DNA of 45,013 nt. Origin: Salinivirgaceae bacterium. GTDB taxonomy: Bacteria; Bacteroidota; Bacteroidia; Bacteroidales; SZUA-534. The notes beneath the pieces are model-generated. The model saw only the letters and a program-made list of their open reading frames with translations. It made no database searches and had not been told where the DNA came from. The position numbers and the translations under genes are program-made. The stretch lies in assembly GCA_016342715.1 (NCBI GenBank), contig JAEINW010000018.1, forward strand, positions 1 to 45,013, read 5' to 3'. This document shows positions 1 through 45,013 of the stretch, piece after piece (positions within the stretch are counted from its first letter, which is position 1; every line of letters begins with the position of its first letter).

Positions 1-123
1 ATAAGCCACAACACTATCAAACATCAATTGATAAATAATTAAAAAGAATAGATTTGGGTGCATGATTGGTATTTTTTCAAATTGAGACTTCAGCTTGCAC
101 CCTTTTCTTTGTAGATTCTATTT

Positions 124-168
124 CTTGGGGCGATGCCCCAAGCTAAACTATGCAAGGCTTTCAGCCTT
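124..168. repeat. Two-hairpin dispersed repeat, copy A
   Basis: Hairpin 1 is CTTGGGGC, loop GAT, GCCCCAAG (124-142), a perfect 8-bp stem. After an 11-nt spacer, hairpin 2 is AAGGCT, loop TTC, AGCCTT (154-168). The same layout with the same 11-nt spacer recurs at 35666 and 44917, with compensatory base changes in the stems. It looks like a REP-like intergenic element of unknown function. Confidence 0.8.
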
Positions 169-236
169 AGTTTTTTTAAAAAAACCTATTTAGGTATTTA
201 TAAGGATAACCATATTTTATTTAATGCCTTAACTTT

Positions 237-371
237 ATGTGGATGTCTAAGCTGGGTTTGCTATTAAGTATAATATTCACAATTATGTTGATATTATTAA
301 AACAAAATTTAACCGCAGCTACATTGATGATGGTTATACTTGTACTTTGTTTGCAGGGGGCATTCGCTTAG
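237..371 (+). CDS. Possible 44-residue hydrophobic protein
   Basis: A short ATG-started frame encodes about 44 residues that are almost entirely hydrophobic (begins MWMSKLGLLLSIIF, ends LQGAFA). That would form one or two membrane segments. There is no recognisable ribosome site, no clear promoter and no family match I can name. It may be a real small membrane protein, the tail of a decayed membrane gene, or a chance AT-rich frame. Confidence 0.25.
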   Translation: MWMSKLGLLLSIIFTIMLILLKQNLTAATLMMVILVLCLQGAFA

Positions 372-490
372 GAATTGCGTTATAAACATGGCGGTTTTTT
401 ATCACATAATTTATCTGTACGTTTATTCGAATAATTTAATTATTAACAGCCTGTTGAAAAAAATACCTTTAAATACCCTGTTCAAATAAC

Positions 491-498
491 TATATTTG
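491..498 (+). promoter_or_regulatory. parE promoter -7 box
   Basis: TATATTTG matches the Bacteroidota -7 consensus TAnnTTTG exactly. No TTG sits at the usual 17-23 nt upstream. The box overlaps the TTG codon at 496 that could extend the parE frame upstream. This makes ATG 514 the likely start, with a leader of only about ten bases. Confidence 0.6.
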
Positions 499-513
499 TG
501 CAAAATATTGGGT

Positions 514-2349
514 ATGTCAGCAGTTTATTCAGAAGATGCAATTCGAACGCTAGATTGGAAAGAGCACATTCGCCGTAGGCCGGGAATGTATATTGGGAAA
601 TTAGGTGATGGTTCGTCACGCGATGATGGTATTTATGTACTTTTAAAAGAAGTTTTAGATAATTCCATTGATGAATTTATGATGGGAAATGGCAGACAGA
701 TTGATATTACCATTTCTGATAACGAAGTTAGTGTTCGTGACCACGGGCGAGGAATTCCTCTGGGAAAATTAATTGATGTTTCATCAAAAATGAATACCGG
801 AGCCAAGTACGATTCTCAGGTATTTAAAAAATCAGTAGGATTAAATGGTGTAGGTATTAAAGCTGTAAATGCTTTAAGCACCCGCTTTAATATAAAATCG
901 TTTCGCGAAGGTGAAGTAAAGGCCGTTGATTATTCATGCGGTAATATAGTAAACGATTATGCTATTGAAAAAACCACAGAGTCAAATGGGGTACTTACTG
1001 AATTTCGTCCCGATGAAGAATTGTTCGGCAATTTTCGTTATTTGCAAGAGTATGTTGAAATTCTTTTAAGAAATTACACATTTCTTAATTCTGGATTAAC
1101 AATAACATTGAATGGTCAGCGCTTTGTCTCAAAGAACGGACTTCGCGATTTGCTTAATGAATATATGAATGCTCCAGGTTTGTATCCAATAATTCACATA
1201 AAAGATGAGGATATTGAGCTTGCAATGACTCATGGGCTTCAGTATGGCGAGGAATATTATTCATTCGTTAACGGACAGCATACAACTCAAGGTGGTACAC
1301 ATTTGATTGCCTTTAGAGAGGCCATAGTAAAAACCATTCGTGAATTTTACAACAAAAACTTTGACGCTGCGGATATTCGTTCATCTATTTGTGCAGCTAT
1401 TAGCATTAAAGTAGAAGAGCCTATTTTTGAATCACAAACAAAAACAAAATTGGGTTCTAAAGATATGGGTCCTGAAGGACCTTCTGTCCGCAACTTTATT
1501 ACCGATTTTCTTAAAAAACATCTCGACGATTTTTTACATAAAAATTCTGAAATCGCAGAAATACTCTTACAGCGAATTCATGATTCTGAGCGCGAACGAA
1601 AAGCCATTTCAGGCATAAAAAAATTAGCAAAAGAACGTGCAAAAAAAGCCAATTTGCACAACAAAAAGCTGCGCGATTGCAGGGTACATTACGATTCAAA
1701 ACATGAACGCCGACTTGATGCTTCTATTTTTATTACCGAGGGTGATTCTGCCAGCGGCTCTATAACAAAGTCGCGCGATGTAGACACACAGGCTGTTTTT
1801 AGCTTAAAAGGAAAGCCTCTAAATTGTTATGGTCTTTCAAAAAAAATTGTTTACGAAAACGAAGAATTTAACCTGCTTCAAGCGGCATTGAATATTGAAG
1901 AAGATATGGATAATCTTCGCTACAACAATGTAATAATTGCAACAGATGCCGACGTTGATGGAATGCACATTCGTTTACTTATTATTACGTTTTTCTTGCA
2001 GTTTTTCCCTGATTTGATTAAAAACCGCCATTTGTACATTCTTCAAACTCCGCTTTTTAGAGTTCGAAACAAAAAGAAAACCTTTTATTGTTATACCGAA
2101 GAAGAACGTCAAAAGGCAGTTAAAGAAGTGGGTGCAACTCATGAAATAACAAGGTTTAAGGGGCTTGGTGAAATTTCACCAGACGAATTTGTCCATTTTA
2201 TAGGAAAAGATATTCGCCTCGATCCGGTTCATATTAAAAAGGGTGACTCTATTACTGATTTATTGGAATTCTATATGGGAAAAAATACTCCCGATAGACA
2301 ACAATTTATTATTGAGAATCTTCGTATAGAAGAAGATATAAAAGATTAA
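514..2349 (+). CDS. parE: DNA topoisomerase IV subunit B
   Basis: ATPase subunit of a type IIA topoisomerase that decatenates and relaxes DNA together with ParC. The GHKL ATPase motifs are present: EVLDN (46-50), DHGRG (76-80) and GLNGVG (109-114). The TOPRIM metal-binding centre is complete, with E409 in ITEGDSASG and the DADVDG motif at 478-483. The 611-residue length is normal for ParE-type proteins that lack the GyrB insertion. The frame can be extended to a TTG at 496, but that codon lies inside the promoter -7 box, so ATG 514 is chosen. parC follows after 23 nt, so the two subunits are co-transcribed. The ParE rather than GyrB call rests on the pairing with a ParC-like neighbour. Confidence 0.93.
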
Positions 2350-2372
2350 GAAAAGAAAGAACATTCAAAAAT

Positions 2373-5060
2373 ATGTCTGAAGAGCACGAACACAATGAAT
2401 TAAAACCAGGTAACGGTCATTCTGCAAATCCTGAAGATGTTAAAACCGACAACTTACATCACATTTCGCATATTTCAGGAATGTACAAAAGTTGGTTTCT
2501 CGACTATGCATCCTATGTAATTTTAGAACGTGCGGTTCCACATCTTAATGATGGGTTAAAACCAGTCCATCGTCGTATTATGCACTCAATGAAACGACTA
2601 GATGATGGACGTTACAACAAAGTAGCCAACATTATTGGTAATACCATGCAGTTTCACCCTCATGGTGATGCTTCTATTGGTGATGCATTGGTTCAATTGG
2701 GTCAGAAAGACCTATTAGTTGACTGCCAGGGGAACTGGGGAAATGTGCACACTGGAGATAGCGCTGCAGCTCCTCGTTACATTGAAGCACGTTTATCAAA
2801 ATTTGCTTTGGATGTGGTTTTTAGTCCTAAAATTACAGAATGGAAACTTTCATATGATGGTAGAAATCAAGAACCAGTTACACTTCCGGTAAAATTTCCA
2901 TTGTTGTTAGCTCAAGGCGTCGAAGGGATTGCTGTGGGTTTGGCTTCAAAAATATTACCTCACAATTTTAATGAATTAATTGATGCCTCAATCCTTCATT
3001 TACAAGGAAAACCTTTTGAAATATTACCCGATTTTCCTACAGGTGGAATGGCTGATTTTTCGAGATACAATGATGGAATACGAGGAGGCGCCATTAAAGT
3101 TCGGTCAAAAATTGAAAAGTTTGATAAAAAAACACTTATAATAAAAGACATTCCTTTTGGTAAAAATAGCTCCACTTTAATTGAGTCTATTTTGAAAGCC
3201 AATGAAAAGGGGAAAATTAAAATCAGGAAAATTGACGATAATACAGCAGCAAATGTTGAAATTCTGGTTCATTTGACACCGGGAACTTCGCCTGATAAAA
3301 CCATTGATGCCTTATATGCATTTACCGATTGTGAACTTTCAATATCGCCCAACAGCTGTGTAATTGAAGACGAAAAACCTAAGTTTTTAGGGGTCACCGA
3401 AATGTTAAAACATTCCGCTGATTATACTTTAGAACTTCTTAAGAAAGAATTATTGGTTCGTTTGAGCGAATTGCAAGAGGCATGGCATATGTCTTGTCTT
3501 GAAAAATTATTTATTGAAGAACGCATTTATAAGGATAAAGAATATGAAGAAGGAACGGATTATAGCTCTGTAATCAAACATATTCATAAGCGCTTAGATC
3601 CATTTAAAAAGCAGTTTGTTCGTGAGGTAACTGACGAAGATATTAAGAAGCTTTTTGAAATTAAAATGCGTAGGATTCTTAAATTCTCTAGCAAAGAGGC
3701 TGAAGAGAATCTATTAAAAATTGAAGAAGAAATTGCCGAGGTTAAGAATCATTTAGAACATATGATTGACTTTTCCATTAATTACTTCAAGCAAATTAAG
3801 AAGAAGTATGGTAAAGGTCGTGAGCGGAAAACAGAAATTAGAAGCTTCGAAAATATTGTAGCAAGCAAAGTTGTGGTGGCAAACGAAAAACTTTATTGCA
3901 ATTATAAAGAAGGTTTTATCGGAATGGGAGCTGCAATGAGAAAAGAGGAGTTTGTAGCCGATTGTTCAGATATCGACGAGGTTATAGTATTCCGACGCGA
4001 TGGACAATACATGGTTACAAAGGTGGCGGATAAAACATTTGTTGGTAAGGATATCCATCATATTGCCGTTTTTAAAAAGAACGACGATCGTACCATTTAT
4101 AACTGTATTTATCGCGATGGAAAATATGGTCATATAATGATGAAGCGTTTTGCTGTTAAAGGCGTAACTCGTGATAAAGAATACGATGTTACAAAGGGTA
4201 CTGAAGGCTCAAGAGTTCTGTATTTTAGCGCAAATCCAAACGGTGAGGCCGAAACCATTAAAATTTATTTAAAACCTAAGCCAAAATTAAAAAAGCTTGT
4301 TTTTGAATTAGACTTTAGCGAACTAACCATAAAAGGACGCCAAAGTCAAGGAAATATTCTAACTCGAAACCCGGTTCATAAAATTGTTATGAAAGAAGCG
4401 GGTGTTTCAACACTTGGTGGATTGAAAATCTGGTTTGATGAGGTAGTTTACCGTTTAAGTACCGAAGAAAGAGGAACTTATTTGGGTGACTTTAAAGGCG
4501 ATGACAAAATTCTTGTGGTTGCAAAAGATGGCGATTATCACTTGACTAATTTTGATTTAAGCAATCACTACCCCGATAATATTTTACGAATTGAAAAATA
4601 TAAATCAGGAAAAGTATTTACGGCTGTTTTTTGGGATGCCGATCAAAAATATTATTATCTGAAACGATTCGAGTTTGAAGAAAACACAAAACAAACAAGC
4701 ATTATCGGTGAAAATACAAACTCTATATTGGTTCTATTAAGCGATGAAAAATGGCCACAAGTAAAAATTCTCTTTGGAGGAAAGCACGCCGATAGAGAGG
4801 ATGAAGTGATTGATGCCGAAGAATTTATTGCTGTAAAAAGCTATAAGGCAAGAGGGAAAAGATTATCAACTTATGAGATTAAGAAAATAATTGAAACTGA
4901 ACCTTTGCTTAAAGAAGAACCTGAACCAGATGTTGATGAAAACGAACTAGATGAAAATTCTGTTGAGGCTGAAGTTAAAGGTTTTGATTCAGAAGGAAAC
5001 GAGATTGATGTGGTTCCACCTGAAGATAGCGGCGAACAAATGTCGTTGGGATTTGATTAA
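2373..5060 (+). CDS. parC: DNA topoisomerase IV subunit A
   Basis: Breakage-reunion subunit partnering ParE. The catalytic Tyr136 follows Arg135 in the AAAPRYIEA motif. The winged-helix region with HPHGD (95-99) is intact. Residues from about 530 to 830 form the degenerate beta-pinwheel C-terminal domain, and the last 55 or so residues are an acidic, probably disordered tail ending MSLGFD. The segment after HPHGD reads ASIGD. Alanine therefore stands where E. coli GyrA Ser83 / ParC Ser80 would be, while the downstream acidic residue (Asp104) is kept. The 895-aa length fits the Bacteroidota ParC-like group. It lies 23 nt behind parE. Confidence 0.92.
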   Translation: MSEEHEHNELKPGNGHSANPEDVKTDNLHHISHISGMYKSWFLDYASYVILERAVPHLNDGLKPVHRRIMHSMKRLDDGRYNKVANIIGNTMQFHPHGDASIGDALVQLGQKDLLVDCQGNWGNVHTGDSAAAPRYIEARLSKFALDVVFSPKITEWKLSYDGRNQEPVTLPVKFPLLLAQGVEGIAVGLASKILPHNFNELIDASILHLQGKPFEILPDFPTGGMADFSRYNDGIRGGAIKVRSKIEKFDKKTLIIKDIPFGKNSSTLIESILKANEKGKIKIRKIDDNTAANVEILVHLTPGTSPDKTIDALYAFTDCELSISPNSCVIEDEKPKFLGVTEMLKHSADYTLELLKKELLVRLSELQEAWHMSCLEKLFIEERIYKDKEYEEGTDYSSVIKHIHKRLDPFKKQFVREVTDEDIKKLFEIKMRRILKFSSKEAEENLLKIEEEIAEVKNHLEHMIDFSINYFKQIKKKYGKGRERKTEIRSFENIVASKVVVANEKLYCNYKEGFIGMGAAMRKEEFVADCSDIDEVIVFRRDGQYMVTKVADKTFVGKDIHHIAVFKKNDDRTIYNCIYRDGKYGHIMMKRFAVKGVTRDKEYDVTKGTEGSRVLYFSANPNGEAETIKIYLKPKPKLKKLVFELDFSELTIKGRQSQGNILTRNPVHKIVMKEAGVSTLGGLKIWFDEVVYRLSTEERGTYLGDFKGDDKILVVAKDGDYHLTNFDLSNHYPDNILRIEKYKSGKVFTAVFWDADQKYYYLKRFEFEENTKQTSIIGENTNSILVLLSDEKWPQVKILFGGKHADREDEVIDAEEFIAVKSYKARGKRLSTYEIKKIIETEPLLKEEPEPDVDENELDENSVEAEVKGFDSEGNEIDVVPPEDSGEQMSLGFD

Positions 5061-5094
5061 AACGAAAAACAATTAAGAATAATACAATAATTCT

Positions 5095-5149
5095 ACGCAA
5101 AGATCGCAAAGTGATATAAACCAAACATATTGCTTTGCGACTTTTGTGT
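5095..5149. repeat. Imperfect inverted repeat between parC and aroK
   Basis: The arms ACGCAAAGATCGCAAAG (5095-5111) and CTTTGCGACTTTTGTGT (5133-5149) pair at 14 of 17 positions around a 21-nt loop. Short CGCAAAG-type palindromes are common between Bacteroidota genes. It could fold in the parC 3' region and slow or end transcription, but there is no U-tract, so I call it a repeat rather than a terminator. Confidence 0.6.
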
Positions 5150-5179
5150 AATTCTTTGCATGAAACTTTCATTTTAATT

Positions 5180-5692
5180 ATGCGAATATACCTAATTGGA
5201 TATATGGGAAGTGGTAAAACCACTGCAGGTAAAAAGTTAGCCAATAAATTGGGCTATTCTTTTCTTGATTTGGACGAGTTTATTGAACATAAACAGCAAA
5301 AATCAATCTCAGAAATATTCAGTAAAAACGGCGAAGCAAAATTTAGAGAAATTGAACACGAGGCCTTAAAAGCCACTTTTTCTTTAACAAATACTATTAT
5401 TTCTACTGGTGGTGGTGCTCCCTGCTTTTTCAACAATATGGATTTAATAAATCAACAGGGCATATCCATTTACGTAGAATTAAATACCAAAGCCTTAGCC
5501 AAGCGATTAAAATCAGCCAAACAAGAACGGCCATTAATTCAAGGGAAAACCGACTGCGAATTGATAAGTTTGATCGATGCTAATTTGGAAATCAGAAAGC
5601 CCTTTTATAAGCAAGCCCAAATTATTGTAAATGGAATTGGGTTAACTGCAGAATTGTTAATTAACGAAATTGAAAAAATATCTTCATTTTAA
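5180..5692 (+). CDS. aroK: Shikimate kinase
   Basis: Phosphorylates shikimate at the 3-hydroxyl with ATP, the fifth step of chorismate synthesis, in the cytoplasm. The Walker A loop GYMGSGKT spans residues 7-14. The shikimate-binding acidic pair is in DLDEF (Asp30, Asp32), with Arg56 in FREIE, the GGG loop at 77-79, and the lid arginine in RPLI. At 170 residues it is full length. The frame continues 15 codons upstream, but that part lies in the inverted repeat and is not conserved-looking, so ATG 5180 directly before [12 protein letters not shown] is the start. Its stop overlaps the stop of the convergent ABC ATPase gene by 4 bp. Confidence 0.92.
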
Positions 5693-6381
5693 TTATTATT
5701 TCTATCCGATTCTATTAATCCATCCTTTAATTTTACAATCCTATGTGCATGTTTTGCTATGTCATTTTCATGAGTAACAACTACAATGGTATTTCCAGCT
5801 TTGTGCAAATCGTCGAGCAATCGCATAATTTCTTCAGAGGTTTTTGAATCTAAATTTCCGGTGGGTTCATCAGCCAAAATAAGTGAGGGACTGTTCACTA
5901 AAGCTCTTGCAATGGCCACCCTTTGTCGTTGTCCACCTGATAGTTCATTGGGTTTGTGATCCATTCTGTCGCCTAAACCAACCTGCATTAAAGCTTCTGT
6001 TGCTAAGAGATTAATTTCTATTTTATTTTTTCCTGCATAAATTAATGGAACGGCTACATTCTCCAAGGCATTGTATCTTGGGAGCAAATTAAAGGTTTGA
6101 AAAATAAACCCAATCTCTTTGTTTCGTATCGACGAAAGCTTGTCGTCATCTAAACCACTTACATCATAGGTATTTAAAAGATAAGATCCACTCGATGGAG
6201 AATCTAAACAGCCAACAATATTCATCATGGTTGATTTTCCGGAGCCCGATGAGCCCATGATAGCCAGATAATCATTTTTATAAATATCCAGACTAACTCC
6301 AGCTAAGGCATGCACAAACTGAGTTCCAACTTTATATATTTTGCTAATATTAATTAGTTCTATTATGGGTTGTTTATTCAT
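5689..6381 (-). CDS. MacB/LolD-type ABC transporter ATPase
   Basis: Cytoplasmic ATPase of a type VII (mechanotransmission) ABC exporter. It shows Walker [10 protein letters not shown] (43-51), a Q-loop FQTFNLL, the signature LSGGQRQR, Walker [14 protein letters not shown] and the switch histidine in VTHE. The 230-aa size is that of a stand-alone ATPase rather than a MacB ATPase-permease fusion. It is the last gene of a four-gene minus-strand operon (adaptor, permease, TolC, ATPase) with 9-11 nt gaps. It most likely energises the permease at 7885-9204. The substrate is unknown. Confidence 0.9.
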
Positions 6382-6392
6382 TATTCTGTCTA

Positions 6393-7874
6393 TTATTCAA
6401 TTAAAGAATCGAATTCAGTTTCAAGGGCTTTGTTATTTAGAAAATCGAAAAGAGTTAATTGTCGAATATTGTAGTAATAAGTCCAATAGGTTTTTTGAGC
6501 CATTAGGTTACTTCTTCTTGCCATATCTTTGTCCGCTGAGGCCATGTTCAAATCAAGCACATTAATTTTTCCGATTAAAAATCGTTGCTTGGCAACTTTA
6601 AATCTTTTTTGAGCAACCGTATCGGCTTTAGCTGCAATATATACCTGATTCGACTGTTCGTTAAATTGCATCACTTTTAACATAACACGTTGCTGAAAAT
6701 CAATGCGTGATTGTTGTACTTGTGTTCGAATCACTTCCTGATTACTTTGAGCCATTTTATATCTGCCTTTTCCTTCGCCCCAATCTAATATGGGTATTTG
6801 AATGCCCACTCGAAATTCTTGCTGATTATCTGGTTCCTCATATGAATTATTAAAATTGTAGGCGGTTTGATTTAAACCATAAGTAGCATATAAATTTGCA
6901 TTAAACCTGTTTTCAGCTTTTGCTTTGGCAACATCTCTTTCAACTTCAAACAATTGTCGTTGATAGGCGAGTAATTCACCACTATTTTCAGTTGCTTTTT
7001 CAAAAGCCTGATCTAAATTTATCTCAAGTTCTGGAATGTCGGAATCTATTTCTAATTTAATCTTTACCAACTCGTTAAACCCTAAAAAAGAACGCAATTG
7101 AAACATGCTTATTTCAAGATCTATTTTTGATTGTGCCAAAGCCGATTTCGATTGCAAGTAGGAAAGCTCCAGTTGAAGTAATTCGTTTTCGGCAATGGTT
7201 CCCATATTATATCGTCCCTGAGCAATTTTGTATAGGGTGTCATTATTGTGAAAATTTGTACTTGAAATATCGACATTAAGTTGCGACGTGGCTAAATTAT
7301 AAAAACTATTTATAGCTCGTTCTGCAATTTGCTCTAATTCAAGTACATATTGTTTTTTGGCTTCTTCAAATTTTATAGGCTCAATTTTTTTCTCCCATTT
7401 ATACGCATTAAATTGAAAAGCAGGTTGTAAATAACCAATTCTTATGGGAGTTGATTTATACGAAATGCCATTGCTATCTGCATTAAAATCGTCTCTACGT
7501 TCCAAGTCTGAAGATATGAAAATTCGACCCCCAGTTAAACCAACATTTTGTTGTAAAGAGAGATTAGCTCCTGAGCTATTGGTGGGAATATTTCTATAAA
7601 CTTCACTTCCATCTTCTTGAGGAATTGATCGGTACGTGTTGTTAAAATTCAGCACATTCGCATCTAATGTTAAGGCAGGTAACATACTCGATTTGTACGA
7701 ACGATACTCCCAATAGCTACTCCTATATTTATGTTTAGCCAATATCGCATGAGGCGATTGCTCAAGAGCCAATTGAACTACATCGTTTAGGGTTAGCACT
7801 TTATTTGCTTCTTGACCATCTACAACTGATATTGCAAAGAAAATAGAAAGTAGATTTATTATAATTTTTTTCAT
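6393..7874 (-). CDS. TolC-family outer membrane efflux protein
   Basis: An N-terminal signal peptide ([20 protein letters not shown]) precedes two repeats of long amphipathic helices and short strands typical of the OEP/TolC fold. At 493 aa it is the normal size. TolC trimers form the outer membrane and periplasmic duct. This one sits between the permease and ATPase genes of the same operon (10-11 nt gaps) and should be the exit channel for the exporter. Helical segments around residues 170-260 and 350-460 contain the expected Gln/Asn/Leu-rich patterns. The substrate cannot be read from the sequence. Confidence 0.88.
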
Positions 7875-7884
7875 TGTTATATTA

Positions 7885-9204
7885 TTATTCTGATCGTAAA
7901 CTTACTACCGGGTCTTGCTGTGCAGCTTTTTTAGCTGGCATATATCCAAAAATAATACCTATGCCTACCGATATAGTAAATGAAATAAAAACTGATCCTG
8001 CAGAAACAATGGTTAAAATATCGGCAAATCTTGAAACTAAAATAGATAAAACAAAGCCCAATAAAATACCAATTAATCCGCCTGTAATACTTATTATTGT
8101 TGATTCGGCCATAAATTGAACTTCAATGTTCTTTCGGGTAGCTCCCAAAGCTTTTCGAGTTCCAATTTCCTTTATTCGTTCTAACACCGAAGCCAGCATA
8201 ATATTCATAATTCCAATACCACCAACAAGGAGAGCAATTCCAGCAATGGCTCCCAAAACCCATTTGAAAATATCCTTGGTACGTTGTTGTTGTTTTAGCA
8301 AAAGCTCGGGTACAATTACATCGAAATCTTCAACATTTAAATGTTTCCTGATTAATATTCTTTTAATAATATCAGCAACTCCAGTTAATTGCTCGGTCTC
8401 TTGCACTTGCACAATTATTTTATCTAACTGATGGTAACTTCTTTGAATGGTTTTTTGCGTATTTTCCTCATCATCCTCGTCTTTTTTTATAAGGTCGGCT
8501 GCGGTAATAGCTGCTCGGTTTTCAAACCTTATAAGCATCGTTTGTACCGGAATATAAATTACATCTTGCCCAGAACTTAAACCGAGTTTTCCGGTACTTT
8601 CGCCAACCGAACGTTTTTCAGCAACACCCTGAATGGTGAGCCATTCTCTTCCACATTTAATTTTTTTACCAACAACTTTAATCGATGAAAAAAAACGGAT
8701 AGCAATATCTTCACTTACTATGCAACAGGGCAGTCCTTTTTTCAAGTGATTTTGGGTAAACATTTTGCCCTCAAGAAGTTGAATATTAAACAATTCAAAA
8801 AACTCGGGTTCAACACCATGCAATTTGGCCGATCTTCGAATTCCACTCTGAACCACATAAGTGTCTTTGGTAATTTGAGGCGATACCTTATTAATAACAG
8901 GTATTTCGGATACTATAGCGTTAAGATCTTTTAAAGTTAATCCTGGAGAATATTTATCTTTTGTTTCCACCGATTCTTCAGCATTAGTTTCTTGAGTTTC
9001 AACAATGGGTTGAATAATAATATTATTAACCCCTACCATTTTCATTTGCTCAAGTATTTCTTGCTGAGCACCATTACCAATAGCTAGCATGCTTATCACT
9101 GCCGCCACACCAAAAATAATTCCAAGAGCTGTTAAAATTGATTTTACCTTATTTGCAATAATTGATTCTATAGCAATAGCAATATCATTAATGTATTTTT
9201 TCAT
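7885..9204 (-). CDS. MacB-like ABC transporter permease (FtsX family)
   Basis: Inner-membrane permease of 439 aa with the MacB layout. One transmembrane helix is near the N terminus (about 20-42, ILTALGIIFGVAAVISMLAI), followed by a large periplasmic domain of about 260 residues. Three helices lie in the C-terminal FtsX domain (about 315-425, with KEIGTRKALGAT between the first two). It lacks its own ATPase domain, which is encoded separately at 5689-6381. With the adaptor upstream and TolC downstream it should form a tripartite exporter for a peptide, lipid or drug-like compound. The periplasmic domain contains a Glu/Asp/Lys-rich insertion (KKDEDDEENTQK). Confidence 0.88.
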   Translation of the reverse strand: MKKYINDIAIAIESIIANKVKSILTALGIIFGVAAVISMLAIGNGAQQEILEQMKMVGVNNIIIQPIVETQETNAEESVETKDKYSPGLTLKDLNAIVSEIPVINKVSPQITKDTYVVQSGIRRSAKLHGVEPEFFELFNIQLLEGKMFTQNHLKKGLPCCIVSEDIAIRFFSSIKVVGKKIKCGREWLTIQGVAEKRSVGESTGKLGLSSGQDVIYIPVQTMLIRFENRAAITAADLIKKDEDDEENTQKTIQRSYHQLDKIIVQVQETEQLTGVADIIKRILIRKHLNVEDFDVIVPELLLKQQQRTKDIFKWVLGAIAGIALLVGGIGIMNIMLASVLERIKEIGTRKALGATRKNIEVQFMAESTIISITGGLIGILLGFVLSILVSRFADILTIVSAGSVFISFTISVGIGIIFGYMPAKKAAQQDPVVSLRSE

Positions 9205-9214
9205 GGTTTACACT

Positions 9215-10456
9215 CTATAATACTTTCAATTCAAGTTTATTATCGTTTTTGGGTATGGCCATATATAACTTATCATCGGCTGAAACACCTTGCTTTATAA
9301 TCGTCTCATTATCGTTACTTTTACCCACAACAACCTGTTGCTTTATTGTTGAAATCCCTGACGATTTATACACCCAATTTATTGAATCGTTGCCAAAAAT
9401 AGCTTCTATTGGAACATAAACCACCGAATCGTATTTGGCAATTAGTACTGAATTATTTGTTGTCATTGCGGGCTTTAAGAGGCTGTCCGACTCAAAAAGT
9501 TTTATGGATACTTCAAAAACTTTTGCATCGCCCCCAGGAATTTGCTCACCAATATTTGCAACACTCAAAACCTCTCCTTCAAATTGCAATTCAGGAAAAG
9601 CATCGACCCCAATTATTACTTTTTGCTTAACAGCTATTTTACTAATATCGATCTCATTTACGTAGGTTTTTGATATCATGCTACTAAGATCTGGCAATTC
9701 AGCCACCGTTGGATCCCATGCACTTATTTGATCGCCCTCCTTAATCTTATTTCCTCTCCAATTTCTACTATAAATAACCATGCCTCCTTTGGGTGCTTTT
9801 ACCTCAAAATCGCTTAATACTTTATCAATATTTTTGCGTTTACGTTTTGTATTATCAAGATTGATTAAAACTTCGTGCATTTTTGCATTAGCTTGTTGAA
9901 CTTTAACTTTATAAGTTTCAATAGATTGTTCATACGAACGTTGTGCTTTTTGTAAGTTAATTTCTTCTTGTCGGATAGTAGCTGGTGGTTCAAACTTCGA
10001 TTGCTCCAATTTAATTTTTGCTTCTTCTAGCCCAAAATTTAAGTTAATTAGGTTATCCCTTAATCCTCTTAACTCAAGAGTAGTATCGAGTTTCGTATTT
10101 GAATATTTTGCTTCTGCCACTTCTAATTCCGATTCAATATTCTTTAAATTATCAGTTGCTTCGGTTTTATCTAGAGTTGCAACCCAGTCACCTGAGTCAA
10201 CAACCGTTCCTTCTGGAATTATTTTTGATATTTTAACATTCCAAACCCGAATCATTCTTAAACCGGAAGGGCCCAATATTTTTTCAGAATTTTCGGCTTC
10301 AAGTTCACCAGTAGTAATTACTTCAATTTTAAAAGACCCGAACTTGGCTTTTGTTTCAACCAATACCTCTTTTTCATCTTTTGATCCAACAAAAATCATT
10401 AGAATCAATAATAAACCAACAATTGATCCTAAGGTAATTAATACTTTTTTTTTCAT
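9215..10456 (-). CDS. Periplasmic adaptor (membrane fusion) protein, MacA/HlyD-like
   Basis: First gene of the exporter operon. A single N-terminal membrane anchor (about residues 5-25) is followed by a first lipoyl-like half near 50-95 and a long coiled-coil hairpin (about 95-205, rich in Glu/Lys/Asn). The second lipoyl half and the beta-barrel and membrane-proximal regions follow (about 210-410, with KEGDQISAWDPT). The 413-aa length fits MacA-type adaptors linking inner-membrane permeases to TolC. A near-consensus -7 box (TATCTTTC on the minus strand, 10507-10514) lies in the 211-nt divergent gap with tsaB. Confidence 0.88.
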   Translation of the reverse strand: MKKKVLITLGSIVGLLLILMIFVGSKDEKEVLVETKAKFGSFKIEVITTGELEAENSEKILGPSGLRMIRVWNVKISKIIPEGTVVDSGDWVATLDKTEATDNLKNIESELEVAEAKYSNTKLDTTLELRGLRDNLINLNFGLEEAKIKLEQSKFEPPATIRQEEINLQKAQRSYEQSIETYKVKVQQANAKMHEVLINLDNTKRKRKNIDKVLSDFEVKAPKGGMVIYSRNWRGNKIKEGDQISAWDPTVAELPDLSSMISKTYVNEIDISKIAVKQKVIIGVDAFPELQFEGEVLSVANIGEQIPGGDAKVFEVSIKLFESDSLLKPAMTTNNSVLIAKYDSVVYVPIEAIFGNDSINWVYKSSGISTIKQQVVVGKSNDNETIIKQGVSADDKLYMAIPKNDNKLELKVL

Positions 10457-10620
10457 ATTTTAATGTTAAAGAGTTAATCTGTTTAGTTATATAAACAATA
10501 ATATTCGAAAGATATTGTATTAAATTTAGATTTGAAAAACATATCTATATTATTTGCGTTAAGTATAATCACATTATTTAAATGGCAAGAAAATTGGAAA
10601 ACTTCTTTTTATGGAAATGA

Positions 10621-10649
10621 TTGCTATAAAATGTTTCTTTGTACTTTTG
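10621..10649 (+). promoter_or_regulatory. tsaB promoter
   Basis: TTG at 10621-10623, an 18-nt spacer, then TACTTTTG at 10642-10649. This is a full match to the Bacteroidota sigma-ABfr consensus. It predicts a transcription start about 10655, roughly 12 nt before the tsaB ATG. Confidence 0.7.
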
Positions 10650-10667
10650 AACCTTTAAAAACAAAAT

Positions 10668-11357
10668 ATGGCACTAATATTAAATATTGAAACTTCAACA
10701 TCGGTTTGTTCTGCAGCCATAGCAAAAGATGGCAAAATTTTAGCAGAGCGAGAAAGTTTTGATGATAGATCGCACGGAACATTATTAACGGTTTTTATAG
10801 AGGAACTGCTAAATGAATGCAAGCTAACAGCCAATGAATTAGATGCCATTTCAGTAAGCGAAGGCCCAGGTTCATATACAGGACTGCGTATTGGTGTTTC
10901 GGTTGCCAAAGGAATTTGCTATGCCACACAAAAACCTTTAATTGCCATTAATACGCTTCAGGCAATGGCATTGATGGCAAGGGATAAAGTAAAAACCACA
11001 GAACTTATTTATTGCCCCATGATTGATGCACGCAGAATGGAAGTATATTCAGCAATGTTTGATTCCAATATGAAGGAAATAAGAAAAACCATGGCTGAAG
11101 TAATTGATGAAAATTCATTTGCAAGCGATTTATTAAACACTAAAATTGCTTTTTTCGGTGATGGAGCATTAAAGTGTAAGGGGCTTGTGAATTCAGAAAA
11201 TGCAATATTTTTAAACGACATTTACCCTTCTGCAAAATTTATGGCCTTTTTAGCCGAAACGGCTTATAAAAACAATACTTTTAAAGATGTTGCTTATTTT
11301 GAGCCCTTTTATTTAAAAGATTTTGTTGCCACCATTCCTAAAAAGAGAGTGTTTTAA
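10668..11357 (+). CDS. tsaB: tRNA threonylcarbamoyladenosine biosynthesis protein TsaB
   Basis: Partner of TsaD and TsaE in making t6A37 on ANN-decoding tRNAs. It belongs to the ASKHA fold, starting with the typical ILNIETSTSVCSAAI strand and the GPGSYTGLRIGVSVAKG motif around residues 67-83. At 229 aa it is full length. It has a clean promoter and short leader. The next gene starts one base after its stop, so the DUF4421 protein is translated from the same message. tsaD and tsaE are not in this window. Confidence 0.92.
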   Translation: MALILNIETSTSVCSAAIAKDGKILAERESFDDRSHGTLLTVFIEELLNECKLTANELDAISVSEGPGSYTGLRIGVSVAKGICYATQKPLIAINTLQAMALMARDKVKTTELIYCPMIDARRMEVYSAMFDSNMKEIRKTMAEVIDENSFASDLLNTKIAFFGDGALKCKGLVNSENAIFLNDIYPSAKFMAFLAETAYKNNTFKDVAYFEPFYLKDFVATIPKKRVF

Positions 11358-11358
11358 C

Positions 11359-12393
11359 TTGAAAAAATATTACTGGATATTTTTCTTCCTGTTTATTTCA
11401 ATTACAACCTTCGGCCTAGATCGAAACACATTTGCGGAACCTAATGATAGCCTCTATTATAGTAGGCTTAAGAATATGTTTACCCTGCGAGTTTTTTCTG
11501 GACAGAAGTTCTCTAATTTTGGAATAAACGATAGAGAAAATAAATTAGAACTTGCTTTTAAAGCAAATCCGAGTTCATCAATTGGAATTGGAGGAAGCTA
11601 TAAATGGATAAGTGTTAATTTAGGAATAGGAGTGTCAAATTCCTTGGACTCTGTATTTGGGGAAGCAAGAAAAATTGATTTTCAAACAAATTTGTATTTA
11701 CGCAATCTTCGAATTAATATTTATTCAAGTGTTTATAATGGTTTTTATTTGAAAAACACAAAAGATTATTTAGCAAATAGTCAATATTATTATCGTCCCG
11801 ATATCCAAACAAAAACATTTGGATTAAGCACTTTGTATGTTGTAAATTCAAAACGATATTCAACAAAAGCAACTTTTCTTCAAAATGAATGGCAAAAGAA
11901 AACAGCCGGATCATTGGTTATTGGCGGAAGTATTATTTACAACCGAATTAAAGCAGATTCAACACTTATCCCTTATTTTGCAATTGACAACAATTTTCTT
12001 GAAGGCAAAGGCTTTACAAAAAATAGATATTTTGCCCTTGGAGGTAATGCTGGCTATGCTTTTACTTTAGTTATCATGAAGCGCTTGTTTCTAGATTTCT
12101 CACTTATGGGTGGATTTGCTTATGGAAATACAACAATAAGAACGGTTGAAAATGATGAATTTTCATCGCTAAAACTAAAGCTGACATTATTAAATACCGT
12201 AGGTTTTGGCTACAATGGAGAAAGGCTTTATGTTGGATTTAATTATTCTGGTTTTATGACAGGCGCACCATTGCCTTTTAAACATGCGGGCATGAATTTG
12301 AATGTTGGCAAAGTACGATTCGTTTTAGCGTATCGATTTAAAATAAAAGAACATGCGAATATTTTGCCAGTTTGGATGCCTTTTGAATTATAA
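11359..12393 (+). CDS. DUF4421-family outer membrane beta-barrel protein
   Basis: A 344-residue protein with a hydrophobic signal peptide (KKYYWIFFFLFISITTFG), then alternating aromatic and polar strands typical of an outer-membrane barrel. The middle section (ASFLQNEWQKK-like stretch, FLQNEWQKKTAGSLVIGG) and the overall length resemble the Bacteroidota DUF4421 family, whose function is not known. No ATG is available near the 5' end. The TTG at 11359 gives a signal peptide directly and lies one base after the tsaB stop. A TTG at 11323, inside tsaB, would put ten charged and polar residues before the signal. Confidence 0.75.
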   Translation: MKKYYWIFFFLFISITTFGLDRNTFAEPNDSLYYSRLKNMFTLRVFSGQKFSNFGINDRENKLELAFKANPSSSIGIGGSYKWISVNLGIGVSNSLDSVFGEARKIDFQTNLYLRNLRINIYSSVYNGFYLKNTKDYLANSQYYYRPDIQTKTFGLSTLYVVNSKRYSTKATFLQNEWQKKTAGSLVIGGSIIYNRIKADSTLIPYFAIDNNFLEGKGFTKNRYFALGGNAGYAFTLVIMKRLFLDFSLMGGFAYGNTTIRTVENDEFSSLKLKLTLLNTVGFGYNGERLYVGFNYSGFMTGAPLPFKHAGMNLNVGKVRFVLAYRFKIKEHANILPVWMPFEL

Positions 12394-12414
12394 AAAACAA
12401 ATTTCGTATATTTA
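12383..12414 (+). promoter_or_regulatory. Probable marC promoter
   Basis: TTG at 12383-12385, 21-nt spacer, TATATTTA at 12407-12414 (one mismatch to TAnnTTTG). The -33 part lies within the end of the DUF4421 gene. The predicted leader before marC is about 25 nt. Confidence 0.45.
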
Positions 12415-12444
12415 ATACAAAACAATTACTTAAAAATTTCAACT

Positions 12445-13044
12445 ATGAAAATAAGCTTTGTAGAAATAGTTTCAACATTTATTGTGCTTTTTGCTGTAAT
12501 TGATATTCTTGGTTCTATTCCAATAATTTTGGATCTAAAAAAGAAAAGTGGAAAAATAAATGCCTTTCAAGCATCTACTATAGCCTTTATCATATTAATC
12601 GTGTTTTTATTTGTAGGTGAAGCCATGCTTGGGTTATTTGGTGTTGATATTTCATCATTTGCAATAGCGGGTTCATTTGTCCTTCTTTTTCTTGCTCTTG
12701 AAATGATATTAGGCATTGAGTTTTTTAAACATGATGGACCAGGTGGGGCATCTATTGTTCCCATTGCATTTCCATTAATTGCTGGCGCTGGATCTTTTAC
12801 GACTTTACTTGCTTTGAGAGCAGAGTATGAAACTGTCAATATTATTATAGGTTTATTATTAAATATTGTTTTTGTTTACTTTGTTCTTCGCTCAACCCAT
12901 TTAATTGAAAGAGTGCTTGGTAAAGGAGGTGTTTATGTGCTTAAAAAATTCTTTGGAATTATTCTTTTAGCTATTGCCATAAAACTTTTCACCACCAATT
13001 TTGCAGTTATTGTTACAGAGTTTATATCAAAAATAAATTCGTAG
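12445..13044 (+). CDS. MarC-family integral membrane protein
   Basis: A 199-aa protein with six predicted membrane helices in the MarC/UPF0056 pattern: an N-terminal helix with DILGSIPIIL, a GxxLLxLxLxM-type helix, then the PIAFPLIAGAGSFTTLL loop characteristic of the family. The family is widespread and its transport role is unproven; the historical link with multiple antibiotic resistance was not upheld. Four bases separate it from the HEAT-like gene downstream, so the two are probably translated from one message. Confidence 0.87.
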   Translation: MKISFVEIVSTFIVLFAVIDILGSIPIILDLKKKSGKINAFQASTIAFIILIVFLFVGEAMLGLFGVDISSFAIAGSFVLLFLALEMILGIEFFKHDGPGGASIVPIAFPLIAGAGSFTTLLALRAEYETVNIIIGLLLNIVFVYFVLRSTHLIERVLGKGGVYVLKKFFGIILLAIAIKLFTTNFAVIVTEFISKINS

Positions 13045-13048
13045 CTAA

Positions 13049-13573
13049 ATGAAGGAAAAATTACGGCAACAATTGTTGGCCGAACTTTCAAGGAGAAACA
13101 TTGATCTTGTAACACAATATGCCTGCCAAAATCCTGAAGCCATAAATTATTTGGTTGATTTGGTTATTTATAACGAAGAAACAGTTTCAATGAGAGCGGC
13201 ATGGGCCTTAGAAAAGCTTTCAGAAAAAAAGAATGAGGTAATAAAAAATAGATTGCCAGACATATTAGAAATTTTGAGTAAAATTACTGTCAGTGGAACC
13301 AGAAGAACCATTGCAAAAGTGTTAATGCAATATACAATTCCTGAAGAATTTGAAGGAAAACTATTTGATTTTTGTATTGAAATGATTGAAGCTGTTAAAG
13401 AGCCTGTTGCAGTAAAAGCTAATTGTATGACTATTGTTTTTAACTTATTACCTAAGTATCCGGAATTAAAAAATGAAATATTTGCAATAATTGAAGATCA
13501 AATACCTTATAATTCGATTGGTTTTAAATCACGTTTTTTTGTGCTAAAACGAAAAATGAATAAATTAAAATAA
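13049..13573 (+). CDS. Small HEAT-repeat-like protein, function unknown
   Basis: A 174-aa, all-helical soluble protein. Successive paired helices such as NYLVDLVIYNEETVSMRAAW and RRTIAKVLMQYTIPEEFE, each with an Ala/Arg-rich turn, resemble HEAT-like repeats used in protein binding. There is no signal peptide, catalytic motif or metal site. It follows marC by 4 nt. Its stop overlaps the stop of the convergent radical SAM gene by 9 bp. Confidence 0.7.
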   Translation: MKEKLRQQLLAELSRRNIDLVTQYACQNPEAINYLVDLVIYNEETVSMRAAWALEKLSEKKNEVIKNRLPDILEILSKITVSGTRRTIAKVLMQYTIPEEFEGKLFDFCIEMIEAVKEPVAVKANCMTIVFNLLPKYPELKNEIFAIIEDQIPYNSIGFKSRFFVLKRKMNKLK

Positions 13574-14434
13574 GGACAATTGTTCGGGTTTCGATTCGCT
13601 AAAAAATTCCATTTTTGTTGGAAGATTGAATTTTTTGCATGTAGAATTAAAAGTATTTTGTAATACTAGCGAATCTGGAACAGAAACACTGTACTGTTCT
13701 TTGTATCTTGATTTATAACTTTCTGAAATTCCAGGAAAATATTTGTCAAGGGCCTTATAATAATAGTCACGCTGATTATCCCTCAGTGTCATACCCATCC
13801 AACCAATAATATATTTTCCTCCATTTAGAGCTGTTTTTTCTATAATATTTGTGATATTTTCTACAGTATCATTAATAAATGGCAAAACAGGCATTAACAA
13901 AACACCACAATAAATTCCATTATCCGATAACTCTTTTAATGCCGCAAACCTTTCGCTTGTGGTTGGCGCTCCAGGCTCAATAATTTTTGACAATTCATCA
14001 TCGTAAGTTGTTATGGTTAATGAAACAGCAGCATATGTTTCTGAAATATTTTTTATTAAATCGATGTCTCTTAAAACTAAGTTGCTTTTTGTAATTATGT
14101 GTACCGGATATTTATTTTTTGCTATTATCTCTAAAGCGCCTCGAACCATTTTTGATGTTTTTTCAAGAGGCATATAGGGATCGTTCATGCTTCCTGTTCC
14201 AATGGTTCCTTTTTGTTTTTTACGTTTGATTTCATTTTCAAGTAGATACAAGGCATTTTCTTTTACTTGAATTTTTGAAAAGTCATCAATCTGGTAACAT
14301 TTACTTCTTGAATCACAATAGATACACTGATGTTGGCATCCTCTGTATAGGTTCATATTGTATGTTATACCAAACCAAGGCTCGGGACTTTTTTTTAGTT
14401 TTGATAAAATGGTTTTTGTTTGAATAAACTCCAT
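13565..14434 (-). CDS. SplB-like radical SAM protein (PA0069/Rv2578c-type)
   Basis: A 289-aa radical SAM enzyme. The [4Fe-4S] cluster motif is Cys33-x3-Cys37-x2-Cys40 in YRGCQHQCIYCDSR. The TGSMNDPYMPLE and ITKSNLVLRD segments and the C-terminal region resemble the spore-photoproduct-lyase-related group found in many non-sporulating bacteria. The reaction of that group is not established. The ATG at 14434 places the usual short leader before the cluster. An in-frame ATG at 14461 would add nine residues. It lies 4-30 nt after the polymerase gene on the same strand, with no obvious functional link. Confidence 0.82.
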   Translation of the reverse strand: MEFIQTKTILSKLKKSPEPWFGITYNMNLYRGCQHQCIYCDSRSKCYQIDDFSKIQVKENALYLLENEIKRKKQKGTIGTGSMNDPYMPLEKTSKMVRGALEIIAKNKYPVHIITKSNLVLRDIDLIKNISETYAAVSLTITTYDDELSKIIEPGAPTTSERFAALKELSDNGIYCGVLLMPVLPFINDTVENITNIIEKTALNGGKYIIGWMGMTLRDNQRDYYYKALDKYFPGISESYKSRYKEQYSVSVPDSLVLQNTFNSTCKKFNLPTKMEFFSESKPEQLSLF

Positions 14435-14465
14435 TTGTAAAATTTCGTCAAAAAAAATCAATCAA

Positions 14466-15920
14466 TTATTCAGCAGTGGGTTGTTCCTTTTTTTTGTGAT
14501 AAATGTCAATGGCAACAATAATTGCAATAAACCCCCAAAAAGGAGCTGCAGCTTTATCGGTGTTTAAAAAATTATTTAAAATACCATGAAGATAATAAGT
14601 GACCAGACCCAGAATAGCAGAGATGCTCATCATTCGTGAAAAATCGTCAGATGTTTTTCGAATAACCTTTGATGCAGTAATAATAGTAGAAATAATAATA
14701 AGTAAATAGAAAAATGGCCCTAAAATTCCTTGTTCACATAAAGGTCCTAAATATTCGCTATGCGCATTACCCCCATCTCCTTTATTAGTACTAATAATCG
14801 TTTTTTCATACGATCTTTGAAAGGGTGCATATTGAAACATATAAGTACCTGGTCCCCAACCTAAAATAGGTTTTTGTTTAAACATTCGAATGGCACATTT
14901 CCATCTATTAAGCCTTTCAACATTTGAAGCATCAGTAGAAATATTTGTAATTGATTGAATTTGTTCTGAAATATTATTTCCTGAAGAATCCTGATCGTTA
15001 GATTCAAGAGTTCGCATAATTGTATTTCCAAATAAGAATATGAAAATTACAAAGGTGATGAAGCTTGTAGCGATTACCCAAAATTTAATTTTTAATTGAA
15101 TAATAGCCCAGATCGAAAATGCTACAATAATGCTTATCCAAGCAGCTCTTGAATAAGAAGAAATTAGTCCTATGGTTAATATGAACAATATTCCTAAATA
15201 AAGTAACCTTTTAGGATTTGAGAATTTTTTATAATAAACAAATGCAGCCAAGGGCGGAATATAAAATGCCAACATGGCACCATAAATAGTATGATCTTTA
15301 TAAAATGGGTTTGATGCCCAATAGGCTATTTTTTCTTCAAAAATTCCATATTTAACTATTCTAAAAGTTGCATAAAGCACAACTATTGATAAAGAGATTG
15401 AATACAATAAAATGTATTTTGTTGTATTGTTTTTATTTTTAAATAATTGAGTAGTTAAAAAATAAAAGGCGATGATAAACCATACTCTTGATAAGAATAT
15501 TTTTAACGAAACAATAGGCATAGTGCTACTTAATGTAGTTACTAAAATCCAAATTAAATATAGGTAAATTGAAACTGATACTGGATGTGTAAGTATTTTT
15601 TTATCGAATGATCTTTCATGTAGTAATTTTAGCACAAAAATAAGCAGTACTCCTGCCAGAAAAGGCTCTGTTGGTAGGTTCATATCAATAGGTAAGCCTT
15701 GAACAATCTCGCTTAATGGTACTGATAATGGAACAAAAAATACAATTATAAGAATAAGAGCATCAAGAGATAAAAATGCAATAGCTACCAATAATAGGAA
15801 AAAAGGTATAATATTAAATAGATAAAACTCTTTTAGTATTCCAACAGAATTTAGAATAATAAATACAATTATTCCTGCATATACCCACCAAGATGTTTTA
15901 ATTTTTAATTTCAAATTCAA
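14466..15920 (-). CDS. O-antigen ligase / polymerase-type membrane protein
   Basis: A polytopic inner-membrane protein of 484 aa with about 11-12 helices and a large periplasmic loop (about 300-390) containing the Wzy_C/WaaL hallmark region WGPGTYMFQYAPFQ and NAHSEYLG. Such enzymes join polysaccharide repeat units or attach glycans to lipid A core. They are hard to subdivide by sequence. The frame opens with a TTG at 15920, 3 nt after the wzz stop; no ATG lies before the first helix. Pairing with the Wzz-type gene upstream favours a polymer-building role. Confidence 0.82.
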   Translation of the reverse strand: MNLKLKIKTSWWVYAGIIVFIILNSVGILKEFYLFNIIPFFLLLVAIAFLSLDALILIIVFFVPLSVPLSEIVQGLPIDMNLPTEPFLAGVLLIFVLKLLHERSFDKKILTHPVSVSIYLYLIWILVTTLSSTMPIVSLKIFLSRVWFIIAFYFLTTQLFKNKNNTTKYILLYSISLSIVVLYATFRIVKYGIFEEKIAYWASNPFYKDHTIYGAMLAFYIPPLAAFVYYKKFSNPKRLLYLGILFILTIGLISSYSRAAWISIIVAFSIWAIIQLKIKFWVIATSFITFVIFIFLFGNTIMRTLESNDQDSSGNNISEQIQSITNISTDASNVERLNRWKCAIRMFKQKPILGWGPGTYMFQYAPFQRSYEKTIISTNKGDGGNAHSEYLGPLCEQGILGPFFYLLIIISTIITASKVIRKTSDDFSRMMSISAILGLVTYYLHGILNNFLNTDKAAAPFWGFIAIIVAIDIYHKKKEQPTAE

Positions 15921-15923
15921 AAT

Positions 15924-16943
15924 TTATGCAGATGGGTTAGTTCTATATTTTTTAATTATATCTATAATCAATAAAGATAATATTGTTAATAAAAATGTAG
16001 AAAGCGTAGATAAAATAACTATTAATGAACGTACTGGATATGTTTTCTTTTCAGCAACTAATGCTTTATTAACCACATAAATTTTTGACAATGATTGATT
16101 TGCATCAACTTTTGCTTCAGCATATTTTCCAATTAAGGATCTTTCTTGGCTTCTTAACATACTTATTATATCTTTTAACTGATTGTATGTGCCGCCATAT
16201 TTATTTAGAATATTAAGTTTGTTTTGCAATTCATTAATTGCCTTTTGGTTATTTTCAACCAAAGCCAATCCCAATGCTTCGGAATATCTTTCGGTTTGCA
16301 GATAAAAATCAGTAATTCCAAGATTTCTAATTATTTTAATGGAGTCTTCATATAGTCTAATTTGACTTTTTATGCTAAAATATTCAGTTTCAACCAGCGA
16401 TAAGGCTTCGAAAGCCTTTTCCTTTTGCATGCCAATCATTACAGTATCAATTAATTCGCTAATAGAATTTGCAATTTCTGCTGCAATTTGAGGGTTCTTA
16501 TCTAAAACTCTTATACGAACAGATAAAAATTTTGTGGGTTCAAAAGTTATATTTTCAGAAAATGTTTTATATAATTTTGTTTGTTTATATTTTTCATTAT
16601 CAGCTATTTCGTAATGCTCCATAAGGTTATATTTTTCAATAACCAGATCTCTAATAATATCTGAATTTAAAACTTGCAACAATTGATCAATTTCTTCATC
16701 TTCACCTAGTTTTAACAGCGATTTATTACTATAACTTGATGATAATAAATCTTGAGACACTGAACCTGTGGCAGTTGGGAATACCACTACTTCTGATTTA
16801 TATTTTTCATCAATTTGAAAAGACACAATAATTGATAAAATTGCAGCAATTACTGATAATGTAAATATCGGAATTCTTTTTTCCCATAAAAAAACAACTA
16901 ATCCTATCGCATTGAACTGATATGAGTTTTCTTTATTTTCCAT
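15924..16943 (-). CDS. Wzz-type polysaccharide chain-length determinant protein
   Basis: A 339-aa inner-membrane protein with one helix near residues 25-45 and another near 305-328, flanking a coiled periplasmic domain. This is the layout of Wzz/GNVR co-polymerases. It has no tyrosine kinase domain. A minus-strand -7 box TATTTTTG lies at 16968-16975, 25 nt before the start. It leads a transcription unit with the O-antigen-ligase-like gene. No other capsule or O-antigen synthesis genes accompany the pair, so the main glycan cluster must be elsewhere. Confidence 0.85.
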   Translation of the reverse strand: MENKENSYQFNAIGLVVFLWEKRIPIFTLSVIAAILSIIVSFQIDEKYKSEVVVFPTATGSVSQDLLSSSYSNKSLLKLGEDEEIDQLLQVLNSDIIRDLVIEKYNLMEHYEIADNEKYKQTKLYKTFSENITFEPTKFLSVRIRVLDKNPQIAAEIANSISELIDTVMIGMQKEKAFEALSLVETEYFSIKSQIRLYEDSIKIIRNLGITDFYLQTERYSEALGLALVENNQKAINELQNKLNILNKYGGTYNQLKDIISMLRSQERSLIGKYAEAKVDANQSLSKIYVVNKALVAEKKTYPVRSLIVILSTLSTFLLTILSLLIIDIIKKYRTNPSA

Positions 16944-16967
16944 AGTTTAAATAAAAATTTTGAAGGG

Positions 16968-16975
16968 CAAAAATA
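16968..16975 (-). promoter_or_regulatory. wzz promoter -7 box
   Basis: Read on the minus strand, TATTTTTG matches TAnnTTTG. The nearest TTG upstream (17000-17002) is 24 nt away, one more than the common spacing, so the -33 element is uncertain. Confidence 0.5.
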
Positions 16976-17031
16976 GTAAAAGAATTTTGTTAATGAATGC
17001 AAGATGCATATTTTATTCAATTTGAATTTTT

Positions 17032-18261
17032 TTAATGAAATTCGATTCCCATAAGAGCAATGTCATCGAAAAAATTATTGTTTCCTTTATGCTCATTTAG
17101 CATATCTATAATTTGATCAATTACAACGTTTATCCTCTGATCTTTCATCATTGATTCTTCCATAGCTTGCGTTCCAAATTGAATTTTATTATCGTTTTCA
17201 AGTTCCACAATACCGTCGGTGAAACAGATCAATTTGCTTCCCTGAGATATTTTTGCATTTCCTATGCTAATTTTAGGTATTTCATCAAACATACCCACAC
17301 CAGTACATCCGAGCGAAAGCGTTTCAATCGTATTTGAATCTTTATTAAATAAAACTGGTGGATTATGGCCTGCATTAATATATTCCAGATTACGAGTTTT
17401 TGTATTATACTTCCCTATAAAGAGTGTAATAAACTTTTCCCCATTAGCATTCTCCATTACCCGATTGTTTAATTTTGTAATGGTTTCCCTTATGGGTAAA
17501 TTAGCTGAAAATAAAGCTCTTACATTTGCCTGAAAATTAGACATTAGTAGTGCGGCAGAAATACCTTTCCCAGAAACATCGGCCATGCAAAAACCATATT
17601 CATCTTCCGATAATCGAACCATGTCGTAATAATCACCGCCGACCTCAAAGTGTGGTAAATAATAGGCTGAGGCATGAATTTTATCGTTATTTGGAAGGGC
17701 TGCTGGATTTGGAATAAGCATGGTTTGCATTTGAGAGGCAAGCTCAAGCTCTTTTTTCATTGATTCCTGACGAACGCTTTCGTCAAAAAGTCTTCTGTTT
17801 TCAATTGCAACTACAATAATATTTGTTAAGGTTTGAATAAAATGCAGGTGTTTAATGGTTGGGCTCATTCCTGCTCTTTCTTCATCAATATCGCCAATCA
17901 TTACATATGCAATAGGTTGTTCATCATGATAAACAGGTATGATCACATCAAACAATTCTAAGTTAGCATTTAAGGCAACCGACAAATTAGTTATCTGCTT
18001 GTAGTATAATAAATCTGTTTCAACACGGATTCCTTCCGACACATTTCTATGTATTCCTTTTCTGAGAATGCACTCCCATTTATTTTTGAAGCGGAAAATA
18101 AGTATTTTGCCAATATTAAGCTCTTCTAACAATATTCTTTCAAATTGTTTTAATAAATCGTTAACGGGAGTATTATTGTTAATAGATAAAGTAATTTCTA
18201 AAAGTAAATCGAGTTTGAAATTACAAAATTGCAATCTTTGAAGTGATGCTTTTCCTGACAT
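17032..18261 (-). CDS. GAF-domain SpoIIE/RsbU-type serine phosphatase
   Basis: A 409-aa cytoplasmic signalling protein. Residues about 15-160 form a GAF-like sensor, a coiled linker spans about 160-190, and a PP2C/SpoIIE domain fills the C-terminal 220 residues. Phosphatase metal ligands are visible in GGDYYD and MADVSGKG, in CFTDGIVE, and in the terminal FFDDIALM. The active site therefore looks complete. Such phosphatases usually dephosphorylate an anti-anti-sigma (STAS) partner or related switch protein; no partner is encoded nearby. The gene stands alone between wzz and efp. Confidence 0.87.
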   Translation of the reverse strand: MSGKASLQRLQFCNFKLDLLLEITLSINNNTPVNDLLKQFERILLEELNIGKILIFRFKNKWECILRKGIHRNVSEGIRVETDLLYYKQITNLSVALNANLELFDVIIPVYHDEQPIAYVMIGDIDEERAGMSPTIKHLHFIQTLTNIIVVAIENRRLFDESVRQESMKKELELASQMQTMLIPNPAALPNNDKIHASAYYLPHFEVGGDYYDMVRLSEDEYGFCMADVSGKGISAALLMSNFQANVRALFSANLPIRETITKLNNRVMENANGEKFITLFIGKYNTKTRNLEYINAGHNPPVLFNKDSNTIETLSLGCTGVGMFDEIPKISIGNAKISQGSKLICFTDGIVELENDNKIQFGTQAMEESMMKDQRINVVIDQIIDMLNEHKGNNNFFDDIALMGIEFH

Positions 18262-18362
18262 AGGTTATTCTTAAATATTTTTTAGCAAAATACAAAAAAA
18301 CCGTCAAAATATAAGAAGTAATGTTTAAGGAAAGTTAATTGAAAGAAATATGGGGTGAAAAG

Positions 18363-18392
18363 AAAAGATTTGGCTCAAGGCCAAATCCTTTT
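18363..18392 (-). terminator. efp intrinsic terminator
   Basis: The perfect 8-bp stem GATTTGGC (18367-18374) and GCCAAATC (18380-18387) has a 5-nt loop, followed on the minus strand by a short U-tract. It sits 11 nt past the efp stop. Confidence 0.75.
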
Positions 18393-18397
18393 TATAT

Positions 18398-18964
18398 TTA
18401 GTTTTTAACTCTTTCAGAGTAGGAACGGTCTCGCGTATCTACTTTTATTTTGTCGCCTTCATTTATAAACAATGGAACCATTACAATTGCACCCGTTTCA
18501 ATTGTTGCTGGTTTTAATGTGTTAGTTGCAGTATCGCCTTTAATGCCAGGTTCTGAATATGTTATTTCCATTTCAACAAAAGGAGGTAAATCAACTTGCA
18601 AAACGCTTTCTTTTTCAGCATGGAATAAGATTTCAACTTCTTGACCTTCTTTCATTAAATCATGAGCTTCAATCATTTCCTGTGCTATCGAAATTTGATC
18701 AAATGTTTCAAGGTTCATGAAATTATAACCCATATCATCTTTATATAAAAACTGATAGGGTCTTCTTTCAATTCTAACTGTTGTGACTTTCACACCCGAT
18801 GTAAAGGTGTTATCAATCACTTTTCCTGTATCAAGGTTTTTAAGTTTTGTTCGTACAAATGCAGGCCCTTTGCCTGGCTTAACGTGCTGAAAGGATACTA
18901 TTGAAAATAATTTCCCATTAAATTCAATACATAGTCCGTTTCTAAAATCTGAAGTATCAGCCAT
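18398..18964 (-). CDS. efp: Elongation factor P
   Basis: Ribosome-binding factor that relieves stalling at polyproline stretches. It has three beta-barrel domains in 188 aa, the standard length. The tip loop VKPGKGPAF carries the conserved lysine (Lys32) that reaches the peptidyl transferase centre. No EpmA/EpmB or EarP modification gene lies in this window, so the modification state cannot be inferred. It has its own consensus promoter and terminator and so is a single-gene unit. Confidence 0.95.
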
Positions 18965-18999
18965 AATATATAAATTAAAATCTATTTACAATTTTTGCA

Positions 19000-19029
19000 C
19001 AAAAGTAATGTAATTGCCTAAATTTTCAA
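19000..19029 (-). promoter_or_regulatory. efp promoter
   Basis: On the minus strand: TTG (19027-19029), a 19-nt spacer, then TACTTTTG (19000-19007), an exact match to the Bacteroidota consensus. The -33 TTG overlaps the TGA stop of the upstream GT39 gene. Confidence 0.75.
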
Positions 19030-20480
19030 TATTTGTTTTTAATTCCCTTGTAATCTTTACAATAATACACCCAAAATTTACGCAGTGTTTTTCCTCTTTT
19101 TTTAATTAATATAGGTTCAAGTTCCTCAATGCTTGAGAAATAATCTTTAATATAAATATTAGTTGAACCCAATTTTTCATCGTTTTTTATATGTTTGTCG
19201 GAGTCTATAAATATTGCATCCATGCCAATTAATTCATCTAAATCATCACCTACATAATCATATTGCAATGCAGGTCTGCCAATAATGTTTCTACCGTAAA
19301 TCTTTTTATCAAGATGAAACATTAATTGTGCTGTGGTTTTATAATTGTCATCGGAAAAAACAAATGTATTAGGGTGTGTTTTTTGTAATTCTTTTGTTTC
19401 ATTGGCTAATTCTTTCCAGCCAAACCAAGTGTCATCCGATTTTATAGGTATTACATAAAATGCAACTTGTATAAAAAAGAGAATATGTAAAATAACACTA
19501 GCAACAATTTGCCATTTTATCCATTTCTCTTTAATAAGTTTTCCAACTAATATAATTCCGGTAATGTAGGTTGGGAAAAGCCAATTCATTTTTACCCATA
19601 AAAAGAATGATAATATGTAAAACCCAATAAACATTGGCAGCAAGAATGAAAGTAAAAACCAAATTTCTGGATTTATTTGATTTGGTTTTTTAAATATTCG
19701 TTTAACATATTTTATAACTACCCACCAAATTGCAACAAATAAAACAGGTGTTAGTAAAAAAAACTGTGTGCCAATTAAGCCAAAAAAGTTTTGTATTGTT
19801 ATTTCTGATATGGTTTCGGCACGTTCTGCCGATTGAAATGCAAAAGATGCAAAGTCATTATTTACATTCCATATAATAACAGGAACAGACATTAATACTA
19901 GCAATATAGACGATATATACGGCCAAGGTGAGATTAATAAACCACGATATTTTTTCGAAAAAATTAAAAATAAAAATAAACCAGCTGGGATTGCTAATGC
20001 TGTGTATTTACTATCAAAAGCTAAGCCCATAAAAATTCCAGCCCAAATCCAATACCAATTCTTTCTTTCAAAAATAGCTGTGTATAAAGTTAGTAAGCTC
20101 AAGCCCCAAAATAGCAATAATGGAACATCTGGTGTTGTTACCAATGACGTTGTTGAAATCATTATTGTGGAAGCAAGTAATATCCAGGAAATATATTTTT
20201 TTTGTGAGCGAATTATTTTTGAACTTAATTTAAAAAATACTAATTGAATCCCTACTGATATAATAAAATCGCTTAGCTTAACCCCAATTACACTTTTCCC
20301 GAATAATAAACTAAAACCATGAAGCATATATGCTACCATAGGAGGATGGTCAAAATATGATAAGGAAAGATTTTCTGAATAAAAAAAGTAATAGGCATCC
20401 TGAGGCATCATTCCCATGAATGGTAGAATTATTAACCTCAATAAATTAAATGCAATGATTATTAAAATTGCTTTTTTCAT
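19026..20480 (-). CDS. GT39/ArnT-like glycosyltransferase
   Basis: A 484-aa polytopic GT-C fold protein with about 12 helices. After the first helix, the periplasmic loop carries an acidic residue in MPQDAYYFF followed by LSYFDHPPMVAYM, the pattern of dolichyl/undecaprenyl-phosphate-mannose (or aminoarabinose) transferases. It should transfer a sugar from a polyprenyl phosphate to lipid or protein outside the inner membrane. ATG 20480 is preferred over an in-frame TTG at 20489. A minus-strand -7 box TATTTTTG lies at 20505-20512. Confidence 0.82.
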   Translation of the reverse strand: MKKAILIIIAFNLLRLIILPFMGMMPQDAYYFFYSENLSLSYFDHPPMVAYMLHGFSLLFGKSVIGVKLSDFIISVGIQLVFFKLSSKIIRSQKKYISWILLASTIMISTTSLVTTPDVPLLLFWGLSLLTLYTAIFERKNWYWIWAGIFMGLAFDSKYTALAIPAGLFLFLIFSKKYRGLLISPWPYISSILLVLMSVPVIIWNVNNDFASFAFQSAERAETISEITIQNFFGLIGTQFFLLTPVLFVAIWWVVIKYVKRIFKKPNQINPEIWFLLSFLLPMFIGFYILSFFLWVKMNWLFPTYITGIILVGKLIKEKWIKWQIVASVILHILFFIQVAFYVIPIKSDDTWFGWKELANETKELQKTHPNTFVFSDDNYKTTAQLMFHLDKKIYGRNIIGRPALQYDYVGDDLDELIGMDAIFIDSDKHIKNDEKLGSTNIYIKDYFSSIEELEPILIKKRGKTLRKFWVYYCKDYKGIKNKY

Positions 20481-20544
20481 AAAACGCAAATGAAATTTAG
20501 CTTACAAAAATACTAATTATTTAATGGGCATAAAGTCTGAAATA

Positions 20545-20580
20545 TAAAAAAAAGCTGATGGTTCACATCAGCTTTTTTTT
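20545..20580 (-). terminator. Bidirectional-looking terminator after ppiB
   Basis: The stem AAAGCTGATG (20551-20560) and CATCAGCTTT has a GTTCA loop and is flanked by A- and T-runs on both sides. It ends the minus-strand ppiB transcript 14 nt after its stop and lies just upstream of the GT39 promoter. Confidence 0.85.
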
Positions 20581-20593
20581 ATTAAATATGCGA

Positions 20594-21031
20594 TTATTCT
20601 TCAATAATAACAATTTTTTCTATTAAATCACCTTGTTTTATTTGGTCAATTAGATCAATACCATCAGTAACTTTTCCAAAGCAAGTATGGTTTCTATCCA
20701 AATGAGCCGTATTTTCACGGCTGTGGCAAATGAAAAATTGTGACCCACCAGTGTTTCTTCCTGCATGAGCCATCGATAATACACCTTTGTCATGGTATTG
20801 ATTATCTCCATCCAACTCACAATCGATTGAATAGCCAGGACCTCCAGCACCAGTTCCATTAGGACAACCACCCTGAATAACAAAATTTGGAATTACGCGG
20901 TGAAAAGTTAGCCCATTGTAAAACCCTTTTTCTGAAAGTGAAATAAAGTTTTCTACCGTTTTTGGTGCATCTTTTTCATAAAAATCAACTATCATTACAC
21001 CTTTTCCCGTATGAATTTCAGCTTTTTTCAT
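20594..21031 (-). CDS. ppiB: Cyclophilin-type peptidyl-prolyl cis-trans isomerase
   Basis: Accelerates proline isomerisation in protein folding. The 145-aa single-domain cyclophilin has the catalytic arginine in FHRVI, the GSQFFI strand, and the terminal HTCFGKV segment where the conserved tryptophan position is not retained (Leu/His context LDRNHT). There is no signal peptide, so it is cytoplasmic. A minus-strand -7 box TATATTTG lies at 21061-21068. Confidence 0.92.
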   Translation of the reverse strand: MKKAEIHTGKGVMIVDFYEKDAPKTVENFISLSEKGFYNGLTFHRVIPNFVIQGGCPNGTGAGGPGYSIDCELDGDNQYHDKGVLSMAHAGRNTGGSQFFICHSRENTAHLDRNHTCFGKVTDGIDLIDQIKQGDLIEKIVIIEE

Positions 21032-21166
21032 TTAAAATCTTTTTTTATAATCTGTATTTTCAAATATATTAAGTCAATAATAAATTAACCTTTTGCAAAA
21101 ATACTTAAAAAGAATAACATATATTTCGTATTTTTATCGAATTACAGTGAATTTCGTTAAAACTTT

Positions 21167-22396
21167 ATGGAACGAACAACCAATATTGATAAGCAAAAAC
21201 TTAAAGAATTAGAGCTCTTAGCGTCTATTGCAATAAATGCTAATAATTCCATTTTTTTACTTAATAAAAATGGCACTGTTGAATGGGCCAATAAGGGTTT
21301 TGAGCAACTTTATGGTTATACCATATCTGAATTTTGGGAGCATTATTCCGAAGATAATTCTGAGTTTATTAATATTCTTAATGACATTGATAAAACCTTC
21401 TTTTCAACCAATCCGTCACTTAGTTTTTCGCGAGATATTTTAACAAAAGGTGGTGATAAAAAATGGGTACAAAGTACATTTACTCCTATTAAAAACGAAA
21501 AGGGTGAGATTATTCAATTTATTGTAATTGAAACAGACATTACGCAGCAGAAGGAGGTAGAAGAAGAGTTGGTGCAGCGTTGGGAAAACACACAAACATT
21601 AACCGAGCATCTTGAGTCGGTAAAAGATTATATTGAAGATCAGATAACTGAATTGTTGGAGCAAAAAAAAGTGCTTCAGCTAGCCAAAGAAAAATCAGAA
21701 GAGGTTTTAAATAAAGTACTTCCTTACGAGGTTGCTATCCAATTAAAAAAGAAAGGTTATGCTTCGCCTAGGCATTATAAAAAGGTATCCATTCTGCATC
21801 TTAATATTCGAAATTTTATCGAATTGTCGGAAGTTATTCCCATTGAAGAGCTGGTTACGCAATTACACAACTGTTTAACAAAACTTGATGTTGTATTGGA
21901 AAACCATTACGTCGAGAAAATTAAAACAACAGGTGGTATTTATCTTGGAGCTGGTGGAGTTCCATTGCGCAATAGGAGTAATCCTATTGATGTTACTTTG
22001 GCAGCTCTGCAAATTGCTCAAATAATAACAGAAACAAATAAAGAACGAACAGAACAAAACCTTCCATTATTTATAACGAGCATAGGAATTCACACCGGAA
22101 AAGTTATTGCTGGTGTTGTTGGAAAAAATAAATTATCATATGATATTTGGGGTGATGCTGTGAATGTGGCATCGACCATAGAGCATAACATTCCTAATGA
22201 AACTATTCATATTTCGGAATCAACATTTAACGAGATTTCTGAATTTTTTGATTGCATAAAAGTAAAAAAGTTAATTGTGCGAAACGCAGAAGAAATAAAT
22301 TTATTTGAAGTAAAAAGCATAAAAGCTCAATACTCGAATGATCCAAAAGGAATTTATCCAAATTTAGAGTTTATGAATATTTTATCAAGACTTTAA
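21167..22396 (+). CDS. PAS protein with degenerate class III nucleotide cyclase domain
   Basis: A 409-aa cytoplasmic protein. It has a PAS/PAC sensor (about 15-130), a coiled linker (about 130-185) and an adenylate/guanylate cyclase homology domain (about 203-380). Several catalytic positions are changed. The first metal aspartate (FADI in active enzymes) is Asn213 in ILHLNIRNF. The second (KTIGD) is Gly257 in KIKTTGG. The transition-state arginine is Thr337 in VNVASTIE. Lys253, Asp326 and Asn333 remain. The fold is preserved, but two-metal catalysis looks impossible, so it is probably a regulatory or binding relic. The secreted unknown follows after 16 nt. Confidence 0.85.
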   Translation: MERTTNIDKQKLKELELLASIAINANNSIFLLNKNGTVEWANKGFEQLYGYTISEFWEHYSEDNSEFINILNDIDKTFFSTNPSLSFSRDILTKGGDKKWVQSTFTPIKNEKGEIIQFIVIETDITQQKEVEEELVQRWENTQTLTEHLESVKDYIEDQITELLEQKKVLQLAKEKSEEVLNKVLPYEVAIQLKKKGYASPRHYKKVSILHLNIRNFIELSEVIPIEELVTQLHNCLTKLDVVLENHYVEKIKTTGGIYLGAGGVPLRNRSNPIDVTLAALQIAQIITETNKERTEQNLPLFITSIGIHTGKVIAGVVGKNKLSYDIWGDAVNVASTIEHNIPNETIHISESTFNEISEFFDCIKVKKLIVRNAEEINLFEVKSIKAQYSNDPKGIYPNLEFMNILSRL

Positions 22397-22412
22397 CCTA
22401 TTGACTTAGCAA

Positions 22413-22922
22413 ATGATTAAAAACCTTATACTATCTTTTTCAATATTTATATTAGTATCGGCGAACCTTTATGCTCAAAAATGCAATTATGAAAAAAACG
22501 AAGTAGATGCTGTAACTGATTTACTAGTTAAGTTAACTCAACCTAAGATGCTATTGAGAGTGGGTGGGCAACCCTTATATGTTAAAGGTCAATCTATTGG
22601 AACAAACAAGTATTTAAAATTACGTATTTATAATTATGTCGATTTTGATGTGCAAGAAGAGAGAGAGATTACTTTTACTTTGTCAAATACTCAAGAAATA
22701 ACATTATATCCAAGAACCATGCCTGTTGATTCATCAAAAATTGATAGTTATATGAATGTGTCAACTCTTTTGGTTTATAAATTAAGTTCCGATCAGTACC
22801 TTCAACTAAAAGATAATGCCATCGTAAAATTTAAGTATTATCTAGATTCAGGTTTTGTTGAAGAAAAAATTAAGGAAAAAAACCAGTATTCTATAATGAC
22901 GGTTTTACGTTGTTTAGAATAA
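22413..22922 (+). CDS. Secreted or periplasmic protein, function unknown
   Basis: A 169-aa protein with a clear signal peptide (MIKNLILSFSIFILVSANLYA, cleavage before QKC). The rest is mixed beta-strand, including a central RVGGQPLYVKGQSIGT segment and only two mature cysteines near the ends (CNYEKN, LRCLE), which could form a disulfide. I recognise no family. It sits 16 nt behind the cyclase-like gene and probably shares its transcript. Confidence 0.65.
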   Translation: MIKNLILSFSIFILVSANLYAQKCNYEKNEVDAVTDLLVKLTQPKMLLRVGGQPLYVKGQSIGTNKYLKLRIYNYVDFDVQEEREITFTLSNTQEITLYPRTMPVDSSKIDSYMNVSTLLVYKLSSDQYLQLKDNAIVKFKYYLDSGFVEEKIKEKNQYSIMTVLRCLE

Positions 22923-22951
22923 TAATTATTTAATAGATTCGTTCAATTTTG

Positions 22952-22959
22952 TATCTTTG
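22952..22959 (+). promoter_or_regulatory. fba promoter -7 box
   Basis: TATCTTTG is an exact TAnnTTTG match 54 nt before the fba ATG, implying a leader of roughly 45-50 nt. No clear TTG is at the -33 position. Confidence 0.55.
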
Positions 22960-23013
22960 TGCTAAACTTACAATTTGCAAAAATCAACTTTATATACTTA
23001 TTAAATTAACATT

Positions 23014-24093
23014 ATGAGCGAAAAAATATTTGACAAAGTAAAGCCGGGAGTAGTTACTGGTAGTGATATGTCAGAAGTATTCCGCATTGCAAAAGAAAAT
23101 CATTTTGCAATACCTGCCGTAAATGTTGTAGGTAGCGATTCAATAAACGCTGCTATGGATGCTGCTAAAGAAGTAAACTCACCTATTATCATTCAATTTT
23201 CAAATGGTGGTGCAATTTTTAATGCAGGTAAGGGTTTAAAACTTGATGGGCACGAAGCTGGTATTTTGGGAGCTATTTCAGGAGCAAAACATGTGCATTT
23301 ATTAGCTGAAGCTTATGGCGTTCCAGTAATATTACATACCGATCACGCTGCAAAAAAACTATTGCCTTGGATTGATGGCTTATTAGATGCTGGCGAAAAG
23401 CATTTTAAAGAAACAGGAAAACCTTTATTTAGCTCACATATGCTAGATCTTTCGGAAGAACCATTGGTTGAAAATATTGATATTTGCAAAACATACCTGG
23501 AGCGAATGAATAAAATAGGTATGACTTTGGAAATTGAGCTAGGTATTACTGGAGGTGAAGAAGATGGCGTAGATAATTCAGATGTTGATAGCTCAAAACT
23601 ATACACACAACCTGAAGAAGTTTCACTAGCATATGAAGAATTAAGCAAAATAAGTCCAAATTTTACAATTGCGGCTTCATTTGGTAATGTTCATGGTGTT
23701 TACAAACCTGGAAATGTAGTTCTTACCCCTAAAATTCTTGATAATTCACAAAAATACATTCAAGAAAAATTCAAAACAGCAGAAAAACCTGTAAATTTTG
23801 TTTTCCATGGAGGATCGGGTTCAAGCCAAGCTGAGATTCGTGAAGCTATTAGTTATGGTGTTATTAAAATGAACATTGACACCGATACACAATGGGCTAC
23901 ATGGAAAGGAGTAATGGATTTCTATAAAGCAAATGAAGCTTATTTACAAAGCCAAATTGGAAATCCTGATGGTGAAGAGAAACCCAATAAAAAATATTAC
24001 GACCCTCGTGTTTGGTTACGTGCAGCTGAAGTATCAATGAAAGAGCGATTAAAAGTTGCTTTCGAAGACTTAAATTGTATTGATAGAAATTAA
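23014..24093 (+). CDS. fba: Class II fructose-bisphosphate aldolase
   Basis: Zinc-dependent aldolase cleaving fructose 1,6-bisphosphate in glycolysis and condensing triose phosphates in gluconeogenesis. The zinc and catalytic residues are in HTDHAAK. The phosphate-binding loops are HGGSGSS and NIDTDTQWAT, with a further metal-site histidine in FGNVHGVYK. The 359-aa length and these motifs place it in class IIA with E. coli FbaA. It stands alone with its own promoter and a strong terminator. Confidence 0.95.
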   Translation: MSEKIFDKVKPGVVTGSDMSEVFRIAKENHFAIPAVNVVGSDSINAAMDAAKEVNSPIIIQFSNGGAIFNAGKGLKLDGHEAGILGAISGAKHVHLLAEAYGVPVILHTDHAAKKLLPWIDGLLDAGEKHFKETGKPLFSSHMLDLSEEPLVENIDICKTYLERMNKIGMTLEIELGITGGEEDGVDNSDVDSSKLYTQPEEVSLAYEELSKISPNFTIAASFGNVHGVYKPGNVVLTPKILDNSQKYIQEKFKTAEKPVNFVFHGGSGSSQAEIREAISYGVIKMNIDTDTQWATWKGVMDFYKANEAYLQSQIGNPDGEEKPNKKYYDPRVWLRAAEVSMKERLKVAFEDLNCIDRN

Positions 24094-24114
24094 TACAATC
24101 AAAATATTTTATTT

Positions 24115-24144
24115 AGCCATCCAGCATTACTGGGTGGCTTTTTT
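24115..24144 (+). terminator. fba intrinsic terminator
   Basis: The 10-bp stem AGCCATCCAG (24115-24124) and CTGGGTGGCT (24130-24139), with one G-U pair and a CATTA loop, is followed by a run of T. The T-run overlaps the stop codon of the convergent mltF gene. Confidence 0.85.
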
Positions 24145-25561
24145 AATTGATAACCCCTTTATACATTTCATACCTCCTAACAACTTCTTTAACATAATTG
24201 AATGTTTCTTCACCTCGACAATAGCCATATTTTACCAAGTCGCTATTATAATATTTTGGGTTCGATTTGTTTAATAAAAAGAAATCTACATTATCTGTCC
24301 ATATGTTTGGATCTTTTCCGTTTGCCTCTGCCAGTCGTCGAGCATCTAAAACATGCCCCAGCCCTACGTTATATGATGCTAGAATAAACTTTTGCCTTTC
24401 TTCTTTATCTGTAATTTCATCATTTAATTGCTTATCTATCCACTTTATAAATTTCGTTCCAGCTTTTATTTGAGTTTCTACCGATGATTTTTTGTTTGCT
24501 CCAAATCGCTGAGCTGTTTGAGGCATTAATTGCATAATTCCAAAAGCTCCGGCCCACGACCTAATTTTTGTGTTAAATCTTGATTCCTGATAAATTAAAG
24601 ATGCCAATAATCGCCAATCCCAATCAATTTGTTTACTATATTTTTTTATGTAATTATCATAGCTTGATATTTTGCCACCTGTTAAGGATAAGTAATCACT
24701 TTCACTGCGTTCTTTGGCTTTCATGTTGCGAAAGTATTTGTTGTAAATAACGGCATGCAAAGCTGATCCTTTCATGGTTTTAAGCCAGTTGTTAACTTCA
24801 GCTAAAAGTTTAGGCGAATTTTTGTTAATTGCCCAAGCTTGTTTTTGAGGAAATGAAATAGCTGTATAAACATCAATATTGGGAAAATAGGTTTGATTTA
24901 CTAAGGCCACATCTTCATCAGTAACTGTATAATCAATTTTCCCTTCGGCCACAAGACCAATTAATTGTTCGGCTTCATAATTTTCAACTTCAACAATATG
25001 AATGGAATCACCCATTTCGTTTTCAAGGTTTTTCAACCGAGTTACAAATGATGAGTTTTTCATTACATGAATGGTTTTACCAGCTAACTCAAGTTGATTT
25101 CTTAACAAAGCTTTCTCAACATTATAACTGGCCATAATTTGCCAATTTTCTGGTTTGCGTTGAATGAGAACTTGCCTGGTTTGTCCTATGGCGTTTGTAA
25201 AATTAAATAGTTCTTGTCGTTCATTTGTAACGGTAAGGTTTACGGCTACTATATCACATTGGTGATTGTCTAAAGCTGAAAATGCTTCCTCTAAGTTATT
25301 GTTTACAACAATTTCTAAATCGAGTTCTAAATGTTGAGCTAAATTTTGCAATAATTCATATTGGTAACCCATAGGAGCTCCTCGGTAAATAAAATAACTG
25401 GTTGAATTGTAATCGGTAAGAGCAATTAGCTTCCCTCGTTTTTGAATGTCTGGTAAATCGGTAAATGGTTTCTTTAAGGGGTTAACTATATTTTTACATC
25501 CATATGCAAAAACGATAAGTAAAAATATATAAATGAGCACATTACATTTTATTTTTTGCAT
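24143..25561 (-). CDS. mltF: MltF-like membrane-bound lytic transglycosylase
   Basis: A lipoprotein (lipobox FAYGC, Cys22) with two domains. An amino-acid-binding-protein-like SBP_bac_3 domain spans about 45-270, and an SLT lysozyme-like domain spans about 305-460. The catalytic glutamate is Glu326 in YQESRFN, followed by GAFGIMQLMP. MltF cleaves peptidoglycan glycan strands to 1,6-anhydro products, and its binding domain senses cell wall peptides. The 472-aa size is as expected. It is convergent with fba. Confidence 0.88.
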   Translation of the reverse strand: MQKIKCNVLIYIFLLIVFAYGCKNIVNPLKKPFTDLPDIQKRGKLIALTDYNSTSYFIYRGAPMGYQYELLQNLAQHLELDLEIVVNNNLEEAFSALDNHQCDIVAVNLTVTNERQELFNFTNAIGQTRQVLIQRKPENWQIMASYNVEKALLRNQLELAGKTIHVMKNSSFVTRLKNLENEMGDSIHIVEVENYEAEQLIGLVAEGKIDYTVTDEDVALVNQTYFPNIDVYTAISFPQKQAWAINKNSPKLLAEVNNWLKTMKGSALHAVIYNKYFRNMKAKERSESDYLSLTGGKISSYDNYIKKYSKQIDWDWRLLASLIYQESRFNTKIRSWAGAFGIMQLMPQTAQRFGANKKSSVETQIKAGTKFIKWIDKQLNDEITDKEERQKFILASYNVGLGHVLDARRLAEANGKDPNIWTDNVDFFLLNKSNPKYYNSDLVKYGYCRGEETFNYVKEVVRRYEMYKGVIN

Positions 25562-25582
25562 AAAACTGCATTTGATTACTTT

Positions 25583-25613
25583 TAAATATAACCATAAAAA
25601 AGCGGCTATTCAA
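25583..25613 (-). promoter_or_regulatory. mltF promoter
   Basis: On the minus strand: TTG (25611-25613), a 20-nt spacer, then TATATTTA (25583-25590), one mismatch from consensus. It lies 21 nt before the mltF start. Confidence 0.5.
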
Positions 25614-25703
25614 ATTTGTGTACGTTAGCTATTTGAATAAGTTTTATCATTTTTGTTTAAACATTTCCCAGCTATTGAGTATATTCGACTAAATTTAAGT
25701 TAA

Positions 25704-26420
25704 ATGGTTCAAAAAAATTTTGATAGGTTAGTTGGACACACAATTATTTGTGGCTATGGAAGAAACGGAAAACAAACCGTTAAAGAACTTATCAGCCATG
25801 ATCAAATTGTGCTAGTTGTTGAGTTAAGTGCCAATGAAATTGAGGAATTGGAACATTTTCCTGAAGTATATTACTTGGTGGGTGATGCTACAAATGATGA
25901 TATTTTAAATATGGCGGGGGTTGATACAGCCAAATCTTTAATTACCACGTTACCTAAAGATGCAGATAATTTATTTGTTGTACTATCAGCTCGTATTATA
26001 AATCCTGAAATTCCAATTGTTGCAAGAGCATCTGAAACTCACATCAGAAAAAAATTATACAGTGCTGGGGCAACTGAGGTAATAATGCCCGATATGCTTG
26101 GAGGGCAGCGAATGGCTCAATTGGTAATGGAGCCCGATGTTGTCGAATTTATCGACTATATACTACTTCAAGATAAGGAACAAACCAATTTGGAGGAGAT
26201 TTCAGTGAAATATCTTGCTAAAAGTTTTGTAAACAAAACCATTCGAGAATTAAATATTAGAAATGCTTCGGGCGCTAATATTATTGGTTTAAAAACTTAT
26301 AATAATAAGTACATTTTAAATCCCGATGCTGATTTTTCGCTTGAAGAGGCTAGCCATATTTTTGCACTAGGTAAACCCGATCAGATTGAGAAACTCAAGG
26401 AATTAATAATCTATGGGTAG
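25704..26420 (+). CDS. RCK (TrkA-N/TrkA-C) domain protein, pore-less potassium channel remnant
   Basis: A 238-aa soluble protein containing RCK_N (about 10-130, nucleotide loop GYGRNGKQ, with the acidic residue Glu40 ending strand 2) and TrkA-C (about 155-238). Its sequence from the first residues matches the cytosolic part of Bacteroidota two-helix potassium channels. Those begin with about 110 residues of membrane helices and a TVGF-type filter. Here a TAA stop sits immediately before the ATG, and only 142 nt separate the gene from mltF, with no helices encoded. It is either a truncated channel or a stand-alone RCK regulator of another K+ system. No Trk/Ktr subunit is nearby. Confidence 0.82.
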   Translation: MVQKNFDRLVGHTIICGYGRNGKQTVKELISHDQIVLVVELSANEIEELEHFPEVYYLVGDATNDDILNMAGVDTAKSLITTLPKDADNLFVVLSARIINPEIPIVARASETHIRKKLYSAGATEVIMPDMLGGQRMAQLVMEPDVVEFIDYILLQDKEQTNLEEISVKYLAKSFVNKTIRELNIRNASGANIIGLKTYNNKYILNPDADFSLEEASHIFALGKPDQIEKLKELIIYG

Positions 26421-26750
26421 TATTACAAAAAATATTACAGATTCAAATGGTTTGCTGGGACAGAAAATTGCTCAAACAGCTTGAAGTAAATAGAATCATT
26501 GATATTTAAAAGCCAAATATTATTATTAATTGAGTGGATATTCCAAAAGTTTCTGATCCTCCCCAAACTTCCACCTCGGCTGAGGATTTAGCATATGGAA
26601 AACGACCACCAAAAACAAGGTTTAACATTTCAAAAGCTATGAAGGGTTTATAATATTTTCAACAAACGTTAAATGAAGGATTAGACATCATAAAAACAGG
26701 GTTAGAAGTTATTAATTGAATGGCAAATACAGTTTTAAATATAACGGATA
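26421..26750. other. Intergenic scar between RCK and GT-C genes
   Basis: 330 nt with no intact gene. It contains the decayed barrel fragment on the minus strand (26506-26745). I see no other coding, RNA or promoter signal that I would defend. Confidence 0.6.
26506..26745 (-). pseudogene. C-terminal remnant of an outer membrane beta-barrel protein
   Basis: On the minus strand, after an internal TGA (26659-26661), an open stretch reads KYYKPFIAFEMLNLVFGG, continues through AEVEVWGGSETFG, and ends in LIIIFGF before TAA (26506-26508). Alternating strands ending in a terminal Phe are typical of the last strands of an outer-membrane barrel. In the same frame upstream of the TGA, NPVFMMSNPSFNV up to about 26745 could be its continuation. 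No intact start or longer gene exists, so it is a decayed fragment. Confidence 0.55.
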
Positions 26751-28259
26751 ATGATTGAGTATTTTACTGATTTTTTGAAAAATTACAGTTGGAAAACAAA
26801 ACTCTTTTTTTGTTTTCTCTTTGCTATTGTATTATGTGTATTATACATTCTAGCCAATTCTTTAAACTTTTTCTTTAAATGTGATGATTTTCAGATTTAT
26901 TATCAATATCGTAATTTATCAAATGCTATATTTTCTAGGCCATTATATAAATTATTCAACTATATATTAGGAAATAACTATGTAATTCATAATTACGCAT
27001 CCTACTTTTTACATATTTTACATTCAATTGTTTTTGCAGTTTTTTTAAAAAGGATATTGACAGTTTGGAAAATAAAAGTTTCAACAGAGATTTTAGTAAT
27101 TAGTAGTGTCTTACTTTTGACTCTTGGTTCATCGGCAGAAACAATTTTTTGGACTATTTGTAAAGGAACCATTGTTGCTTCAATTCTATCAATGAGTAGT
27201 TTAATTCTTTATGTGAAGTACCTACAACAAAAAAGTAAAGTTTATTTTATTTTATCAATTGTTGTTTATATCTGTGGAATTCTTTTTTATGAAACCATTA
27301 TTTTATTACCCTTCGTTTTTATAATAATTGATAAACAATTTAACAATCAAAGAAAAAATGGTTTTAAACGCGAGTTTATCATTTTATTCATTTTGCCAAT
27401 TATATTTTATCTTATCAGACTATTAAATGCCGATGAGTTTTTAATAAGTTATGGTCAAAAAGGTGTTTTTGAAAATTCAATTTACCGATTACTATTAAAC
27501 TTTTGGCATTTGCCCTTAAGAACTATTATTCCATATCTACCTAAATATTTGTGGATTATTATAGCTTTTTTAACATCAATATTCTTCTTAATATTATATG
27601 TTGTTAAAAGCAATATAGGCTTTAAACCAATAGTAAGCATACTTGGCTGCATAATTCTTTTAGAAATTCCAGGAGCTACATTTGGTATGTCGTTTCACAA
27701 TGCTGAAGGAGAAAGGCTTATTTATACATTATCTCCTTACATTATTTTTTTTATTGTTTTTTTACTTGTTAATTCAACAACGACAATAAAATTTCAGAGA
27801 ATATTTTTCGGGTTTTTGATACTTTTAAATTGCTATGGTTTTATTAATGGTTGGCAGAGATGGCAAAAAGCTTCAGATATATCCAAAGACATTGCTTTTC
27901 AAATTAAAGAAACTGAAAATTGTGAAGATTTGTTTGTATTGGCTATCCCTGATAATTTAAATGGAGGTCTTATTTTTAGAGGAAATAAGGCCGCTTATAT
28001 TTGTGACTTTATGGGTTGGGAAAAAAATTATAAGAATCTATACATTTTGTCAAGTTATGAAATGGAATCGGATATAGATTCCGCTTTTTTTGATACTCAG
28101 AATAAGCAAATACATTTCCCCAATAATTATTTTTATCCAAATAAAAATAAATTGAACGAGCTTAATTTGAAATATAAAATAGAAGGCAATTATCTTTTTA
28201 TAAATATTGATCGAAATAAGTTAAATAATCGATACATCATTATAAATAAACATTTTTGA
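26751..28259 (+). CDS. GT-C-like polytopic membrane protein
   Basis: A 502-aa membrane protein with about 11 helices. After the first helix it has an acidic pair in FFKCDDFQIYYQ, then SRPLYKLFNY and a LHILHSIVFAVFL helix. This is the arrangement seen in GT-C fold polyprenyl-phosphate-sugar transferases of O-mannosyl type. The C-terminal 120 residues are soluble and Asn/Lys-rich. Base composition is noticeably AT-rich with long runs of T, more so than neighbouring core genes. It is isolated, with no sugar-synthesis genes nearby. The substrate is unknown. Confidence 0.62.
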   Translation: MIEYFTDFLKNYSWKTKLFFCFLFAIVLCVLYILANSLNFFFKCDDFQIYYQYRNLSNAIFSRPLYKLFNYILGNNYVIHNYASYFLHILHSIVFAVFLKRILTVWKIKVSTEILVISSVLLLTLGSSAETIFWTICKGTIVASILSMSSLILYVKYLQQKSKVYFILSIVVYICGILFYETIILLPFVFIIIDKQFNNQRKNGFKREFIILFILPIIFYLIRLLNADEFLISYGQKGVFENSIYRLLLNFWHLPLRTIIPYLPKYLWIIIAFLTSIFFLILYVVKSNIGFKPIVSILGCIILLEIPGATFGMSFHNAEGERLIYTLSPYIIFFIVFLLVNSTTTIKFQRIFFGFLILLNCYGFINGWQRWQKASDISKDIAFQIKETENCEDLFVLAIPDNLNGGLIFRGNKAAYICDFMGWEKNYKNLYILSSYEMESDIDSAFFDTQNKQIHFPNNYFYPNKNKLNELNLKYKIEGNYLFINIDRNKLNNRYIIINKHF

Positions 28260-28330
28260 GCTTTTTTTTGTGGCATCTTTTTATCCAGAATAATTTTTTG
28301 AAAAGCCTTAATGTCTTATTAAATTAACGA

Positions 28331-31300
28331 TTACCTTATTAAATAAATCTTGCCAAAACCATTTTTAAAATACTGATTTGTATTTGTATCTCTGTTTTTA
28401 ATATTCTGGCCATTTATTTTTGAAAATACCCGGTAAAAATAAACCCCATTTGCTAAAGCATCACCAAACATATCAGTTCCATCCCATGCATAATCAGTAA
28501 TATTTTTACCAATAGTTAAGTTTCCTAAATCGTTTAAATAAATAACTTTTACCAATTTTCCGCTAACTGTTAAAATGTCAATTCGCATTTCATCGGGTAA
28601 TTCGTAACCGGTTAACTCAAAAACAAAACGTGTTGAAGTACTAAACGGATTTGGGTAATTAAATACATTTGTTATAGTACTTTCATTTATTACTTTAAAC
28701 GAAATGGTGTAATCAAACGATCCCGATTCGTTTCCCGATTGATCTTTGCCACGAACTCTAAGCTCATAAACACCATCTTCAACAAATTCATGATTGTATA
28801 TTAATTGGGCTTTATTGTTTGGCAATTGAGCTTCGATAAAAGTTACTTCAGGATTATTTGTTATTAATATTTTTTCTTCAATACCTGTGTTTCTGGTTTT
28901 TATATAGAATGAAAGTAAAGAAGTGTCATTCAAAGGAATGTAAATGTTTTCATCGCTAAGTTGAATAACAATTTCAGGTTTAGCTGAAACTAAATCGTCG
29001 TTCATAATATGAACTCCGTCAAAAGTTACATCGAGAATTGGATTTGATTGATCTTTTTCAACGAAAAATGGTTTTTGAGCAATGTTGTTAAAATGATGCA
29101 TTTCTGGTTGATCAAAACTTTTACTGTTCGGATTTTCAGGATTTATCTCGACCCAAATACTATTATTTCCCTGATAACCCAATGTGGTAAAATTAATCGT
29201 GTCAAAAATAACGTCTCCTGCATTCAAGGGTTTTAGTCTTTTATATTCAAGAGTATGCTCAATGTTTTTTGAGTCCTGAAACCAATAATGAACTAGTAAG
29301 CTATCTATTTTCGAAGCTCCAATATTTTCAAAAGGAATGGTTAATGTTCCTTTGTCTCCTTCCTGCAAGGTGTCATTATAAAAGCTCCAACCTCTCTGAG
29401 GATTAATAGCAACATCAGATACAGGACTAAAAGTTACCTCCCAAAAATCTAATTGTCCTGGGGTTTTAAATTCTTCATCTTTTGTATAGAATTCCAATTT
29501 TAAATAAGGATATTCATTTACATCAATATCAGAAATATCGTAAGTTGAATTATTTAATGAATCGAGTAAAACGAATTCATTGGCATTTTTATCTATCCCA
29601 ATTAGATTAACAAAATTAACTTCGTTAATATTATTCTCTACGCTTGAGACGCTGCACGAGAGATTTTCCCAATAAGCTGCAGGCCCAATAAGGGGACTTT
29701 TTATGGTGCCATATATAAAATTGCTTTTTATATCAATTTCTCCAGAAATGGTTTCATCTGAATTTCCACTCCACTCCTGTGTTTTGTCTAGATTACCCTT
29801 TTGGAAAAACAAGACATATGGTTGTCTATTGAAAAGATATCTTGGAAGATCAGCTCCCCAGTCTTGGAATGCTTCAAAATGTCTTTCTTTCCATTGAGAA
29901 TATTTGCCATCAATAATCGTGTACATTAGAACATAGTAACCCTCTGGTATATCATCAATTAAATAAAGAATTTTATCTAATGCTACTTCAACGTTATCTA
30001 AATGATAAATTAAGTAATAGGCATACCTGCCTATACAATTAGGGTAGTTACTTTGACCATAATCTAAGTAATCACTTTTCCAGGGATCCATAGAACTTGA
30101 ATCAATAATTACCACATGAATGGCGGCCTTTTCTTGACAGTATGCATAATCACCAAAATTGCCAATTGTATACCCAATATTTGCCCCATCATAATTTGGA
30201 CTATCTCTACCAATATTTTTAAATCGAAGCGTTAAAGGAACTTCACTAAAAATAAAACTATCATCAGTTAAATCTGCTTCAATAAACCGCCGTTCATTTT
30301 CAATAATTTGCCCAAAATTATTTTGTTTCCAGCCGCTTTTCCCATTTTCAAAAACAAATGAGCTTGATGACCATTTCAATTCTTCATCATTAAGTTCTTT
30401 TTTTGCAGTTCTCCAAAAATAGCAAATATCTTTTTCGAAAAGTTGGTTGGTATTCCATTCAATAATTCCCCCATCGTGACTTATTTCTTCTGTAATAAGT
30501 TCTGGACTATTAAAATGATAACTGGTATCTAATTGAAATATACTCAGCTGATTTTTTGCAAACGGATCACCTGTAGCTGCTTTGAGTGTAATATTATTAT
30601 CAGGAATTATTGAATATTTGTATGGAATTAAAGGGAATAAATCGGTACTTGAAATAAAATAATTCGTTGTTGATGTATTATTGTTTTCGTTTAATTCGTT
30701 AATTTGATAGTTTCTATCTAAAGTAACCAGAAACTGATTGACTCCCTGCCCGCGTTTTCTGTCTATGGGTAATTTAAATTGAATGGTATCTTTAAATAAA
30801 ATACCATTAACCGGTTGCGCATATATTTCTTCAGACCCATCTTGAAAAACACGAATTAACTCAACCGAAAAATTTTCTGAGATTGATCGACTAATATTTG
30901 TTACAATAATATTTACACTAAAGGAGTCAATTTCAGTTGTAAGGATTGAAGGAGTAAAAGAGATATATTTCTTTTCCATTACCAAATCAGGCAATTCAAA
31001 ACTGTTAAGTACAATTTTTGGATCGCCATGCAAAGTAAACAGCTGAATGGTGCTTTTTAAGGTTCTTCCAGGGCTATATTGTAATTGAATATTTTTTCGA
31101 GTTGTGTTAATAATATCTCCTAAGGATTCTCCATATTTTAAAACGCTTAAATTTTTATAAAATTCATTTGTGAATCCGTATAAATAAGATGCCGTTCCCT
31201 GACCTACCATAGCAAAGTATGCAATTACTCCTTTGTTGGGAATTAAAGCCCACAACTCACTTGTGCTGTATGCGTTATGGGTAAATATATTTCCCGAATA

Positions 31301-33220
31301 ACATGAATTGGCTATCATTAATGGATATTTCCCTGTATTGTTATATGCCGATGGCTCGTCAATGTTTTGATCAAATCCGGTAGTTGAACCATGACCGAAA
31401 AAGGTCATTAAACTAATTCCACCATTAATTAAGTTTTCAATACTATCGGATTTAGAGGTAGCAATGGGATCGGATGAGGTTTTTAAAAAGGTAGATACAT
31501 ATCCTCCAAATAGTGTATCGGTAAAAGAATTTTCAAAAGACTTCAAATAGACTTTAAATGCGCTTTGCTCAGCTTCGCTTTTTCCTCCTCCAAAATGAAT
31601 GGCATGTTTCATCCATTCTTGGGGTTCGTTGCTTTCAAATTCAATTACTTTATTAAAATAATTACTAACATCACTAAGTGATTGGGCAGCAATTCTTCCT
31701 GTTGGAATGGCATTTTCATAGGCTGTGTTTCCAATTTTATTGCTTAATAGAATATCACTTGCCGGATATCCCATGGGTGGAATTAATGATGCTTGATATA
31801 TTGATGGATTATTTCGACAAACTTCAGCAGAAATCCCTTTTCCTATGATGAATAAATATTTTGGTTGAGTTTCCCAAGTATTATAAATATAGTTTAAGAA
31901 ATTACGAATAGCCATGGGGTGTTTGTTAATTCCATAGCCAAATTGGTTATAAAGCTTTTCAACATTCACTAAATATGCGTTTCGGTAAGCAGCATAATTT
32001 TGTGCTTCCTCCCACAGTTTTGGATGAGAAATAATAATATACTCGTTGTTTACAGCAGAATAATCGACTAGAGATACATTTGAAATTTGAGAAGTGTTAA
32101 AAATATAATTTTCATCAATCAATAGCATTTTTAGCGGCTGACTTGAAGAGGGGACTAAAGCTTTTAGTTTGGTACCATCTGCTACCAATTTAATTTTTGA
32201 ACCACGAGTTAAATCATATAAATAAGGTTCTCCATCATAAACAAAATCAACCAATTCAACATAGGTTTTCACTGCTGGAGAAGCAGGTAATCCAAATTCA
32301 AAAAATTGGCTTTTGCTAATATTAAATGTTCGGGGATAAGTAATTTCAATATACGAAACTAAAGAGTAGTCGGTTTCCGAAGAATTTTCATCAATAATGC
32401 TTGAAAATGTAATAGCGGTTGTTTCGTTTAAAGAATTTACCAAAACACTTTCGCGGTGGTTAATAGTAGTATAGCTCTGGAAATTGGTGTCAAACACCAT
32501 TTGAGGAGCTGTTGTGATAATATGGTGATAGCCACTTGAAAAGGTTATATATGAAAAATCATAAGTTGTTTTAATTCCATTATTTACAAAACTTGGTGTT
32601 GTTATTAATTTTGTTATTGACTTCCCAAGCGACAATGTTGATGTTTTTGCATCATCAACCCAACCTTCCCCTTTTATATACTCACTGTCCTCATAGCTAG
32701 CTTTGTAGGTTGAGGTGTAATCGACCCTACTGGTTGCCATACAATATGAGGCTGGTGAGTAAGCGCTAAAATTTACGTCATTTTCATTAGAGAAACGTAA
32801 ATTATTAAAGCTACTGTTCCAGGTAAAAAAAACCGAGGCGGTATCGTTTATAAAGCTGTAGTTTGGGTTAGTTTGCGATTCGGGGTTTTCGTGCATTTCA
32901 ATATCAAACCAACCGTCATTTTTTTCTGCATAAAATTCTATGAAAGTTATCAATCCTTGACTTTCGCCTTCAATGTAGCAAGGTATTTCTTCTCCCTTAT
33001 AGAATAATTGTACATTCTGAGGATTAAAATTTCCTAACATAATTCCAGAATTTTGCAATTCCTCTCCAGTAACTCTATATATTCCAGAATGGGGAATGCT
33101 AAAACGGTAATAGCTTTGATTTAAATTAATCCACTCGTTTCCATAGCTTTGAGCCTGTGTGTAATTTTGCACGGAAATGAGTGCAAAAACTACTGCTATA
33201 ATATATTTTACAACTTTCAT
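28331..33220 (-). CDS. porU: Type IX secretion system sortase PorU, long form
   Basis: Cell-surface gingipain-type (C25) cysteine peptidase that removes the C-terminal signal of T9SS cargo and attaches it to A-LPS. The signal peptide ends near TQAQS. The catalytic dyad is His610 (TFFGHGST) and Cys640 (ANSCYSGN), 30 residues apart. After the peptidase come a CARDB/Ig-like region (about 750-860) and further beta-rich domains. A C-terminal domain starts at NYPNPFSTSTRFVFEL and ends NGVYFYRVF...KIYLIR, resembling T9SS signals as in PorU. At 1629 aa it is longer than P. gingivalis PorU and fits the long form of Bacteroidales relatives. porV is 10 nt upstream. Confidence 0.92.
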   Translation of the reverse strand: MKVVKYIIAVVFALISVQNYTQAQSYGNEWINLNQSYYRFSIPHSGIYRVTGEELQNSGIMLGNFNPQNVQLFYKGEEIPCYIEGESQGLITFIEFYAEKNDGWFDIEMHENPESQTNPNYSFINDTASVFFTWNSSFNNLRFSNENDVNFSAYSPASYCMATSRVDYTSTYKASYEDSEYIKGEGWVDDAKTSTLSLGKSITKLITTPSFVNNGIKTTYDFSYITFSSGYHHIITTAPQMVFDTNFQSYTTINHRESVLVNSLNETTAITFSSIIDENSSETDYSLVSYIEITYPRTFNISKSQFFEFGLPASPAVKTYVELVDFVYDGEPYLYDLTRGSKIKLVADGTKLKALVPSSSQPLKMLLIDENYIFNTSQISNVSLVDYSAVNNEYIIISHPKLWEEAQNYAAYRNAYLVNVEKLYNQFGYGINKHPMAIRNFLNYIYNTWETQPKYLFIIGKGISAEVCRNNPSIYQASLIPPMGYPASDILLSNKIGNTAYENAIPTGRIAAQSLSDVSNYFNKVIEFESNEPQEWMKHAIHFGGGKSEAEQSAFKVYLKSFENSFTDTLFGGYVSTFLKTSSDPIATSKSDSIENLINGGISLMTFFGHGSTTGFDQNIDEPSAYNNTGKYPLMIANSCYSGNIFTHNAYSTSELWALIPNKGVIAYFAMVGQGTASYLYGFTNEFYKNLSVLKYGESLGDIINTTRKNIQLQYSPGRTLKSTIQLFTLHGDPKIVLNSFELPDLVMEKKYISFTPSILTTEIDSFSVNIIVTNISRSISENFSVELIRVFQDGSEEIYAQPVNGILFKDTIQFKLPIDRKRGQGVNQFLVTLDRNYQINELNENNNTSTTNYFISSTDLFPLIPYKYSIIPDNNITLKAATGDPFAKNQLSIFQLDTSYHFNSPELITEEISHDGGIIEWNTNQLFEKDICYFWRTAKKELNDEELKWSSSSFVFENGKSGWKQNNFGQIIENERRFIEADLTDDSFIFSEVPLTLRFKNIGRDSPNYDGANIGYTIGNFGDYAYCQEKAAIHVVIIDSSSMDPWKSDYLDYGQSNYPNCIGRYAYYLIYHLDNVEVALDKILYLIDDIPEGYYVLMYTIIDGKYSQWKERHFEAFQDWGADLPRYLFNRQPYVLFFQKGNLDKTQEWSGNSDETISGEIDIKSNFIYGTIKSPLIGPAAYWENLSCSVSSVENNINEVNFVNLIGIDKNANEFVLLDSLNNSTYDISDIDVNEYPYLKLEFYTKDEEFKTPGQLDFWEVTFSPVSDVAINPQRGWSFYNDTLQEGDKGTLTIPFENIGASKIDSLLVHYWFQDSKNIEHTLEYKRLKPLNAGDVIFDTINFTTLGYQGNNSIWVEINPENPNSKSFDQPEMHHFNNIAQKPFFVEKDQSNPILDVTFDGVHIMNDDLVSAKPEIVIQLSDENIYIPLNDTSLLSFYIKTRNTGIEEKILITNNPEVTFIEAQLPNNKAQLIYNHEFVEDGVYELRVRGKDQSGNESGSFDYTISFKVINESTITNVFNYPNPFSTSTRFVFELTGYELPDEMRIDILTVSGKLVKVIYLNDLGNLTIGKNITDYAWDGTDMFGDALANGVYFYRVFSKINGQNIKNRDTNTNQYFKNGFGKIYLIR

Positions 33221-33230
33221 TTGTAGTAAA

Positions 33231-34310
33231 TTAATTCTTCTTTTCTATTCCAAGGGTTAAGGTAAAAATATGTGAATAACCTGCTGCAGAAACATTACCT
33301 AGATCAGTTAAAGCATAGTCAATAGCAAATCTTTTATATTTAAAACCCAATCCCATATTAGGCATAAGGGTTGTTGATTCATTTCCTAAATTGTCATATT
33401 CTTTTTGAATGTTTCCAACACCAAAACGTAAAAACACAATTCTATTGTAATTACTTTCAAAACCAATGTGCGGATCAATACTAATGATATTCGATTTAAT
33501 CAGCACATTTCTTTTTCCATCAGTAGTTGCATCAAGATTTAATTCCCCCAAAATGCCAATTTTATCGGTGATGTTGTAAGAATAGGCTACCCCTAAAATA
33601 AATTTAGGAAGGGTTATTTCTGTTGAATTTTCAGGAACTACATTACCCGTTAATTCAAAAACATCTTTCAACTCATCAGTATTAAATTTCCAGGAATTAA
33701 ATGTGGTAGTTATGTCACGAGCCATAAATCCAAAGGTAAAATTGTCCAGTTCATATAAACCTGAAATATCGATACCAAATCCCCAGGCTGAAGCAAAATC
33801 GCCACCCACTCGTCTAATGATTTTAGCACTACCACCCACACTTAATCCATCAATTTGAAGTTTTTTAGCGTACGAAAAATTTACTGCATAATCAGCCACA
33901 GAAAAGGAGGTAATTTTATCAAAATTAATATTTCCGTTGGCATCAATTAATTCGAGCGTATTAGGAATGTTATCCACAGCAAATCGAATAAATGTTATTG
34001 CAAAAGCGCCATCGTTTTCTAATTTAAATGCAATTCCACCATAGTCGTATTTTGATAGACCTGCAAAATATTCAGAGTGCATTAGACCTAAATTCATTGA
34101 ACTTTCAAGTTTAGTAAGTGCTGCAGGATTCCAATACGTTGAAGTTAAATCGGAAGTTGAAGCAACGGTTGAGTTAGCCATACCAAAAGCTCTTGCCCCG
34201 ACACCTATTGATAAAAATTCGTTGGAATATTTGGGAGCATTTTGCCCAAATCCTAGCTGAGATAAAAGTACAAAATATAGAAATATGAATAAAACTTCGG
34301 GATTCTTCAT
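33231..34310 (-). CDS. porV: Type IX secretion system outer membrane protein PorV
   Basis: A 14-stranded FadL-like barrel that shuttles cargo from the SprA translocon to PorU. It has a signal peptide (residues 1-22, LSQLGFGQ). It contains the PorV/PorQ hallmark FLSIGVGARAFGMANSTVASTSDLTSTYWNPAAL, seen here from about residue 30 as GARAFGMA and TYWNPAAL. It ends in a typical strand HIFTLTLGIE. At 359 aa it is close to family length. It is first in the porV-porU pair, so the two surface components are co-expressed. No other T9SS genes are in the window. Confidence 0.92.
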   Translation of the reverse strand: MKNPEVLFIFLYFVLLSQLGFGQNAPKYSNEFLSIGVGARAFGMANSTVASTSDLTSTYWNPAALTKLESSMNLGLMHSEYFAGLSKYDYGGIAFKLENDGAFAITFIRFAVDNIPNTLELIDANGNINFDKITSFSVADYAVNFSYAKKLQIDGLSVGGSAKIIRRVGGDFASAWGFGIDISGLYELDNFTFGFMARDITTTFNSWKFNTDELKDVFELTGNVVPENSTEITLPKFILGVAYSYNITDKIGILGELNLDATTDGKRNVLIKSNIISIDPHIGFESNYNRIVFLRFGVGNIQKEYDNLGNESTTLMPNMGLGFKYKRFAIDYALTDLGNVSAAGYSHIFTLTLGIEKKN

Positions 34311-35295
34311 TTTGTAATGTCTAAACTATAAATGTAAAAAAATGCACTGAATTTATTGGTACGATAGTAACGCTAATTTTAAGGAAACATGAATTATTCC
34401 TTTTTTTATCACTAAAGACCGACTAAAATAATTAAAAAGGAAGTACTCCCCTTCTGTTTCTCTTTAAAGTTGTAATTTAATTTTACGAAAAACATTAAAA
34501 CATAGATAAAAAAATGAAATAAAATTTATCGAACAGCCGAATGTATGTTTTAGCATTTAAAGAGCTTCTTTTTATTGATGCAATAACTATCCGCTTGTTT
34601 AGCGACATTTAGTAAGCATCGAATATAGTGTATCTGTTTTTCAAAATTTCCAGTGATTCCTAATAAGATTTAACTTACAAGAGGGTCTCTGGGTTGCTGA
34701 ATAAAGAAATTTTTTAAAGTTGACTATCCCCTAGGCAGAGCCTCATTTAGATTAAAACACAATATTGGCAATCAAATTATTATCGATTACAAAATCGGCA
34801 AAAAAGTGCTGCTTAGCCATAAATTTGATTCTTACCCAAATTGAGCGATTCTCGCTCACGATTTAGTTCTTGTAAGTATTTCACTGCACTTTGTTTGTGA
34901 AACACTACAATCTCTACATCGGGGTTAACTCTAAGTAAAGCGCTTGTTCGCTATGCTCCAATCGCTCAACTTAGATCTTACAAAGCTTTCCCTTTAAACC
35001 CTTGAGATGGCTTCACAAAAAATACAGTTTGCAGCTTACACATTCAGGATATTAATAAACTAAAAACATTACACGGGCTTTTTTCCATCCTGTTTTATCT
35101 TTAAACAACGCTGTTAATTAGCTATATTTGTCTTCACCCTTGGTATTCCATTTCATTACAAAATGGCATGAGTACCATATGCAATATGCTAATTGTCAAA
35201 ATTTTTAAGAATTTTTTAGCCTTTAAATTACTGAAATTTAATGAATTATATTTTTATCATATACAAAAATAATTATTACTAGAACTTATGTTGTT
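34311..35295. other. Accessory intergenic region right of porV
   Basis: 985 nt without an intact gene. On the minus strand, 34813-34947 reads as a protein-like tail (from about NPDVEIVVFHKQSAVKYLQE to a TAA). An overlapping frame at 34752-34820 encodes about 22 residues starting MAKQHFFADFVIDNN. Both look like decayed fragments. A -7-like TATATTTG is at 35123-35130. A bulged inverted repeat (CCATTT and AAATGG) lies near 35142-35178. Confidence 0.5.
34752..34947 (-). pseudogene. Possible decayed coding fragments, unidentified
   Basis: Two short minus-strand frames have protein-like composition. One ends at 34813 (contains VEIVVFHKQSAVKYLQELN). The other starts at its stop and runs to 34752 (FFADFVIDNNLIANIVF). 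The second is faintly reminiscent of PD-(D/E)xK nuclease strands, with the catalytic pattern lost. No start, no full domain and no certain family. Confidence 0.25.
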
Positions 35296-35532
35296 ATGAA
35301 AGAACTTGAAAAACTCTCACTTATTGAGCTAAAAAGCTACAAAGAACTCATTGAAAATAGAATGAACCAGTTACGCCGTCACCAAATTGATGGTGAGTAT
35401 TATCCACCCTATACCGAAAAAGAAATTAAACAGGTAAAGGAAAAAGAGGAAAAGGCAGCAAAAGCATTGTTGACAGTTAATAAGCTGATTCGTTTAAAAC
35501 TAGATGAATTTATTGATGGATTAAAGATTTAA
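35296..35532 (+). CDS. Small coiled-coil protein, function unknown
   Basis: A 78-residue, highly charged, mostly helical protein (MKELEKLSLIELKSYKE then many Lys/Glu), with one helix-breaking segment (GEYYPPYTEKE) dividing two helices, so it could form a helical hairpin. No signal peptide and no known family. A -7-like TATATTTG lies about 165 nt upstream. It is in the repeat-rich accessory region, followed by a strong hairpin. Confidence 0.55.
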   Translation: MKELEKLSLIELKSYKELIENRMNQLRRHQIDGEYYPPYTEKEIKQVKEKEEKAAKALLTVNKLIRLKLDEFIDGLKI

Positions 35533-35597
35533 CAGGATCACAGAAATAAATTGGGGGTTTAAATAAAATCACCTTGATGTTTAATATAAAATTAAGG

Positions 35598-35644
35598 CGA
35601 TGCATGCAGATAATTTCATAAAAATCAATTTTATGCTTGCATCG
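35598..35644. repeat. Long hairpin downstream of the coiled-coil gene
   Basis: Outer arms CGATGCATGCA (35598-35608) and TGCTTGCATCG (35634-35644) match at 10 of 11 positions. Inside, ATAAAA and TTTTAT pair around ATCAA. It lacks a long T-run, so it may be a weak terminator or a remnant of a small element. Confidence 0.55.
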
Positions 35645-35665
35645 TTTATTGTTAACAATAAATAA

Positions 35666-35708
35666 CTTAGGGCGTTGCCCTAAGCTAGAGTATTTAAGCC
35701 TTTTAGCC
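35666..35708. repeat. Two-hairpin dispersed repeat, copy B
   Basis: Hairpin 1 is CTTAGGGC, loop GTT, GCCCTAAG (35666-35684). Compared with copies A and C, the fourth stem pair has changed from G-C to A-T on both sides, preserving pairing. Hairpin 2 begins after the same 11-nt spacer (AAGCC at 35696) but its right arm is degraded. Confidence 0.75.
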
Positions 35709-35910
35709 ATAGACAAATAATCATTTGAACTAAATCTTCTTTACTACTTTAAAATTAATCAAAGTGTTTTTTTACCCTCCCATAAGAATTGCAGGTTGTT
35801 TTTAAAAGAAAAAATCTTCTAAGCATTAATTCAAATGGTAACATTTATTCCCATATAGTGGTATAATCATACTCCGGCATCTAAATAGATGGATAATTGA
35901 ATGCTTCCAG

Positions 35911-35987
35911 GACTCCTTCTCTGGCTGTCGCCAGTTACTCACTTTGCTCGTGAGATCGCTTCGCTTAGTTCTCCCGGGAGAGAACTT
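35911..35987 (+). repeat. DUF559-associated repeat R2 (expanded copy)
   Basis: Ends in GTTCTCCCGGGAGAGAACTT. The middle holds extra hairpins: CTGGC-TGTC-GCCAG (35921-35934) and CTCAC...GTGAG (35938-35954). Its last 39 nt (35949-35987) match R6 (36698-36736) at 30 of 39 positions. Same orientation as R4 and R8. Confidence 0.6.
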
Positions 35988-36047
35988 GTTATTTTGAATT
36001 TGCAATGCTAAACCATTAAAATATTACACAAAAACTTAAATTGGAAT

Positions 36048-36088
36048 AAGTGCTCCCCCAGGGGAGCTGTCCGAAGGACCGAGGGGGA
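36048..36088 (-). repeat. DUF559-associated repeat R3
   Basis: AAGTGCTCCCCCAGGGGAGC followed by TGTCCGAAGGAC and CGAGGGGGA. Hairpin I is GCTCCCC-CA-GGGGAGC. Hairpin II is GTCC-GAA-GGAC. It lies 48 nt before the DUF559 start, in opposite orientation to R4, which follows the gene. Confidence 0.8.
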
Positions 36089-36136
36089 TATCAATATTTT
36101 TTTGGAAGCGCCCCAATAAACACGTAATTTTTATTC

Positions 36137-36532
36137 ATGGAAAAAGCATCAGAATCAAATAACTGGTATTTCAACGCAAATTTAACAGAGCGAGCAAAGT
36201 ATCTGCGCAAGCATGCAACAAAAGCCGAAGTTTATTTGTGGAAATTTGCTTTGAAAAGTAATATGATGGGAGTTAAATTTTTGCGACAACGGCCTGTATT
36301 AAATTACATAGCCGATTTTATGTGTAAAGAATTAATGCTGATAATTGAGTGTGATGGCATTACTCATCAATTAGAAGGTGCTGAACAAAAAGATTTAAAA
36401 CGACAAAAAGTTTTGGGAGATATTGGGTTTACTTTCTTGCGTTTTGAAGATGATATGGTGCTTAATAATTCAACAACTACCTTAAGCATTATAGAGCAAG
36501 AAGTAGAACGGATTAAAAATGAAAATAAATAA
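36137..36532 (+). CDS. DUF559-family (Vsr/PD-(D/E)xK-like) endonuclease
   Basis: A 131-aa protein with the DUF559 signature: an N-terminal RAKYLRKHATKAEVYLW helix pair, GVKFLRQRPVLNYIADF, then ELMLIIECDGITHQ, and a C-terminal FLRFEDDMVLNN. Candidate active-site residues are Asp60, Glu71, Asp73 and His77, all present, so the nuclease core looks intact. The family is related to very-short-patch-repair nucleases; its cellular role is not established. Double-hairpin repeats frame the gene: R3 ends 48 nt upstream and R4 starts at the base after the stop codon, in inverted orientation. This gene-plus-repeats layout suggests a mobile or repeat-maintaining unit. Confidence 0.85.
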   Translation: MEKASESNNWYFNANLTERAKYLRKHATKAEVYLWKFALKSNMMGVKFLRQRPVLNYIADFMCKELMLIIECDGITHQLEGAEQKDLKRQKVLGDIGFTFLRFEDDMVLNNSTTTLSIIEQEVERIKNENK

Positions 36533-36573
36533 TTCCCTCTCTCCCTTTCGGGATCTCTCCCAGGAGAGAACTT
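36533..36573 (+). repeat. DUF559-associated repeat R4
   Basis: Begins right after the DUF559 stop (TTCCCTCTCTCCCTTTCGGG) and ends CAGGAGAGAACTT. Read on the minus strand it has hairpin I TCTCTCC-TG-GGAGAGA and hairpin II CCC-GAAA-GGG. The layout is the same as R3 with different but paired bases. It may also serve as the gene's terminator. Confidence 0.75.
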
Positions 36574-36634
36574 TACTTGGTTGCTATTATTGAAAAACTG
36601 GAAACTTTATAGTTTCAAATATTTAATTCTGGAT

Positions 36635-36676
36635 AAGTGCTCCCCTGGTGGGAGCTGTCCGAAGGACTGAGGGGGA
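36635..36676 (-). repeat. DUF559-associated repeat R5
   Basis: Hairpin I GCTCCC-CTGGT-GGGAGC, hairpin II GTCC-GAA-GGAC, tail TGAGGGGGA. It is 61 nt after R4 and inverted relative to it. The preceding GGATAAGTGC resembles the GGAATAAGTGC before R3. Confidence 0.8.
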
Positions 36677-36697
36677 ATAATATTCAAATATATTTTT

Positions 36698-36736
36698 CGT
36701 GAGAACGTTTTGCTAAGCTTCCCTAGGAGAGAACTT
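36698..36736 (+). repeat. DUF559-associated repeat R6 (partial)
   Basis: Matches the right half of R2 at 30 of 39 positions and ends in the shared CCTAGGAGAGAACTT. Same orientation as R2 and R4. Confidence 0.6.
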
Positions 36737-36795
36737 TACTTGTTTGACCACGCAATAAATTGATTATCGATATACTCAAAATTTCAATCAAGGGC

Positions 36796-36836
36796 AGTGT
36801 TCCCCTTGTGGGAGCTATCCGAAGGACTGAGGGAGC
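36796..36836 (-). repeat. DUF559-associated repeat R7
   Basis: AGTGTTCCCCTTGTGGGAGC followed by TATCCGAAGGACTGAGGGAG. It is a slightly decayed form of R3/R5, with one G-U pair in hairpin I. It lies 59 nt after R6 and inverted to it. Confidence 0.7.
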
Positions 36837-36893
36837 GTTCTTTTGGTTTCATAAGTAACAATAGCGCATAATTGTACAATGCAATTTAAAACA

Positions 36894-36924
36894 AAAAATC
36901 CCATGATTCAATCACAGGATTTTT
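36894..36924 (-). terminator. pdxT terminator
   Basis: AAAAATCC and GGATTTTT form an 8-bp outer stem. Inside, TGATT and AATCA pair across a symmetric CA/CA internal loop. The minus-strand U-run follows, 22 nt after the pdxT stop. Confidence 0.75.
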
Positions 36925-36945
36925 CAATACTATATGAGGAGTTTT

Positions 36946-37602
36946 TTATTTTGAAACTTCGGTATATCTGGCATATTTCATCCAACTGGTACGGTCGGGT
37001 CTTTCCGTTAAATCGGAAGTAACTGTTACTCCACATTTTTCAACAAAATACTTATGAAATGCTAAAGATGGAGTAAGTTCAGGATGAAATACGGTTGCCA
37101 AACAATTTTCACTTTCAGCAGCAGCAATGTAATCGTCGAGTTTTAATAAAACCTCGACATTTTCACCAACCTTGGTAATTTTTGGAGCGCGAATAAAGGT
37201 TAAATCTATTTCGTCGTTGGATACTTTAGGAACTAAAACTTTAGTGTTAAAGCTGTCTAATTGAAAGCCAAAGGCATTCCGATTCACAGAAATATCCATT
37301 AATTGCAAATGAGCTTTGTCGTTTTCAATTTCGTTGGCAATTAATATCGATCCGGCACAAGTACCCCAAATTTTCATGCCATCGGCATGGGCTGCTTTTA
37401 GTTTAGGAGTAATTTCAAAAATATTTAATAAACGAATTAAACAGGTGCTTTCTCCGCCAGGTAAAATTAATCCGGCCAAATCGTCGAATTGCTCTGCGAC
37501 TTTAACACGCACGGGTTCAATTCCTAAGGCTTGCAAATGGTACACGTGCTCATGCACGCCTCCTTGCAAATCTAACACTCCAATTTTATCTCTTTTTGCC
37601 AT
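36946..37602 (-). CDS. pdxT: Pyridoxal 5'-phosphate synthase glutaminase subunit
   Basis: Class I glutamine amidotransferase that hydrolyses glutamine and feeds ammonia to PdxS for DXP-independent vitamin B6 synthesis. The catalytic triad is Cys82 (GTCAGSI), His173 and Glu175 (VFHPELTP). The PdxT hallmark LPGGEST is at 48-53. At 218 aa it is somewhat longer than the usual ~190, because of a C-terminal tail. It lies downstream of pdxS, separated by a hairpin that looks like an intrinsic terminator. Confidence 0.94.
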   Translation of the reverse strand: MAKRDKIGVLDLQGGVHEHVYHLQALGIEPVRVKVAEQFDDLAGLILPGGESTCLIRLLNIFEITPKLKAAHADGMKIWGTCAGSILIANEIENDKAHLQLMDISVNRNAFGFQLDSFNTKVLVPKVSNDEIDLTFIRAPKITKVGENVEVLLKLDDYIAAAESENCLATVFHPELTPSLAFHKYFVEKCGVTVTSDLTERPDRTSWMKYARYTEVSK

Positions 37603-37613
37603 TGTGTTTGAAT

Positions 37614-37650
37614 TGAAAAAACCTAACAGGTGTTTGCCCTGTTAGGTTTG
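37614..37650 (-). terminator. Intrinsic terminator between pdxS and pdxT
   Basis: AACCTAACAGG (37620-37630) and CCTGTTAGGTT (37638-37648) form a perfect 11-bp stem with a 7-nt loop. On the minus strand the stem is followed by a U-run (A-run at 37616-37621 on plus). It sits between pdxS and pdxT and could reduce read-through into pdxT. Confidence 0.75.
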
Positions 37651-37683
37651 AATCTATTTAATATTATAATTTTCCGAAAGTTT

Positions 37684-38565
37684 TTACCAACCTCTTTTTG
37701 CCAATTTTTCGTCTTCATTCATTGAATCACAGTTAATACCAACCATTGGTACACCTAATCCTTTGGATGCTTCCATCACTTTTACAGGATCGTTGTAATA
37801 AGCAGTAGCTTTTACAATAGCGCGAGCACGGCTTGCAGGATCGCCAGCTTTGAAAATACCAGAACCCACAAATACACCATCGCAACCTAATTGCATCATT
37901 AATGCAGCATCGGCAGGAGTTGCAATACCACCAGCAGCAAAATTAACTACCGGAAGACGTCCTAATTCGCGAACTTGCATAGCCACGTTGTAAGGAATCC
38001 CATTATCTCTACAGAAAGGCATTACTTCTTCTTGGTCTAAGCCACAAAGTTGTTTAATGTCTTTTTTCATTTGACGCATGTGACGTACGGCTTCAACCAC
38101 ATCACCAGTGCCAGCTTCACCTTTGGTGCGAATCATTGATGCACCTTCGGCAATTCTACGAGCAGCCTCACCTAAATTACGAGCTCCACAAACAAAAGGA
38201 GTGCTAAATTTAGATTTATCAATATGGTTTTCTTCATCGGCAGGAGTTAACACTTCACTCTCGTCAATGTAATCAACTTTTAATGCTTCTAAAATTTGAG
38301 CTTCTACAAAGTGACCAATTCGGGCTTTCGCCATTACAGGAATTGAAACTACTGCTTGAATTTCAGTTATCATTTCAGGATCTGACATACGTGCCACACC
38401 ACCATCAGCTCTAATATCTGCAGGTACTCTCTCTAAAGCCATTACTGCTACGGCACCAGCTTCTTCAGCAATTTTTGCCTGTTCAGGGTTAGTAACATCC
38501 ATAATTACACCACCCTTTAACATTTGTGCAAGTTGAGCATTCAACTCAAAACGATTGTTTTCCAT
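37684..38565 (-). CDS. pdxS: Pyridoxal 5'-phosphate synthase subunit PdxS
   Basis: Lyase subunit that builds PLP from ribose 5-phosphate, glyceraldehyde 3-phosphate and ammonia. It is a (beta/alpha)8 barrel of 293 aa with the catalytic aspartate in MDVTNPEQ, the Schiff-base lysines in VMAKARIGH and [11 protein letters not shown], and the phosphate loop FAAGGIATP. It forms the PLP synthase with PdxT. A minus-strand -7 box TAATTTTG lies at 38591-38598. Confidence 0.96.
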
Positions 38566-38866
38566 TTCACTAATCGGTTTATATTTTTTGCAAAATTAAT
38601 TAAAAAACGTAAAGTCGGTTCACTTATAAAACATTAAAATACATTTGTGAACGACACGCCAAAACTATTCAATTTTGCACAAAAACAAACAGGCCAATTG
38701 TGTTTTATTTCACCATACCAGATTTATTTAATGTGCAATTGGCAATGAGTAATTAACAATGATTTTAATTAATACACGTGCTGTGAATAAACTTTAGTTA
38801 TTTTAGGCTCTTTAGTTTACTTAAGGCACTCAATAATTTTTATCTTTGGATTCAAATTTATAAAAA
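38566..38866. other. Divergent intergenic region pdxS / rarA
   Basis: 301 nt containing the pdxS promoter with its inverted repeat on the left and the rarA -7 box TATCTTTG (38841-38848) on the right. No coding signal in the middle. Confidence 0.65.
38591..38652 (-). promoter_or_regulatory. pdxS promoter region with inverted repeat
   Basis: The minus-strand -7 box TAATTTTG (38591-38598) is an exact consensus match without a clear TTG upstream. A GTTCAC (38618-38623) and GTGAAC (38647-38652) inverted repeat lies just upstream and could be an operator; this is a guess from position only. Confidence 0.4.
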
Positions 38867-40144
38867 ATGGCATTGCAACCTTTAGCTGAAAGATTACGAC
38901 CAAAATCGCTCGATGATTACATTGGGCAAAAGCATTTGGTAGGCAAAAAGGCCATCTTACGCCAATCTATTGAGTCAGGAAGAATTCCTTCGATGATTCT
39001 TTGGGGGCCTCCTGGAGTTGGAAAAACAACTCTTGCAAACATTATTTCGCAGCAACAAGAGCGGGCTTTTTATAGCCTAAGCGCCATAAGTTCGGGAGTT
39101 AAGGATGTGCGCGAAACCATTGAAAAAGCTAAGAACATCCGTTTTTTCAATCAAGCCAATCCCATTTTATTTATCGATGAAATTCATCGCTTTAGTAAAG
39201 CTCAGCAAGATTCTTTGTTGGGTGCCGTTGAAAAAGGAATTGTTACTTTAATTGGAGCGACTACTGAAAATCCATCCTTCGAGGTTATTTCTCCTTTATT
39301 ATCGCGTTGTCAGGTGTATGTATTAAAATCGCTTGAAAAAGAAGATTTGCAAGAACTTTTAAATCGTGCATTGATTCAGGATTTTGAACTTAAAGAAAAG
39401 AAAATAAAAGTTCAGGAGCATGAAGCCTTGTTTCGTTATTCGGGTGGCGATGCTCGAAAGCTGTTGAATATTATTGAACTGGTAGTTAACTCATCGAGCA
39501 CCAAACAAATTACAATTACCAATAAAAAGGTTGAGACCATTCTTCAGGAGAATATTGCCATTTACGATAAGCAGGGTGAAATGCATTACGATATTATTTC
39601 GGCCTTTATAAAATCGATTCGTGGAGGCGACCCAAATGCCGCAGTGTATTGGTTAGCAAGAATGCTCGAGGGTGGCGAAGATGTTAAGTTCATTGCTCGT
39701 CGATTGGTTATTCTGGCGGCTGAAGATGTGGGTTTGGCCAATCCAAATGCCTTATTAATGGCCAATACCTGTTTTGATGCCATTCATAAAATTGGTATGC
39801 CCGAAGGACGAATCATCCTTTCGGAATGTGCTATATATTTGGCAACTAGCGCCAAAAGCAATTCGGCATACGAAGCAATTAACTTAGCTTATGCTGAAAT
39901 TAAGAATTATGGTGATTTGCCTGTTCCTTTGCATCTGCGTAACGCACCCACAAAACTTATGAAAGAATTGGGTTATGGTACCGATTATAAATACTCGCAT
40001 GCCTACAAAGGAAACTTTGCCGATCAAGATTTTTTGCCTGAAAAAATTAAAAACAAAACGCTTTATACTCCACAGAAGAACTCTCAAGAAGAAAGCATTA
40101 GAGCAAGGTTGGTAAGTTGGTGGAAGAAAAAATATGGGTACTAA
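38867..40144 (+). CDS. rarA: Replication-associated recombination protein A (MgsA/Mgs1 AAA ATPase)
   Basis: Clamp-loader-like AAA+ ATPase acting at stalled replication forks. It has Walker A GPPGVGKTTL (about residue 47), Walker B ILFIDEIHRF and sensor 1 GATTENPSF. The C-terminal region is the MgsA tetramerisation domain with GGEDVKFIARRLVILAAEDVG and an NAPTKLMKELGYG segment. At 425 aa it is the family length. It has a -7 box TATCTTTG 19 nt before the ATG. It is a single gene. Confidence 0.94.
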   Translation: MALQPLAERLRPKSLDDYIGQKHLVGKKAILRQSIESGRIPSMILWGPPGVGKTTLANIISQQQERAFYSLSAISSGVKDVRETIEKAKNIRFFNQANPILFIDEIHRFSKAQQDSLLGAVEKGIVTLIGATTENPSFEVISPLLSRCQVYVLKSLEKEDLQELLNRALIQDFELKEKKIKVQEHEALFRYSGGDARKLLNIIELVVNSSSTKQITITNKKVETILQENIAIYDKQGEMHYDIISAFIKSIRGGDPNAAVYWLARMLEGGEDVKFIARRLVILAAEDVGLANPNALLMANTCFDAIHKIGMPEGRIILSECAIYLATSAKSNSAYEAINLAYAEIKNYGDLPVPLHLRNAPTKLMKELGYGTDYKYSHAYKGNFADQDFLPEKIKNKTLYTPQKNSQEESIRARLVSWWKKKYGY

Positions 40145-40162
40145 ACATATTGCACTAGTATA

Positions 40163-40192
40163 TTGCACAATTCCGTTATTCGGTTATATTTG
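40163..40192 (+). promoter_or_regulatory. Promoter of the 40201 gene
   Basis: TTG (40163-40165), a 19-nt spacer, and TATATTTG (40185-40192). This is a full consensus match, with the ATG 8 nt after the box, so the transcript is nearly leaderless. Confidence 0.7.
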
Positions 40193-40200
40193 TAAATTGT

Positions 40201-41340
40201 ATGAAGATCCTCATTGTAATATTATTGTTAATAGCGTTTGGTAAGAGTGTTTACTCATTTACATTCCCTCCGCATCATTCATTACTAAACAATTCTTCGG
40301 TAAAAGATAGCAATGCCTTATACCTGAATTTTTACAATTCAAATTTTTTATGGAATAACGAGTTTTTTAACGATGTTGTTGAGGGCTATACTTTAATTGG
40401 GTACTTTATTACTCCACAATTTGAGTATCATTTTTCGCCCAATATTAAAATTGACGCAGGCGTTCATCTGTTAAAATACACTGGAGTTGATGATTTTACG
40501 AGATTTACTCCCACATACTCGGTAACTTTTTCAAAACGAGATTTTTCTTTAATAATGGGAACCATAAAAGGAACTATAAATCACCGTTTGCCAGAACCCA
40601 TTTTATTTACAGAGAAATACTTTACAAATAATTTGGAAAATGGTGTTCAATACATTGTTGATAAGGAACGGTTGTTTTCTGATGTGTGGCTTGATTGGCA
40701 AAATTTTATTTTCCCAAAAGACAATGAACAGGAAAAACTAGTGGCTGGATTCTCTTTAGATCCATATTTTGTTAAAAATGAAAAATGGGAGTTTTCAACT
40801 CCTGTAGGCGGAATTGCTGGTCATAGAGGAGGTCAAATTGATACTTCTCAGGCCAACATGAAAACAGTTATAAATTATAATTTTGGATTAAAGGCAACAA
40901 AATTATTGACTCTAAAATACTTGAAAAGAATAACTTTAGAATCAAGTTACTTGAAATATGTTGACAATTCACCCACTGTAGAAAGTTTGTACAAAAAAGG
41001 AAGTGGTTATTTTAGCAATATTCGTTTGGGCTTTGATGACAATTACTTGCAATTTGGGTATTGGTATTCCAATCAGTTTTTATCTCTTTTAGGGCATCCT
41101 ATTTATCAAAGTTTTTCAGAAAAAAGTGAAGAACAACATCAAAAATACAGGGAACTTATTAGCGCAAACATCTTTTATTCAAAAACCATTTATAAAGGAA
41201 TATATTTGGGTTTTATGGGCGATGTTTTTTATGATCTGCGATCGGGCGATACTGATTATAGCATGGGTTTAACTCTAATTATTAAAAACAATTTCTTTAT
41301 CAAAAGATTTAAAAACAATCCTTTAACAAATTATAAATAA
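40201..41340 (+). CDS. Outer membrane beta-barrel protein, function unknown
   Basis: A 379-aa protein with a signal peptide (MKILIVILLLIAFGKSVYS). The rest is alternating aromatic/polar strands (SNIRLGFDDNYLQFGYWYSN, GIYLGFMGDVFYDL) consistent with an outer-membrane barrel. It ends after a strand with a basic tail (FFIKRFKNNP). I recognise no family. It has its own strong promoter. It converges on the GATE protein gene with 27 nt between stops. Confidence 0.65.
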   Translation: MKILIVILLLIAFGKSVYSFTFPPHHSLLNNSSVKDSNALYLNFYNSNFLWNNEFFNDVVEGYTLIGYFITPQFEYHFSPNIKIDAGVHLLKYTGVDDFTRFTPTYSVTFSKRDFSLIMGTIKGTINHRLPEPILFTEKYFTNNLENGVQYIVDKERLFSDVWLDWQNFIFPKDNEQEKLVAGFSLDPYFVKNEKWEFSTPVGGIAGHRGGQIDTSQANMKTVINYNFGLKATKLLTLKYLKRITLESSYLKYVDNSPTVESLYKKGSGYFSNIRLGFDDNYLQFGYWYSNQFLSLLGHPIYQSFSEKSEEQHQKYRELISANIFYSKTIYKGIYLGFMGDVFYDLRSGDTDYSMGLTLIIKNNFFIKRFKNNPLTNYK

Positions 41341-41367
41341 GCAATAAATTATAAGTAGCAATTTTTG

Positions 41368-42522
41368 CTAAATCACCCACCAAATAGAAAGCAATAAATA
41401 AGCATAGTGAGCAACCACACCAGCCATAATTCCTCCAACAGTATGAGATATTAATGCTTTTGAAGTTAAAGATCGATAACCTAGTGTGTCGAGCATGGCT
41501 GTATGTGTGCTTAAATATCCGCTCCAACACATTCCCATAGCAGTAAACACTGCAATAGCATTCCCGTCTATAATTCCTTCGGAAATAAATGCTTTTACCA
41601 ACGATAATGCTGCACCAACTGCCCCAAGTGATGTAATAGGGAATGCAATTAATTCCGGGTTTTCAAAACCAAACAATGCTTTAAAAAACCAATCAACTTT
41701 TCCGGCTAAATAGGGCAAAATAGGAACACCCTCATAGGCCAACCCTTGATAACCCTGTGATGAATCAGATGGACCAAAAGTAACTATCATAACCAAAGTA
41801 CTAATAATTAAAACTCCTGGTATAATTGACAAACCCAATTCAACACCTGATTTTCCGCCATCTAGCGAAGCATTTAATACGCGTTGAAAAACGCCACCTT
41901 CCGATTTAAACGAAATATTTTGTTCGTTTCCTTTAAGTTCGTCATCTGCTTTTTCAGGTATTTTGCCTTTAATAAGTTTTTGCATTAATCGGGTGGAAAC
42001 AATAGCTCCAATTAAGGCTCCAAAAAGGCCAACCAAAGCAGGACCAAAATAGCCAACTCCGGCCATAAAGGTTAATACGATTAAGCCCATTCCAAAAGCT
42101 GTTCCGAAATTGGTTAGTGAAATGAGTTCGTGCTTTTTAAAATATTGGCTAAAGTTTTTATCGTTCGATAAACTAATAATAGCAGGATTGTCGGAGAAAA
42201 AAGTTAATAAAGCGGCTAAAGCAGCAACTCCAGGTAAGTTGAATAGTGGGCGCATAAAGGGTTTTAGTAAAAGCTCCAACAAACGAACCACTCCGAACTC
42301 TATCATTAGCTTACCTAAAGCGCCCGAAAGCACAGTAATTCCCATAATAAAAAACACCGTGTTCATTAGTAAATCCCATGCAGTGTTCATAATGGTATTT
42401 AGTAAATTGGCAACGCCCATTTGATGACCTAAAAAGCCAAATAAACCAAAAAATACGATCAGGAAAACAAAGGCTTCGTACCTTCTATTTCGAACAAAAT
42501 TTTGTGCTTTTATTGTATTCAT
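41368..42522 (-). CDS. YjiH-like nucleoside-recognition (GATE) membrane protein
   Basis: A 384-aa inner-membrane protein with about 9-10 helices. Two GATE/nucleoside-recognition halves are visible, one near 55-130 (LMNTVFFIMGITVLSGALGKL, then FFSDNPAIISL) and one near 230-370 (SIIPGVLIISTLVMIVTFG, AVFTAMGMCWSGYLSTHTAM). Related proteins are linked to nucleoside or small-solute transport and SpmA/SpmB-like functions; the substrate here is unknown. A minus-strand -7 box TAACTTTG is at 42545-42552. Confidence 0.8.
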   Translation of the reverse strand: MNTIKAQNFVRNRRYEAFVFLIVFFGLFGFLGHQMGVANLLNTIMNTAWDLLMNTVFFIMGITVLSGALGKLMIEFGVVRLLELLLKPFMRPLFNLPGVAALAALLTFFSDNPAIISLSNDKNFSQYFKKHELISLTNFGTAFGMGLIVLTFMAGVGYFGPALVGLFGALIGAIVSTRLMQKLIKGKIPEKADDELKGNEQNISFKSEGGVFQRVLNASLDGGKSGVELGLSIIPGVLIISTLVMIVTFGPSDSSQGYQGLAYEGVPILPYLAGKVDWFFKALFGFENPELIAFPITSLGAVGAALSLVKAFISEGIIDGNAIAVFTAMGMCWSGYLSTHTAMLDTLGYRSLTSKALISHTVGGIMAGVVAHYAYLLLSIWWVI

Positions 42523-42562
42523 TTCCTTCAGTTTTTAGTTGGCACAAAGTTATATTTACCAT

Positions 42563-42591
42563 AAAAAAACTAAGTGACAATTGTCACTTAG
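42563..42591 (-). terminator. Terminator of the DUF4412 gene
   Basis: A perfect 22-nt palindrome has arms CTAAGTGACAA and TTGTCACTTAG (42570-42591). On the minus strand it is followed by seven U (A-run 42563-42569), 54 nt after the DUF4412 stop. It lies just upstream of the GATE gene promoter. Confidence 0.75.
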
Positions 42592-42644
42592 CTCCATGCT
42601 TTTTAACTATGTTAAAGGTTAACAAATAGCAATTCTATTATTGA

Positions 42645-43304
42645 TTATTCTTCATCGGGTGAACCGTACATTTGCTTAAGCTGATTCATTTGATCCATCA
42701 TTTTGGTCATGTCATTTAATTCAAAATCTGAAGGTATTTCAAATTCAGAAGCAGCAATATTAGCGTCTAAATTAATTTCTTTTACTTTCATAAAGGAGTG
42801 TGTGTTATCTTCACCTACAAAATCGGCTTTTAATAAATATCCATTCCAAATCCAATATTTTCCTTTGTTTCCCTCAGCATCGCTATAATTATAGATATCG
42901 CAATTTTTACCCGCTACCATTTCAGTTCCAGTTTTTACTTGCTTTTCTCCTGTAACTTCTGAAACCAATTCAGATAAATCGAGCCCACCAGCTCCGGCAT
43001 CGTACATGCCTGAATTTTGCATTTCGATGGGTATTTTTAATACTTGTTTGTCAGTATAATTTACTACAAACATGGCTTGAGGGGTAATGATGGTTTTAAC
43101 ATGTTCATTGTCATCGGGATTAACAATGTCAATAATCTGTTTTGCCCCATGATCATCGAAGGTTAACGAATATGAGGAAGTAATCCCTTCCATCTCATAT
43201 TCATATACAATTTTTCCTGACTTTGAAGCATACACATTTTCATTTTGAGCGAAACAGCTTGCAGCCATTAAAAATGAAGCAACAAAAGCGAAATACTTTT
43301 TCAT
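42645..43304 (-). CDS. DUF4412-like secreted protein
   Basis: A 219-aa protein with a signal peptide (MKKYFAFVASFLMAASCFA) and an otherwise beta-rich body (GKIVYEYEMEGITSSYSLTF, KYWIWNGYLLKADF), followed by a Met/Gln-rich tail (MTKMMDQMNQLKQMYG). The pattern of a strand-turn sheet with a closing AASEFEIPSDF segment fits the DUF4412 family, which is LolA-like in fold. The role is unknown. It is a single gene with its own terminator. Confidence 0.7.
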   Translation of the reverse strand: MKKYFAFVASFLMAASCFAQNENVYASKSGKIVYEYEMEGITSSYSLTFDDHGAKQIIDIVNPDDNEHVKTIITPQAMFVVNYTDKQVLKIPIEMQNSGMYDAGAGGLDLSELVSEVTGEKQVKTGTEMVAGKNCDIYNYSDAEGNKGKYWIWNGYLLKADFVGEDNTHSFMKVKEINLDANIAASEFEIPSDFELNDMTKMMDQMNQLKQMYGSPDEE

Positions 43305-43502
43305 AAACTTATTTTTTTTTGAAGCAATGAAAGAATCTATAATTAAAATTATTAAACGTTTTTATTCGTTTGCTTCGGGTTATTACTAATTTGATGCCTA
43401 AAGTTAATAAGAAATAATTATTTGACAGCCAACCTATTTGAATTATTGTGCATCATAATTTCATCTAATATTTAAAATTAAGTATATTCACGAGCATTAA
43501 TA

Positions 43503-44516
43503 ATGACTAAAATTCTATCTATGTACAAGTTAATTTTTGCTATTTTTTTATTAATAAATTCGATTTGTTTTGCGCAAAACGATAAGGATCGTTTTAAGGA
43601 AGTGTTTGACTCAGAAATAGCCGATGAAACTACACTTGATAGAAGTAGCCACTCTGGTAGATACCAGCACACAGTAGCTCAACAAGTTCCCGATTGGTTT
43701 ATAAACCCACCGACTTCTGATGGGCAAAGTATGTACGCTGTGGGAATTTCCGATCCGGGAATGGATACAATCCAAGGGCTTGAAATGGCTCTTTTTAGAG
43801 CTGAAATTATGGCTAACATATTTAGGAAATCGACCACTCAGCTTTTATGTGACTTTTTTTTAAACGAACAAGATCAGAGCAATAGTATTGTTTATGAACA
43901 TTATTCTAGAATTACCACAAAACTACCAAATAGTAAAGGAAACTATGATATTATAAAAAGCTACCGAAATGAGTATGATGAAACCATGGTGTTAATCGTA
44001 TACAATCCTCCAACAAAGGTAGTCTCAAACGAATTGTATCCGATTCGATTCGAACTCTACAAAAATGAAACCGAAAGTAGTACTTATGGGGTTTTTGAAT
44101 CGGTATATGAAATAGTTGTAAAATCAAATTCATACGAAATACCCGACCCTGTATTTTATGAATTAACGGAGCTTGAAGACCGATCGGAAGTTGTAAGCAA
44201 AAGTTTTGAAGAAGAAATTAAAGTGCCAATTTACTCATTAGCTTATATGGGCATTCCATCATCCGATTCAGTAAAACAGTGCTATTTTTCGCATGGCTTA
44301 TGGAAAGAATATTTTAAATCGGTGATGGTTTATATCATTAAAAAAGCCAGAGAAAAACCTGAAAACATTAGCTTTTTAGGGGATAAATATAATGTAGAAA
44401 GTTATCAGAAATTAACACGTGGTGTTTCGGTAAATAAAATGCGTTTTGCACTTACGGGCTTTTGTTTTGAGAATGGCAAGTTAAAAGCAAAAATGACAGA
44501 ATTAGCTTTGGAATAA
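43503..44516 (+). CDS. LPP20-like secreted protein, function unknown
   Basis: A 337-aa exported protein. The signal peptide is MYKLIFAIFLLINSICFA, starting at the second Met (43521); the first ATG at 43503 adds six residues. The early segment VPDWFINPPTSDGQSMYAVGIS followed by an Ala-rich helix resembles the LPP20 lipoprotein family core (PxW..NPP...yavG). The C-terminal half has no recognisable domain. No lipobox cysteine is in the expected place, so it is probably periplasmic. Confidence 0.6.
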   Translation: MTKILSMYKLIFAIFLLINSICFAQNDKDRFKEVFDSEIADETTLDRSSHSGRYQHTVAQQVPDWFINPPTSDGQSMYAVGISDPGMDTIQGLEMALFRAEIMANIFRKSTTQLLCDFFLNEQDQSNSIVYEHYSRITTKLPNSKGNYDIIKSYRNEYDETMVLIVYNPPTKVVSNELYPIRFELYKNETESSTYGVFESVYEIVVKSNSYEIPDPVFYELTELEDRSEVVSKSFEEEIKVPIYSLAYMGIPSSDSVKQCYFSHGLWKEYFKSVMVYIIKKAREKPENISFLGDKYNVESYQKLTRGVSVNKMRFALTGFCFENGKLKAKMTELALE

Positions 44517-44536
44517 AATAAAGCTAAGATTTTTTA
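44502..44536 (+). terminator. Terminator overlapping the end of the LPP20-like gene
   Basis: TTAGCTTT (44502-44509) and AAAGCTAA (44520-44527) form a perfect 8-bp stem with a 10-nt loop that contains the TAA stop, followed by a T-run at 44530. Confidence 0.75.
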
Positions 44537-44564
44537 TTTTGTAATGCTTATTGATTAAGAATAA

Positions 44565-44739
44565 TAGAAGGTCAGTAGTTAACTACTTAGTTTCATTTCG
44601 TGAGAGAGATGCTGACAAGACCTTCGGACGTTGTCAGGTCAAATCTGTCAGCGTGCGTAGCTCCTGACAGCATTTGCACATATAATAAGCCCATATAATT
44701 GCTGCGTCTGTACATATGAACTTATCTACTGACCTTCTA
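44565..44739. mobile_element. MITE-like element with 14-bp TIRs and 8-bp target duplication
   Basis: The ends are perfect inverted repeats, TAGAAGGTCAGTAG (44565-44578) and CTACTGACCTTCTA (44726-44739). AAGAATAA flanks both sides (44557-44564 and 44740-44747), a perfect 8-bp direct repeat. The 175-bp interior has no gene. It holds nested hairpins: CTGACAA/TTGTCAG (44612-44637) and CTGTCAG/CTGACAG (44645-44670), plus the palindrome GTAGTTAACTAC next to the left end. A non-autonomous transposon fits; the mobilising transposase is not in the window. Confidence 0.8.
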
Positions 44740-44916
44740 AAGAATAATTTGTTTTCGGTATTAGTTCGACTTTTTGTTTTTTATTCGTTTTCAATTCAAA
44801 AAAATATAGTCTCACTGATTTAAAGCAATAAAACGTAACTCGTTTGTTTCGTCGCATGCTGATTTTTGCTACTTATTGAACCTAGCTGCTTGCGACGGTT
44901 TTTACGGTTGGTTGTG

Positions 44917-44961
44917 CTTGGGGCGTTGCCCCAAGTTGAAATATATAAGCCTTGCAGGCAT
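44917..44961. repeat. Two-hairpin dispersed repeat, copy C
   Basis: Hairpin 1 is CTTGGGGC-GTT-GCCCCAAG (44917-44935). After an 11-nt spacer, hairpin 2 is AAGCCT-TGC-AGGCAT (44947-44961). In hairpin 2 a G-C pair of copy A appears as C-G, so the pairing is kept while the bases differ. Confidence 0.8.
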
Positions 44962-44971
44962 TTACTCATTA

Positions 44972-45013
44972 TTCCCTCTCAGTCCTTCGGACAGCTCTCC
45001 CAAGAGAGCACTT
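44972..45013 (+). repeat. DUF559-associated repeat R8
   Basis: TTCCCTCTCAGTCCTTCGGA then CAGCTCTCCCAAGAGAGCACTT. Read on the minus strand it is the R3/R5 type: hairpin I GCTCTC-TTGG-GAGAGC (paired change from GCTCCC/GGGAGC), hairpin II GTCC-GAA-GGAC. The window ends here, so the inverted partner expected about 60 nt further right cannot be seen. Confidence 0.75.

Follow-up and report, generated by a model that had tools for sequence, protein, structure and literature searches.

The window analyzed here comprises positions 1 to 45,013 of contig JAEINW010000018.1 from the 5.54-Mb draft genome of a Salinivirgaceae bacterium (GCA_016342715.1). It contains a DUF559 gene surrounded by three direct copies (A, B, and C) of one unit of ~150 bp. 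Each unit consists of a left end, an AT-rich middle of 59 to 62 nt, and a right end, which corresponds to the left end in inverted orientation. The features are as follows.

35913-36089: unit A, whole
35913-35987, minus strand: structured left end of unit A, longer and more eroded than the others, with 75 to 95% identity to other genomic copies
35988-36048, no strand: AT-rich middle of unit A, 61 nt
36049-36089, plus strand: right end of unit A, with pyrimidine (Y) arm GCTCCCC, purine (R) arm GGGGAGC, loop hairpin TGTCCGAAGGACC, and third arm GAGGGGG, the mirror of the R arm
36137-36532, plus strand: DUF559 gene, 131 amino acids, predicted Vsr-like/EDxHD nuclease fold (Pfam, AlphaFold, Foldseek)
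36534-36677: unit B, whole
36534-36573, minus strand: left end of unit B; in reverse complement, arms TTCTCTCC/GGGAGAGA, loop hairpin TCCCGAAAGGGA, third arm GAGAGGGA
36574-36635, no strand: AT-rich middle of unit B, 62 nt
36636-36677, plus strand: right end of unit B, arms GCTCCCC/GGGAGC, loop hairpin TGTCCGAAGGACT, third arm GAGGGGG
about 36704-36836: unit C, whole
36704-36736, minus strand: left end of unit C, partly degenerate
36737-36795, no strand: AT-rich middle of unit C, 59 nt
36796-36836, plus strand: right end of unit C, arms GTTCCCC/GGGAGC, loop hairpin TATCCGAAGGACT, third arm GAGGGAG
44968-45013, minus strand: R8, another right end of the same family, arms CTCTC/GAGAG, third arm GAGAGGG, truncated where the contig stops

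The spacers of units A, B, and C (61, 62, and 59 nt) run from GAGAACTT to AGTG. An earlier, sequence-only reading had placed six of these repeats (R2 to R7), their spacers, and the gene where we find them, with correct spacer lengths, and had read the arms of R8 as they are. It took the repeats as single copies alternating in orientation and forming three inverted pairs; the positions hold, but three direct units of ~150 bp describe them better. The repeats do lie around the DUF559 gene, as it said, but the gene sits between complete units and not within one. Likewise, the second of its "two adjacent hairpins" exists, but it is a small hairpin in the loop that precedes a third arm (GAGGGGG or GAGAGGG), which mirrors the purine arm of the main hairpin and had been overlooked.

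Upstream of the repeats lie a small open reading frame of 78 amino acids without a Pfam match (35296-35532) and, at 28331-34310, what look by sequence impression like a large gingipain-like/type IX secretion protein and a PorV-like protein. An Rfam search of the repeat stretch found nothing above threshold. PADLOC gave only a marginal hit (0.019), which does not amount to a defense system.

Copies of the repeats in the genome and its relatives

The repeat stretch matches 46 places in its own genome, with E values down to 6e-35 outside itself, and given these matches the window repeats are far beyond chance. Within a subfamily, whole units elsewhere in the genome keep both the middle and the ends, with outer termini TTCCCTCTC and GAGAGGGAA. 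The units thus have a feature of MITEs, terminal inverted repeats with a conserved short middle of ~60 nt at dispersed places. At the sites compared, which included no clean same-species empty site, no target-site duplication was evident. Of 60 related genomes, only 2, the own genome and G001, have ends specific to the window family; both have a matching DUF559, that of G001 being 61% identical to the one in the window.

The DUF559 nuclease and its relatives

The resident gene is a DUF559 gene, as the sequence-only reading had stated: the product matches PF04480 at 2.7e-29 (101.6 bits, cutoff 20.6). The acidic core is conserved, with T, E, W, Q, D-F, E-x-D-G-x-x-H, D, and R. An AlphaFold model of the window protein (pLDDT 89.5), searched with Foldseek, matches the structure 3hrl at 8.8e-07 and I-Bth0305I, a homing endonuclease, at 8.9e-04; its match to Vsr is weaker (0.048). 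I-Bth0305I was also found with a sequence profile (1.2e-05). Judged by profile and predicted fold, the catalytic domain of DUF559 is homologous to that of the EDxHD homing endonucleases. One DUF559 gene has been assigned to the EDxHD homing family (PMC9403480), and a DUF559 protein of Caulobacter, VsrA, has been studied as a Vsr-like protein and proposed to be a mismatch repair nuclease (PMC12907096); the passages of these two papers on which we draw do not mention repeats. In the open-access full texts of published papers, 14 of which name DUF559, we found no earlier report that links it to repeats.

The distribution of DUF559 is patchy (21 of 60 relatives). The own genome has seven matches, and by eye most of these genes are bordered by GC-rich palindromes of other sequences: CCCCT..AGGGG at L010 and L011, CCTCC..GGAGG at L014, and palindromes of the CCTTCTCC/CCTCCTCC type where DUF559 lies in frame within an HsdR-like frame of 1,247 amino acids (L009 and L016). 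Under a strict hairpin criterion, palindromes on one or both sides are confirmed for four of the seven. Because the palindromes differ in sequence among the genes of one genome, the rule concerns a type of repeat and not one repeat. At L010 and L013 (contig C19 of genome G000), near-identical DUF559 genes lie between tandem FtsX-like permease genes; the second is frame damaged.

DUF559 genes and palindromes across phyla

A protein-based scan with one genome per species yielded 80 DUF559 loci, 79 of them usable, from Bacteroidota, Proteobacteria, Chloroflexota, Cyanobacteria, Planctomycetota, Omnitrophota, Elusimicrobia, a Methanophagales archaeon, and others. We scored as a palindrome any pyrimidine/purine hairpin with a stem of at least 6 and at least 4 GC pairs within about 300 bp of a gene. 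Palindromes were present on any side of DUF559 at 65 of 79 loci, versus 48 of 688 other genes of the same loci (Fisher test, 4e-49), and on both sides at 40 of 79, versus none of the 688 control genes (5e-45); the 79 loci are not fully independent, although both their phyla and their ends differ. Palindrome density was ~2 per kb within 500 bp of DUF559 and 0 to 0.27 per kb beyond. In a separate Bacteroidota set, made up of the own genome and relatives of the same order, the corresponding counts were 21 of 28 versus 4 of 175 (any side) and 13 of 28 versus 0 of 175 (both sides). The connection between DUF559 and this class of repeats, first proposed for the window, is therefore real and general, and its support reaches well beyond the genome in which it was noticed.

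A mirror third arm and the triplex rule

The ends share a layout, exemplified by CCCCTTCTCCT-tc-AGGAGAAGGGG-tcg-GGGGTTGAGGT: a hairpin with a pyrimidine 5' arm and a purine 3' arm is followed to the outside, usually after 3 nt, by another arm of purines. This third arm mirrors the purine arm of the hairpin, with A either retained or changed to T. We rejected the alternative that it is a direct repeat; among 87 informative hairpins, the mirror was better in 53 and worse in 3. With a fixed 3-nt loop, the mirror score was 0.828, versus 0.668 when third arms were swapped among hairpins of equal length (standard deviation, 0.015; best of 1,000 shuffles, 0.710). Opposite G, the third arm has G in 524 of 607 cases; opposite A, it has A in 86 and T in 79 of 220.

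An antiparallel purine-motif triplex (G·G-C, A·A-T, and T·A-T) requires a mirror match with A or T opposite A, and T opposite A is unsuited to a pyrimidine-motif triplex of the other strand. The observed rule, a mirror match with A or T opposite A, hence fits the antiparallel purine motif, and the DUF559-linked ends are predicted to be capable of forming an intrastrand DNA triplex of the purine-motif type. The covariation of the mirror arm is evolutionary evidence for selection on the triplex geometry itself.

The window family obeys the same Y-R-R mirror rule around a loop hairpin of 12 to 13 nt (TGTCCGAAGGACT and TCCCGAAAGGGA), whereas the loop at other loci is mostly about 3 nt. This variant is also seen at the G001 and G002 loci of the family, where the loop hairpins differ and the mirror arms include AGGGAAGA and AGAAGGG. 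With loops of this length, the family falls outside the 1 to 6 nt of the TM search definition (Holder et al.) and is a variant of the TM motif.

DUF559-linked ends and BoxC/PIT/TM repeats

BoxC, PIT, and TM are names for the same three-arm motif, of which E. coli K-12 has 23 copies and which is known from more than 260 genomes (PMC4666352). As an isolated strand, an E. coli TM oligonucleotide forms a stable triplex in vitro, whereas no triplex was seen in duplex DNA or by in vivo footprinting (PMC4666352). Holder et al. (2015) state that in no case did they see a transposase, an integrase, or a remnant of either in the vicinity of TM sites (PMC4666352). By their three-arm layout, the DUF559-linked ends are this known intrastrand-triplex motif.

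The E. coli member of DUF559, ycjD, lies between sapF and fabI, with a cluster of TM motifs after it. Across 60 spread E. coli records, the mean number of TM places is 16.8 in the 36 records with a best TM match of the ycjD-linked type, assigned from identity and coverage and not record by record, and 5.8 in the remaining 24; the difference is no more than consistent with the link, being confounded by phylogroup and query. A DUF559 gene of Neisseria gonorrhoeae, probably NGO0050 (structure 3HRL) to judge from map position, has the same kind of repeats downstream.

For counts per genome, we used 185 genomes from the class of the Methylomonas locus, with a strict TM pattern and with clear DUF559 defined as an E value below about 1e-15. 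The pattern occurred in 21 of 41 genomes with clear DUF559 and in 16 of the 144 others (odds ratio, 8.4; P = 2e-7), with mean copy numbers of 6.7 and 1.3, respectively; a reversed control pattern occurred in none of the 185. All 8 TM-bearing genomes among 60 Bacteroidota relatives have a DUF559 hit, weak in two cases (P = 8e-5). The more similar the nucleases are, the more similar are the ends (Mantel r = 0.18, P < 0.0005). Such a correlation is expected if each nuclease has its cognate ends, and shared descent also contributes to it.

The sequence-only reading had held that repeats equally abundant without DUF559, or DUF559 genes lacking repeats, would speak against its idea. Both situations occur in part. 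Four genomes in which DUF559 was not detected (G124, G126, G172, and G242) carry 20 to 51 TM copies, and at 14 of the 79 loci of the wider scan no palindrome was detected by the criterion used. A relaxed DUF559 search of the repeat-rich genomes without DUF559 turned up a degenerate remnant in G093 and nothing else that was convincing. The repeats in the four genomes are either relics after loss of the nuclease or the work of another agent.

Whole-element insertions, filled and empty sites

At many loci the DUF559 domain lies in frame within another protein, mostly together with its ends.

HsdR, in frame: own genome, L138, L144, L155, L159
HsdM, in frame: L084, L121, L126, L146
LeuS, in frame, at more than one site: L037, L041, L147, L151, L160
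Class I aminoacyl-tRNA synthetase read as ValS, in frame, ends eroded: L150, a Rickettsiales genome
Chorismate synthase (AroC), in frame, contig starting inside the gene: L088
MmeI-like protein (L132), Eco57I-like protein (L152), and DUF1156 protein (L123), in frame

Some LeuS proteins of the same order lack the module; where others have it, with its translated ends, they have a short loop (KVKDSDLS or similar), and these uninterrupted alleles have no TM at that place. A decayed module is seen in leuS of G048 (L185), where the repeat ends are gone and E-x-D-G-x-x-H is partly lost, with the reading frame retained.

Between genes, filled and empty hisA-hisF sites can be compared in Pedobacter. 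In the filled sites, the stop codon of hisA is followed directly by the left third arm, and the right third arm lies at codon 2 of hisF, whereas empty sites contain 68 to 333 nt of other DNA and the hisF ATG. This ATG is absent from the filled sites; HisF is therefore probably made as a fusion with DUF559. Because the filled sites also lost the old intergenic DNA, they do not prove a simple insertion. Nor was a clean insertion found at zntA-tusA, ypfG-tkt, or sapF-fabI in E. coli. At zntA-tusA, TM is present in all strains compared, and no empty site was found. The sapF-fabI region does not serve as an empty site, as strains without ycjD carry a transporter operon next to sapF. At ypfG-tkt, one strain has a BoxC/TM motif and others a REP-like repeat (L175 versus L178 to L181).

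Discussion

BoxC/PIT/TM repeats have been known since the 1990s and from hundreds of genomes, including those of E. coli K-12, Neisseria, and cyanobacteria. What spreads them? The agent had been missing, and DUF559 is the best candidate yet. Like the sequence-only reading, which missed the triplex geometry, the identity with BoxC/PIT/TM, and the in-frame insertions, we infer that the repeats are maintained or moved by the nuclease. We hypothesize, with a probability of roughly three in four, that the DUF559 gene and its surrounding repeats form one family of mobile elements with a homing-type nuclease, triplex-capable ends, and short derivatives without the nuclease. This hypothesis builds on what the data show: the association, the covarying end geometry, the genome-wide copies, the in-frame modules opposite uninterrupted alleles, and the relation to homing endonucleases.

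A complete element would consist of a gene for a homing-type nuclease of the Vsr/EDxHD fold bordered by outward-pointing ends, and the short units, two ends around ~60 nt, would be nuclease-less derivatives comparable with MITEs or REPINs. The nuclease may recognize its cognate end when the strand is single, during replication or repair, and folded, and may cut at or near this folded end. Host repair would then copy the element, or a short unit in trans, into the break. As DUF559 lacks a strand-joining domain, the copying would have to depend on the repair machinery of the host. Insertions would persist in intergenic DNA or, if in frame, in protein loops and linkers.

An alternative that we consider unlikely is that the repeats spread otherwise and that DUF559 is a homing parasite, which cuts TM sites and has its gene copied into the break, the repeats not being moved by the nuclease. 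Homing endonucleases such as its relative I-Bth0305I act in this way, and repeat-rich genomes without DUF559 exist; above all, complete repeat units flank many stand-alone genes (the window, L103, L122, L125, and L140), and chiefly for this reason homing into preexisting repeats remains the main alternative. However, the in-frame cases in hsdR and leuS and the case before hisF carry both ends plus the gene, the LeuS alleles without the module lack a TM into which it could have homed, and end sequences track the nuclease. Much less probable still is that DUF559 serves the host as a Vsr-type repair enzyme, with the repeats as its cargo or its targets (repair at triplex-prone DNA) and no selfish mobility. 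The fold, as modeled, is Vsr-like, and the Caulobacter VsrA is reported to affect SOS induction (PMC12907096), but the patchy distribution, the in-frame insertion into unrelated host genes, and the presence of several divergent DUF559 genes with different ends in one genome suit mobility better. Finally, terminators, too, are GC-rich hairpins near gene ends, but it is highly improbable that the association is incidental and that the palindromes serve as ordinary structures of gene ends, either terminators or mRNA structures of the REP type, given that none of the 688 control genes has them on both sides and that they occur inside open reading frames with a covarying mirror third arm.

The preferred reading, one family of mobile elements, relates DUF559 to several known systems. 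BoxC/PIT/TM repeats share the three-arm rule, the high copy number, and the presence in many phyla, and the E. coli copies are this motif; they have been known as orphan repeats, without the nuclease, the outward-pointing pairs of ends, and the insertions of whole elements that are described here. Their loop is ~3 nt, where the window family has a small hairpin. REP/BIME repeats with RAYT (TnpA-REP) likewise place inverted palindrome pairs around a nuclease gene and have many nuclease-less copies, and the earlier comparison with them is apt in the sense of "works like"; the resident gene encodes a DUF559 protein and no HUH Y1 (RAYT) nuclease, and the family is not a member of the REP/RAYT system. 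While RAYT is a HUH tyrosine enzyme, DUF559 is PD-(D/E)XK-like, its ends are of the triplex type, and its modules also occur in frame inside genes. Rickettsia palindromic elements are palindromic DNA in frame within coding genes, like the DUF559 modules, and are not known to have a nuclease; the ValS insertion in the Rickettsiales genome (L150) suggests a possible link. EDxHD/Vsr-like homing endonucleases such as I-Bth0305I have a related catalytic domain and insert selfishly into conserved genes. Unlike these endonucleases, DUF559 modules involve no intron or intein, are read through in frame, and have structured repeat ends and short derivatives. The Vsr mismatch endonuclease and Caulobacter VsrA have the fold in common, VsrA with a DUF559 domain; Vsr pairs with a cytosine methyltransferase, and no repeat ends are described for Vsr or VsrA in the passages of PMC12907096 to which we refer.

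In kind, the DUF559 elements are a variant of the mobile elements that combine a nuclease with structured repeats, with an unrelated nuclease and triplex-type ends. A bolder version, to which we give somewhat less than even odds, is that they represent a new class of mobile elements in bacteria and possibly archaea, with ends that are recognized in the form of a DNA triple helix. In this class, a minimal Vsr/EDxHD nuclease would cut the folded triplex end on single-stranded DNA, host repair would paste the element, even in frame into essential genes, and tens to hundreds of nuclease-less BoxC/PIT/TM copies would move in trans.

The link to DUF559, represented by ycjD in E. coli and by an N. 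gonorrhoeae member with a solved structure (3HRL), makes the origin of BoxC/PIT/TM repeats directly testable. It also explains the odd in-frame insertions in HsdR, HsdM, and aminoacyl-tRNA synthetases, and it provides DUF559, so far of unknown function, with a likely role.
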